A stretch of DNA of 46,187 nucleotides from Deltaproteobacteria bacterium. Lineage in GTDB: Bacteria > Desulfobacterota > Syntrophia > Syntrophales > UBA5619. Below, in pieces: positions 1 through 46,187 of this stretch (positions within the stretch are counted from its first letter, which is position 1; every line of letters starts with the position of its first letter). The notes under the pieces are model-generated. The model did not search any database and was not told where the DNA came from. It saw only the letters and a list, made by a program, of their open reading frames with translations. The stretch covers positions 1 to 46,187 of the forward strand of contig JAJFTY010000112.1 of assembly GCA_021372695.1 (NCBI GenBank). The letters run 5' to 3'. Position numbers and translations under genes: made by a program.

Positions 1-660
<660 letters not shown>

Positions 661-709
661 GCGAAAGGGCGATGATACGCGCGTTGACGACCTCGCCAAA
701 GAGAGGAGA

Positions 710-759
710 ATGGCGGCTTCGTAAAAAGGCCGCCATCCGGTTTTTTACGAAGCCGTCAT
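710..759. repeat. REP-like inverted repeat between mreB and mreC
   Basis: Bases 710-727 pair with 742-759 over 18 positions with one mismatch, around a 14-base loop. A shorter alternative hairpin uses ATGGCGGC (710-717) with GCCGCCAT (728-735), followed by a T run at 741-746. The two folds exclude each other. The long fold resembles dispersed palindromic repeats; the short one resembles an intrinsic terminator that could trim transcription between mreB and mreC. Which applies cannot be told from sequence. Confidence 0.6.
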
Positions 760-772
760 GGTTGGCTGAAGC

Positions 773-1600
773 ATGCTGGTCCCGAGAAAATATAACTCCC
801 TCATCATCGCCGCGGTTCTGCTGATCCTCTCCCTGGCCCTTCTCTCCTACAGCGTGACTCGCCTCTCCGAGACCGGCTTTCTCCGCAAGCTGGTCCTGGA
901 GGTGGCCACGCCCATCGAAGATGCCGTCAACGTCTCGCTGGGCAGCCTGCATGACGGCTGGAGGCGCTACCTCTTCCTGATCGGCCTGGAGGATGAAAAC
1001 AGAAAACTGCGGCAGCAGAACGCCGCGCTCGGCGAGCAGTTGAACCGCCTGCAGGAGGGATACAGGGAAGGGATGCGTCTCCGGAAGCTCCTGGGCCTCT
1101 CCGAAGAGCTGCCGGGGCGGACCGTGGCCGCGAGGGTGGTCGACCGCAGCCGTACCTCTCTGTTCAAGACGATCCTGATCAACAAGGGGACGGCGGACGG
1201 CTTGCGGGTGGGACTTCCGGTTCTTTCCGAACAAGGGGTCGTGGGACGAATCATCGAAACCGCGTGGCATGCCTCGCAGGTGCTGCTCCTGATCGATGAG
1301 AACAGCAACATCGACGCTCTCGTCCAGCGAAACCGGGCACAGGGGATCCTGCAGGGTGCGGGACCGTCGGGATGCACCCTGAAATACATCTCCCGGGTGG
1401 AGGAAATTCAGCCCGGGGATATGGTTCTCTCCTCCGGGCTCGCCGGGGTGTTTCCCAAGGGTTTCTTGATCGGCGTTGTGACCGGCGTATCCCGCAAAGG
1501 AGAGGGGCTCTTCCAGAAGATCGACGTCGCACCGGCCGTGGACTTCGGAAAGGTCGAAGAGGTCCTGGCCCTGGTCACGGACCCGGGGCCGAAACCATGA
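773..1600 (+). CDS. mreC: Rod-shape protein MreC
   Basis: MreC (275 aa) is the bitopic periplasmic scaffold that links MreB/MreD to the PBP2-RodA peptidoglycan synthase. The protein has a short basic N-terminus, one membrane segment at about residues 10-30, a Gln/Glu/Leu-rich coiled coil at about 65-105, then a beta-rich domain with family-typical stretches such as ARVVDRSRTSLFKTILINKG and QGVVGRI. Length fits the family. The ATG at 773 follows mreB by 112 bp. Its stop overlaps the mreD start by 4 bp (ATGA at 1597-1600), indicating translational coupling. Confidence 0.96.
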   Translation: MLVPRKYNSLIIAAVLLILSLALLSYSVTRLSETGFLRKLVLEVATPIEDAVNVSLGSLHDGWRRYLFLIGLEDENRKLRQQNAALGEQLNRLQEGYREGMRLRKLLGLSEELPGRTVAARVVDRSRTSLFKTILINKGTADGLRVGLPVLSEQGVVGRIIETAWHASQVLLLIDENSNIDALVQRNRAQGILQGAGPSGCTLKYISRVEEIQPGDMVLSSGLAGVFPKGFLIGVVTGVSRKGEGLFQKIDVAPAVDFGKVEEVLALVTDPGPKP

Positions 1601-2109
1601 TCTCTTACCTTCTTCTCCCCATTCTGCTGCTCCTGCTCGTGATCGCTCAGATCACGATTCTGGACCTCTTCTCCCTCGGCTGGATCGGCATGGAGATATC
1701 GCTCATCGTCGTGGTCTATTCGGGGTTCCACCTCGACGCCCTCCGCGGCGGCATCGTCTCGCTCCTGCTCGGCTTCTTTCTGGATTGTCTGACCAGCACG
1801 ATATTCGGACTGTACATGTTTCTGTATGTCCTCATCTTCTTTCTCTCCATGATCGTCGCGGGAAGGGTTTACGGGGAGAAGCCGTTTCTCATCGCGTCCT
1901 TCACGGCTCTGTGCACCCTTCTGGAAGGGCTGGTCGTCGTTCTTCTCTACCGTGTCGCCTTCAGCGCCGACATCTTCTACGTGATCCCGAGGATCTTCAT
2001 CCCGCAGGCCATCGTGGTGGGTCTCGTGAGTCCAATTTTCTTTAATCTATTCGAACGTTTCGAGGTGTTTCTGCATGCAGAGGATAGGCGGCCGGCTCGA
2101 CGAATATGA
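1597..2109 (+). CDS. mreD: Rod-shape protein MreD
   Basis: MreD (170 aa) is the small multi-pass membrane partner of MreC. Nearly the whole protein is hydrophobic, with about five membrane segments, beginning MISYLLLPILLLLLVIAQ. A family-typical acidic residue lies in GFFLDCLTS. I chose the ATG at 1597 because it overlaps the mreC stop by 4 bp; the open frame extends further upstream, but only as a shadow of mreC. Its 3' end overlaps the start of mrdA by 35 bp. Function is assigned from position and hydrophobic pattern, since MreD is poorly conserved. Confidence 0.93.
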   Translation: MISYLLLPILLLLLVIAQITILDLFSLGWIGMEISLIVVVYSGFHLDALRGGIVSLLLGFFLDCLTSTIFGLYMFLYVLIFFLSMIVAGRVYGEKPFLIASFTALCTLLEGLVVVLLYRVAFSADIFYVIPRIFIPQAIVVGLVSPIFFNLFERFEVFLHAEDRRPARRI

Positions 2110-3976
2110 GCCGGGCCAGTACAGATATAAGTTGAAGCTTTTGTTCATCATCGTTGCGACGGCGCTGTCGCTGCTCCTGATCCGGCTTTGGTACATACAG
2201 GTCATCAAGGGAGACGAGCTCCGGCAACGGTCCGAAAACAACAGTGTCCGCCTGCGGAAGATCAAGGCGATGCGGGGGCTGATCATGGATGAGGGCCGGC
2301 GTGTTCTCGTGGACAACCAGCCCTCGTTCGACATCGTCTTCATCCCCAACCGGACCAAGGACCTCAGGCGGGTCGCCGAAAGGATCAAGGGGCTCTACAC
2401 GGAGCGGTCACTGGCGGCCCCCTCTTTTTCTGCGCTGCCGGACCGGGTAAAGCCATTCGTGCCGGTACTTCTCGAACGGAACGTGAGCATGGAAAAGCTC
2501 GCCGTGGTGGAGACGCACGCCCTTGAGCTCCCGGGCATCGTGACGGAGGTGACGCCGATCCGGCAGTACCTGAACGGCGAGATGACCGCACAGATCATCG
2601 GGTTTACGGGAGAGGTCAGCCGGGAAGAGCTGGATCGAAACGGCATCGAAAAGCTCTCTTCCGGCGACATCATCGGCAAGTTCGGCATCGAGAAATCGCT
2701 GGATACGCACCTCCGGGGAAAGAGCGGCGCGGAACAGATCGAGGTCAACGCGGCCGGCAAGGAGGTCCGTTCCATCGGCCGGATCCCGGCGGCGCTGGGC
2801 GACAACGTCGTTCTGACCATCGATTCGGCGCTCCAGGAAACGGCATGGAAGGCCCTCGGCAACCGGGAGGGTGCGGTTGCGGTACTGGACCCCCGCAACG
2901 GAGCGGTGCTCGCCCTGGTCAGTTCTCCAGCCTTTGACCCCAACCTCTTCAACGGAGGGATCTCGTTCGACGACTGGGAGACCCTTTCCAGTGATCCGCG
3001 GCACCCCATGGAGAACCGCTCGATCTCGGGACAGTATCCGCCGGGATCGACCTACAAGCCGGTCGTCGCCGCGGCTGCCCTCGAAGAGGGCCTGATCACG
3101 CCGGAGACGACCTTCCACTGCAACGGCACCTTCCAACTCGGCGACAGGACTTTCCGCTGCTGGCAGGATAAGGGACACGGAACCGTCAATCTCCACCGCG
3201 CCATCGTGGAGTCCTGCGACGTCTACTTCTACAACCTGGGGAAGATGCTCGGCGTGGACCGTATCGCCTCTTACGCCAAGGCCTTCGGTCTGGGAGCCCC
3301 CCTGGGGATCGATCTCCCCCGGGAGAAGGGAGGCCTGATCCCCACGAAGGCGTGGAAACTCTCGCGCTTCCGGCAGTCCTGGCAGATGGGTGAAACCATC
3401 TCCCTTTCGATCGGCCAGGGGTACAACCTCGTGACGCCGCTCCAGCTGGCCGGCGTCTACGCCGCCCTGGCCAATGGCGGCGTCCTCTACCGGCCGCGGC
3501 TCGTAAAACAGCTTGAATCTTCGGACGGACATGTCGTAAAGGTATTCCCGCCTGAGAGGCGGGGCGTCCTGCCGGTCAGCCCCCAGAACATCCGGATCAT
3601 CAACGAGGCGCTGTGGGGGGTGGTCAACGAAAAAGGGGGGACGGGATATCTCCTTAAGAGGAAGGAGCTGGACGTCTGCGGAAAGACGGGCACCGCTCAG
3701 GTGATCGGACTGCCGGAGGATGCCAAGGCACGCAAGCTGAAGCGCACGACTGGTGAATTCCGGGACCACGCCCTCTTCGCCTGTTTCGCTCCTTACCGAA
3801 ATCCCGAAATTGTGGTGGCGGTCATCCTGGAAAACGCCGGCCACGGAGGGTCGACCGCAGCCCCGGTGGCCAGGAAGGTGATCGACGCCTACTTTGCCCG
3901 GAAGAACGTGATGCCGCCCCCGCAGCCGGTGCAGTTGCAGAACACCGCAAGCGTCCGGAATATGCCAGAGCCATGA
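2075..3976 (+). CDS. mrdA: Penicillin-binding protein 2 (peptidoglycan transpeptidase)
   Basis: PBP2 (633 aa) is the class B transpeptidase that crosslinks new peptidoglycan during side-wall growth, in complex with RodA and MreC. A membrane anchor lies at about residues 21-43, followed by the pedestal/dimerisation region (about 60-235) and the transpeptidase domain. Active-site motifs are all present: SxxK as PPGSTYKP (nucleophile Ser325, Lys328), SxN-type as SCD (Ser380), and KTG as CGKTGTAQ near residue 540. The start overlaps mreD by 35 bp and the stop overlaps rodA by 4 bp, so the row is one operon. The protein ends in a short Pro/Gln-rich tail. Confidence 0.97.
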   Translation: MQRIGGRLDEYEPGQYRYKLKLLFIIVATALSLLLIRLWYIQVIKGDELRQRSENNSVRLRKIKAMRGLIMDEGRRVLVDNQPSFDIVFIPNRTKDLRRVAERIKGLYTERSLAAPSFSALPDRVKPFVPVLLERNVSMEKLAVVETHALELPGIVTEVTPIRQYLNGEMTAQIIGFTGEVSREELDRNGIEKLSSGDIIGKFGIEKSLDTHLRGKSGAEQIEVNAAGKEVRSIGRIPAALGDNVVLTIDSALQETAWKALGNREGAVAVLDPRNGAVLALVSSPAFDPNLFNGGISFDDWETLSSDPRHPMENRSISGQYPPGSTYKPVVAAAALEEGLITPETTFHCNGTFQLGDRTFRCWQDKGHGTVNLHRAIVESCDVYFYNLGKMLGVDRIASYAKAFGLGAPLGIDLPREKGGLIPTKAWKLSRFRQSWQMGETISLSIGQGYNLVTPLQLAGVYAALANGGVLYRPRLVKQLESSDGHVVKVFPPERRGVLPVSPQNIRIINEALWGVVNEKGGTGYLLKRKELDVCGKTGTAQVIGLPEDAKARKLKRTTGEFRDHALFACFAPYRNPEIVVAVILENAGHGGSTAAPVARKVIDAYFARKNVMPPPQPVQLQNTASVRNMPEP

Positions 3977-5085
3977 TCAAACTGGACCGCCGTCTCATCC
4001 TGAACTTCGACTGGACCCTCTTCTCCCTGGTCCTGATCATCAGCGGCATCGGCCTGCTGAATATCTACAGCGCGGGCTTCAGCCTTACCGACCTCCGGCC
4101 GACGCCGTACTATATCAGGCAGATCCAGTGGATCCTCGTCGGCTCCGTAGGGATGGCGCTCGCCTTCCTGATCGATTACCGCTTTCTGAACCGCCACGCC
4201 TATCTCATCTACGCCGTCTCCGTCGCGCTCCTCCTGATCGTCGCCGCAACAGGTTACGCGACCCGGGGCTCCCAGCGCTGGATCGCCCTCGGCGGGTTCA
4301 CGTTCCAGCCATCGGAACTGGTCAAGCTGACGCTCATCCTGGCGCTCACCAAGTACTTCGACCGGCACCGGATCGGCCGGGGTTATTACCTCAGGGAGCT
4401 TTTCATACCGTTTCTGCTGCTGCTCATCCCCTTCCTGTTCATTCTCAAACAGCCGGACCTGGGAACGGCACTGATCCTTTTGATTCTGTTCCTTTCGATG
4501 GTATTCTTCATCGGCTTGGACTGGAGATCCCTGCTGATCGCCGCAGGCGCAGGCCTCACTCTGGCCCCGATCGGCTGGTTTATTCTGAAGGATTACCAGA
4601 AAGAGCGGATCATGACTTTTTTCAGCCCTGAAAAGGATCCGCTCGGATCGGGATACCACATCATCCAGTCGATGATCGCGGTCGGTTCCGGGGGGATCTT
4701 GGGGAAAGGCTTTCTCAAGGGCTCCCAGACGCAACTCAAATTTCTGCCCGAGCAGCAGACCGATTTCATCTTTTCCGTTTTTGCCGAAGAGTGGGGCTTC
4801 CTGGGCGCAATCATCCTGCTCGTCCTGTTCATGCTGCTGATCCTCTGGGGATTGATGATCATCGCGCGCTCGAAAGACTTTCCCGGTGCCCTGATCGCCT
4901 TCGGCATCACCATGCTGATCTTCTGGGAGGTCTTCATCAACATCGGCATGGTTCTGGGAATCCTCCCCGTGGTGGGGATCCCGCTTCCGTTCCTCAGCTA
5001 CGGCGGTTCGTCGATGGTGGTCCTGATGACGGCCGTGGGTCTGCTGATGAACATCAGCGTTCGCAGATTCATCCTGCAATCCTGA
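3973..5085 (+). CDS. rodA: Peptidoglycan glycosyltransferase RodA (SEDS family)
   Basis: RodA (370 aa) is the SEDS-family polymerase that extends glycan strands from lipid II, working with PBP2. It is hydrophobic throughout with about ten predicted membrane helices. SEDS signatures visible include QPSELVKL, KQPDLGTAL, FLPEQQTDFIFSV and PLPFLSYGGSS near the C-terminus. Length matches the family. Its ATG overlaps the mrdA stop by 4 bp. It is the last strictly overlapping gene of the shape operon; the bactofilin follows after 25 bp. Confidence 0.97.
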   Translation: MIKLDRRLILNFDWTLFSLVLIISGIGLLNIYSAGFSLTDLRPTPYYIRQIQWILVGSVGMALAFLIDYRFLNRHAYLIYAVSVALLLIVAATGYATRGSQRWIALGGFTFQPSELVKLTLILALTKYFDRHRIGRGYYLRELFIPFLLLLIPFLFILKQPDLGTALILLILFLSMVFFIGLDWRSLLIAAGAGLTLAPIGWFILKDYQKERIMTFFSPEKDPLGSGYHIIQSMIAVGSGGILGKGFLKGSQTQLKFLPEQQTDFIFSVFAEEWGFLGAIILLVLFMLLILWGLMIIARSKDFPGALIAFGITMLIFWEVFINIGMVLGILPVVGIPLPFLSYGGSSMVVLMTAVGLLMNISVRRFILQS

Positions 5086-5110
5086 AAAACGATCCGAAAG
5101 GAGTCATGGC

Positions 5111-5512
5111 ATGCTGGGGAGAAAGAAGAGGGAAGAGGAGGAGGTCAGGGCATTTCTGGGGAAAGGCGCCGAATTCACCGGCAAACTGATGTTCAACGGC
5201 TCGGTCCGGATTGACGGCGATTTCAAGGGGAACATCTTCGGGAGCGGCACCCTCGTGGTCGGTGAAGGCGCCGAGGTCGAGGCCGACATCCGCGTCGACA
5301 GCGTGATGGTCAGCGGCGCCGTGCGCGGGCGGATCGACGTCAAGAAGAAGGTCCGGATCTTCTCGACCGGAAAGGTTCTGGGCGACATGAACACGCCCCT
5401 TTTTTCCGTCGAGGAGGGGGCTTTCTTCGAGGGGACCTGCCACATGACGCAGAGCGCAGCCGAGGTCCACGCCCTGCCCCTGGAGCAGACGGCGGCCCGC
5501 GATCGGGGATGA
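5111..5512 (+). CDS. Bactofilin family cytoskeletal protein
   Basis: A 133-residue bactofilin (DUF583 / polymer-forming cytoskeletal family). These proteins form right-handed beta-helical filaments without nucleotides and act as membrane-associated scaffolds for morphogenetic enzymes. The core at about residues 15-110 shows the repeating hydrophobic/glycine pattern (FNGSVRIDGDFKGNIFGSG, LVVGEGAEVEADI), flanked by short charged disordered tails. The ribosome site AAAGGAG (5096-5102) is 8 bp from the ATG. Placement straight after rodA suggests a role in the same wall-growth machinery, which is an inference from context. Confidence 0.93.
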   Translation: MLGRKKREEEEVRAFLGKGAEFTGKLMFNGSVRIDGDFKGNIFGSGTLVVGEGAEVEADIRVDSVMVSGAVRGRIDVKKKVRIFSTGKVLGDMNTPLFSVEEGAFFEGTCHMTQSAAEVHALPLEQTAARDRG

Positions 5513-5656
5513 GCGGTCAGCTCCTGCCCCATCCGTACCCCTTGGGCGACCGGGTGCGGCATCCCCGGAAAGCGATGTTTTCAACATACTGTAATAACTA
5601 ATGTTTTTCGATTATCCGGCGGAATAAGGTAATTGAATCGATCCCGCTTATTTCTC

Positions 5657-5683
5657 TTGACAGTGCCAGAGGAATGGTATAAG
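5657..5683 (+). promoter_or_regulatory. Sigma-70-type promoter for the intergenic RNA
   Basis: TTGACA at 5657-5662 and TATAAG at 5678-5683, with a 15-bp spacer and TGG just upstream of the -10. Both hexamers are strong although the spacer is short. No credible reading frame follows, and transcription from about 5690 would read directly into the structured RNA candidate. Confidence 0.6.
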
Positions 5684-5689
5684 GACTCT

Positions 5690-5874
5690 TGCGCACGGAA
5701 GGTGACCCGTGGTCAGATACTGACCGCTGTTTACCTCCCCACCGCGGCCGGCCGAATCGGAGGCGTTCGGTAAATCCCCTGAAACAGAAAGGGGATATTC
5801 CCACCGCGCGGCGCCGCTGATCGTCGGAATGCCGGGCCGTAGTTTCAAAACCTTGCCAGTCCATTGCTTTTTTT
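5690..5874 (+). ncRNA. Candidate structured RNA, 6S-like
   Basis: About 185 nt of non-coding sequence downstream of a good promoter can be folded by eye into one long rod. The outer stem is AAGGT (5699-5703) with ACCTT (5850-5854). The 5' side of a large central bubble holds a small hairpin, GGTCAG-ATA-CTGACC (5711-5725); the 3' side is 5841-5849. The terminal rod pairs GGCC/GG/CCGA/ATC (5746-5758) with GAT/TCGG/CC/GGCC (5819-5838). The apical hairpin is ATCCCC (5774-5779) with GGGGAT (5791-5796). A run of seven T ends it at 5868-5874. Length, rod shape and bubble resemble 6S RNA (SsrS), which binds sigma-70 RNA polymerase. Family membership is inferred; no covariance model was run. Confidence 0.5.
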
Positions 5875-6032
5875 GAACGCGTTATCAGGACCCTTTGCAG
5901 AACAGGTCTCTTCCCATCACGCCGTTTGGGGGTCGGGTGAAGACAAATCGGGCTGAAATGAGGCGGGCGGTCAGATTTTCCCGGGCCAACTCAGCGAACA
6001 CGTATTCCAATCAGAAAGGTCGAATGCCGGCA

Positions 6033-6068
6033 GCCGGGTTCACGTTTTCCATGACGCCCGGCTTTTTT
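6033..6068 (+). terminator. Intrinsic terminator just upstream of the atp operon
   Basis: GCCGGG (6033-6038) pairs with CCCGGC (6057-6062) and is followed directly by six T (6063-6068). It ends only 33 bp before the atpF' start. It could end read-through from the upstream RNA gene or act as a leader attenuator. The stretch 5875-6032 before it shows no convincing gene. Confidence 0.6.
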
Positions 6069-6101
6069 GCATCGTTCCGATATCACTTGAGGTGAGGGAC
6101 A

Positions 6102-6530
6102 GTGGTCAGTCTCGATTATTCCCTGGGAATTCAAATCATCAATTTTCTCCTGCTGATCTTCATTCTGAATCTCCTCCTCTATAAACCGATTCTGGGCATC
6201 ATCGACCGGCGTAAGAAGCAACTGGAGGATTCCGAGGCCGAAATCCATCGCCTCCAGGAGACGGTCGAACAGAAGATGGCCGCCTACGAGGAAAAGCTTC
6301 GACAGGCCAAGGCCGCGGCCGCGGAGCAGAAGAACGACATCGTCCGGCAGGGAGCCGAAGAGGCCAAGACCGTGATCGATGCGGCCCGGGCGGAGATCCC
6401 CGGGATCATGGATGAGTTCCACGCCCGGATGGATGGCGAGATCGGCAAAGCCAAGAGCATCCTGACCGATCATTCCCGACAACTCTCCGTTCAGATGGCG
6501 GAAAAGATCCTCGGGAGGAGTCTCCGATGA
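6102..6530 (+). CDS. atpF': F0F1 ATP synthase b' subunit
   Basis: This 142-residue protein is one of two b-type stalk subunits; here b' and b would form the heterodimeric peripheral stalk holding F1 against F0. It has one N-terminal membrane helix (about residues 9-28, IINFLLLIFILNLLLYKPIL) followed by a long charged amphipathic helix rich in Glu, Lys and Gln to the end, the standard subunit b architecture. The start is GTG at 6102 with GAGGTGAGGG upstream. The stop overlaps the ATG of the next gene by 4 bp. Paired b'/b genes are typical of deltaproteobacteria, cyanobacteria and photosynthetic lineages. Confidence 0.93.
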   Translation: MVSLDYSLGIQIINFLLLIFILNLLLYKPILGIIDRRKKQLEDSEAEIHRLQETVEQKMAAYEEKLRQAKAAAAEQKNDIVRQGAEEAKTVIDAARAEIPGIMDEFHARMDGEIGKAKSILTDHSRQLSVQMAEKILGRSLR

Positions 6531-7189
6531 GAGTTGAACGTGCAGTGGGTCGGTCTGGGATGGATGGAATCCGGAGCCGGGAGAACATGAGCGGAAGCAA
6601 GAAGGCAGAAAGACGGGTCCTCTGGACCCTGTTTCTCCCCACCCTCCTCCTTTGCCTCTTCGCGCTCTCGACGGCAGACGCCTCGGGTGGCGGAGGCAGC
6701 CACGAGGGGCCGAGCTGGTTTGACTTCACCTGGCGGACGGTCAACTTTCTGATCCTGGCCGGCGCCCTCTACTGGCTCCTGGCCAAGAAGGTCAAGGCCT
6801 TCTTTGCTGACCGGCGCGAGGGGATCCGAACGGCCCTCACCGATGCCGAGGCCGCCCGTAAGGAGGCGGAGCACAAATTCCGGGAATACGAAACGAAGCT
6901 CGACAAGGCGACGGGCGAGATCGATGAGATCACCCGGATGATCCAGGCCCAGGGTGTGGCCGAAAAGGGGCGGATCATCGAGGATGCCCGAAAAGCGGCT
7001 GAGAAGATGAAGGAAGACACCCGCGCGCGCATGGAGCAGGAGTTCAACAAGGCAAGCCGGGAACTGAGGATCGAGGCGGTCCGTCTCTCCACGCAGATGG
7101 CCGAAGAGCTTCTCCGGAAGAACATCCGTGAAGGCGATCATGAGGTCATGGTGAAAGACTACATAGAGAAGGTGGTGAGCGCAAAGTGA
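6527..7189 (+). CDS. atpF: F0F1 ATP synthase b subunit
   Basis: Second b-type peripheral-stalk subunit, 220 aa. It has a hydrophobic signal-like segment at about residues 30-50, a Gly/Ser/His-rich patch, a second membrane segment around 72-86 (TVNFLILAGALYWLLAKK), then a long charged coiled helix to the C-terminus. The start at 6527 is favoured by GGGAGGAG 6 bp upstream and the 4-bp overlap with the b' gene. An in-frame ATG at 6587 would give 200 aa and remove 20 poorly conserved residues. The 3' end overlaps the GTG of atpH by 4 bp. The extra N-terminal hydrophobic segment may be a cleaved signal. Confidence 0.92.
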   Translation: MRVERAVGRSGMDGIRSRENMSGSKKAERRVLWTLFLPTLLLCLFALSTADASGGGGSHEGPSWFDFTWRTVNFLILAGALYWLLAKKVKAFFADRREGIRTALTDAEAARKEAEHKFREYETKLDKATGEIDEITRMIQAQGVAEKGRIIEDARKAAEKMKEDTRARMEQEFNKASRELRIEAVRLSTQMAEELLRKNIREGDHEVMVKDYIEKVVSAK

Positions 7190-7731
7190 TCAGCAGCAAT
7201 ATCGCAAAACGTTACGCGCGGGCCTTTTTCGAAATCGCCGGCGAGGAGAAGCGATACGAGGAGTTCTACAGCGAATTGGATCGCTTTTCCGCCGTCCTCC
7301 GGGGAAACGAAAACCTGAACGAATTCCTCGCCAACCCGATCTTCGCCCAGCCCGACAAGATGGCTGTCGTGGAGTCGGTCCTGGAGAAGATCCGCGTCTC
7401 CCCCCTGACTGCCAATTTTCTGAAGCTCCTGGTCGACAAGCGGCGCATGGGCATCCTCTCCGATATCGAGGGGTGTTACCGGGAGCTGATGGATAACGCT
7501 CTGAAAAAGGTCCGGGTCACGGTGAAGACGGCATTCCCTCTCACCGGCGAGCTCTCCGGCCGCCTGCAGAAAGGGCTGGAGGGGCTGACCGGCAGAAAGG
7601 TCGAGATGACCGTCCTGGAAGACCCCTCGCTGCTCGGAGGCATCGTCGTCCGGGTCGGGGACACGCTCTACGACGGAAGCATCCGGACGCAACTGAACAA
7701 CATCAGGAATCTCTTGGGGGAGGAGCAATAG
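7186..7731 (+). CDS. atpH: F0F1 ATP synthase delta subunit
   Basis: Delta subunit (181 aa; OSCP-like), which joins the top of F1 to the b/b' stalk. The N-terminus AKRYARAFFEIA is the family signature, and the C-terminal region LLGGIVVRVGDTLYDGSI is the conserved delta/OSCP motif. Length is usual for the family. The start codon is GTG, overlapping the atpF stop by 4 bp. atpA begins 3 bp after the stop, with its ribosome site (GGGGGAGGAG) inside the end of atpH. Confidence 0.96.
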   Translation: MISSNIAKRYARAFFEIAGEEKRYEEFYSELDRFSAVLRGNENLNEFLANPIFAQPDKMAVVESVLEKIRVSPLTANFLKLLVDKRRMGILSDIEGCYRELMDNALKKVRVTVKTAFPLTGELSGRLQKGLEGLTGRKVEMTVLEDPSLLGGIVVRVGDTLYDGSIRTQLNNIRNLLGEEQ

Positions 7732-7734
7732 CGC

Positions 7735-9249
<1,515 letters not shown>

Positions 9250-9293
9250 CTGCAAGGCTGACCGCAAAACAGGATACCATGGAGCAGGTTTGA

Positions 9294-11635
<2,342 letters not shown>

Positions 11636-11647
11636 CCGGAGGACCTG

Positions 11648-12055
11648 ATGGCTGACGAATTGACACTGGAAATCGTGACCCCCGAGAACCTGACCTTCCG
11701 GGGGGTCGTCGAAGAGGTGACCATCCCCGGCTCGGAAGGCGAGTTCGGGGTGCTCCGGGGCCATGCCCCCCTCCTGAGTGCGGTCGATGTCGGCGAACTC
11801 AGCTTCACCCAGGAGCGCAAGAAGAGCCACTATGCGGTGAATACCGGTTATGCGGAGGTGACGGCCTCCAAGGTGACGGTCCTGGTGGAAACGGCCGAAC
11901 GATCGGATCAGATCGACCTCGAAAGGGCGCGGCGTGCCAAGCAGAGGGCCGAGGAGCTCATGGGGAAGCTCCCCAAGGAGGATGCCGAATTCGAAAAGAA
12001 CCGGCTCGCCCTGCTGCGGGCCATAACGCGGCTGAACGTTGCCGCGAAAAGCTGA
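11648..12055 (+). CDS. atpC: F0F1 ATP synthase epsilon subunit
   Basis: Epsilon subunit (135 aa), the rotor component that regulates ATP hydrolysis. It has the N-terminal beta-sandwich ([34 protein letters not shown]) and a two-helix C-terminal domain (about residues 88-135). Its GGAGG lies 7-8 bp before the ATG. It is the last gene of the atp operon; a strong terminator follows 31 bp downstream. The a and c subunit genes (atpB, atpE) are not in this operon and must lie elsewhere. Confidence 0.96.
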
Positions 12056-12086
12056 TCCCGCATCGGAGAGTCTGTTGGAGAAAAGT

Positions 12087-12130
12087 ATAGGGGGGGACGG
12101 ATCGCAGATCCGTCCCCCCCTATTGATTTT
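12087..12130. terminator. Bidirectional terminator between atpC and greA
   Basis: A perfect 17-bp stem, 12087-12103 with 12107-12123, around a GCA loop. The + strand has a T run after it and the - strand has A/T-rich sequence, so it can stop both atpC (+) and the convergent greA (-). The stem contains seven consecutive G:C pairs. Confidence 0.9.
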
Positions 12131-12144
12131 TTTGCGGCCTCTTT

Positions 12145-12615
12145 TTAAACCGTGATTTCGACGATCTCGAACTCCCGAATGCCTCCCGGCGTGTTGACGC
12201 TGATTTCGTCGCCGACGCATTTGCCGATCAGCGCCCGGCCGATCGGCGAGGTGACGGAGATCTGGTTCTTCTCCAGGTCCGATTCGAGCGGGCCCAGGAG
12301 CCGGTAGGTGATCTTTTTCCCGGTGCCGATCTCCTCGACGGCAACGGTCGTTCCGAAGACCGCCTTATCGCACGTCACGTTCTTCAGATCGATCACGTTG
12401 CACATCGCCAGGTTGTTCTCCAGCTCCTGCATCCGTCCGTGGAGGTAGGACTGCCTCTCCTTGGCCGCGGCGTACTCCGCGTTCTCAGAAAGATCCCCGT
12501 GCCCTCTGGCCACTTCGATATCCTTGATGTTCTGGGGGATCGAAACCGTCTTGAGGGTTTCCAGCTCGCGCTTCAGTTTGGTAAATCCACCCTTGGTAAT
12601 GGGTATCTTGTCCAT
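12145..12615 (-). CDS. greA: Transcription elongation factor GreA
   Basis: GreA (156 aa) stimulates transcript cleavage in backtracked RNA polymerase. The N-terminal coiled coil (about residues 1-75) carries the acidic tip in LSENAEYAAAKE, and the C-terminal FKBP-like domain includes SPIGRALIGKCVGDEISV. The chosen start is the ATG at 12615 (protein MDKIPITKGG) with AGGAGAAGG just upstream. The open frame runs further 5' but loses similarity. A good promoter lies about 80 bp upstream, divergent from moaA. Confidence 0.96.
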   Translation of the reverse strand: MDKIPITKGGFTKLKRELETLKTVSIPQNIKDIEVARGHGDLSENAEYAAAKERQSYLHGRMQELENNLAMCNVIDLKNVTCDKAVFGTTVAVEEIGTGKKITYRLLGPLESDLEKNQISVTSPIGRALIGKCVGDEISVNTPGGIREFEIVEITV

Positions 12616-12694
12616 ACACCTTCTCCTGCCCGGATTCTTGAAGTGCCTCGCAGGCAGGCACGAACACGCCGACCGACTACCGCACGCTGGTTGA

Positions 12695-12723
12695 TCCATA
12701 ATCGAGAAACCGTGGAGTGTCAA
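12695..12723 (-). promoter_or_regulatory. Promoter of greA
   Basis: On the - strand, TTGACA (12723-12718) and TATGGA (12700-12695) with a 17-bp spacer. The transcript would start near 12688 and carry a leader of about 73 nt before the greA ATG. Confidence 0.7.
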
Positions 12724-12746
12724 GGAAGAAATGAGGGTCCGCAAGC

Positions 12747-12775
12747 TTGTCAGGGTCCGGAATCTGTGTTAGACA
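12747..12775 (+). promoter_or_regulatory. Promoter of the moaA operon
   Basis: TTGTCA (12747-12752), a 17-bp spacer, and TAGACA (12770-12775). It lies 85 bp before the moaA ATG and just downstream, in the opposite direction, of the greA promoter. The -10 resembles that of the tRNA-Arg promoter in this window (TAGACG). Confidence 0.55.
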
Positions 12776-12860
12776 ACGGCCGATCCATCCCGGGGAGATT
12801 CAGAGGCGGCGGCGCCCCGGAAATAAAGGAGGCCGCCCGGCAAGGAGCCAGTGGATTCGA

Positions 12861-13853
12861 ATGCTTGACCAATATGAACGCAACATCAACTATCTGCGCG
12901 TGTCCGTGACAGACCGCTGCAATCTCCGCTGCACCTATTGCATGCCCAAGGAGGGGCTTTCCCAGATCGGCCACGACGACATCCTCCGGTATGAGGAGAT
13001 CCACCGGATCATCCGGATCGCCGCGGGAATCGGGATCACGAAGGTCCGGATCACCGGTGGTGAGCCCCTGATCCGCCGTGGCGTCGCCCCATTCATCGCC
13101 TCGCTGCGCACGATCCCGGAGCTCAAGGAGATGAGCCTGACCACGAATGGGATCCTCCTGGAGGGGTGTGCGGAAAGCCTCCTCGCAGCGGGGATCCGGC
13201 GGATCAACGTCAGCCTCGACTCCCTCGACGCGGAAAAGTACGCCCGGATCACGCGGGGCGGTGAAATCGCGGCCGTCTTCCGGGGGATCCGGAAGGCCCG
13301 GGAAGTGGGCTTTTCACCGATCAAGATCAATGTCGTGGCGATCAAGGGGTTCAACGACGACGAGATCGTGGACTTCGCCCGGCTGACGATCGAGAATCCC
13401 TATCAGATCCGCTTCATCGAGCTGATGCCCCTGGGCCGCGCGGGGGTCGAGAACCGGGACCGTTTCCTTTCCAATGCCGTCATCCGGGAGCGGATCGAGG
13501 CCATGGGCCGGCTCGAACCGCTCACCGGTCCGGGAAATGGGATCGACGGTCCGGCGCAGATGTACCGTCTGACGGGCGGCGCGGGAAAGATCGGCTTCAT
13601 CAGCCCCGTCTCCCACCATTTCTGCCGCAGCTGCAACCGTCTTCGTCTGACCGCGGACGGCCACCTGCGGACCTGCCTGCTGTCGGACGACGAAACCGAC
13701 CTCAAGGAGCCCCTCCGGTCCGGATGCGCCGACGAGGCCATCGGAGAGCTCATCCGGGGGGCCGTCTCCCTGAAACCCGAGCGGCACGACATCGCCTGCA
13801 GCGGAAGCCAGATCAAGAAATGCATGAAGGAGATGCAGGAGATCGGCGGGTAA
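12861..13853 (+). CDS. moaA: GTP 3',8-cyclase MoaA (molybdopterin biosynthesis)
   Basis: MoaA (330 aa) is the radical SAM enzyme that converts GTP to 3',8-cyclo-H2GTP, the first step of molybdenum cofactor synthesis. The radical SAM cluster motif is CNLRCTYC (residues ~22-29). The second, GTP-binding 4Fe-4S cluster is ligated by cysteines in FCRSCNRLRLTADGHLRTC. The C-terminal Gly-Gly (MQEIGG), required for activity in this family, is intact. The start is the ATG at 12861 (MLDQYERN), with AAGGAG at 12842-12847. It heads a tight four-gene row with no other moa gene nearby. Confidence 0.95.
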   Translation: MLDQYERNINYLRVSVTDRCNLRCTYCMPKEGLSQIGHDDILRYEEIHRIIRIAAGIGITKVRITGGEPLIRRGVAPFIASLRTIPELKEMSLTTNGILLEGCAESLLAAGIRRINVSLDSLDAEKYARITRGGEIAAVFRGIRKAREVGFSPIKINVVAIKGFNDDEIVDFARLTIENPYQIRFIELMPLGRAGVENRDRFLSNAVIRERIEAMGRLEPLTGPGNGIDGPAQMYRLTGGAGKIGFISPVSHHFCRSCNRLRLTADGHLRTCLLSDDETDLKEPLRSGCADEAIGELIRGAVSLKPERHDIACSGSQIKKCMKEMQEIGG

Positions 13854-13867
13854 ACAGGAGGGAATCG

Positions 13868-14641
13868 ATGAGCGCGGAGGAGGGAACTATCCGTGACGAG
13901 GGACGGTCAACGCCCGTCGGCCGCTATCTGGACGGCAGGGTCAAGAGCCTCATCCTCGACCTGACCGCCCCGCGGGCAGGGGAGAGGCTCCTCGACGTCG
14001 GGTGCGGCAGCGGGGAGAACCTCGCCCTCTTCCGGCAAAAAGGATGCGACGTGACCGGGATCGACCCCTCCCCCCTTCTCGTGGACCAGGCCGGCCAGCG
14101 GCTGCGAAGCCGCGCCGAACTTCACACGGGGTCGGCGGAAGACCTCCCCTTTTCGGACAACGAGTTCGACATCGTCACGCTGATCAACGCCCTCGAATTC
14201 ACGAATGATCCCGCGCAGGCTGTCGCCGAGGCGATCCGGGTCTGCCGGGGGCGGGTCTTCATCGGGCTCATGAACCGCTACTCCCTGAGCGGGGCGCAGG
14301 GGCGGATGGCCGGACTCTTCCATCCTCCGGCCGGGGTGACTCCCCGCTTCTTCCATCTTGCCTCGGTCTCCGCGATGGTCCGCAGGCAGCTCCCCGGGGT
14401 CCGCATCCAGTGGGGCAGCGTCGTCTTCCTTCCCTGGAACTGGTATCGATTCGCCACGGGCATGGAGGAGCTGCTTCCCGTGATGAGAAACCCTTTCGGT
14501 GCCTTCTTCGGCCTCGCCTTCTCCGTGACCTTCACCTTCCGAACAAATCAGGAGATCGTTCGGGAGCAGCCCGTCGAACTCGCCCCCGAGAGAGGCGGGC
14601 CGATGCCCGGCGTTGTCCGGGAATGGAAGAAAGGGGCGTGA
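13868..14641 (+). CDS. Class I SAM-dependent methyltransferase (UbiE/Methyltransf_11 type)
   Basis: A 257-residue methyltransferase of unknown substrate. Motif I is LLDVGCGSGENLALF (about residues 40-54), followed by an acidic post-I motif (VTGIDPSPLLVDQA) and a post-II region (FDIVTLINALEF), the Rossmann-type fold that binds S-adenosylmethionine. The C-terminal half has a hydrophobic stretch near FGAFFGLAFSVTF. The ATG at 13868 follows GGAGG. It lies 14 bp after moaA and 3 bp before the radical SAM gene. A role with either neighbour is possible but not shown. Confidence 0.85.
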   Translation: MSAEEGTIRDEGRSTPVGRYLDGRVKSLILDLTAPRAGERLLDVGCGSGENLALFRQKGCDVTGIDPSPLLVDQAGQRLRSRAELHTGSAEDLPFSDNEFDIVTLINALEFTNDPAQAVAEAIRVCRGRVFIGLMNRYSLSGAQGRMAGLFHPPAGVTPRFFHLASVSAMVRRQLPGVRIQWGSVVFLPWNWYRFATGMEELLPVMRNPFGAFFGLAFSVTFTFRTNQEIVREQPVELAPERGGPMPGVVREWKKGA

Positions 14642-14644
14642 AGG

Positions 14645-15655
14645 ATGGATCATGAAGCGCTGCTGTACGAGAAGGAGGCCGGAAATCGGGCGAGGTGCGG
14701 CCTCTGCGCCCACCGCTGCCGTATCGCTCCCGGCGCACGCGGCGTCTGCGGGGTCCGTGAAAACCGTGACGGAACCCTCCGGAGCCTCTCTTACGGGATG
14801 ATCCTGGCCGAGAATGTCGACCCCATCGAAAAGAAGCCTCTCTTCCATCTCCTGCCGGGATCGCGCTCCTTCTCCATCGCTGCGGCGGGGTGCAACTTCC
14901 GCTGCTCCTTCTGCCAGAACCACGACATCTCGCAGATGCCCCGCGAGACGGGAAAGATCGCCGGCCGCGAGAGGACCCCTGCGGAGATCGCGGAGGAGGC
15001 CTTGCGAACCGGATCGCAGAGCATTGCCTACACCTACACGGAACCGACCGTCTTTTTCGAATTCGCCTACGAGACCGCCGGAATCGCGCAGGAGAAAGGC
15101 ATCAGGAACGTATGGGTGACCAACGGCTTCATGACCCCGGAGATGCTGGGGCTGATCGGTCCGCGTCTGGACGCGGCTAACGTCGATCTGAAGGCCTTCC
15201 GGGACGACTTCTACCGGGAGCAGTGCGGGGCGCCCCTCCAGCCGGTCCTCGACACGCTGAGAAGGATGAAGGAGCTCGGGATCTGGGTCGAGGTCACGAC
15301 CCTGTTGATCCCCGGCCTGAACGACGGGGAGGGGGAGCTCCGGGAACTGGCCGCCTTCATCGTTTCTCTCGGGGCGGAGACCCCCTGGCACATCAGCCGC
15401 TTCCACCCCCGGTACCGGATGACGGAGAGGCCGCCGACGCCGGCGGCCAGGATTCACCGGGCGGCGGAGATCGGACGGGCCGCCGGCCTGAAGTACGTCT
15501 ACAGCGGGAACGTCCCCGGCGACGCCGGAGAGAATACCTTCTGCAACCGATGCGGCCGGCTCCTCATCGGCCGCTGCGGTTTCACCGTCGAGCGGCTGGA
15601 GCTGGAAGGATCGGCCTGCCCGGGGTGTGGAACGCCGCTCGAGGGGATCTTCTGA
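14645..15655 (+). CDS. amrS: AmmeMemoRadiSam system radical SAM enzyme AmrS-like
   Basis: A 336-residue radical SAM protein of the AmrS family (PflA-like). An N-terminal cysteine cluster (CGLCAHRCRI..GVCGV) precedes the radical SAM motif CNFRCSFC at about residues 84-91. The C-terminus adds a zinc-ribbon-like set of cysteines (CNRCGRLL, CPGCGTPL). The family usually co-occurs with AMMECR1 and MEMO1 proteins, but neither is in this window, and its substrate is not established to my knowledge. It starts 3 bp after the methyltransferase gene and is followed by a DUF2007 gene after 12 bp. Confidence 0.9.
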   Translation: MDHEALLYEKEAGNRARCGLCAHRCRIAPGARGVCGVRENRDGTLRSLSYGMILAENVDPIEKKPLFHLLPGSRSFSIAAAGCNFRCSFCQNHDISQMPRETGKIAGRERTPAEIAEEALRTGSQSIAYTYTEPTVFFEFAYETAGIAQEKGIRNVWVTNGFMTPEMLGLIGPRLDAANVDLKAFRDDFYREQCGAPLQPVLDTLRRMKELGIWVEVTTLLIPGLNDGEGELRELAAFIVSLGAETPWHISRFHPRYRMTERPPTPAARIHRAAEIGRAAGLKYVYSGNVPGDAGENTFCNRCGRLLIGRCGFTVERLELEGSACPGCGTPLEGIF

Positions 15656-15667
15656 AAGGGTTGAATC

Positions 15668-15967
15668 ATGAACGAAATCAAGGCCGATTTATGGGAGGTC
15701 GTCGCCACGGCAGCGGGAATGACGGAGGCGAAGATCATCACAGGCAGGCTCGCAAGCGACGGGATCCCGACGCAGCTCCGGTATGAGGCCGCCGGGACGA
15801 TCTATGCGATCACGGTCGACGGCCTGGGCGAGGTGAAGATCCTCGTCCCGGTCTCGGAATGGGAACGGGCCAGAGAGCTCCTCTGCCGCTCCTATGAGGA
15901 TGGCGATCTTCCCTGGGAGGCGTTGCCGGAAAACGGCAAATGCGGCTTGCCGGAAAAAAACGGTTGA
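15668..15967 (+). CDS. DUF2007 family small protein
   Basis: A 99-residue protein resembling DUF2007 (putative signal-transducing proteins with a ferredoxin-like alpha/beta fold). The core MTEAKIITGRLASDGIPTQLR followed by a strand-rich region ending VKILVPVSEWERARELL matches the family layout of helix, strand and helix. No catalytic residues are apparent. It is the last gene of the moaA row, 12 bp after amrS. A 141-bp gap with a promoter then precedes smc. Confidence 0.8.
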   Translation: MNEIKADLWEVVATAAGMTEAKIITGRLASDGIPTQLRYEAAGTIYAITVDGLGEVKILVPVSEWERARELLCRSYEDGDLPWEALPENGKCGLPEKNG

Positions 15968-16042
15968 TCTGCCGATGTTCTCCCATTTCCACCATATGTT
16001 GTGGTTCGCTTCCTCGTCCCCCACAGCGGATTGTATTTCCCC

Positions 16043-16071
16043 TTTACATCGCCCCTTTCTTCTGCTAGAAT
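16043..16071 (+). promoter_or_regulatory. Promoter of smc
   Basis: TTTACA (16043-16048), a 17-bp spacer and TAGAAT (16066-16071). It is 37 bp upstream of the smc ATG, leaving a short leader with GACGGAAG as ribosome site. Confidence 0.65.
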
Positions 16072-16108
16072 CCGCGCAAATCGTGTTATCCTATGGAAAT
16101 GACGGAAG

Positions 16109-19100
16109 ATGAGACTGAAGAAACTCGAAATTAACGGGTTCAAGTCCTTCCGGGAGAAGGTCGTGGTCGACTTCTCCCCCGGGATCAGCGGCATCGTCGG
16201 CCCGAACGGGTGCGGCAAGAGCAACATCGCCGATGCGATCCGCTGGGTCATGGGCGAGCAGCGGGTCAAGACGCTCCGCGGCAAGAAGATGGACGACGTG
16301 ATCTTCAACGGCTCGGACGAGGCCGCTCCCGTCGGCCTGGCCGAGGTTTCGATGATCCTCGAGGCGGACGGCCAGCAGTTCCCCGGCAGCTACGCCGGGT
16401 GCAGCGAGATGATGATCACCCGCCGTCTCTTCCGCGACGGGGAGAGCGAATACACGATCAACAAGATTCCGTGCCGGCTCCTGGATGTCCGTGAGTTCTT
16501 CATGGGGACGGGGGTTGGCGCCCGCACCTATTCCCTGGTCGAGCAGGGCAGCGTCGCCTCCCTCGTCGAGGCCAAGCCGGAGGAGCGGCGGCAGTTCATC
16601 GAAGAGGCGGCCGGCATCTCCAAGTACAAAAGCCGAAAGGAGTCCGCCGTCCGGAAGATGGAAGCGACCCGGGAGAACATGGTCCGCCTCAACGACATCC
16701 TCCGCGAAGTCAAGACGCAGCTCAACGCTATCTCACGCCAGGCCAAGAAGGCGGAGCAGTACAAGGCCCTGAAGCAATCCCTGAAGGAGGCCGAAACGGC
16801 CGTCGCCCTCCAGACCTGTTCCGAACTGACCGCGGCCCGGGCATCCCGGGAAGAGGAGAAGAGCGCCCTCGAAAAACGGGAGACCGAAGTTCGCACACGC
16901 ATGCAGGCCCTCGAGGCCGAACAGGAGAAGTTGAAGGCGGAAGTCCTGGATAACGAGGGGCTGATCTCGACCTTTCAGGAAAAGCTCTACGCGACGAAAA
17001 ACACCATCAACATCAAGGAGCAGGGGATCGAATTCTCCCGCCGGAAGATCGCCGACCTTGCCGCAAGACGCGCGAAGGACCTTGCGGAAGGCGAGGCCCT
17101 GAAGCAGCGCGAGGGAGAGACCGGCGGCGAGATCGACGCCCTCAGGAGCGCTGCGGCCGATGCGTCTGGGCGGATCGGGACCCTCCGGAAGGAGGTCGAC
17201 GAGGGCGGGCAAGCCCTCGAAGAGCTCAGGCTGATGGACCGGGCCTGCCGGCAGGGGCTGGAGGAGAAGAAGGTCCGGTACATCGACATCGTCACCGAAA
17301 AGGCCAAGTTGAAGAACACCATCGCCAGCCTCGGCAGGATGGTCGAAGACTTCGGGATGCGAGAGGCGCGCGAAGTCCGCGAAATCGAGGAGACCGGGAG
17401 ACGGTCCGCGGAGCTCGGCCGCACGCTCGACAATCTCCGCTCGGGGCTGGCCGCCGACGAAGGGGGGCTGGCCGAACTCGGAGAACGGCGGGAGGAGATC
17501 GGCGACGAGTTGGAGCGTGCCCGCGGGGAACTGGCGGAGTCCGACGAGAGGATCGCCGGGCTCCGCGAAGAGAACAGCCGCAAGGAGTCGCGCCTCGCCT
17601 CGCTGCGGGAATTCGAGGAGAGCTACGCCGGATGCAACGAGGGGGTCAAATCCCTGATGACGGGCGCCAGGGGACAGAGCCAGCCCGCTCCCTCCCGCGA
17701 GCACTTCCTCGGCCTTGTCGCCGACCAGATCCGCGTCCCCCGGGAGTACGAAACCGCCGTCGAGGCGGTCCTCGGGGAGAAACTCCAGTACGTCGTCGTG
17801 AAGGACCAGACGGACGGCGTCCGGGCCATCGACTACCTGAAGAGCGCCTCCCTGGGCCGGGGAAGTTTCGTCCCCCTCGAGGTCCGACCCCATACCTCGG
17901 CTGTCCCCGTTGCGGAGTTCGAACACCTCCGCGAGGCCGTCCCGCTGGTTGAGAGGATCTCGGTCCGGGAGGAGTCCCGGGCGATCGTCAATGAACTCCT
18001 GGGCGATGTCCTGCTCATCCCGAACCTCTTGAGCGGCATCTCGCTCTGGCGGCAGAACGGGTTCTGCGGCACCTTCGTCACGCCTGAGGGGGACATCATC
18101 AGCCCGAGCGGCATTCTGACCGGCGGGAGCGGCAATGGCTCCGAGCGCAGCCTCCTGCGCAACCGGCGCGAAATCGAAGAGCTCACTGAAGAGGTCGAGC
18201 GGCTCCAGGACGAACTCCGGCAGGAGCAGGAGGGGCGGAAGAAGGCGGCATCCCTGATCGCCCAGTGGGACGAGGAGCTCCTCCGGATCCGTTCCCGTCT
18301 CCACCTCACGGAACTCCGGATCAACGGCCTCAGGAAAGACGTCGAACGGTATGAGGGCGAATCGCGCCAGGTCGGAGAGCGGCTCAAGGCCCTCCGGTTC
18401 AATCGGGAGAACCTTGCCGCCGAGTCGGCCGCGGCCCGGGAAAAGATCGTGCGCCACGAGGCGGAGATGAAGGCCGTCGAGGCCAAGGAGACCGAACTCA
18501 ACGCGGCGATGGCCGTCGACCGGGAGCGTGGGGAGACCCTCCGCAGCGACCTGGAGGAACGGGAGCGCGCTCTGACCGAGCGGAAGGTCCGCCTGGCATC
18601 GATCGAAGAAAAATGGGAGGCCGACCGCAGGGCTCTCGCCCGGCTGGAGGCATCGCTCGGGGACCACGCCCGCGAGATCGCCGCCCGCATGGCCGATGCG
18701 GCATCCTGCGAACGCGAGTCGGAGGCGCAGGCCCAGCACATCGCCACCGAGGAAGAGACCCTCAAGGGGCTTTACGCCGAGCATGAGGCCGTCGAAAAAG
18801 AGCTATCCGGGAGGCGGGACACCCAGCAGGAGAAGGAGACCCTGCTCCGGACCCGGGAAGGGGAGATCCGGGAGGTCAAGAAGGTCCTGGATGGCCAGCT
18901 CCGCGAGGCGGCCGAGTTGGAGGTTGCGGCCAGGGAGGTCGCGCTGCAGATGGAGAATCTCCAGGAGAATCTTCAGGAGAAATACGGCGTGGACCTCGCC
19001 CTGCTCCTCCCTGAATTCACGCCCCTGGCAAAGGAGGCGCTGGCGGAGTTGGCCGAGAGAGTCGCGCGGGACCGGCAGACCGTCGACAACTTCGGCGAGG

Positions 19101-19684
19101 TCAACCTTCTGGCCCTCTCCGAACACGAGGAGCTCAAGACCCGCTTCGAATTCCTCACCGGCCAGGTCGCCGACCTGAACACGTCCCTGGAGACGCTCCA
19201 GAAGACGATCACCCGGATCAACACCATCTCCCGGCAGCGGTTCGCCGAAACCTTCGCGGGGGTCAATAAGTGCTTCCAGGAGGTCTTCAGCCGACTCTTC
19301 CCCGGCGGCCGGGCCGAACTCCACCTGACCGACGAGAACGATCTGCTCGAAACCGGGGTCGACATCGAAATCCGGATTCCGGGGAAGCGGCCGCAGAGCG
19401 TGACGCTCCTCTCCGGCGGGGAGAAGTCCCTGTCGGCGATCGCGCTGATTTTCTCGATCCTGCTCTACCGACCCGTCCCCTTCGTTCTCTTGGACGAGGT
19501 GGACGCGGCCCTCGACGACACAAACATCGGGCTCTTCAACCGTCTCGTGAAGGAGATGGCAACCCAATCCCAGATCCTGATGATCACCCACAACAAGCGG
19601 TCGATGGAGATCGCCGACAGCCTCTTCGGCGTCACGATCCAGAAGAAGGGGGTCTCTACCCTCGTCTCCGTCAGCCTGAACTGA
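16109..19684 (+). CDS. smc: Chromosome segregation ATPase SMC
   Basis: Full-length SMC (1191 aa), the condensin core that loops and compacts the chromosome with ScpA and ScpB. The N-terminal head has Walker A GPNGCGKSNI (about residues 31-40). Two long Glu/Arg/Leu-rich coiled coils (about 165-500 and 680-1020) flank a hinge around 520-660 (LTGGSGNGSERSLLRNRREI marks its end). The C-terminal head has the ABC signature LSGGEKSLSAIAL and Walker B FVLLDEVDAALDD. The start ATG at 16109 gives the standard N-terminus MRLKKLEINGFKSF. scpA and scpB are not in the window. ftsY, a common neighbour, lies 11.7 kb away. Confidence 0.97.
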   Translation: MRLKKLEINGFKSFREKVVVDFSPGISGIVGPNGCGKSNIADAIRWVMGEQRVKTLRGKKMDDVIFNGSDEAAPVGLAEVSMILEADGQQFPGSYAGCSEMMITRRLFRDGESEYTINKIPCRLLDVREFFMGTGVGARTYSLVEQGSVASLVEAKPEERRQFIEEAAGISKYKSRKESAVRKMEATRENMVRLNDILREVKTQLNAISRQAKKAEQYKALKQSLKEAETAVALQTCSELTAARASREEEKSALEKRETEVRTRMQALEAEQEKLKAEVLDNEGLISTFQEKLYATKNTINIKEQGIEFSRRKIADLAARRAKDLAEGEALKQREGETGGEIDALRSAAADASGRIGTLRKEVDEGGQALEELRLMDRACRQGLEEKKVRYIDIVTEKAKLKNTIASLGRMVEDFGMREAREVREIEETGRRSAELGRTLDNLRSGLAADEGGLAELGERREEIGDELERARGELAESDERIAGLREENSRKESRLASLREFEESYAGCNEGVKSLMTGARGQSQPAPSREHFLGLVADQIRVPREYETAVEAVLGEKLQYVVVKDQTDGVRAIDYLKSASLGRGSFVPLEVRPHTSAVPVAEFEHLREAVPLVERISVREESRAIVNELLGDVLLIPNLLSGISLWRQNGFCGTFVTPEGDIISPSGILTGGSGNGSERSLLRNRREIEELTEEVERLQDELRQEQEGRKKAASLIAQWDEELLRIRSRLHLTELRINGLRKDVERYEGESRQVGERLKALRFNRENLAAESAAAREKIVRHEAEMKAVEAKETELNAAMAVDRERGETLRSDLEERERALTERKVRLASIEEKWEADRRALARLEASLGDHAREIAARMADAASCERESEAQAQHIATEEETLKGLYAEHEAVEKELSGRRDTQQEKETLLRTREGEIREVKKVLDGQLREAAELEVAAREVALQMENLQENLQEKYGVDLALLLPEFTPLAKEALAELAERVARDRQTVDNFGEVNLLALSEHEELKTRFEFLTGQVADLNTSLETLQKTITRINTISRQRFAETFAGVNKCFQEVFSRLFPGGRAELHLTDENDLLETGVDIEIRIPGKRPQSVTLLSGGEKSLSAIALIFSILLYRPVPFVLLDEVDAALDDTNIGLFNRLVKEMATQSQILMITHNKRSMEIADSLFGVTIQKKGVSTLVSVSLN

Positions 19685-19737
19685 ACGGCCGTTCGGGTAT
19701 CTTTCAGCCTTCCACGCGCTGATTCATTCGAAGCAGG

Positions 19738-21081
19738 TCACTTCTCCTTGAAGGCGGCCTCCATCTCCCGGCGGAATTTCACGGTCTCGTCCTGGGCGTT
19801 CCAGGCAACGTCGTCCCACTGCACCGTCTGGCCGGCGGCGATGGGCTTCACCACCCGGACCCCGTGCGCCAGGCCGATGGGCAGGGCGCCGGAGAGGAGC
19901 GATTTGCGGGCCGGCAGGAGGGTCCCGAAGACGGTGAAGCCGCCCTCCCCGTCCAGCATATCACCGGGTCCCAGATCCTTCTTCGCGGTGGCCGCCACAT
20001 CGCCCGAAAATCCGCACGCAGCGCCCGTCGGCTCGCGGCGGAGCGCTGCGGAGGCCACGCTGATGCCGAGTTCAAGGCCGATCAGGTGGGCCGGCCGGTA
20101 GAGGGCCGTGTAGTATCCGCTGTCGTCGGTGATGACGCCGTACTCGCGGAAGCACCGGGCGGAATAGCTGTTCTCGGTGGTCAAGGTGACGAAGACCCCC
20201 CAGCGCAAATCACGGTAGACGGGCCTTCCGTCGCGCTCCAGGCTGGAGACCACCTCGACCTGGCCTTTGGCCTCCAGGACTCCCCCTGCCGCACGGGGCT
20301 TCAGGATGCGCGGGAGGTCGTCGGCGCCGCACGGGGGAAAGGCCAGGCCGTTCTGGGGCGGCAGAAGGCCAGTCGCGTTCGCCACGGCCGCCATCTCGAT
20401 CGCCGATTTCGTTCCGTCCAGGAAGGAGTTGAACATCTTGGCGTTGAAGTCCCCCTTCGCGAGTTGCTCTGCGGTGAAGCCGTAATGGCTCCACACCGTA
20501 TCCGGCGTCGACTGATGATAAACGGGGAGGTATTTCGTCCCCTTCCCCGCCGAGACCACATCGAAGCCGCAGGCCCGCGCCCAGTCAACCATCTCGCAAA
20601 TCAGCGCCGGCTGGTCCCCATAGGCCAGGGAGTAAACGATCCCCGCCGATGCCGCTCGCTTCGCCAGGAGCGGCCCGGCCAGCGCATCGGCCTCGACGTT
20701 GACCATGACGATGTGTTTCCCCTCCCGGCAGCAGGCCAGGGCATGGGCGATACCCGCGGCAGGGTTGCCCGTGGCGTCGATGATCACGTCCAGGAGCGGT
20801 GAGGCGATCATCGCGGGGGCGTCATCGGTGATGAAGGTGCTCCCCTTGGCCGCCGCATCCTGAAGGGAGGCGGCCGTTCCCTGTCCTTCGGGCCAGCCGG
20901 TGCGCGTGAGCGCGTCGAGAGCTCTTTGCGGCGCCAGATCAGCGATCGCGGCAATGCGGACGCCCGCCGTGCTTTTGGCCTGGGCGAGGTACATGCTGCC
21001 GAACTTGCCCGCCCCGATCAGACCGACCCGGAGCGGTCCTCTTTCCTGGTTTCGCTTCGTCAACAGGCGATGGAGATTCAT
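19738..21081 (-). CDS. SAF-domain NAD(P)-dependent oxidoreductase (homoserine dehydrogenase-like, COG4091 type)
   Basis: A 447-residue protein with an N-terminal Rossmann domain (LRVGLIGAGKFGSMYL, about residues 17-32), a dehydrogenase-like middle (GNPAAGIAHALACC, AGKGTKYLPVYHQS) and a C-terminal SAF-type beta-clip (about residues 370-445: GPGDMLDGEGGFTVFG, KPIAAGQTVQWDDV). Members are often called predicted homoserine dehydrogenase or misnamed FlgA; the true substrate is unknown to me. The start at 21081 is favoured by GGAGG upstream and a 4-bp ATGA overlap with the amidase stop. It is last in a three-gene catabolic-looking operon. Confidence 0.85.
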   Translation of the reverse strand: MNLHRLLTKRNQERGPLRVGLIGAGKFGSMYLAQAKSTAGVRIAAIADLAPQRALDALTRTGWPEGQGTAASLQDAAAKGSTFITDDAPAMIASPLLDVIIDATGNPAAGIAHALACCREGKHIVMVNVEADALAGPLLAKRAASAGIVYSLAYGDQPALICEMVDWARACGFDVVSAGKGTKYLPVYHQSTPDTVWSHYGFTAEQLAKGDFNAKMFNSFLDGTKSAIEMAAVANATGLLPPQNGLAFPPCGADDLPRILKPRAAGGVLEAKGQVEVVSSLERDGRPVYRDLRWGVFVTLTTENSYSARCFREYGVITDDSGYYTALYRPAHLIGLELGISVASAALRREPTGAACGFSGDVAATAKKDLGPGDMLDGEGGFTVFGTLLPARKSLLSGALPIGLAHGVRVVKPIAAGQTVQWDDVAWNAQDETVKFRREMEAAFKEK

Positions 21082-22403
21082 GACATCTTCCTCCAGAAGG
21101 GAAAGGGGAACCATTTTTCACACCAGCGGGCCACGGAGAGCGCCCGATCATCCTTATTCGCAGGAGCCACGATTTGCAGCCCCAGCGGCAGGCGTCGGGG
21201 ACCGAATCCCACCGGGATCGTCACGGCCGGGACGCCGCAGAGGCTCCAGATGCTGCAGAAGCCCGGGTTGCCCGTCTGCTCCAGCGTCTGCGGCGCCTCC
21301 CCGGTCGTGGGCGGGGTGATGATGGCGTCAAACCCCTCCAGGAACCGCTCCAGCTCTTCGATCAGGGCACGGCGCAGCGCGAGCGCCCGCAGATATACCA
21401 CGGCTCCGGTCTCCCGTCCTTCGGCGATGAAGTCGCGCAGCGTCGGGCTGAGCAGATGGGCCTGCTTGAGGAAGAGCTCCTCCAGGTTCAGGGCGGCTTC
21501 GACGGACATGATGGTCCGGATCGCCCGGTGGGCTCCGTCGAAGATCCCCGGCAGATCGACCTCGTCGACCCGGGCGCCCCCCTCCCTCAGCACGCGGATG
21601 TTCTCGCCGAAGTTCTGTTTGGCGTGCTCCTCGGCCTGGTCCCAAAAGGGGGTTCGGACCGCCGCCAGTCGAGGCGCGGCCGAGCGGATGCAGACCCCGG
21701 CGGAAAGCGGTGTTCCCTCTTCGGTGAGGGCCGCGGCGAACCATGCAGCATCCTCCACCGAACGGGTCAGGACGCCTGCCTGGTCCAGCGTCTGGCTGAA
21801 GGTCAGCGCCCCTGCGATGGGGATGAGCCCCTGGGTGGGCTTGAAACCCACGATCCCGCAGAAAGCGGCGGGCCGGATGATGGAGCCGTTGGTCTGCGTC
21901 CCCAGTGCGCCGGGGATGAAGCCCGCCGCAACCGCGGCGGCGGATCCACTGGACGACCCTCCCGGCGTGTGCAGGGAATTCCAGGGGTTCCGGGTCTTCC
22001 CGGGGGAATAGAAGGCGCACTCGGTGGTGACGGTCTTGCCCATCACGAAAGCCCCTCGGGCGGCAAGCCTTTCGATCACCCGGGCGGATGCGTTCGGGAC
22101 GTGGCCGGCGAAGGCGGGGGAGCCCATTTCCGTGGGGATGCCGGCCGTGGCGTAGATGTCCTTGACGCCGATGGGAAGCCCCTGCAGTGGGCCGGGGGCC
22201 TCGCCGGATTGGAGACGGTGGTCGGTCAGGGCCGCGGCGCGGATCGCCTCCTCCGGCTGCAGCCAGGTCCAGGCCTGGATCTCCCCGTCCAGCAGAGCAA
22301 TCTGTCTCAGCAGGGCCTCGGTGTACGCCTCGGAGGTGAATCGCCGCTCCCGGATCCCCTGCGCGGCCTCGATCAGGCTTAAGGTGTGCAACGGTTTATC
22401 CAT
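21078..22403 (-). CDS. Amidase (amidase signature family)
   Basis: A 441-residue amidase-signature hydrolase, probably cleaving a carboxamide to acid and ammonia. The Ser-cisSer-Lys triad is visible: Lys in LPIGVKDIYATAG, the Gly/Ser-rich loop TPGGSSSGSAAAVAAG, and the nucleophilic Ser in GTQTNGSIIRPAAFCG. GatA-type partners are absent, so this is a stand-alone amidase rather than tRNA amidotransferase. It lies between a 2-hydroxyacid dehydrogenase gene upstream (51-bp gap) and the SAF oxidoreductase downstream (4-bp overlap). Its actual substrate cannot be read from sequence. Confidence 0.92.
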   Translation of the reverse strand: MDKPLHTLSLIEAAQGIRERRFTSEAYTEALLRQIALLDGEIQAWTWLQPEEAIRAAALTDHRLQSGEAPGPLQGLPIGVKDIYATAGIPTEMGSPAFAGHVPNASARVIERLAARGAFVMGKTVTTECAFYSPGKTRNPWNSLHTPGGSSSGSAAAVAAGFIPGALGTQTNGSIIRPAAFCGIVGFKPTQGLIPIAGALTFSQTLDQAGVLTRSVEDAAWFAAALTEEGTPLSAGVCIRSAAPRLAAVRTPFWDQAEEHAKQNFGENIRVLREGGARVDEVDLPGIFDGAHRAIRTIMSVEAALNLEELFLKQAHLLSPTLRDFIAEGRETGAVVYLRALALRRALIEELERFLEGFDAIITPPTTGEAPQTLEQTGNPGFCSIWSLCGVPAVTIPVGFGPRRLPLGLQIVAPANKDDRALSVARWCEKWFPFPFWRKMS

Positions 22404-22454
22404 GAATTTCCCTCCGTTTTTCGATCCCCTTCGTGCAAGCTGTCCGTTTGCGAT

Positions 22455-23450
22455 TCAAGACTGCCCACGCGGCGATTTGCCCAGGGCGGCCGGATTGAGC
22501 AGGTTCGGGGGTTTTCCCGAAGTCAGGGCAGACACGAGATTCTCGGCGGCCATCATCGCCATCCTGAGGCGGGTCTTCTCCGACGAGCTGGCGATGTGGG
22601 GTGAAACGACCACGTTCTTCAACTCCAGGAATCCCGGATGAATGGCCGGCTCCCCCTCGAAGACGTCGAGGCCGGCGCCGGCGATGGCGCCCTTGCGGAG
22701 CGCCTCCACGAGGGCGCCATCGTCCACCACCCCGCCCCGGGCGGCGTGGATCAGGATCGCCGAATTCTTCATGAGGGCAATCTCCGCCGCCCCCACGGCA
22801 TGATGGGTCTCACGGCTGTAGGGGATGTGGATCGTCACGATGTCGGCCCGGCTGAAGAGCTCCTCCCGGTCCGCATACCGTGCGCGGCAGGCGGTCTCGA
22901 TCTCCGGTGCGGCGGGGCGAACATCGTGGTAGAGCACCTCCATCTCGAAGCCCACCGCACGTTTGGCCACCGCCTGGCCGATCCGCCCCAAGCCGACGAT
23001 GCCCAGGACCGCATGGTGGACATCCAGGCCCATAAACTGCTTCAGCTTCCACTTGTCCCAGCGCCCCTCGCGGACGTAGGCCTCCGCCTCGTTGAGTCGT
23101 CGCGCCGTGGCGAGGATCAGCGCCCAGGCGAAATCGGCGGTCGTGTCATCCAGGACGCCCGGAGTGTTGGTGGCCAGGACGCCATGGGCGTCGCAGGCGG
23201 CCAGATCGATATTGTTGTATCCCACCGCGATGTTGCACACCGCCCGAAGCTTCGGACAGCGGCGAAGGAGTTCCTCGTCGATCCTTTCGGTCAACGTGGT
23301 CAGTGCTCCCTCCTTGTCGGCCAGTGCCTGCGCCAGCTCTTCCGCGCCGAAAACGCGGTCCTCCTGATTGGCCGTCACCGCGAAATGGGGCTCCAGAAAA
23401 TCCAGAACCTGGGCGAAGACCTCCCGCGCCACGAGCACCTTTTTCTTCAT
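22455..23450 (-). CDS. D-isomer-specific 2-hydroxyacid dehydrogenase (glyoxylate/2-oxoacid reductase type)
   Basis: A 331-residue NAD(P)-dependent dehydrogenase interconverting a 2-oxoacid and a D-2-hydroxyacid. The Rossmann motif is GIVGLGRIGQAVA (about residues 149-161). The catalytic residues are all present: Arg in IHAARGGVVDD, Glu in GLDVFEGEP, His in VVSPHIASSS. Similarity is closest to the glyoxylate/hydroxypyruvate/2-ketogluconate reductase branch. The start is the ATG at 23450 with GGAGC upstream; the longer open frame is spurious. It leads the three-gene - strand operon and is divergent from the sensor kinase gene, sharing a 243-bp intergenic region. Confidence 0.93.
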   Translation of the reverse strand: MKKKVLVAREVFAQVLDFLEPHFAVTANQEDRVFGAEELAQALADKEGALTTLTERIDEELLRRCPKLRAVCNIAVGYNNIDLAACDAHGVLATNTPGVLDDTTADFAWALILATARRLNEAEAYVREGRWDKWKLKQFMGLDVHHAVLGIVGLGRIGQAVAKRAVGFEMEVLYHDVRPAAPEIETACRARYADREELFSRADIVTIHIPYSRETHHAVGAAEIALMKNSAILIHAARGGVVDDGALVEALRKGAIAGAGLDVFEGEPAIHPGFLELKNVVVSPHIASSSEKTRLRMAMMAAENLVSALTSGKPPNLLNPAALGKSPRGQS

Positions 23451-23561
23451 TTTTTGCTCCTTCGATTCTTGGATCACCGGACGGGCAGAAAATCTATGCG
23501 GGCACGTATACCAGTTTTTCCCCGAAGAGAAAACAAAAAACGGCCCGCTCCGGTTTTCCCA

Positions 23562-23613
23562 TTGACAACCCGAGAGGGCGGGTGCTACCGTCCCGGTCGA
23601 TAGGCGGTATCGA
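23562..23613 (+). promoter_or_regulatory. Promoter and inverted-repeat operator of the sensor/regulator pair
   Basis: TTGACA (23562-23567), an 18-bp spacer and TACCGT (23586-23591). Just downstream, around the expected transcript start, is a perfect inverted repeat TCGATA-GGCGG-TATCGA (23597-23613). The repeat could be an operator acting on this promoter or on the divergent dehydrogenase gene. I see no equally good promoter for the - strand. Confidence 0.5.
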
Positions 23614-23693
23614 TACAAACAGCCAAAATGACTTGGCAATGAATCCCTGCCGCAGGCGATCAGGAGCCCGCGCGGCGATAAGGCACAACCCCG

Positions 23694-25370
23694 ATGGAAA
23701 TTCTCTTTCGGATGATCCAGGCGATGTCGGTCTTCGTGGTGATCGCCTACATCTACAGCAAATCCCCGCTCTCCAAATCCCTGACCCTGGATCCCATCCG
23801 CACGCGCGACCGGCTCTATCTCTATCTCGTCTTCTCCGGCCTCTCGATCCTGGGCACCTATCTGGGGACGCCGGTCCAGGATGCCATCGCCAACACGCGC
23901 GCCATCGGGCCGGTGCTGGCCGGCATCATCGGAGGCCCCCTGCTCGGGACCGCCGTGGGGTTCACCGGCGGGCTTCACCGATATTGCCTGGGAGGATTCA
24001 CCGCGTTCTCCTGCGGCCTCTCGACCACGGTCGCCGGGGCGCTGGGGGGAATCGTACACCTCTACCTGGTCCGAAGCAGGCGCCCCGAGCAGATCTTCGA
24101 CCCGCGGGTCGCTCTGATCACCGCCTTCTGCGCGGAAGTCGTCGAGATGTCGATCATCCTCATGGTTTCACGCCCCTACGCCAATGCCGTCGCCCTGGTC
24201 CAGATCATCGCTGCGCCGATGATCCTGTCGAACGCCGCCGGCGCGGCCATCTTCATGAGCATCATCCGGGACCGGAAGAACATGTCGGACCGGATCGCCG
24301 CCATCTCCTCGGAAAAGGCGTTCAAGATTGCGGAGCGGACGCTCAAGATCCTGGCCCAGGGGATCAACCACGAAACCGCCGTGGACCTGGCGAATATCAT
24401 CCATCGGGAAACCGATGTGGGGTCCGTCGTCATCACCGACAGGGAGAGTCTTCTGGCCTTCGTCGGCCAGGGTTCCGACCACCACAAATCCGGCGGGCCG
24501 ATCGTCTCGCCCTTCACCAAAACGGCCATCCGTGAAAACCGGGTCATCTTCGTGGACGGGGCGAGCGAGCACTACGACTGTCCGCTGTCGAAGAACTGTC
24601 CGCTCCATTCCGCGCTGGTCGTCCCCCTGTGCATCGACAGCGAGGTGATCGGCACGATCAACCTCTACGAGCCCCGGCACAAGAACTTCCTCAACATGAA
24701 CAAGACGCTCGGTGAGGGGATCGCGAGGCTGCTGTCGCACCAGCTTCTCCTGGCCCGTTACGAGCTGCAGAAGAACCTGCTGGTGCAGTCCGAGTTGAAA
24801 CTCCTCCAGGCGCAGGTCAACCCGCATTTCCTGTTCAACGCGCTCAACACCATCATCGCGATCCTCCGCGTCGACGCGGCGCGGTCCAAGGACCTGCTCA
24901 TCCACCTATCCAACTTTTTTCGAAAGAACCTCAAGCGCAGCAGCGAAGTCTCGACGCTGGAGGAGGAGCTCGACCTGGTCAACTCCTATTTGCAGATCGA
25001 GAAGGCACGATTCGATGACCGCCTGACGGTCGGGATCGACATCGATCCCTCCCTGATGAAGATGATCCTCCCGACCTTCACGCTGCAGCCCCTGGTCGAG
25101 AACGCCTTCAAACACGGATTCTCGAACACCCTTCGCCCGGGAATCGCACGGATCAACGCCTTTCGGCGGGATGGCTGGGCCTTCATCGAAATCGAGGACA
25201 ATGCCGGAAGCTTTCTTGAGAAAAAACCGGGCGACGGCCAGGGGATCAAGATCGTCGACCGGCGGCTCAAGGGACGCTTCGGCGAGAATTCCGGCATCAC
25301 GATCTCCTGCGTGCCGAACGAACTGACGAGGATCAGCATCAAGATCCCTGCGGAGGCAAGGCCGGCATGA
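23694..25370 (+). CDS. LytS/BtsS-type sensor histidine kinase
   Basis: A 558-residue membrane sensor kinase. Residues ~1-190 form a 5TM-LYT multi-helix domain, ~205-345 a GAF-like domain, then a His_kinase domain with the phospho-accepting His378 in NPHFLFNALNTI and a HATPase with LVENAFKHG. In the membrane domain, Arg69, Arg96, Cys107 and Ser110 have exactly the spacing (27, 11, 3) that I recall for the pyruvate-binding Arg72, Arg99, Cys110 and Ser113 of E. coli BtsS, so a related ligand is plausible. The stop overlaps the regulator start by 4 bp. A 2-oxoacid-type TRAP transporter lies downstream. Confidence 0.92.
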   Translation: MEILFRMIQAMSVFVVIAYIYSKSPLSKSLTLDPIRTRDRLYLYLVFSGLSILGTYLGTPVQDAIANTRAIGPVLAGIIGGPLLGTAVGFTGGLHRYCLGGFTAFSCGLSTTVAGALGGIVHLYLVRSRRPEQIFDPRVALITAFCAEVVEMSIILMVSRPYANAVALVQIIAAPMILSNAAGAAIFMSIIRDRKNMSDRIAAISSEKAFKIAERTLKILAQGINHETAVDLANIIHRETDVGSVVITDRESLLAFVGQGSDHHKSGGPIVSPFTKTAIRENRVIFVDGASEHYDCPLSKNCPLHSALVVPLCIDSEVIGTINLYEPRHKNFLNMNKTLGEGIARLLSHQLLLARYELQKNLLVQSELKLLQAQVNPHFLFNALNTIIAILRVDAARSKDLLIHLSNFFRKNLKRSSEVSTLEEELDLVNSYLQIEKARFDDRLTVGIDIDPSLMKMILPTFTLQPLVENAFKHGFSNTLRPGIARINAFRRDGWAFIEIEDNAGSFLEKKPGDGQGIKIVDRRLKGRFGENSGITISCVPNELTRISIKIPAEARPA

Positions 25371-26077
25371 TGCGAGCACTGATCGTGGACGATGAGATCC
25401 ACTCCCGCGAAGAGCTGGAATCGATGCTTCGGGAGACCGGTGAATTCGACATTTCGGGCAAGTGCGCCAATGCCGTCGAAGCGATCCGGGCCATCAACCG
25501 CGAGAGGCCCGACGTGCTCTTCCTCGACATCCAGATGCCCGCGATCAGCGGTTTCGAACTGCTCAGCATGATCGACGAGAAGGTGATGCCGGTCGTCGTT
25601 TTTGTGACCGCCTATGACGAATATGCGCTCAAAGCCTTCGAGGAGAATGCTCTCGACTACCTGCTCAAACCGGTCGAAAAGGAGCGGCTCGCCAAAACCG
25701 TGGAGAAGTTGAAGAAACGGTTGGTCAGGGACGACAGGCCGCCCTTTTCCGGACCGGACATTCAGAAGATCCCCTGCACCCATGCCTCCAACATCAAACT
25801 CATTCCGACCGCGGAGATCGAGTATGTCCGCTCCGGCGAATCCGGGGTATACGTCGTTTGCCAAGGCGGTGAATTCTATACGGACCTCACCCTCCAGATT
25901 CTGGAAAGCAAGACGCGTCTTGTCCGCTGTCACAAACAGTTCCTCGTCAACATCGACTGGGTGGACGAAATCATCCTCCGCGAGAACATGCTTGCCGACA
26001 TCCGCACCCGCTCGGGCCGGCTGGTGCCGGTCAGCCGGAGATACCTCAAGATCCTCAGAGACTCCCTTCACTTCTGA
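25367..26077 (+). CDS. LytTR-family response regulator (BtsR-like)
   Basis: A 236-residue response regulator. The receiver domain (about residues 1-118) has the acidic pair Asp9/Asp10 in LIVDDE, the phosphorylation site Asp in VLFLDIQMP, and Lys in YLLKPVEK. Residues ~135-236 form a LytTR DNA-binding domain (IPTAEIEYVRSGESGVYV, LVRCHKQFLVNIDWVDEI, VPVSRRYLKIL). LytTR proteins bind pairs of short direct repeats spaced about two helical turns. It overlaps the kinase gene by 4 bp. The nearest candidate target is the repeat-rich region before dctP, 0.3-0.7 kb downstream. Confidence 0.94.
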   Translation: MMRALIVDDEIHSREELESMLRETGEFDISGKCANAVEAIRAINRERPDVLFLDIQMPAISGFELLSMIDEKVMPVVVFVTAYDEYALKAFEENALDYLLKPVEKERLAKTVEKLKKRLVRDDRPPFSGPDIQKIPCTHASNIKLIPTAEIEYVRSGESGVYVVCQGGEFYTDLTLQILESKTRLVRCHKQFLVNIDWVDEIILRENMLADIRTRSGRLVPVSRRYLKILRDSLHF

Positions 26078-26321
26078 AGGACTGCTCAAGCGACCATCGG
26101 CGCTGTACGTCCCCGATCCTGATGCCCGATCCCCTGCCCTCTTTCATGGCCGGTCAGCCGCAACTTTCGACCGTTTGACCCGGTATTCCGCCGGATGATC
26201 ATTTTCCCGTTGCAATTATCCCCTCGTATCCTTTTAATGGCGTACACAGGGTGGAGGGGATATCGTCACCACTCTCTGGCGCGGGTTTTCATCGCAAAAT
26301 GAAGCCTAGCCGCCTTTCCCC

Positions 26322-26351
26322 TTGACAAACAATTTCACCGGGTGGTAGCAT
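26322..26351 (+). promoter_or_regulatory. Promoter of the TRAP operon
   Basis: TTGACA (26322-26327), an 18-bp spacer and TAGCAT (26346-26351), the same architecture as the promoter before the sensor gene. Transcription from about 26358 would give a leader of about 425 nt that contains all three tandem repeats. The preceding 26078-26321 shows no gene. Confidence 0.6.
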
Positions 26352-26353
26352 CT

Positions 26354-26448
26354 GCCGCCTTTCCGAGCGAAGTGTTTGCTGAATAGTTCAAAACGATCTG
26401 CTGTCTTTGCGTCATATCGAATCACCGTGGTCCGCAAGGGCCACCGGA
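26354..26448. repeat. Tandem repeat unit, copy 1 of 3
   Basis: First of three imperfect direct repeats with starts ~130 bp apart. The best-conserved core (26377-26427) includes TGAATAGTTCA, then AAACGATCTGCTGTC and TATCGAATCACC. A following hairpin, GTGGTCC-GCAA-GGGCCAC (26427-26444), has a GNRA-type loop. Confidence 0.85.
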
Positions 26449-26487
26449 AGTGTCGCAGGCATAAAACGGGTTCGGCTGGTTTCGTCC

Positions 26488-26582
26488 ACCGCTTCCCGGA
26501 CAATGTGCCTGCTGAACAGTTCAAAACGATCTGCTGTCTTTGCGTCATATCGAATCGCCCGATCCCCAAAGGGTTCAGGTGA
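26488..26582. repeat. Tandem repeat unit, copy 2 of 3
   Basis: Core 26510-26560 differs from copy 1 at only a few positions. It carries a perfect palindrome TGAAC-A-GTTCA, and the trailing hairpin sequence is different (GATCCC-CAAA-GGGTTC). Its start is offset 133 bp from copy 1. Confidence 0.85.
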
Positions 26583-26614
26583 GGTTGTCGCCGCGGAATA
26601 GGTGATGGTCGCAT

Positions 26615-26711
26615 CCATCCTTTCCAGAGGCGTGCTTGCTCAATTGTTCAAAATGATCGGTTGTCGTTCGTCTCTCTGATCGAATCACCGGGATCCGAAG
26701 GGGACTCCGGA
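26615..26711. repeat. Tandem repeat unit, copy 3 of 3 (most diverged)
   Basis: Core 26637-26690, offset 127 bp from copy 2 and 3 bases longer than the other two cores. TTGTTCAAAATGATC and GATCGAATCACCG are retained, and TCGTTCGTC appears in the middle. The trailing hairpin is CCGG-GATCC-GAAGG-GGACT-CCGG. Confidence 0.8.
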
Positions 26712-26781
26712 GAGGTCGTTGTTGTCGGTGTGGGATGGGTTTTCTTCGGACCGTCATTCATCAAAACATGGGAGGAAGATT

Positions 26782-27960
26782 ATGACAAAAAAAGGACTGG
26801 GCAAAGACACAAAGCAGACAGGCGTATCACGCCGCAAGTTCCTCGCCGGCGCCGCGTTGGCGACGGCCGGGGCCGCAACCCTGGGTTTTCCCTCGGTTCT
26901 CAAAGCGCAGGGGCCGATCACCATGCGTTGGCAGAGCACCTGGCCGACCAAGGACATCTTCCACGAGTATGCCCTCGATTTCGCCAAGAAGGTCAATGAC
27001 ATGACCGGTGGCGATCTGAAGATCGAGGTGCTGCCGGCGGGTGCCGTCGTGCCGGCCTTCGACCTCCTGAATGCCGTTTCCAAGGGGACGCTCGACGGCG
27101 GCCACGGGGTCTTCGTTTACCACTACGGCAAGAACAACGCCCTGTCCCTGTGGGGATCGAGCCCCGCGTACGGGATGGACGCCGACATGATGCTCTCCTG
27201 GCACAAATACGGCGGCGGTAAGGAATTTTTTCAGAAGATCTACGAAGCCATCGGCGCCAATGTCAAATCTTATTCCTACGGGCCGATGTGGACACAGCCG
27301 CTCGGCTGGTTCAAGAAACCCATCACCAAACCAGACGATTTCAAGGGGCTCAAGTTCCGCACCGTGGGCATCTCGATCGACCTGTTCAAGGGGATGGGTG
27401 CAGCGGTCAACGCCCTGCCCGGCGGCGAGATTGTCCCGGCGATGGACCGCGGCCTCCTCGACGGGGCGGAATTCAACAACGCCTCCTCCGACCGGCTCCT
27501 CGGCTTCCCGGACGTCTCGAAGGTCTGCATGCTCCAGAGCTACCACCAGAGTGCCGAGTGTTTCGAAATCCTCTTCAACAAGCCCAAATTCGACGCCTTG
27601 CCGGCCAAGATGAGGGTGATCATCGACAACGCCGTCGATGCCGCGTCGGCGGACGTGACCTGGAAATCGATCGACCGCTACTCCCAGGACTACATCGAAC
27701 TCCAGACCAAGGACCATGTGAAGTTTTACAAGACGCCGGACTCGGTCCTCATGAGGCAGCTCGAGATCTTCGACAAGGTCGAGGCGGAGTACTCGGCCAA
27801 GAACCCGCTCTTCAAGGAGATCGTTGCCTCGCAGCGGAAATTCGCCGAACGTGCGGTGAAATGGAAGCTCGACACGGTGGTCAGCCCCCGCATGGCTTAT
27901 AACTACTATTTCGGCAAGAAGGCCGCTCCGAAGGCGGCGCCAAAGGCCGAGAAAAAATAA
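26782..27960 (+). CDS. dctP: TRAP transporter substrate-binding protein DctP (TakP/FcbT1 branch)
   Basis: A 392-residue periplasmic binding protein of a tripartite ATP-independent transporter. The N-terminus carries a twin-arginine signal (VSRRKFLAGAALATAGAA), with likely cleavage after LKAQ near residue 42. Features of the TakP/FcbT1 (mannitol/chloroaromatic/2-oxoacid) branch include KGLKFRTVGI and NALPGGEIVPAMDRGLLDG. The C-terminus is a Lys/Ala/Pro tail. The start is ATG 26782, with GGAGG 6 bp upstream; an open frame extends further 5' without support. It lies downstream of a LytS/LytR pair and is followed by dctQ and dctM. A 2-oxo or related organic acid is the likely ligand, by family only. 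Confidence 0.93.
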   Translation: MTKKGLGKDTKQTGVSRRKFLAGAALATAGAATLGFPSVLKAQGPITMRWQSTWPTKDIFHEYALDFAKKVNDMTGGDLKIEVLPAGAVVPAFDLLNAVSKGTLDGGHGVFVYHYGKNNALSLWGSSPAYGMDADMMLSWHKYGGGKEFFQKIYEAIGANVKSYSYGPMWTQPLGWFKKPITKPDDFKGLKFRTVGISIDLFKGMGAAVNALPGGEIVPAMDRGLLDGAEFNNASSDRLLGFPDVSKVCMLQSYHQSAECFEILFNKPKFDALPAKMRVIIDNAVDAASADVTWKSIDRYSQDYIELQTKDHVKFYKTPDSVLMRQLEIFDKVEAEYSAKNPLFKEIVASQRKFAERAVKWKLDTVVSPRMAYNYYFGKKAAPKAAPKAEKK

Positions 27961-27980
27961 TGAGTTAAATCGCATCTCCG

Positions 27981-28013
27981 ATCAGCCACCCGGCATCGCG
28001 CCGGGTGGCTGAT
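27981..28013 (+). terminator. Stable hairpin between dctP and dctQ
   Basis: A 14-bp perfect stem (27981-27994 with 28000-28013) around an ATCGC loop, followed by only a weak T-rich tract. It probably protects the dctP message or partly terminates, allowing more binding protein than membrane subunits, as is common in binding-protein operons. Confidence 0.7.
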
Positions 28014-28032
28014 TTCCGGTTTAGAGGTGACT

Positions 28033-28659
28033 ATGCAGAAATTGCTGTTGACCGTTGACAAGTTCAGCACCTTCGTGGGCACGGCCTTTTCCTGGCTCAT
28101 CATATCGCTGACCTTTCTGATCACCTACGAGGTGTTCTCGCGCTACGCCATGGATGCCCCACACGACTGGGCCTTCGACGGGATGATCCAGATGTACGGC
28201 ATGCTCTTCATGATGGCGGGCGCCTACACCCTTTCGAAGAACAACATGGTCCGCGGCGACGTCCTCTACGGCTTCTTTCCGCCGCGTGTACAGGCCGCCC
28301 TCGACCTGACGCTCTACTTCGTCTTTTTCATTCCCGGGGTCATTGCCCTCTGCTGGGCCGGATACACCTATGCCCTCGATGCATGGGCGATCTGGGAGCA
28401 CTCGGGGATCACCGCCAACGGCCCCCCGATCTACCAGTTCAAGACCATCATCCCCATCGCCGGGGCGATCATCCTCGTTCAGGGGATCGTCGAGATGATC
28501 CGCTGCGTCCTGTGCCTCAAGACCGGCCAGTGGCCCTCCCGCATCCAGGACGTCGAGGAAGTCGACGTCGAGAAACTGAAGGCGACGGTGGGGGTCGGTG
28601 ACGAGGATATCGCGAAGCTCGATCAGTATGTGACGCATGGAAAAGGGGGCGATCAATGA
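28033..28659 (+). CDS. dctQ: TRAP transporter small membrane subunit DctQ
   Basis: A 208-residue small permease subunit with four predicted membrane helices (about residues 15-38, 55-75, 85-110, 140-160) and the family-like segment VFSRYAMDAPHDWAFDGM. The C-terminal 45 residues are charged and cytosolic. The ATG at 28033 with AGAGGTG upstream is preferred; an in-frame GTG at 28027 adds two residues. The stop overlaps the dctM start by 4 bp, so the two subunits are made in tandem. Confidence 0.92.
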   Translation: MQKLLLTVDKFSTFVGTAFSWLIISLTFLITYEVFSRYAMDAPHDWAFDGMIQMYGMLFMMAGAYTLSKNNMVRGDVLYGFFPPRVQAALDLTLYFVFFIPGVIALCWAGYTYALDAWAIWEHSGITANGPPIYQFKTIIPIAGAIILVQGIVEMIRCVLCLKTGQWPSRIQDVEEVDVEKLKATVGVGDEDIAKLDQYVTHGKGGDQ

Positions 28660-30617
28660 AGAAAGAAGCCTGGTTTGGACTATCGATCATGGCGCTGGTG
28701 GTGATCGGCGTCTTCTGGGCAATGCCCCCGTTTGCACAGTGGACGAACGGCCACCTTGGTCTTCTGATGCTCGCAATGATCGTCATCGCGATCATGCTCG
28801 GCTTTCCCACCGCCTTCACCCTGATGGGGATGGGAACGATGTTCGCCTTTTTCTGCTATTACGGCCAGAACCCGAACACGGCGGTGAACCACACATTATA
28901 CCTGGTGGCGCAGCGGGCCTTTGCCGTCATGAACAATGACGTTCTGATTTCGATTCCGCTGTTCGTCTTCATGGGGTACCTCGTCGAGAGGGCCAACCTG
29001 ATCGGCAGGCTCTTCAAGAGCCTCCACCTGGCGACCTCCCGGATTCCCGGATCGCTCGCCGTCGCGACGATCATCACCTGCGCGATCTTCGCGACCGCGA
29101 CCGGGATCATCGGGGCGGTCGTGACGCTCATGGGACTCCTTGCCTTTCCGGCAATGCTCAAGGCAGGTTACAGCGTCCGGCTCTCGGCGGGCGTCGTGTG
29201 CGCCGGGGGAACCCTCGGCATCCTGATCCCTCCCTCGGTCCTCCTGATCCTTTATGGCGCGACCGCGGGCGTCTCGGTCGTCCAGCTCTACGCCGGGGCC
29301 TTTCTGCCTGGCATCATGCTGACCTGCCTCTATCTCGGCTACATGATCCTCTCCGCGAAGCTCAAGCCGAGCATCGCCCCGCCCCTTTCCGCAGAGGACC
29401 AGCGGGTCGATCTGCCCAAGTTTGCGGAAGTGATCTCCAGGAAGACAGACAACGTCATGGTTGGCCTGATCGGCGCGATCAAGGGGAAGCGGAACGCCGA
29501 TGTCCCGATGAAGACCCTGCTCCAGCACCTGGTCATCGCCATCCTCCCGGCAATCGCGGGTGCGCTCCTCGTTCTGGTGATCTGGCTCTGGACCACGGCC
29601 CCCACGCTGGTGGATACGTCAGGCGTGCAGGAGATGGGCGGCGGCTCTTTGATCGAAGGAACGGTCGGCGATGAAGGTTCAGTAGAGGAATCGCAGCCAG
29701 GCAGCCTCGCAGAGCCTCCGGCCGAGGAGGGCGGCCTCGCGGAGCCTCCGGCCGAATCCGCTCCCGGGGCACCCGCCGTGGCTGCAACCCCGACGGCACC
29801 ACAGACGCCTCCCTCCAAGGTCGCCGCTGCACCGGTCGCCCCGGCGGCGCCCGGACGCAATCCGGCCCCCCTGGCGTTCTGGATCACCTTTGGCATCGTC
29901 GCTGCGGGGCTGGTGATCTTTTATGCGATCTTCACCTTCACCCGTCTCGAGATCTTCAAGATGCTTCTCGGGTCATTCTTCCCGCTGGCCCTGATCATTC
30001 TCGGGGTCCTGGGGTCGATCATCGTGGGGCTCGCAACCCCAACCGAGGCGGCGGCCATGGGGTCCTTCGGGGGCTTTGTCCTGGCGGCGGCGTACAAGCA
30101 GCTCAATTTCACCGTCGTCAAGGAATCGGTCTTCCTCACCGCCAAAACCTCGGCCATGGTCTGCTGGCTCTTCATCGGTTCGAACACCTTCTCGGCGGCC
30201 TTCGCCCTCCTGGGCGGCCAGGAGATCATTAATGCCTGGGTGACGTCGATGAACATGACGCCGACCCAGTTCATGCTGCTGGCGCAGGTGATCATCTTTC
30301 TGTTGGGCTGGCCGCTGGAGTGGACCGAGATCATCGTCATCTTCATGCCGATCTTCATCCCGCTCCTGGCTCACTTCAACATCGACCCCCTCTTCTTTGG
30401 TCTCCTGGTGGCCCTGAACCTCCAGACGGCGTTCCTCTCGCCGCCGGTGGCGATGGCCGCCTTCTACCTGAAGGGGGTGGCGCCGCCCCATGTGACGCTG
30501 AACCAGATCTTCGTCGGGATGCTGCCCTTCATGGTGATCCAACTGCTGGCGATCTTTTTGCTCTACATGTTTCCAGAGATCGGCCTGTGGGTGCCGTCGT
30601 TGGTGTATAGTGGATGA
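28656..30617 (+). CDS. dctM: TRAP transporter large permease subunit DctM with a ~190-residue internal insertion
   Basis: The large ion-coupled permease subunit, 653 aa against a usual length near 430. Residues 1-240 and ~436-653 match DctM (GIIGAVVTLMGLLAFPAML, GGTLGILIPPSVLL, GLATPTEAAAMGSFGGF). Between them is an insertion of about 190 residues. It contains an extra membrane helix (~288-312), a low-complexity Ala/Pro/Glu/Gly linker (~325-402) with a near-duplicate SLAEPPAEEGG/GLAEPPAES, and a second extra helix (~406-428). Two added helices keep the topology of the rest. The reading frame is intact, so this looks like a real long form and not a frameshift. Confidence 0.93.
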   Translation: MKKEAWFGLSIMALVVIGVFWAMPPFAQWTNGHLGLLMLAMIVIAIMLGFPTAFTLMGMGTMFAFFCYYGQNPNTAVNHTLYLVAQRAFAVMNNDVLISIPLFVFMGYLVERANLIGRLFKSLHLATSRIPGSLAVATIITCAIFATATGIIGAVVTLMGLLAFPAMLKAGYSVRLSAGVVCAGGTLGILIPPSVLLILYGATAGVSVVQLYAGAFLPGIMLTCLYLGYMILSAKLKPSIAPPLSAEDQRVDLPKFAEVISRKTDNVMVGLIGAIKGKRNADVPMKTLLQHLVIAILPAIAGALLVLVIWLWTTAPTLVDTSGVQEMGGGSLIEGTVGDEGSVEESQPGSLAEPPAEEGGLAEPPAESAPGAPAVAATPTAPQTPPSKVAAAPVAPAAPGRNPAPLAFWITFGIVAAGLVIFYAIFTFTRLEIFKMLLGSFFPLALIILGVLGSIIVGLATPTEAAAMGSFGGFVLAAAYKQLNFTVVKESVFLTAKTSAMVCWLFIGSNTFSAAFALLGGQEIINAWVTSMNMTPTQFMLLAQVIIFLLGWPLEWTEIIVIFMPIFIPLLAHFNIDPLFFGLLVALNLQTAFLSPPVAMAAFYLKGVAPPHVTLNQIFVGMLPFMVIQLLAIFLLYMFPEIGLWVPSLVYSG

Positions 30618-30693
30618 CGGAGGTTACCGGTTCCGCGCCGGCATTTCGGAGCGGGGTGGACTGAACCACGATGACCTCAATTGGGGGAGAAAA

Positions 30694-30885
30694 ATGCGAC
30701 ATTTTTTATTGGTAACCGGTGCCGTTGTGGGGAATTTCCTTCTGTGGGCGTTGTTCACCAAGCTCCCCGTGCATGTGATGATCATTTTCTGTCTCGTGTG
30801 CGCGTCGGGCTGTCTCATGCTCTGGACCATCGTCCACTTCGGAAAAGCGAAGAACGACGATTCGTCCACTCAAAAAAAATCGTAG
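30694..30885 (+). CDS. Small two-helix membrane protein
   Basis: A 63-residue protein of unknown function directly downstream of dctM. Starting at ATG 30694 (GGGGGAGA just upstream), it consists of two membrane helices (VTGAVVGNFLLWALF and VMIIFCLVCASGCLMLWTIV) and a short charged tail. An open frame begins at 30610, overlapping dctM by 8 bp, but its first 28 residues look non-coding. No family recognised. Position suggests a TRAP accessory or an independent small membrane protein. Confidence 0.7.
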   Translation: MRHFLLVTGAVVGNFLLWALFTKLPVHVMIIFCLVCASGCLMLWTIVHFGKAKNDDSSTQKKS

Positions 30886-30899
30886 GAACGGGGGTTCAA

Positions 30900-31109
30900 A
30901 TGCTGGAAAAAATTAGTGGATTCCTGACCATCGTTGTTGCAGTCGCGGGTCTGGCTCTGACCAGCGCTTACCAACCGCCGACGTGGATGCAGATTATCCT
31001 GGCATTTGTCGGCAGCATTGTCTGTCTGATCGGCGTTGTGTTCATGTTCGCCGAGGGGCGGATTTTTGAAAAGGGCGGCAAGGTCAAGACGACCCCAAAG
31101 GCTTCCTAA
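30900..31109 (+). CDS. Small two-helix membrane protein
   Basis: A 69-residue protein, second of the pair after dctM, 14 bp behind the previous gene. It has two hydrophobic helices (ISGFLTIVVAVAGLALTSAY and IILAFVGSIVCLIGVVFMFA) and a Lys-rich tail. The ATG at 30900 has GGGG upstream; the longer open frame is a shadow. I do not recognise a family. A terminator 140 bp downstream closes the unit. Confidence 0.7.
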   Translation: MLEKISGFLTIVVAVAGLALTSAYQPPTWMQIILAFVGSIVCLIGVVFMFAEGRIFEKGGKVKTTPKAS

Positions 31110-31251
31110 GGCACCGCAGAAAGCGCCGCGATCGCGATCCGATCCGCATCGAGTTTCAGGATCGCTCGCGGGCTCCGGTGAAAATTTCCGGTCACGCCGC
31201 TCCCTCCCACAGGTGGGAAAGGACGACCCGGCGTACCATCTATCGACAAAG

Positions 31252-31276
31252 CCCCCGCGCAACCCGCGGGGGTTTT
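31252..31276 (+). terminator. Intrinsic terminator of the TRAP operon
   Basis: CCCCCGCG (31252-31259) pairs with CGCGGGGG (31265-31272), followed by TTTTACTTT. It separates the TRAP operon with its two small genes from ftsY. The gap 31110-31251 shows nothing coding. Confidence 0.85.
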
Positions 31277-31279
31277 ACT

Positions 31280-31308
31280 TTGCATTTGCCGTCGAAAACC
31301 ATTATAGA
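31280..31308 (+). promoter_or_regulatory. Promoter of ftsY
   Basis: TTGCAT (31280-31285), a 17-bp spacer and TATAGA (31303-31308), immediately after the preceding terminator and 64 bp before the ftsY ATG. ftsY is therefore transcribed on its own here. Confidence 0.65.
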
Positions 31309-31371
31309 AATCCCCATCGTTGCACCCGCCGAATGGGGTGCGCGGGCACAATTCAGACAAGGAAAGCGTGA

Positions 31372-32316
31372 ATGGAAGAAAAGAATCATATAACAGGCTT
31401 CTTCGACCGCCTCAAATCAGGGCTTGCCAAAACGAGGAAGCTTCTTCTGACGGACGTCGACGACATCCTCCTCGGCAGCAAGCAGATCGACCAGCCTCTC
31501 TTCGACGAGTTGGAAGAGGCTCTCATCGCAGCGGACGTGGGACCGGCCTTCACCGCCGAGCTGATCGAATCCCTGAGGGAGAAGGTGAAGCGCAAGGAGC
31601 TCGGAAACGCCGATATCCTCCGGCAGGCCCTCCGGGGGACGATGCGGGAGATCCTGCTCAAAAACGAGGTTCCGCTTTCGATCCCGCGGGACACGATCCA
31701 CACGATCATGGTCGTCGGCGTCAACGGCACCGGCAAGACCACGACCATCGGTAAACTGGCCCTCCAGCTAAAGGAAGCGGGACACGGGGTCACGCTCGTG
31801 GCCGCGGATACGTTCAGGGCGGCGGCGATCGAACAGCTCGACGCCTGGGCCAAACGGGTGGACGTGCCGCTGATCCGGCAGGCCGCCAACGCCGATCCGG
31901 CCGCCGTCGTCTTCGATGCGATGCGCGCCGCCCAGGCCGGAAAGCCCGGTGTCGTGATCGTCGACACGGCGGGCCGCCTCCACACGAAGGTGAACCTGAT
32001 GGAGGAGCTCAAGAAGATGAAGCGGATCATGGCGCGGGAGCTTTCCGGCGCTCCGCATGAAATCTGGCTCGTCCTCGACGCGACGACCGGCCAGAATGCG
32101 ATCGCCCAGGCCCGGATGTTCAGGGAGGAGATCGGCGTGACGGGGCTGATCCTGACGAAGCTGGACGGGACATCCAAGGGGGGTGTCGTGATCCGCATCG
32201 CGAAGGAACTGGGTATCCCCCTTCGTTACATCGGTGTCGGTGAGCAGGCGGACGACCTGCGCCCCTTCCGGGCCGAGGAGTTCGTCGAAGCCCTCTTCGC
32301 GACAAACGGCCGCTGA
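31372..32316 (+). CDS. ftsY: Signal recognition particle receptor FtsY
   Basis: FtsY (314 aa) is the SRP receptor GTPase that delivers nascent membrane proteins to the translocon. It has a short N-terminal region, the helical N domain (about residues 20-95), and the G domain with G1 GVNGTGKTTTIGKLA (about 116-130), the SRP-GTPase insertion AADTFRAAAIEQL, G3 DTAGR, G4 TKLDG and the closing motif GVGEQADDLRPF. It lacks the long acidic domain of E. coli FtsY, as in many deltaproteobacteria. It is usually close to smc or ffh; here an 11.6-kb block separates it from smc. Confidence 0.97.
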   Translation: MEEKNHITGFFDRLKSGLAKTRKLLLTDVDDILLGSKQIDQPLFDELEEALIAADVGPAFTAELIESLREKVKRKELGNADILRQALRGTMREILLKNEVPLSIPRDTIHTIMVVGVNGTGKTTTIGKLALQLKEAGHGVTLVAADTFRAAAIEQLDAWAKRVDVPLIRQAANADPAAVVFDAMRAAQAGKPGVVIVDTAGRLHTKVNLMEELKKMKRIMARELSGAPHEIWLVLDATTGQNAIAQARMFREEIGVTGLILTKLDGTSKGGVVIRIAKELGIPLRYIGVGEQADDLRPFRAEEFVEALFATNGR

Positions 32317-32340
32317 GCGCCAGCATGAACGGAGGGTATC

Positions 32341-32463
32341 ATGGATTTGAAACCCCTCTTCGAACCCAGGACCATGGCTGCTCGAAGGATACCGGACATC
32401 AATCCCCTTATCTGCTCTGCTCGCGGCTGCGTCGCAGCCGACCCGCGCATCATTCTTTCTTGA
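32341..32463 (+). CDS. Possible 40-aa protein downstream of ftsY
   Basis: A short frame (ATG 32341, TGA 32461-32463) with an excellent ribosome site, GGAGG at 32331-32335, 5 bp before the start. The product begins MDLKPLFEPRTMAARRIPD and contains two cysteines in ICSARGCVAAD. It lies 24 bp after ftsY. I do not recognise the family. The inverted repeat GGCTGC-GTC-GCAGCC within the frame offers an alternative, RNA-level explanation. It rests on the ribosome site alone. Confidence 0.4.
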   Translation: MDLKPLFEPRTMAARRIPDINPLICSARGCVAADPRIILS

Positions 32464-32491
32464 AATTTGTTGCCGTTGCGGCGCGCCGATA

Positions 32492-32520
32492 TTGACACCC
32501 ACGGCAAAGCGTGTTAGACG
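32492..32520 (+). promoter_or_regulatory. Promoter of tRNA-Arg
   Basis: TTGACA (32492-32497), a 17-bp spacer and TAGACG (32515-32520), ending 16 bp before the first tRNA base. Confidence 0.65.
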
Positions 32521-32536
32521 GAACCCTCTTCCCGAT

Positions 32537-32613
32537 GCCCCTGTAGCTCAGACGGATAGAGCGACGGATTCCTAATCCGCAGGCCGCGAGTTCGAATCCC
32601 GCCAGGGGCACCA
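32537..32613 (+). tRNA. tRNA-Arg (anticodon CCT)
   Basis: A complete cloverleaf: acceptor GCCCCTG (32537-32543) with CAGGGGC (32603-32609), D arm GCTC...GAGC, anticodon stem CGGA/TCCG with loop TTCCTAA, T loop TTCGAAT, discriminator A and an encoded CCA. The anticodon CCT is at 32571-32573 and reads AGG. The T stem has one A-C mismatch. Confidence 0.95.
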
Positions 32614-32620
32614 TTAAATC

Positions 32621-32662
32621 AAGAGGTTATCGGAATAGTTCATTTCGATAACCTCTTTTTTT
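32621..32662 (+). terminator. Intrinsic terminator of tRNA-Arg
   Basis: A 12-bp stem (AAGAGGTTATCG, 32621-32632, with 32646-32657) and a T run to 32662, starting 7 bases after the CCA end. Confidence 0.9.
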
Positions 32663-32798
32663 GTGATCTTATCCGCCATCTTTCCATGATTTGGGTCTTC
32701 ATCCCGACCTCCTGCTCCGTCCTGAGCTCTGCCCTTCATGCGGCCGTGGTGGAGAACTCGAGATGCTCAGCCACGTCCCCAATGCCGCCACATATTCT

Positions 32799-32828
32799 TT
32801 GACATACAAGAGTCCATTGCTGCATACT
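32799..32828 (+). promoter_or_regulatory. Promoter of the HpcH/HpaI aldolase gene
   Basis: TTGACA (32799-32804), an 18-bp spacer and CATACT (32823-32828). A small hairpin GGGGAC-GGGAT-GTCCCC (32870-32886) lies in the leader before the ribosome site AAGGAG. Between the tRNA terminator and this promoter (32663-32798) I see nothing else. Confidence 0.5.
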
Positions 32829-32921
32829 CTGTCCCGCTTGAAAGAAATTCTTTTCATTTTAGAGTTACCGGGGACGGGATGTCCCCTACCATGACACGTC
32901 CACTGAAAGGAGATCCAATCT

Positions 32922-33707
32922 ATGCGACCAAACAAGTTCCGTGAACTGCTCCGCGCCGGAAAGCCGACGCTGGGAACCCGCGTCATGAGCCCATGGCCGA
33001 CGGTCATCGAGGTCCTCGGACAGGCGAAGCAGTATGACTACGTCGAGTTTCTCGCCGAGTACTCCCCCTACGATCTGCATGATCTGGACAGCCTGTGCCG
33101 GGCAGCCGAGTTGGCGGACCTGACGCCCATCATCAAGCTCGATCAGGCCGCCAGCGAGTATGTGGCGCAGAGGGCCATCGGATCCGGATTCCAGGGAGTC
33201 ATGTTCACCGACTGCCGCTCGGCCGAGGATGCCCGGCACTACGTCCGGATCGTCCGCCCGGAAACCCCGCAGGACGGCGGTCTCTTCGGCGCCGTGCCGC
33301 GCCGCTTCACCCCCCGGTCCCAGTTCGGGGGAAACGAGTACGTCCAGGCGCTTCGGGATGTGGTCGTGATCCTGATGATCGAGAAGCGCGAAGCCGTCGA
33401 CCATCTGGAAGAGATCTTGGCGGTGCCGGGGATCGATATGATTCAGTGGGGCCCCGCCGACTATTCCGTGAGCATCGGTAAACCGGGGGCGCGGCTGGAT
33501 CCCGAGATCAAGGCCGTCGAGCGGAAAGTGATCGAGACCGCACACCGCATGGGCGTCCCGGCGCGCGCGGAAATCGGCTCACCGGATGACGTCCAGTACT
33601 ACCAGGACCTCGGCGTTCGACACTTCAACCTGAACGTGGACTTGTGGATCCTGCTGCAATGGTGGACGGTCAACGGCAAGGCCGTACGGGGGACATTAGC
33701 CGTATAA
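32922..33707 (+). CDS. HpcH/HpaI aldolase/citrate lyase family protein
   Basis: A 261-residue class II (divalent-metal) aldolase of the HpcH/HpaI family, which cleaves or forms 4-hydroxy-2-oxo acids to give pyruvate or a related product. Family landmarks are the N-terminal FRELLRAGKPTLGTRV, YDYVEFLAEYSPYDL, and the metal-site region IDMIQWGPADYSVSIG (GPADLSxSxG in relatives). Expected substitutions such as Trp near the Gly suggest a divergent substrate. AAGGAG lies 9 bp before the ATG. It stands alone between tRNA-Arg and a degenerate copy of the tRNA 3' half. Confidence 0.88.
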   Translation: MRPNKFRELLRAGKPTLGTRVMSPWPTVIEVLGQAKQYDYVEFLAEYSPYDLHDLDSLCRAAELADLTPIIKLDQAASEYVAQRAIGSGFQGVMFTDCRSAEDARHYVRIVRPETPQDGGLFGAVPRRFTPRSQFGGNEYVQALRDVVVILMIEKREAVDHLEEILAVPGIDMIQWGPADYSVSIGKPGARLDPEIKAVERKVIETAHRMGVPARAEIGSPDDVQYYQDLGVRHFNLNVDLWILLQWWTVNGKAVRGTLAV

Positions 33708-33740
33708 GCGGCACCCGCTCCAATGATCGGCCGGGCGGGC

Positions 33741-33777
33741 TCCGCAGGCCGGGACTTCGAATCCCGCGAGGTACACC
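33741..33777 (+). pseudogene. Degenerate copy of the tRNA-Arg 3' half
   Basis: These 37 bases match the anticodon 3' strand, variable loop, T arm and acceptor end of the tRNA-Arg gene (32576-32612) at 32 of 37 positions. The T-loop motif TTCGAAT is intact, but two T-stem pairs are broken and the 5' half is missing, so it is not a functional tRNA. It is followed, like the true tRNA, by an intrinsic terminator. This looks like an old attachment-site or duplication scar. Confidence 0.75.
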
Positions 33778-33780
33778 CTC

Positions 33781-33826
33781 AAACAGAAAGAGTTGCGGTC
33801 ATTCGACTGTAACTCTTTCTGTTTTC
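33781..33826 (+). terminator. Terminator after the aldolase gene and tRNA remnant
   Basis: AAACAGAAAGAGTT (33781-33794) pairs perfectly with AACTCTTTCTGTTT (33811-33824), with a TTTT end. It would stop the aldolase transcript. The remaining 33827-33932 shows nothing recognisable. Confidence 0.85.
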
Positions 33827-33932
33827 GATATTCCTATTGCTGGCCGCGTGGATGTTTCCGGCGCACCGCCTGTCCATTTTGAGGGCACCTTCGTTGGGTG
33901 ACGCTGGGCAGGCTGACCGTCCGCTGGTGCTT

Positions 33933-34490
33933 CTAAATGAAGGATCGCGCGAAGAGGTCGGCGATGGCCTTCTGGCCGTTCGGTTCGAGAAAGCGTGTGC
34001 CCGTTCCCGTGATATGAATGTGGCTGATCACCGGTCCCTCACCATTCTTGTATTCACCCCACTCCGTCTTGTTCCAGCTGAACCAGCCATTCCGCTTCTG
34101 ATCGAAGACGCAAAGCGGCTTGTTGCAGAGCTTGGCGAACTCGGCGCCCCAGCCTGTGCCACCCTTGACGGTGTTGTCCGCCAGGATCTCGCCGATGACG
34201 TAGATCTCCTGGCCGTTGTTCACCTGATACCAGATGCTCTGCAGCACCTTGCGGATTGTGGGGCTCGCCGAATAGGGGCGGTTCATCAAGCGTGAGATGT
34301 ATTCCAGGCTGACATCGCCATTCTTCAGCTCTTCGGGTGTGAGGACGCGCAGACCCCGGCGCCGGACGATGTTGTGGCCCTCAAAGGAAAAGTTGACCTC
34401 GGCCATGCCGAAGCGCTCTGCGGTGGCCCCGAATTCGGCCTCCGCACCCTGGATCCCGCCGCTAAAAAGAATCACATCTTCCTTGTTCAC
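33933..34490 (-). CDS. SLOG-like Rossmannoid protein of unknown function
   Basis: A 185-residue soluble protein. An N-terminal strand-loop ILFSGGIQGAEAEFGATAERFG resembles the glycine-rich nucleotide loop of SLOG/LOG (YpsA-like) domains. A second conserved-looking block, GGTGWGAEFAKLCNKPLCVFDQ, fits the second ligand loop (GT...A...GKP.VFD in relatives). These folds bind nucleotide-derived ligands and occur in stress and conflict systems. The start is GTG 34490, with AAGGAAGGAAG upstream; the extension to 34601 runs through a terminator and is rejected. It lies 61 bp beyond the cspA terminator on the same strand. The assignment is by motif only. Confidence 0.65.
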   Translation of the reverse strand: MNKEDVILFSGGIQGAEAEFGATAERFGMAEVNFSFEGHNIVRRRGLRVLTPEELKNGDVSLEYISRLMNRPYSASPTIRKVLQSIWYQVNNGQEIYVIGEILADNTVKGGTGWGAEFAKLCNKPLCVFDQKRNGWFSWNKTEWGEYKNGEGPVISHIHITGTGTRFLEPNGQKAIADLFARSFI

Positions 34491-34550
34491 TGTCGTTTCT
34501 TCCTTCCTTCGATGGCCGCACGCAGCGACACAGCATTCTTTCCTGAAAAC

Positions 34551-34587
34551 AGAAGGGCACTCCATGATGATCATGGAGTGCCCTTCT
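34551..34587 (-). terminator. Terminator of the cold-shock gene
   Basis: A perfect 17-bp stem (34551-34567 with 34571-34587) around a 3-base loop, 14 bases past the stop codon, with TGTTTTC following on the - strand. It separates the cold-shock gene from the SLOG-like gene, though some read-through is likely because no other promoter is obvious for the latter. Confidence 0.8.
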
Positions 34588-34601
34588 CCCTTTTGGGGCA
34601 A

Positions 34602-34805
34602 TTAGGCAAGCTTCACGTTCTCTGCGGCGGGGCCCTTGGCACCGTTTACCACATCGAAGCTGACCGACTGGCCTTCCGTCAAGGTCTTGAATCCACCGGC
34701 CTGAATCGCACTGTAATGCACGAACACATCTGCATTGCCGTCGTTTCTCGCGATAAACCCGAAGCCCTTGCCTTCATTAAACCATTTCACTGTTCCTTCT
34801 GACAT
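34602..34805 (-). CDS. Cold-shock domain protein (CspA family)
   Basis: A 67-residue single-domain cold-shock protein, an RNA/ssDNA-binding OB fold acting as an RNA chaperone. RNP1 is KGFGFI (residues ~14-19) and RNP2 is VFVHYSAI. Length and composition are standard ([18 protein letters not shown] at the N-terminus). GGAGG precedes the ATG. The gene has its own strong promoter and a leader of about 135 nt with a terminator-like hairpin, pointing to RNA-level control. Confidence 0.97.
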
Positions 34806-34863
34806 AATGATCGTCCTCCTTTCCTAAAATTCACTTAAGTCGGATTCGCACTATGACAGAAAG

Positions 34864-34896
34864 AAAAAACCACCGATACTCTAACAAGTATGGTGG
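34864..34896 (-). promoter_or_regulatory. Terminator-like hairpin in the cold-shock gene leader
   Basis: On the - strand, CCACCATACT (34896-34887) pairs with AGTATCGGTGG (34880-34870, one bulge) and is followed at once by TTTTTT (34869-34864). It lies about 45 nt into the leader and 59 bases before the start codon, so it could act as a temperature- or protein-controlled attenuator. Confidence 0.65.
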
Positions 34897-34947
34897 CCAC
34901 TCTTTAAACTTCAAAATGTCTTGATCCAAACTTATTTGTTGGTGCCT

Positions 34948-34976
34948 CTTATAAGCTATGCTGTAACCCATGTCAA
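34948..34976 (-). promoter_or_regulatory. Strong promoter of the cold-shock gene
   Basis: On the - strand, TTGACA (34976-34971), a 17-bp spacer and TATAAG (34953-34948). The -35 overlaps the last codons of the Nudix gene. This is the closest match to the sigma-70 consensus in this part of the window. Confidence 0.8.
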
Positions 34977-35548
34977 GCTTTATTATTGACCAGATCGACC
35001 AACTGCTTCAGTATTCTCGCGGTCGCTCCCCAGATGACCTTATCCCGGTACCTGAAGAAACTTGCCTTGCCCGTCACTCCTTCAAAGCTGCGGGTCTCCT
35101 CCCAGTAATTGCCTTCGCCGGCGAGCGCCGACAAGGGCACCTCGACGAGTTCATCGATCTCATGCCGATTGACCTTGAATGGGTAAGGATAGGGAATGAT
35201 GCCCACGAAGGGCGTGATGAGGAAGTTGCTGGTGAGGGTTCCCGTGCTGTCGAGTTCCCCCAGCACCTCCACATCTTCCGGACGTATGCCGACCTCTTCG
35301 CGGGCCTCGCGCAGGGCCGTGGCTTCCAGACTGCTATCCCCATCGTGAGGCGACCCGCCGGGGAAGCAGATCTGTCCTTTATGGTATTCCAGCTCCTCCG
35401 TCCTCTTGGTCAGCAGGACACGGTATTCCCCATCTTTCTCATAGAGGGGAATGAGCACGGCGGACGGGCGCGCCGGCTTATCCGAAAAAAGGATAATTTC
35501 TTTCTCGCGCCCGGCGAGTATCCGCTTGATCTCGTTTCTTCCAATCAT
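34973..35548 (-). CDS. Nudix hydrolase, CoA pyrophosphatase type
   Basis: A 191-residue Nudix hydrolase likely to cleave CoA or its derivatives to 4'-phosphopantetheine and 3',5'-ADP. The combined CoAse/Nudix signature reads CFPGGSPHDGDSSLEATAL then REAREEVGI (about residues 65-92), with the catalytic REVGI-type helix intact; the preceding LLTKRTEELEYHKGQI is also typical of the NudL branch. The start at 35548 is chosen because it overlaps the aldo/keto reductase stop by 4 bp; a start at 35560 is possible. The two genes form a coupled pair. Confidence 0.88.
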   Translation of the reverse strand: MIGRNEIKRILAGREKEIILFSDKPARPSAVLIPLYEKDGEYRVLLTKRTEELEYHKGQICFPGGSPHDGDSSLEATALREAREEVGIRPEDVEVLGELDSTGTLTSNFLITPFVGIIPYPYPFKVNRHEIDELVEVPLSALAGEGNYWEETRSFEGVTGKASFFRYRDKVIWGATARILKQLVDLVNNKA

Positions 35549-36984
35549 GGATCCGTCCAAGGGTCGACCAGGAAGGAAGGGCTCTCTGCCGTCGCTCCCG
35601 CCGCATCGACTGCACGCACGCGGTAGCTGTGGCTCCCCGGTAGCTGCCCCTCGGGAAAGAAATCGTCATAGCAGAACCGCCGTGAGGTGAATTGCGGTGT
35701 ATGGGGGATGGTTCCCACCACATCGCCATCGCGGAGCACGTCATACCGCTCGATGGGCATCGCCCCGGCATAGGAGGTGTCCCACGTCACGCGGACTGCC
35801 ACGCGGCCCATGATCGCGGAACTGTCCGGCTCGGCGCCGACGTTCCGCGGCGGCGTGAGACCCAGGGCCCGGCGCTGGAAGTAATCGTTTGCCTGATGCT
35901 TACCCGCCCTGGTGACCCGGGCCTCGATCGCCGCCATCGCCTGCTCGTCAAGCGGCTCTTCGAACTGAGCGTCCACGAGATTCCGGGTGAGCTGGCACTT
36001 TTCGTCGTCCTCATCGATATGCCCGATGCCGACGATGATCGTGCTGATCCCCCGGACGGAAAGGGCGTAGCGGATCAGCTCCGCACTCGGCAGCTCGGGC
36101 GATCCCACCTCGTAATAGACGTGATCGGCGCGGTCGGAGAACTGGGCCGGCTTGTGGTAGTAGGCCGCATCGGCAAAGACCTTCATCCCGATCACCCCCA
36201 TGTCGGCCGCCGCGGCCGCCGCGATGGCGTTGAACCGGTGGGCCATGTGTTTGCCGTCGCCGGGGTTCATGGTCACGAGCAGCGTGTCGATGACCCGGCG
36301 GTGGTCCCGCTGGATGGCGTACATATGGGCCGCCGAGTTCCAATGTCCGGTGATGCCGATGTGTCGGATGAGTCTCTCCTTCCGCGGATTGCAGCCGGTG
36401 CGGTTGGTCCCCTCCCGGAGGTCGACCATGGCCGCGAGCGCGCCCATCCACTCCCGCTCCGGCCGTGGGTCGTCGAACCCTTCGAAGAGCATGTCGATCT
36501 CATCCATCGTGTTGATGTTGTGGAACTGCACGCAGTCCAGACAGGCCCCATCCGGATAGCCCCCCCTGCCGTCGCCGAACAGCAGGCTGAGGGAGCGGCG
36601 GACATCGTCGACGGCGGTCGAAACTTGAAAGCCGTCGAGCATCCCTTCGCTGAAGTCGGTCCGGAAACGCTCACCGGCCGGACGGCGCGCCGTGCGAATG
36701 TGGGTCTTTGTCGCCACATAGATCAGACCGCGTGCGGCAGGGTCGTAATGGGACGCCGACGGTGAAAGCCCCAGACGGCGGAAGGCTTCGCCGAAGTTCT
36801 TCTGGCTCGGTCCGTAGATGTTGGATGTGTCCACGTAGTTGATGCCGAGCCGGTAGGCCTTTTCGATGATGGCGATGGGGTCCACTCCTTCGGCAGTCCA
36901 CTGGATCGACGCCTGCCCGCCGAGGCCCAGCGTCGTCACCTGCCGCTCGGTGCGGCCCAGTCTGCGGGTGATGAGTCGTCTCAT
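35545..36984 (-). CDS. Aldo/keto reductase with C-terminal fibronectin-III-like domain
   Basis: A 479-residue protein. Residues ~1-365 form an aldo/keto reductase TIM barrel with the tetrad Asp52 and Tyr57 (DTSNIYG), Lys93 (VATKTHI) and His155 (VQFHNI), so NAD(P)H-dependent carbonyl reduction is expected. Residues ~378-474 form a beta-rich domain with the fibronectin-III pattern (VRVTWDTS, IERYDVLRDGDVVGTI, HSYRVRAVDAAG). No signal peptide is visible, so a cytoplasmic FN3 domain is unusual. GAGGAGG precedes the ATG. The gene has its own promoter and is coupled to the Nudix gene. Confidence 0.88.
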   Translation of the reverse strand: MRRLITRRLGRTERQVTTLGLGGQASIQWTAEGVDPIAIIEKAYRLGINYVDTSNIYGPSQKNFGEAFRRLGLSPSASHYDPAARGLIYVATKTHIRTARRPAGERFRTDFSEGMLDGFQVSTAVDDVRRSLSLLFGDGRGGYPDGACLDCVQFHNINTMDEIDMLFEGFDDPRPEREWMGALAAMVDLREGTNRTGCNPRKERLIRHIGITGHWNSAAHMYAIQRDHRRVIDTLLVTMNPGDGKHMAHRFNAIAAAAAADMGVIGMKVFADAAYYHKPAQFSDRADHVYYEVGSPELPSAELIRYALSVRGISTIIVGIGHIDEDDEKCQLTRNLVDAQFEEPLDEQAMAAIEARVTRAGKHQANDYFQRRALGLTPPRNVGAEPDSSAIMGRVAVRVTWDTSYAGAMPIERYDVLRDGDVVGTIPHTPQFTSRRFCYDDFFPEGQLPGSHSYRVRAVDAAGATAESPSFLVDPWTDP

Positions 36985-37042
36985 TTCCGTGCCTCCTCAC
37001 GCATTGCCGGCTGTCACGATATCAGGTGTCGACGGCGAGATC

Positions 37043-37071
37043 ATTGTATGGCCGCCTTTCTGAATCGTCAA
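37043..37071 (-). promoter_or_regulatory. Promoter of the aldo/keto reductase-Nudix pair
   Basis: On the - strand, TTGACG (37071-37066), a 17-bp spacer and TACAAT (37048-37043). It lies 59 bp before the start codon. The rest of the gap to the efflux operon shows nothing else. Confidence 0.7.
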
Positions 37072-37138
37072 CCTCCGCTTAAACGTCGACATCGTGTTGG
37101 TTTCTTCCATTCGCAACCGGGGATGCCGAAACAGCCGC

Positions 37139-38587
37139 TCACTTTGCCGATTCGATCAGGACCGCCCCTTGACCGGGGGAAGCGGCCATTTTTTCGACTT
37201 CGACGACCCACCCCCCTCCCATGGCCTTGTAGAGATTGATCAGCGCTTGGAAGAGCGCTCCCTGCGTCTGTGAATAGGCCAGCTGCGCGTCGAAGAGACT
37301 CCGGTCGGCGTCCAGCACCGCGATGTAACTCGTATAACCGTTGTCATAGGTGAGCCTTGCCGTGCGCGCATACTCCCGCAACGACTCCACCTGTCTTTTT
37401 TGTAGCCCGAGCTGTTCTCGCGTGCGCCGTTGATCCACCAGGGAATCCTCCACATCGCGGAAGGCACCCTGGATCGCCTTTTGATACCGGAGGAGAGCCT
37501 CGTCGCGGAAGGCTTCGACGGCCTTGATCTCGCCGGCGATCGATCCGCCGGTGAAGATCGGCTGCGTCATGGGAATCGCCCAGTTCCACATACGGGACGG
37601 CCCCCTGAAGAGTTGGGACAGGCTCGTGCTTTCCCAGCCGAACATACCCGTGAGAGAGATCGTTGGGAAATACCGGGCCCGGGCGATCCCGATCTGGGCG
37701 TTGGCCGATATGAGATCCTGCTCGGCCTGCCGGATGTCCGGACGCCTCGCCAGGAGGTCCGATGGCAGCCCGGCAGGGACAGCCGGCAGGCCGAGCTCAT
37801 CCAGCGTCTTCCCCCGCGTGATCGCCCCGGGATTGCGGCCGATCAGGATGCTCAAGGCATTCTCCTGTTGGGCGATACCCTTCTCAAGAGCAGGGATGGC
37901 GGCAAGGCCGCGCTCATACTCCGACTTGACCTGGCTCAGTTCGAGCTGGGAGACGAACCCCTCGTTGAAACGCAGCGAAAAAATCCTGTACGATTCCACG
38001 CGGCTCATCGCCGTGTCCCTTGCGATCCACAACTGCCGGTCCAGGCTGCGGAGATTGATGTATGCCGACGCCACGGAGGAGACCAAGGAGAGGATGACGC
38101 CCCTGCGCCCCTCTTCGGTGCTGAGCAGATCCGCGCGCGCGGCCTCGGTCCCGCGCCGCAGCTTTCCCCAGAGATCGATCTCCCAGTTGGCGAAGATTGA
38201 CCCCTGGTAGAGTTCGACGGGGTTCTCCACCGTGGAAGGAAGGGGCACCTGCCCCCTCTCCGTGTTGCGCCGCCGTTCTGCACTGGCGCCGGCTCCGACC
38301 GTCGGCCAGAGGGCGGCCCTGGCCACTTCATACCGCCCCTGCAGTTCTGCCAGCCTGGATGCGGCAATCTTGATGTCCAGGTTCTCTTTCAGCGCGATTT
38401 CGATCAGACGGTTCAGAACCGGGTCTTCAAACTGCTGCCACCAGAGGGTGTCGATGATCTCCCTGGCCTCTTTCTCCTCGAACCGCCATGTTGGCGGCGC
38501 ATCCACGGAAGGTCGCCGGTAATCGGGGCCCAGCATGCAACCGCCGAGCGCAAGGCCGAGCAGCGTAAAAGCGGCGATTCTGCGCAT
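37139..38587 (-). CDS. Outer-membrane efflux lipoprotein (OprM/NodT type)
   Basis: A 482-residue outer-membrane factor forming the trimeric exit duct of the efflux pump. The N-terminus is a lipoprotein signal with lipobox LGGC (Cys at residue ~16), followed by the usual LGPDYRRP. Two OEP repeats each contain long helices (about residues 60-240 and 265-460). The start at 38587 overlaps the RND gene stop by one base (TGATG), so translation is coupled; the longer open frame is a shadow of the RND gene. It is the third gene of the mfp-rnd-omf operon. Confidence 0.95.
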   Translation of the reverse strand: MRRIAAFTLLGLALGGCMLGPDYRRPSVDAPPTWRFEEKEAREIIDTLWWQQFEDPVLNRLIEIALKENLDIKIAASRLAELQGRYEVARAALWPTVGAGASAERRRNTERGQVPLPSTVENPVELYQGSIFANWEIDLWGKLRRGTEAARADLLSTEEGRRGVILSLVSSVASAYINLRSLDRQLWIARDTAMSRVESYRIFSLRFNEGFVSQLELSQVKSEYERGLAAIPALEKGIAQQENALSILIGRNPGAITRGKTLDELGLPAVPAGLPSDLLARRPDIRQAEQDLISANAQIGIARARYFPTISLTGMFGWESTSLSQLFRGPSRMWNWAIPMTQPIFTGGSIAGEIKAVEAFRDEALLRYQKAIQGAFRDVEDSLVDQRRTREQLGLQKRQVESLREYARTARLTYDNGYTSYIAVLDADRSLFDAQLAYSQTQGALFQALINLYKAMGGGWVVEVEKMAASPGQGAVLIESAK

Positions 38588-41500
38588 CACTCGCCCCCTC
38601 CTCCCGGGCCGATCTCGTGCGAAGCCTCCCCAGCGGCTTTGCCGCGATCGGCAACAGGCGCCGCTTTCCCGCGGCTGAACCGGACGACCACGTAGAACAT
38701 CATGGGAATCAGGAAGACGGCAATGCCGGTTGCGGAAAGCATGCCGCCGATCACACCGGTTCCCATCACCTCCCTGGCAAAGGCGCCGGACCCCGTGGCC
38801 GTGGCCAGCGGCAGGCACCCCATGATGAAGGCAAACGACGTCATCAGGATCGGCCGGAGCCGGAGGCGGGCTCCAGTCAGCGCCGCATCCTGGAGATCCT
38901 TCCCCTTCTCATATTCATCCTTGGCGAACTCGACAATCAGGATCGCATTCTTCGCGGCAAGTCCGATCAGGACGATCAGCCCGATCTGTGCGTAGATGCC
39001 GAACTGCATCTCCCTGAACGAGAGAAAGGCAAAGGAGCCGAAAACGGCGACCGGCGTGCTGAACAGGACGCTCAGCGGCAGGGACCAGCTTTCATACAGG
39101 GCGGCGAGGATGAGATAGACGAACAGAAGCGAAAGGGAAAATACCGCCGCCGGGGGGACGCCCTGCTGCGCCACTTTTTCCTGAAAGGACATGCCGAGGT
39201 AGTCAAACCCCATCCCCGCCGGCATCGTCTCGGCGAAGACCTGCTCCAGCGCCTTCATCGCCTGGGCCGAACTGTAGCCGAGTTTGGCCGTAGCGTTGAT
39301 CTGGGCCGACCGGTAGAGGTTGTACCGCATCGTGAACTCCGGGCCCGTCCGCCGCTCGATCCTGGTCACCGCATCGATCGGCACGGGGTCGCCGTTGGCA
39401 TTGCGCACATAGAACTGGCCGAGCTGTTTGACGTCCGTCCGGAAGTCGCCCTCCGCTTCCACGTAAACCTGCCACTGCCTTCCAAACCGGTTGAAGTAGT
39501 TTACGAACTGTCCTCCCATGAAGGCCTGGAGCGTGCCGTATACCTGTCCGAGATCCACACCCTGGCTGATGACCTTGTCGCGGTCGACGGAAACGAAGTA
39601 CTGCGGCACGGCGGGCAGGAGGGTCGTCGTGACTCTGGCCAGTTCCGGACGCTTCCGGGCGGCAGCCAGGAAGGCATCGGTATTCTCGGCGAGGAATTGG
39701 ACATCCCGGCCGGAGCGGTCCTGGAGAATGAATGTCACCCCTCCCGCGGTGCCGACGCCCTGGATGGCCGGCGGCGAAAAGGCAAACGCGGTGCATTGGG
39801 GGAGCTGCCCGAGTTCACGGTTGAGCCGGGCGATGATGCCCGATGCCCACTCTTCCCGGCTCTTCCGCTCGTCCCACTCCTTGAGCCGGATGAAGAAGAA
39901 GCCGCTGTAGGTGTTGCGCACGTAGCTCAGGAGGTTGAAGCCGACGACGGTCGTGCAGTATTCCACGCCCGGGGTGTTCATCACGATCCGCTCCACGAGC
40001 CTGCCCACCTCGGAAGTGCGCTGGAGCGAAGCGGCGTTGGGAAGCTGGATGACGGCGTAGACATACCCCTGATCCTCCTCCGGCAGAAAACCGCCCGGAA
40101 GCCGTTTGCCCAAGAGCGCCATTCCGGCGGTCAGCACGGCCAGGATGACGAACCCGATCACCGCCTTTTGGATGACGACGCGGGAGATGCCGACATAGCC
40201 TTCGGTCGCACGCCTGAAAACACGGTTGAAGCTCCGATAGAACCACTCCAGCGGGCCGACCGCCTCCCTCTTCGGCTTCAGCAGGATCGAGCAGAGCGCG
40301 GGGCTGAGCGTGAGCGCGTTGAATGCGGAGAGGAGCACCGAGATGGCGATGGTGACGGCAAACTGGGTGTAGAGCCGTCCGGTAATCCCGGGGATGAAGA
40401 CGGTGGGGAGGAACACCGCGGCCAGGACCAGGCCGATGGCGACCACCGGGCCGGAGACTTCCTCCATCGCCCGGAGGGATGCGTCCCCGGGAGACATTCC
40501 CTCTTCGATGTGGCGCTGGACGGCTTCGACGACGACGATGGCGTCGTCGACCACCAGCCCGATCGCCACGACCATCCCCATCAGTGCGATCGGGTTGATC
40601 GAAAAGTCCAGGAGCGGGAAAAAGGCGAAGGTGCCGATGAGCGACACGGGCACCGCGATGATCGGGATCAGCGTCGCCCGCCACCCCTGGAGAAAAACGA
40701 ATACGACCAAGACCACCAGGAGCAGCGCGATGCCGAGGGTCAGGACGATCTCGTGGAGCCCCGCCCGGACCGAGCGGGTGGTGTCGAGGGCGATCCCGTA
40801 GTCGAGATCGGCCGGAAAGGTCTCCTTCAGCCTGTCCATCACTTTTCGGACGCCGTCGACGGCCTGTATCGCGTTCGTCCCGGGAAGCTGGTAGAGTGCC
40901 AGGATCCCCGACGGCTTGCCGTTGAACCGTCCCTGGATGTTGTAGTCCTGGGCGCCCAATTCGAGGCGGGCCACATCCTTGAGGCGGACGAGCGATCCAC
41001 CGGGATTGGCTCTGAGGACGATTTCGCCGAACTGTTCGGGGGTGGAGAGCCGCCCCTGGGCCCGGATCGCATAGGTGAACTCCTGCCCCGGGGGCGAGGG
41101 CTCGCTGCCGACCTGACCGGCGGGGTTCACCGTATTCTGCTTCTGGAGGGCATCGACGATCTCGGGGATGGTGATGTTGAGGTTGGCCAGGATGTCGGGC
41201 CGCACCCAGCAGCGCATCGCGTACTGGCCGGCGCCGAAGACCGCCACACTGGCAATGCCCCTCACCCTGGTCAGCTGGTCGACGATGTTGATGTAGGCGT
41301 AGTTGGCCAGGAACGTGGCGTCATAGGTTCCCTTGGGGGAATTGAGGGAGATCAGCATCAGCGGGGCGGAAAGAGCCTTCTGGACCGTCACGCCGAAGTT
41401 TCGGACCTCGATCGGAAGCTGCCGCTCCGCCTGGGACTCCCGCAACTGGGTGAGCACCTGGTCTGTGTTCGGATCGCTCTTGACGTCGAAGTTGACCGTC

Positions 41501-41769
41501 ATCCGCATCAGCCCGTTGTTCGGGTTGAGCGAGAACATGTAGTTCATGCTGTCCACGCCGCTGATCTGCTGTTCGAGGGGGGTGGCCACCGACTCCTCGA
41601 TCGCCAGCGCGTCGGCTCCGACGTACGTGGCTTGGATCAGGATTTCAGGCGGGACGATGTTGGGATACTGCGCAACCGGTAGGCCCAGCGCCGAGACGAT
41701 GCCGACCACGACCGTCACGATCGCGATCACCATGGCCACGATGGGGCGCCTGATGAAGAAGCGGTACAT
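38587..41769 (-). CDS. RND multidrug efflux pump inner-membrane subunit (AcrB/MexB, HAE1 family)
   Basis: A 1060-residue proton-driven RND transporter. It has twelve expected membrane helices and two large periplasmic loops. The proton-relay residues are present: the Asp-Asp pair in [13 protein letters not shown] (TM4) and Lys in [13 protein letters not shown] (TM10). The N-terminus [13 protein letters not shown] and [19 protein letters not shown] are typical of HAE1 pumps for hydrophobic drugs and bile salts. It begins 4 bp after the adaptor gene and ends coupled to the outer-membrane gene. The 1021-residue open frame on the other strand is a shadow. Confidence 0.97.
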
Positions 41770-41773
41770 GGGG

Positions 41774-42997
41774 CTACCTTCCCGCCGGCCCGGTCGGGCG
41801 CCGAGGTTTCCGGGAGGTGCCCGGATCGGCGGCGGGCAGGGCGAAGGGCTCCGGGGTCACGGCCATCCCCTGTTTCACCTTACCTCCCCCTTCGGCCAGA
41901 ACCCGCTCACCGGGCTTGAGGCCGCTTTCGATCAGCCAGAGGGAGCCCATGCGCTCGCCCATCGCCACGTGCCTCAGATCCACGCGGTTGTCGGTTCCGG
42001 CCACGGCCACCTGATAGCTGCCCTGGAGTTCCGTGACCGCCCGCTGGGGGATCAGCAGCGCCCCCTTTCGTATCCCGCTCTGGACGCGGACCCGCACGAA
42101 CTGGCCGGGCCGGAGAAGATAGCGGGGATTCGGAAAGATGGCCTGGACCCGGAGCGTTCCCGTCCTCACGTCGATCTGACGGTCGAACGCGGCGAACTTC
42201 CCTTTGAACGGGTAGGAAGATCCGTCGCCCAGGATCAACTCGATGTCCAGCTTTCTCGCCTGTTCGAGACCTTCGGCCTCGGAGCGGAACGGTTTCATGA
42301 AATCCAGGTAGGCCTGCTCATTGACGGTGTAATAGACCTTGATCGGGTGGATCGTCGATACCGTGGTCAGCTCTCCTCCCTGAGAAGGGCCGACCAGATC
42401 CCCCACCTGCGCCCTCGCGATGCCGGCCATGCCATCGATGGGAGAGATCACGCGGGCAAAACCGAGGTCCAGCCTCGCCTTTTCAACGACGGCGCGGGCC
42501 GCGACGACGGCCGCACTGGCTGACCGCTCCGCTCCGGTTGCGTCATCCAGGTCCTTTGGGCTCAGGGCGTTCTGTTCGGCGAGCCTTCTGACCCTGGCCA
42601 GAGTCGCCCGGGCATTCTCCTGTTGCGCTTCCAACTGCGCCAGGGTGCCCATCGCCTGATCCAGGGTCTGCTGGAAAGGCCGGGGATCGATCTCGAACAG
42701 AACGTCATCTTTTTTGACGAGATCGCCTTCCGTGTAGGCCTGTTTGATCAGATAGCCCGTGACCTGGGCGCGAATCGCCGCGTTTACGAGCCCGTCCGTC
42801 GAACCGACCCACTCATGGACGATCGGTACGTCCTTTTTGATCACCTCCAGGACTTCGACCACCTGGGGAGCGACCGCTTCCGCGGGTTTCTCCTTCTGGC
42901 AGGCGCACGGAAGAACCATCAGAAGTCCGATGAAAACAAACACCCACCGGTAATGGAGGAGAGCGGAAATATCTTTTTTTTCTTCCCGGTTATTCAT
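41774..42997 (-). CDS. RND efflux periplasmic adaptor (AcrA/MexA family)
   Basis: A 407-residue membrane fusion protein linking the RND pump to the outer-membrane channel. A hydrophobic N-terminal segment (residues ~17-33) ends in a cysteine cluster, LPCAC, possibly a non-canonical lipoprotein site. It is followed by the lipoyl/hairpin region ([20 protein letters not shown]), an alpha-helical hairpin (about 105-160), and the beta-barrel and membrane-proximal domains. A Pro/Arg-rich tail closes it. The start ATG 42997 has GGACGGAG upstream; an ATG at 43024 is an alternative. It is the first gene of the efflux operon. Confidence 0.94.
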
Positions 42998-43156
42998 CTC
43001 CGTCCTCGTACGGCCAAAGGGCATAACGACTTCACACTCACCGATCTTCGCTGTCAGGCATTCTGCGGACCGTCCCCAAGGCACCCGTCGGCGGCCGGCT
43101 GACAGCGTCGATCCGGTCAGCGAAGAGCAGGGGGATCTCTTTAACGTAATGGTATG

Positions 43157-43196
43157 ATTACTTTCTTAGTAATGCACAGGCGTTCCCATCGTTCAA
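43157..43196 (-). promoter_or_regulatory. Putative promoter and operator of the efflux operon
   Basis: On the - strand, TTGAAC (43196-43191), a 17-bp spacer and ATTACT (43173-43168). An inverted repeat ATTACT-TTCTT-AGTAAT (43157-43173) covers the -10, a position suited to a TetR-type repressor site. No regulator gene is in the window. The rest of 42998-43370 holds only a GC-rich hairpin. Confidence 0.5.
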
Positions 43197-43331
43197 TGAG
43201 AATCGAGTGGAGGCTTATTGATAAGTGAAAGCTCCGATTGCAGGTGGGCGAGCCTCCCGGCCGAAACGATTAACCGCCAGGAGGCCCAGGTTTTGCTCAA
43301 CGAGGAGGGGCGTCGGAGTCAGGATTCTGCG

Positions 43332-43352
43332 GGCCGGCCACTTCGGCCGGCC
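43332..43352. terminator. GC-rich hairpin downstream of the universal stress gene
   Basis: GGCCGGCC (43332-43339), ACTTC loop, GGCCGGCC (43345-43352). It lies just past the universal stress protein stop on the - strand. It has no T run, so it may be a message-stabilising end or a weak terminator. Confidence 0.5.
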
Positions 43353-43370
43353 TGGCGTACATCCGGGGCC

Positions 43371-43844
43371 TTACACGCGGCAAGCCTCCGGCCGGATCAG
43401 CATCACCGGTACATTTGACTCATGCAGAACCTTGAGCGCCACACTGCCCAGCATCATCTTCTTCATGCCGGTGTACCCATGGGTGGCGATGACGATCAGA
43501 TCCATCCCATTCTTCTCGGCATAATCGGTGATGGTGGAGGCAGGCTTGTTGGACTCGATGGTTTCCGTCGTGACCTTGATCCCCTCGGAAGCGAGACGGG
43601 ATTGCACTCCGGCCAGATAGCTTCGGGATTTTTCCATGAACGATTTCACAAAGGCGGCATAGTCAAACGCGATCGGATAAACATCCTGCCCCATGCCCAA
43701 TTCCCGCCAGGGAAGTTCAACGACGACGGCATTCAGCAGGACAACTTCCCCGGCGTTTCCGTCCTGAAAAAGCTTTTTTACATGGTTCAGAGCACATTCG
43801 GCCAATTCCGAGCCGTCCAGGGGCACCAATATCTTCCGGTACAT
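43371..43844 (-). CDS. Universal stress protein (UspA family)
   Basis: A 157-residue single-domain Usp. The N-terminus YRKILVPLDGSELAECAL and the C-terminal nucleotide loop THGYTGMKKMMLGSVALKVL (Gly-x2-Gly ... Gly-Ser) indicate an ATP-binding type. The insertion around ELPWRELGMGQDVYPIAFDY is longer than in minimal members. AGGAGA precedes the ATG. It is transcribed alone from a near-consensus promoter and is transcribed towards the efflux promoter region. Confidence 0.95.
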   Translation of the reverse strand: MYRKILVPLDGSELAECALNHVKKLFQDGNAGEVVLLNAVVVELPWRELGMGQDVYPIAFDYAAFVKSFMEKSRSYLAGVQSRLASEGIKVTTETIESNKPASTITDYAEKNGMDLIVIATHGYTGMKKMMLGSVALKVLHESNVPVMLIRPEACRV

Positions 43845-43952
43845 GATTCTCCTCCATTTCTCATCCGAATTACTTTTGTACGCCGCGGGCGAACCTCACC
43901 CGCATCTCCTCAAAAAGGATTGAATTGATGATGAATTCTCCTTTTGGGGTTC

Positions 43953-43981
43953 AATATAAGAAGGAGCATCGCCTATGTCAA
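43953..43981 (-). promoter_or_regulatory. Promoter of the universal stress gene
   Basis: On the - strand, TTGACA (43981-43976), a 17-bp spacer and TATATT (43958-43953), near-consensus. It gives a leader of about 100 nt. The short gap before the kinase gene holds nothing else. Confidence 0.8.
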
Positions 43982-44042
43982 TGCCGGTGCGGCAAAAAAG
44001 GGAGGATCTTGATCGATCACCGCGTGGAGACACTTCAATCCA

Positions 44043-44936
44043 TCAGTTCAGATCGTGCAGGAACCTCTCCACCTCGGCGCCTTCCGGAATTCCGATCCGC
44101 GCCCCCAGCCGGGTGCAACTCAGGGCGGCCGCGGCGCTCGCATAGCGCAGCGCTTCGCCCCACTCCCTGCCGACGGCAATGGAGCCGGCGAAAGCCCCAT
44201 GAAAGACGTCACCGGCACCGGTGGTGTCCTCCGCTGTCACCGGAAAGGCCGGGAGCGAACCTGCGCCGTCCGGATTCCTCCAGATCAGCCCCTCCCGCCC
44301 GAGGGTGATCACGACAGAGCCGTTGCGTCTGATCAGCTCTTCCATGGCCAGTCGCGGCGAAGACGTTCCGGCGAATTGGCGGGCGAATGTCTCCGAGCAG
44401 ACCAGATAGTCGACTTTGTCGAACAACCGGGACGTGCCCCTGTTCCATGAGCCCGCGTCGAGAACGGTCTTGATCCCGAGGACGCGGGCGTGATCGAGCA
44501 GTGAAACCGAGAGCTCCGGTTCATGCCCGTCGAAGAGAATCACCCGCGGGCGGATGTCCGTAAAATCAACCGCTCCAGGGGAAAGGACCGATTCAGCGGA
44601 ACGGAAATTGACGAGGGATTTTTCGCCCGAAGGCTTAACCCAGACACTGGAAATCGGGGTCGGGTGTTCGCCCCGGACCACGAGCCGCGTGTCGACGCCT
44701 GCCGATTTCAGCTCCTGAAGATGAAGCCCGCCGAACAGATCCGCTCCCAGATAACCGGCAAAAGCCGATCTAAGCCCCATGCGGGCCACCATGATGGCTG
44801 CGTTGGCGGCGGGCCCGCCGCCGCAGCGTACGAAGGATTCGGCCACGGCCTTCTCATCGGCCCCGGGATGATGATCCACCCGGAAGACCAGATCGTAAGA
44901 TGTCGCCCCCACGCACAGGACATCGAAATCGGGCAT
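44043..44936 (-). CDS. PfkB-family carbohydrate kinase (ribokinase-like)
   Basis: A 297-residue sugar or nucleoside kinase of the PfkB family. The N-terminal signature is FVRCGGGPAANAAIMVARMG (about residues 36-55). The C-terminal signature is DTTGAGDVFHGAFAGSIA, whose Asp in GAGD is the catalytic base. The start ATG 44936 has GGAGG 8 bp upstream; a longer open frame is not supported. The phosphate acceptor cannot be read from sequence. It lies 137 bp downstream of a dehydrogenase-like gene on the same strand, with a hairpin in between. Confidence 0.93.
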   Translation of the reverse strand: MPDFDVLCVGATSYDLVFRVDHHPGADEKAVAESFVRCGGGPAANAAIMVARMGLRSAFAGYLGADLFGGLHLQELKSAGVDTRLVVRGEHPTPISSVWVKPSGEKSLVNFRSAESVLSPGAVDFTDIRPRVILFDGHEPELSVSLLDHARVLGIKTVLDAGSWNRGTSRLFDKVDYLVCSETFARQFAGTSSPRLAMEELIRRNGSVVITLGREGLIWRNPDGAGSLPAFPVTAEDTTGAGDVFHGAFAGSIAVGREWGEALRYASAAAALSCTRLGARIGIPEGAEVERFLHDLN

Positions 44937-44976
44937 ATCAAAACCTCCCTCGACAGGTTGCCGACCCAAGGTGCAA

Positions 44977-44999
44977 CCCGCAAGCCTTGCCCTTGCGGG
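44977..44999 (-). terminator. Hairpin between the dehydrogenase-like and kinase genes
   Basis: CCCGCAAG (44977-44984) and CTTGCGGG (44992-44999) form an 8-bp stem with a 7-base loop. No T run follows on the - strand, so it may attenuate rather than end transcription into the kinase gene. Confidence 0.45.
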
Positions 45000-45073
45000 G
45001 CCGGGGACCGCCGAATAGGCAGCACGGCCGGACAGGCCGAACCCGCCGCAGGATGGATGGAGAAAGACCCGGG

Positions 45074-45988
45074 CTATCGGGCAGGGTTCCTCTCGTCGGT
45101 GTACGACCGGATGTTCTCGATCACCTTTTCAGTCAGCCGTGAACGCGCCTCGGCGGTGAATCCACAGGACCTGCCGTAGATCCTGACTCCGGGAAGCTTT
45201 CCGATCCGTTCCGCGCAGCCCGCCGATCCATCGGCGTCGAAAACGGCATGACCGCCCCCCTTTCCGATCCAGTCGCAGAACGAAGGGAGATCGAATGTCG
45301 GCCCGATCGATGTGTTGACGAGAACGGCACCGGGCTTCATTGCCGCGAACGCCGACGCCTCCAGGAGGCGGGTGTTGCGAGGGAGGTGCGTGGTCACCGC
45401 GTCGGCCTGCGACAGGAGATCCATCAGGGGCGCGTACTGCACCGTCTGCCCCTCGCACTCCGGCCTGCGCGTCCGGCTGAAGTAGAGGATCTTCATGCCG
45501 AAGGCTCCCGCCGCCTCAGCCACCATCCGGCCTGTGGTCCCGAAACCGATGATCCCGAGCGTCTTTCCCTTCAGCTCCGACGGTTCCTTCCCCCACTGAA
45601 CAGCCCCCAGCCCCTTGAAGAGGCTGATGAGTTCGGCCAGGACGAACTCGGCGACCCCTTCGTCTCCGTAGTCGCGGACGCCCCGGACCTCGATGCCCAG
45701 TTCGCGGGCAGTCCCGATATCGACATTGGCCGATGCGGCATCGTAGAGGCTGCAGCACATCCCCACGTATTTCAGACGGAAGGCCGCCCGGAGCGCCGCC
45801 CCGGAAACCCGGGTCTGCCATCCGACCAGAACGCCGTCCGCATCCCCGATCCGCGCCAGGAGCTCCGTCTCCGTCGCCGGATCATCGGGATAGCATCGGA
45901 GTTCGGCACGGGAAAATGCCCGCAGCCGTCTGATTCCGTCTGGGGTCAATCTCGTTCTATCCGCGCAGACCAGTTGTTCGAAAATCAT
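45074..45988 (-). CDS. D-2-hydroxyacid dehydrogenase homologue lacking the usual catalytic residues
   Basis: A 304-residue protein with the D-2-hydroxyacid dehydrogenase fold: an N-terminal substrate-type domain, the Rossmann motif GIIGFGTTGRMVAEAAGAFG (residues ~146-165) and the hydrophobic strand AVLVNTSIG. The family catalytic Arg (normally NxARG) is Ile228, the Glu region (DVFExEP) reads DADGSAG, and the His (PHxxxxT) is absent in YGRSCGFTAEA. NAD(P) binding is likely, but ordinary oxidoreductase activity is doubtful. The start ATG 45988 has GGAAAGG upstream and a strong promoter 71 bp upstream. Confidence 0.85.
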   Translation of the reverse strand: MIFEQLVCADRTRLTPDGIRRLRAFSRAELRCYPDDPATETELLARIGDADGVLVGWQTRVSGAALRAAFRLKYVGMCCSLYDAASANVDIGTARELGIEVRGVRDYGDEGVAEFVLAELISLFKGLGAVQWGKEPSELKGKTLGIIGFGTTGRMVAEAAGAFGMKILYFSRTRRPECEGQTVQYAPLMDLLSQADAVTTHLPRNTRLLEASAFAAMKPGAVLVNTSIGPTFDLPSFCDWIGKGGGHAVFDADGSAGCAERIGKLPGVRIYGRSCGFTAEARSRLTEKVIENIRSYTDERNPAR

Positions 45989-46058
45989 CGGAAACCTTTC
46001 CACAAAAGCGCTTGCGGGCGCCCCAGGCCAGACGGCCATGGGGTCGCTGCACGGTCGC

Positions 46059-46087
46059 ATCATACAGGGAACCTGCCTCACTGTCAA
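46059..46087 (-). promoter_or_regulatory. Promoter of the dehydrogenase-like gene
   Basis: On the - strand, TTGACA (46087-46082), a 17-bp spacer and TATGAT (46064-46059), near-consensus. The leader is about 64 nt. The remaining 46088-46187 shows only a small CTCGC-GAA-GCGAG hairpin. Confidence 0.75.
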
Positions 46088-46187
46088 AATTTCGGCAAGA
46101 TTGGTAGTGACTCATTTTGGTTGCAAAGACGCCTCGCGAAGCGAGATTTAAAGATTTTTCCGGGTACCTCTGCCGGCGAAGCGCAGC

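Follow-up and report, generated by a model that had tools for sequence, protein, structure and literature searches.

A candidate regulatory leader RNA, repeated three times in tandem before a BtsSR-linked TRAP transporter operon in a Syntrophales-order bacterium

A 46,187-nucleotide stretch of DNA from a Deltaproteobacteria bacterium of the order Syntrophales (assembly GCA_021372695.1, contig JAJFTY010000112.1; hereafter the window) contains three imperfect tandem repeats immediately upstream of a TRAP transporter operon. We consider it reasonably probable that this array is a tandem triplication of the operon's 5' untranslated leader, and that the repeated unit is a cis-acting leader RNA which occurs singly in relatives and was triplicated here, ahead of a BtsSR-linked operon that is probably concerned with keto acids. 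The hairpins would act in cis on the mRNA, setting either ribosome loading on dctP or the stability of the message, and the extra copies would scale this effect on the transporter mRNA, while control by BtsR would be exerted separately, on DNA upstream of the array. The features of the array and its surroundings are the following.

26322..26351, plus strand: sigma-70-like promoter TTGACA-18-TAGCAT, adjoining the array
26359..26491, plus strand: leader unit 1 (repeat alignment)
26415..26457, plus strand: hairpin element copy 1 (model R2, E 4.3e-9; the copy belongs to the training set)
26492..26618, plus strand: leader unit 2 (repeat alignment)
26548..26589, plus strand: hairpin element copy 2 (model R2, E 3.8e-9; the copy belongs to the training set)
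26619..26720, plus strand: leader unit 3, which occupies the ancestral position (repeat alignment; sole window match of the 93-nt model R1, which was trained on unit 3)
26678..26720, plus strand: hairpin element copy 3, spanning 104 to 62 nt upstream of the dctP start codon (model R2, E 4e-10; in the training set)
26721..26769, plus strand: conserved 3' leader box before the Shine-Dalgarno sequence (alignment A1, model R1)
26782..27960, plus strand: dctP, TRAP solute-binding protein (Pfam DctP)

The first-pass annotation of this DNA had described three imperfect units at offsets of 133 and 127 bp, and this geometry was confirmed. The repeats (26359-26426, 26492-26559 and 26619-26686) lie at these start-to-start distances, copies 2 and 3 are 87% and 60% identical to copy 1 in ungapped alignment, and self-alignment of the leader gave a best off-diagonal score of 91, a value that never exceeded 14 when the leader was dinucleotide-shuffled 12 times. 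In addition, the 20-mer GTTCAAAACGATCTGCTGTC occurs three times in the window (with 0, 0 and 3 mismatches) and was absent from 100 shuffles. Copies 1 and 2 share an identical run of 39 nt (26385-26423), the remainder of these copies having diverged. Since many substitutions separate the copies, an assembly artefact is unlikely.

The promoter that had been predicted just upstream of the array was also found, with TTGACA at 26322 and TAGCAT ending at 26351. Given the promoter position and the lack of any terminator-like site in the window leader, the predicted transcript starts near the beginning of unit 1 and reads through all three units into dctP. The leader element is very probably transcribed in its triplicate form.

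To define the element in other genomes, leaders of the same TRAP operon were collected by a DctP search, which identified 11 of the 155 genomes of the Syntrophales order at E <= 1e-110 and, with the addition of genome G002 (where the contig in L002 ends inside dctP), provided 12 leaders from relatives (L001, L002, L003, L004, L062, L068, L069, L070, L074, L076, L077 and L078). TTGACA or TTGACT is found upstream of the leader in 11 of these relatives, L078 being the exception; at that locus, repeats of TGTCAGGTTTTCACTACA appear by eye to occupy the promoter position of other loci, like the end of an inserted mobile element. Two models were then used for searches: R1, a 93-nt leader model built from all 13 leaders, and R2, a hairpin model trained on the three window copies plus eight relatives, so that R2 E-values for the window copies and those eight leaders are not independent. 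The first-pass annotation had proposed that absence of the array from relatives which retain the operon would refute its proposal. Such absence was found for the array as a whole, which is present in none of the 12 relatives' leaders (self-alignment scores 8-14, one above the shuffle maximum in L001, 13 vs 12, and in L069, 14 vs 13), but it does not extend to the single unit, as the hairpin element is present in one copy in 8 of the 12 leaders, compared with three copies in the window (all of them R2 training members). No R2 match was found in L068, L069 or L074, and the match in L001 is weak and doubtful. BLASTN of the repeats, the search originally suggested, gave only weak matches in the genomes of 10 relatives (best E 0.00998).

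These models also define how far the element extends. In the window, R2 recovered three strong copies (E 4e-10 to about 4e-9), the next match having an E-value of 0.19. When R2 was applied to the 12 leader genomes, with the best 150 candidates taken from each, 8 matches fell below 0.01, all of them TRAP leaders, and the others were at 0.13 or above, so no regulon-like spread of the hairpin was seen. R1 produced one match per genome in 12 genomes, each being the TRAP leader (by construction), and no convincing new member across the 155 genomes of the order; of two weak R1 matches elsewhere (G076, G122), one, L091, lies inside a long open frame. DctP orthologues beyond the order, found in 7 further of 395 genomes, had no convincing leader match with either model, BLASTN of the leader against phages and plasmids gave no match, and Rfam had no match in 26050-26800 at E <= 5 (the whole window at the gathering threshold gave one tRNA). 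The leader element is lineage-restricted, with a narrow distribution and a simple structure.

The element of about 42-43 nt consists of an outer helix of 3-5 bp, an internal loop and an inner helix of 7-8 bp, and is followed by the conserved box before the ribosome-binding site. Leader alignments show that the flanks of the hairpin are partly conserved and its loop is not. When the 43-nt element was folded, the sequence of the outer helix differed in most taxa and the inner stem was present, L062 and L076 fitting less well. Covariation was assessed in alignment A2, which contains 11 rows (the three window units and eight relatives) aligned by sequence alone; these relatives were picked for a visible hairpin, and L001, L068, L069 and L074 were left out. 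The A2 stem has 8 pairs, with 73 of 85 cells paired and both partners changed in 4 of the 8 pairs. Neither the observed pairing percentage nor the covariation score was reached in any of 500 shuffles; 22, 6 and 7 of 500 reached the observed number of double-change pairs, double-change cells and pair types, respectively, and slid registers were at most 69% paired. Thus, a covarying leader structure of the kind looked for in riboswitches was found for one hairpin, in eight relatives and the three window units. Folding scores point in the same direction for the relatives, as the combined (Stouffer) z of all 12 was -4.46 for the sense strand against -1.23 for its complement, although z was positive in L068, L069 and L001 and the preference was reversed in L003.

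Among the readings offered by the first-pass annotation, a leader RNA is the best fit, because homologous leaders exist in single copy, their stem covaries, and relatives' leaders fold better on the sense strand. Several results weigh against it, including the three leaders without a hairpin match and the weak match in L001, and the folding of the window units themselves. Their combined z was -2.58 on the sense strand and -1.76 on the other, with a clear sense preference in unit 1 only; unit 3 has a z of just -0.68, and for units 2 and 3 the minus strand gives folds of similar or greater strength. The claim that the hairpin differs in bases between copies while pairing is kept held in its first half, as each unit has a hairpin of different bases, whereas its second half did not reach significance, as pairing is kept no better than chance: at the positions where the window copies differ, a fold of at least the same stability was preserved by 8-57% of random substitution trials and by 19-44% of permutation trials. 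Since random substitutions often keep equal stability, pairing kept between copies is not significant alone, and support for the predicted pairing comes from other species, not from the window copies.

The position of the hairpin suggests where it might act. In nine leaders (the window and eight relatives) the dctP-proximal hairpin begins 102-108 nt upstream of the ATG, with its end at 61-67 nt, and this near-fixed distance to the start codon suits an effect on translation start, or is merely conserved spacing. Blocks of predicted pairing join the unit 1 core (26386-26423) to the dctP start region (26780-26820), with shuffled cores binding as strongly at frequencies of 0.007 for unit 1, 0.017 for unit 2 and 0.52 for unit 3. 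Random stretches of the window bind as well as core 1 at a frequency of 0.08 and core 2 at 0.15, so this pairing is weak and not clearly above background. For pairing of the whole leader with the dctP start, values across 13 leaders were low in L062 (0.000), L068 (0.015) and L002 (0.030); the window had 0.655, and the other nine were not low.

A different view of the array is that it records a neutral or nearly neutral tandem duplication, in which the single element may matter and the extra copies do nothing. The absence of the array from all 12 relatives, the between-copy pairing that does not exceed random expectation, and the exact 39-nt run in copies 1 and 2 flanked by diverged sequence, a pattern expected from recent duplication or gene conversion, all agree with this view. 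Against it, all three copies score as the element (E <5e-9, though with an R2 model trained on them), and copies 1 and 2 retain folds of -15.9 and -13.5 kcal/mol. We regard neutral duplication as rather unlikely, though more likely than the other alternatives.

The genes that flank the array bear on the signal to which the operon may respond and on a further explanation of the repeats.

23694..25370, plus strand: btsS-like histidine kinase with 5TM-LYT, GAF and His_kinase domains (Pfam; comparison with E. coli BtsS)
25367..26077, plus strand: btsR-like LytTR response regulator (Pfam Response_reg and LytTR; NCBIfam BtsR equivalog, 328.8 bits, cut-off 246)
26148..26198, plus strand: predicted BtsR-type operator, a triple half-site repeat with spacings of 21 and 20 bp (matrix from seven relatives)
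26209..26238, plus strand: candidate BtsR-dependent promoter, GTTGCA box and TTTAAT-like -10 (box spacing across loci)
28027..30617, plus strand: dctQ and dctM (Pfam DctQ, DctM)

The kinase is identical to E. coli BtsS at 273 of 557 aligned residues and conserves R72, R99, C110, S113 and H382, the first four of which are described as pyruvate-binding residues of BtsS (PMC10653868). The regulator is 49% identical to E. coli BtsR, and its best four relatives, at 72-78% identity, come from Syntrophales, Syntrophobacterales and other delta-proteobacterial assemblies. By homology, the two-component system adjoining the array is BtsS/BtsR. The nearest solved structures to DctP include 2hzk/2hzl, taken here as the TakP entries from the name SmoM, and the ketoacid-binding protein 7ug8; TakP (formerly SmoM) is described as binding alpha-keto acids, with a structure solved with pyruvate (PMC1839085). 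Because BtsSR orthologues with the pyruvate residues accompany a DctP whose structural relatives bind keto acids, the neighbouring TRAP operon is likely to encode a keto-acid (pyruvate-type) transporter. With BtsS/BtsR orthologues immediately preceding a TRAP operon whose binding protein is TakP-like, the region 23694-30617 encodes a candidate pyruvate-inducible TRAP transporter. The DctM protein (28656-30617; 653 aa) appears by eye to have a proline/alanine-rich insert in its middle.

In E. coli, BtsR half-sites follow the motif ACC[GA]CT[CT]A. A site of this type at 26148 scores 25.6 bits with a matrix derived from seven relatives (the window being left out), compared with 14.0 bits for the next best site on the plus strand, and its half-site pairs reach 21.9 bits at 26148 and 14.9 bits at 26169. 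The same geometry of three half-sites, 3' of the regulator stop codon, is present in the window and at L001-L004, L064, L066 and L067; leave-one-out scores for these eight loci range over 17.5-35.7, and L062, which lies outside the matrix training, scores 25.6 bits. GTTGCA, GTTGTA or ATTGCA occurs exactly 10 bases after the third half-site in 6 of the 8 loci (absent in L001 and L003). By eye, the operator at L064 stands before a CstA-type carrier gene that follows the regulator, and those at L066 and L067 precede genes resembling an HTH-cupin regulator. The window system shares with E. coli BtsSR-btsT the BtsS/BtsR orthologues, the conserved pyruvate residues and ACC[GA]CT[CT]A-type half-sites before a target transporter, but the target in E. 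coli is a CstA-type carrier and the neighbour here is a TRAP operon. DNA upstream of E. coli btsT contains two such half-sites and scores 12.7 bits (the window being part of the matrix in this case), which barely exceeds the 11.7 reached by chance in leader genomes, and its spacing differs. BtsR is predicted to act separately from the leader, at this putative operator on DNA upstream of the array.

The first-pass annotation had raised the possibility that the repeats themselves are LytTR operators which recruit the adjacent response regulator, and the analysis makes this quite improbable. The regulator gene does adjoin the array, and the copy-2 half-site AACAGTTCAA resembles a AACCGTTCAA-type half-site, scoring 9.4 bits alone (rank 70 among single half-sites in the window); pairs at 26494 and 26361, made of AACAGTTCAA or its copy-1 counterpart plus a site 21 bp upstream, rank 4 and 14, in two copies only, and the copy-3 pair at 26642 has 4.9 bits and rank 115. 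BtsR may thus bind weakly at the repeats. However, a complete triple operator is located elsewhere (26148-26198), and the half-site pairs originally proposed score only -10.5 to 4.9 bits in register, over four spacings and pairings, and between 115 and 10467 of the 46127 positions in the window do as well. Paired ACC-type half-sites with a spacing of 20-21 bp, as in the operator pairs of 21.9 and 14.9 bits, were not found in the repeats. The leader also occurs without the regulator. The regulator search, in which at most 18 candidates were scored per genome, used a threshold of E <= 1e-60 and detected BtsR in 8 of the order's 155 genomes; at this threshold it was undetected in 7 of the 12 leader genomes, all of which keep the leader and in which the best operator-like score was 2.9-11.7 in the 1.2 kb scanned around it, indicating no operator. 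Nor does contact between protein and DNA account for stem covariation across species. Because of the separate triple operator, the persistence of the leader without BtsR and the low half-site scores, the repeats are probably not a binding site of the neighbouring regulator.

A more elaborate form of the leader RNA would be a three-unit tandem sensor, in which a metabolite or protein signal makes each unit switch between an upstream CGAU/AUCG pairing and the outer helix, producing a cooperative response on top of BtsSR control; we regard this as very improbable. The CGAT/ATCG pairing that the first-pass annotation described, with its G-U pair in copy 3, was confirmed, being present in the RNAalifold consensus of the three units. 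This upstream pairing would compete with the outer helix, and some relatives seem, by eye, to have similar competing pairings. Folding of the 5' half is inconsistent between units (z 0.11, 1.50 and -3.11), and good in unit 3 only. The remaining proposal, of minus-strand small RNAs or short peptides across the repeats, is extremely improbable and found no support, since a minus-strand open frame of 102 codons spanning two units and the roughly equal minus-strand folding of units 2 and 3 are outweighed by the G-U pairs, which point to the plus strand (where 73 of 85 cells pair, 14 of them G-U, vs 61 of 85 on the minus strand for the same pairs), by the better sense-strand folding of relatives' leaders, and by both promoter-like matches in 26050-26800 being on the plus strand.

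For the leader RNA, the candidate effectors CsrA and RNase J do not fit: CsrA is encoded in 2 of the 12 leader genomes (G003 and G004), and RNase J was above the cut-off in none of the 12, with the caveat for both that assemblies may be incomplete. Stabilising hairpins of the 5' UTR and STAB-SD elements are known stabilisers of mRNA that act from the leader. The window resembles them in having a structured leader before a binding-protein gene and differs in that its leader has no Shine-Dalgarno-like site above shuffles, 0.72 of 40 shuffles having one as good, so that a STAB-SD stabiliser was rejected here, and in that RNase J was not found above the cut-off in the 12 relatives. Such a site was present at <=0.05 of shuffles in 9 of 19 leaders (L002, L062, L070, L077, L094, L095, L096, L098 and L099). 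In TRAP leaders L094, L096, L098 and L099, from outside the order, AAGGAGGTGA, a nearly perfect Shine-Dalgarno-like sequence, lies 99-117 nt before dctP; by eye, the frame that follows it in L098 stops at once. Tandem riboswitches and tandem aptamers, as treated in a review (PMC9481103), likewise place repeated structured RNA units in the leaders of metabolic or transport operons, but the window has a single simple hairpin whose loop is not conserved, and it lacks an Rfam match, a terminator-like site and a known ligand. In paper searches, titles and abstract openings showed neither a described leader of this form nor a BtsS-TRAP pairing.

The leader element can be considered a real but modest candidate for a regulatory RNA: a lineage-restricted structured leader without an Rfam match, on a pyruvate-type transporter operon. 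It provides a natural comparison of one and three copies for how leader hairpins set transporter expression, and the BtsSR system beside the TRAP operon suggests a candidate pyruvate importer in relatives of anaerobic syntrophs.
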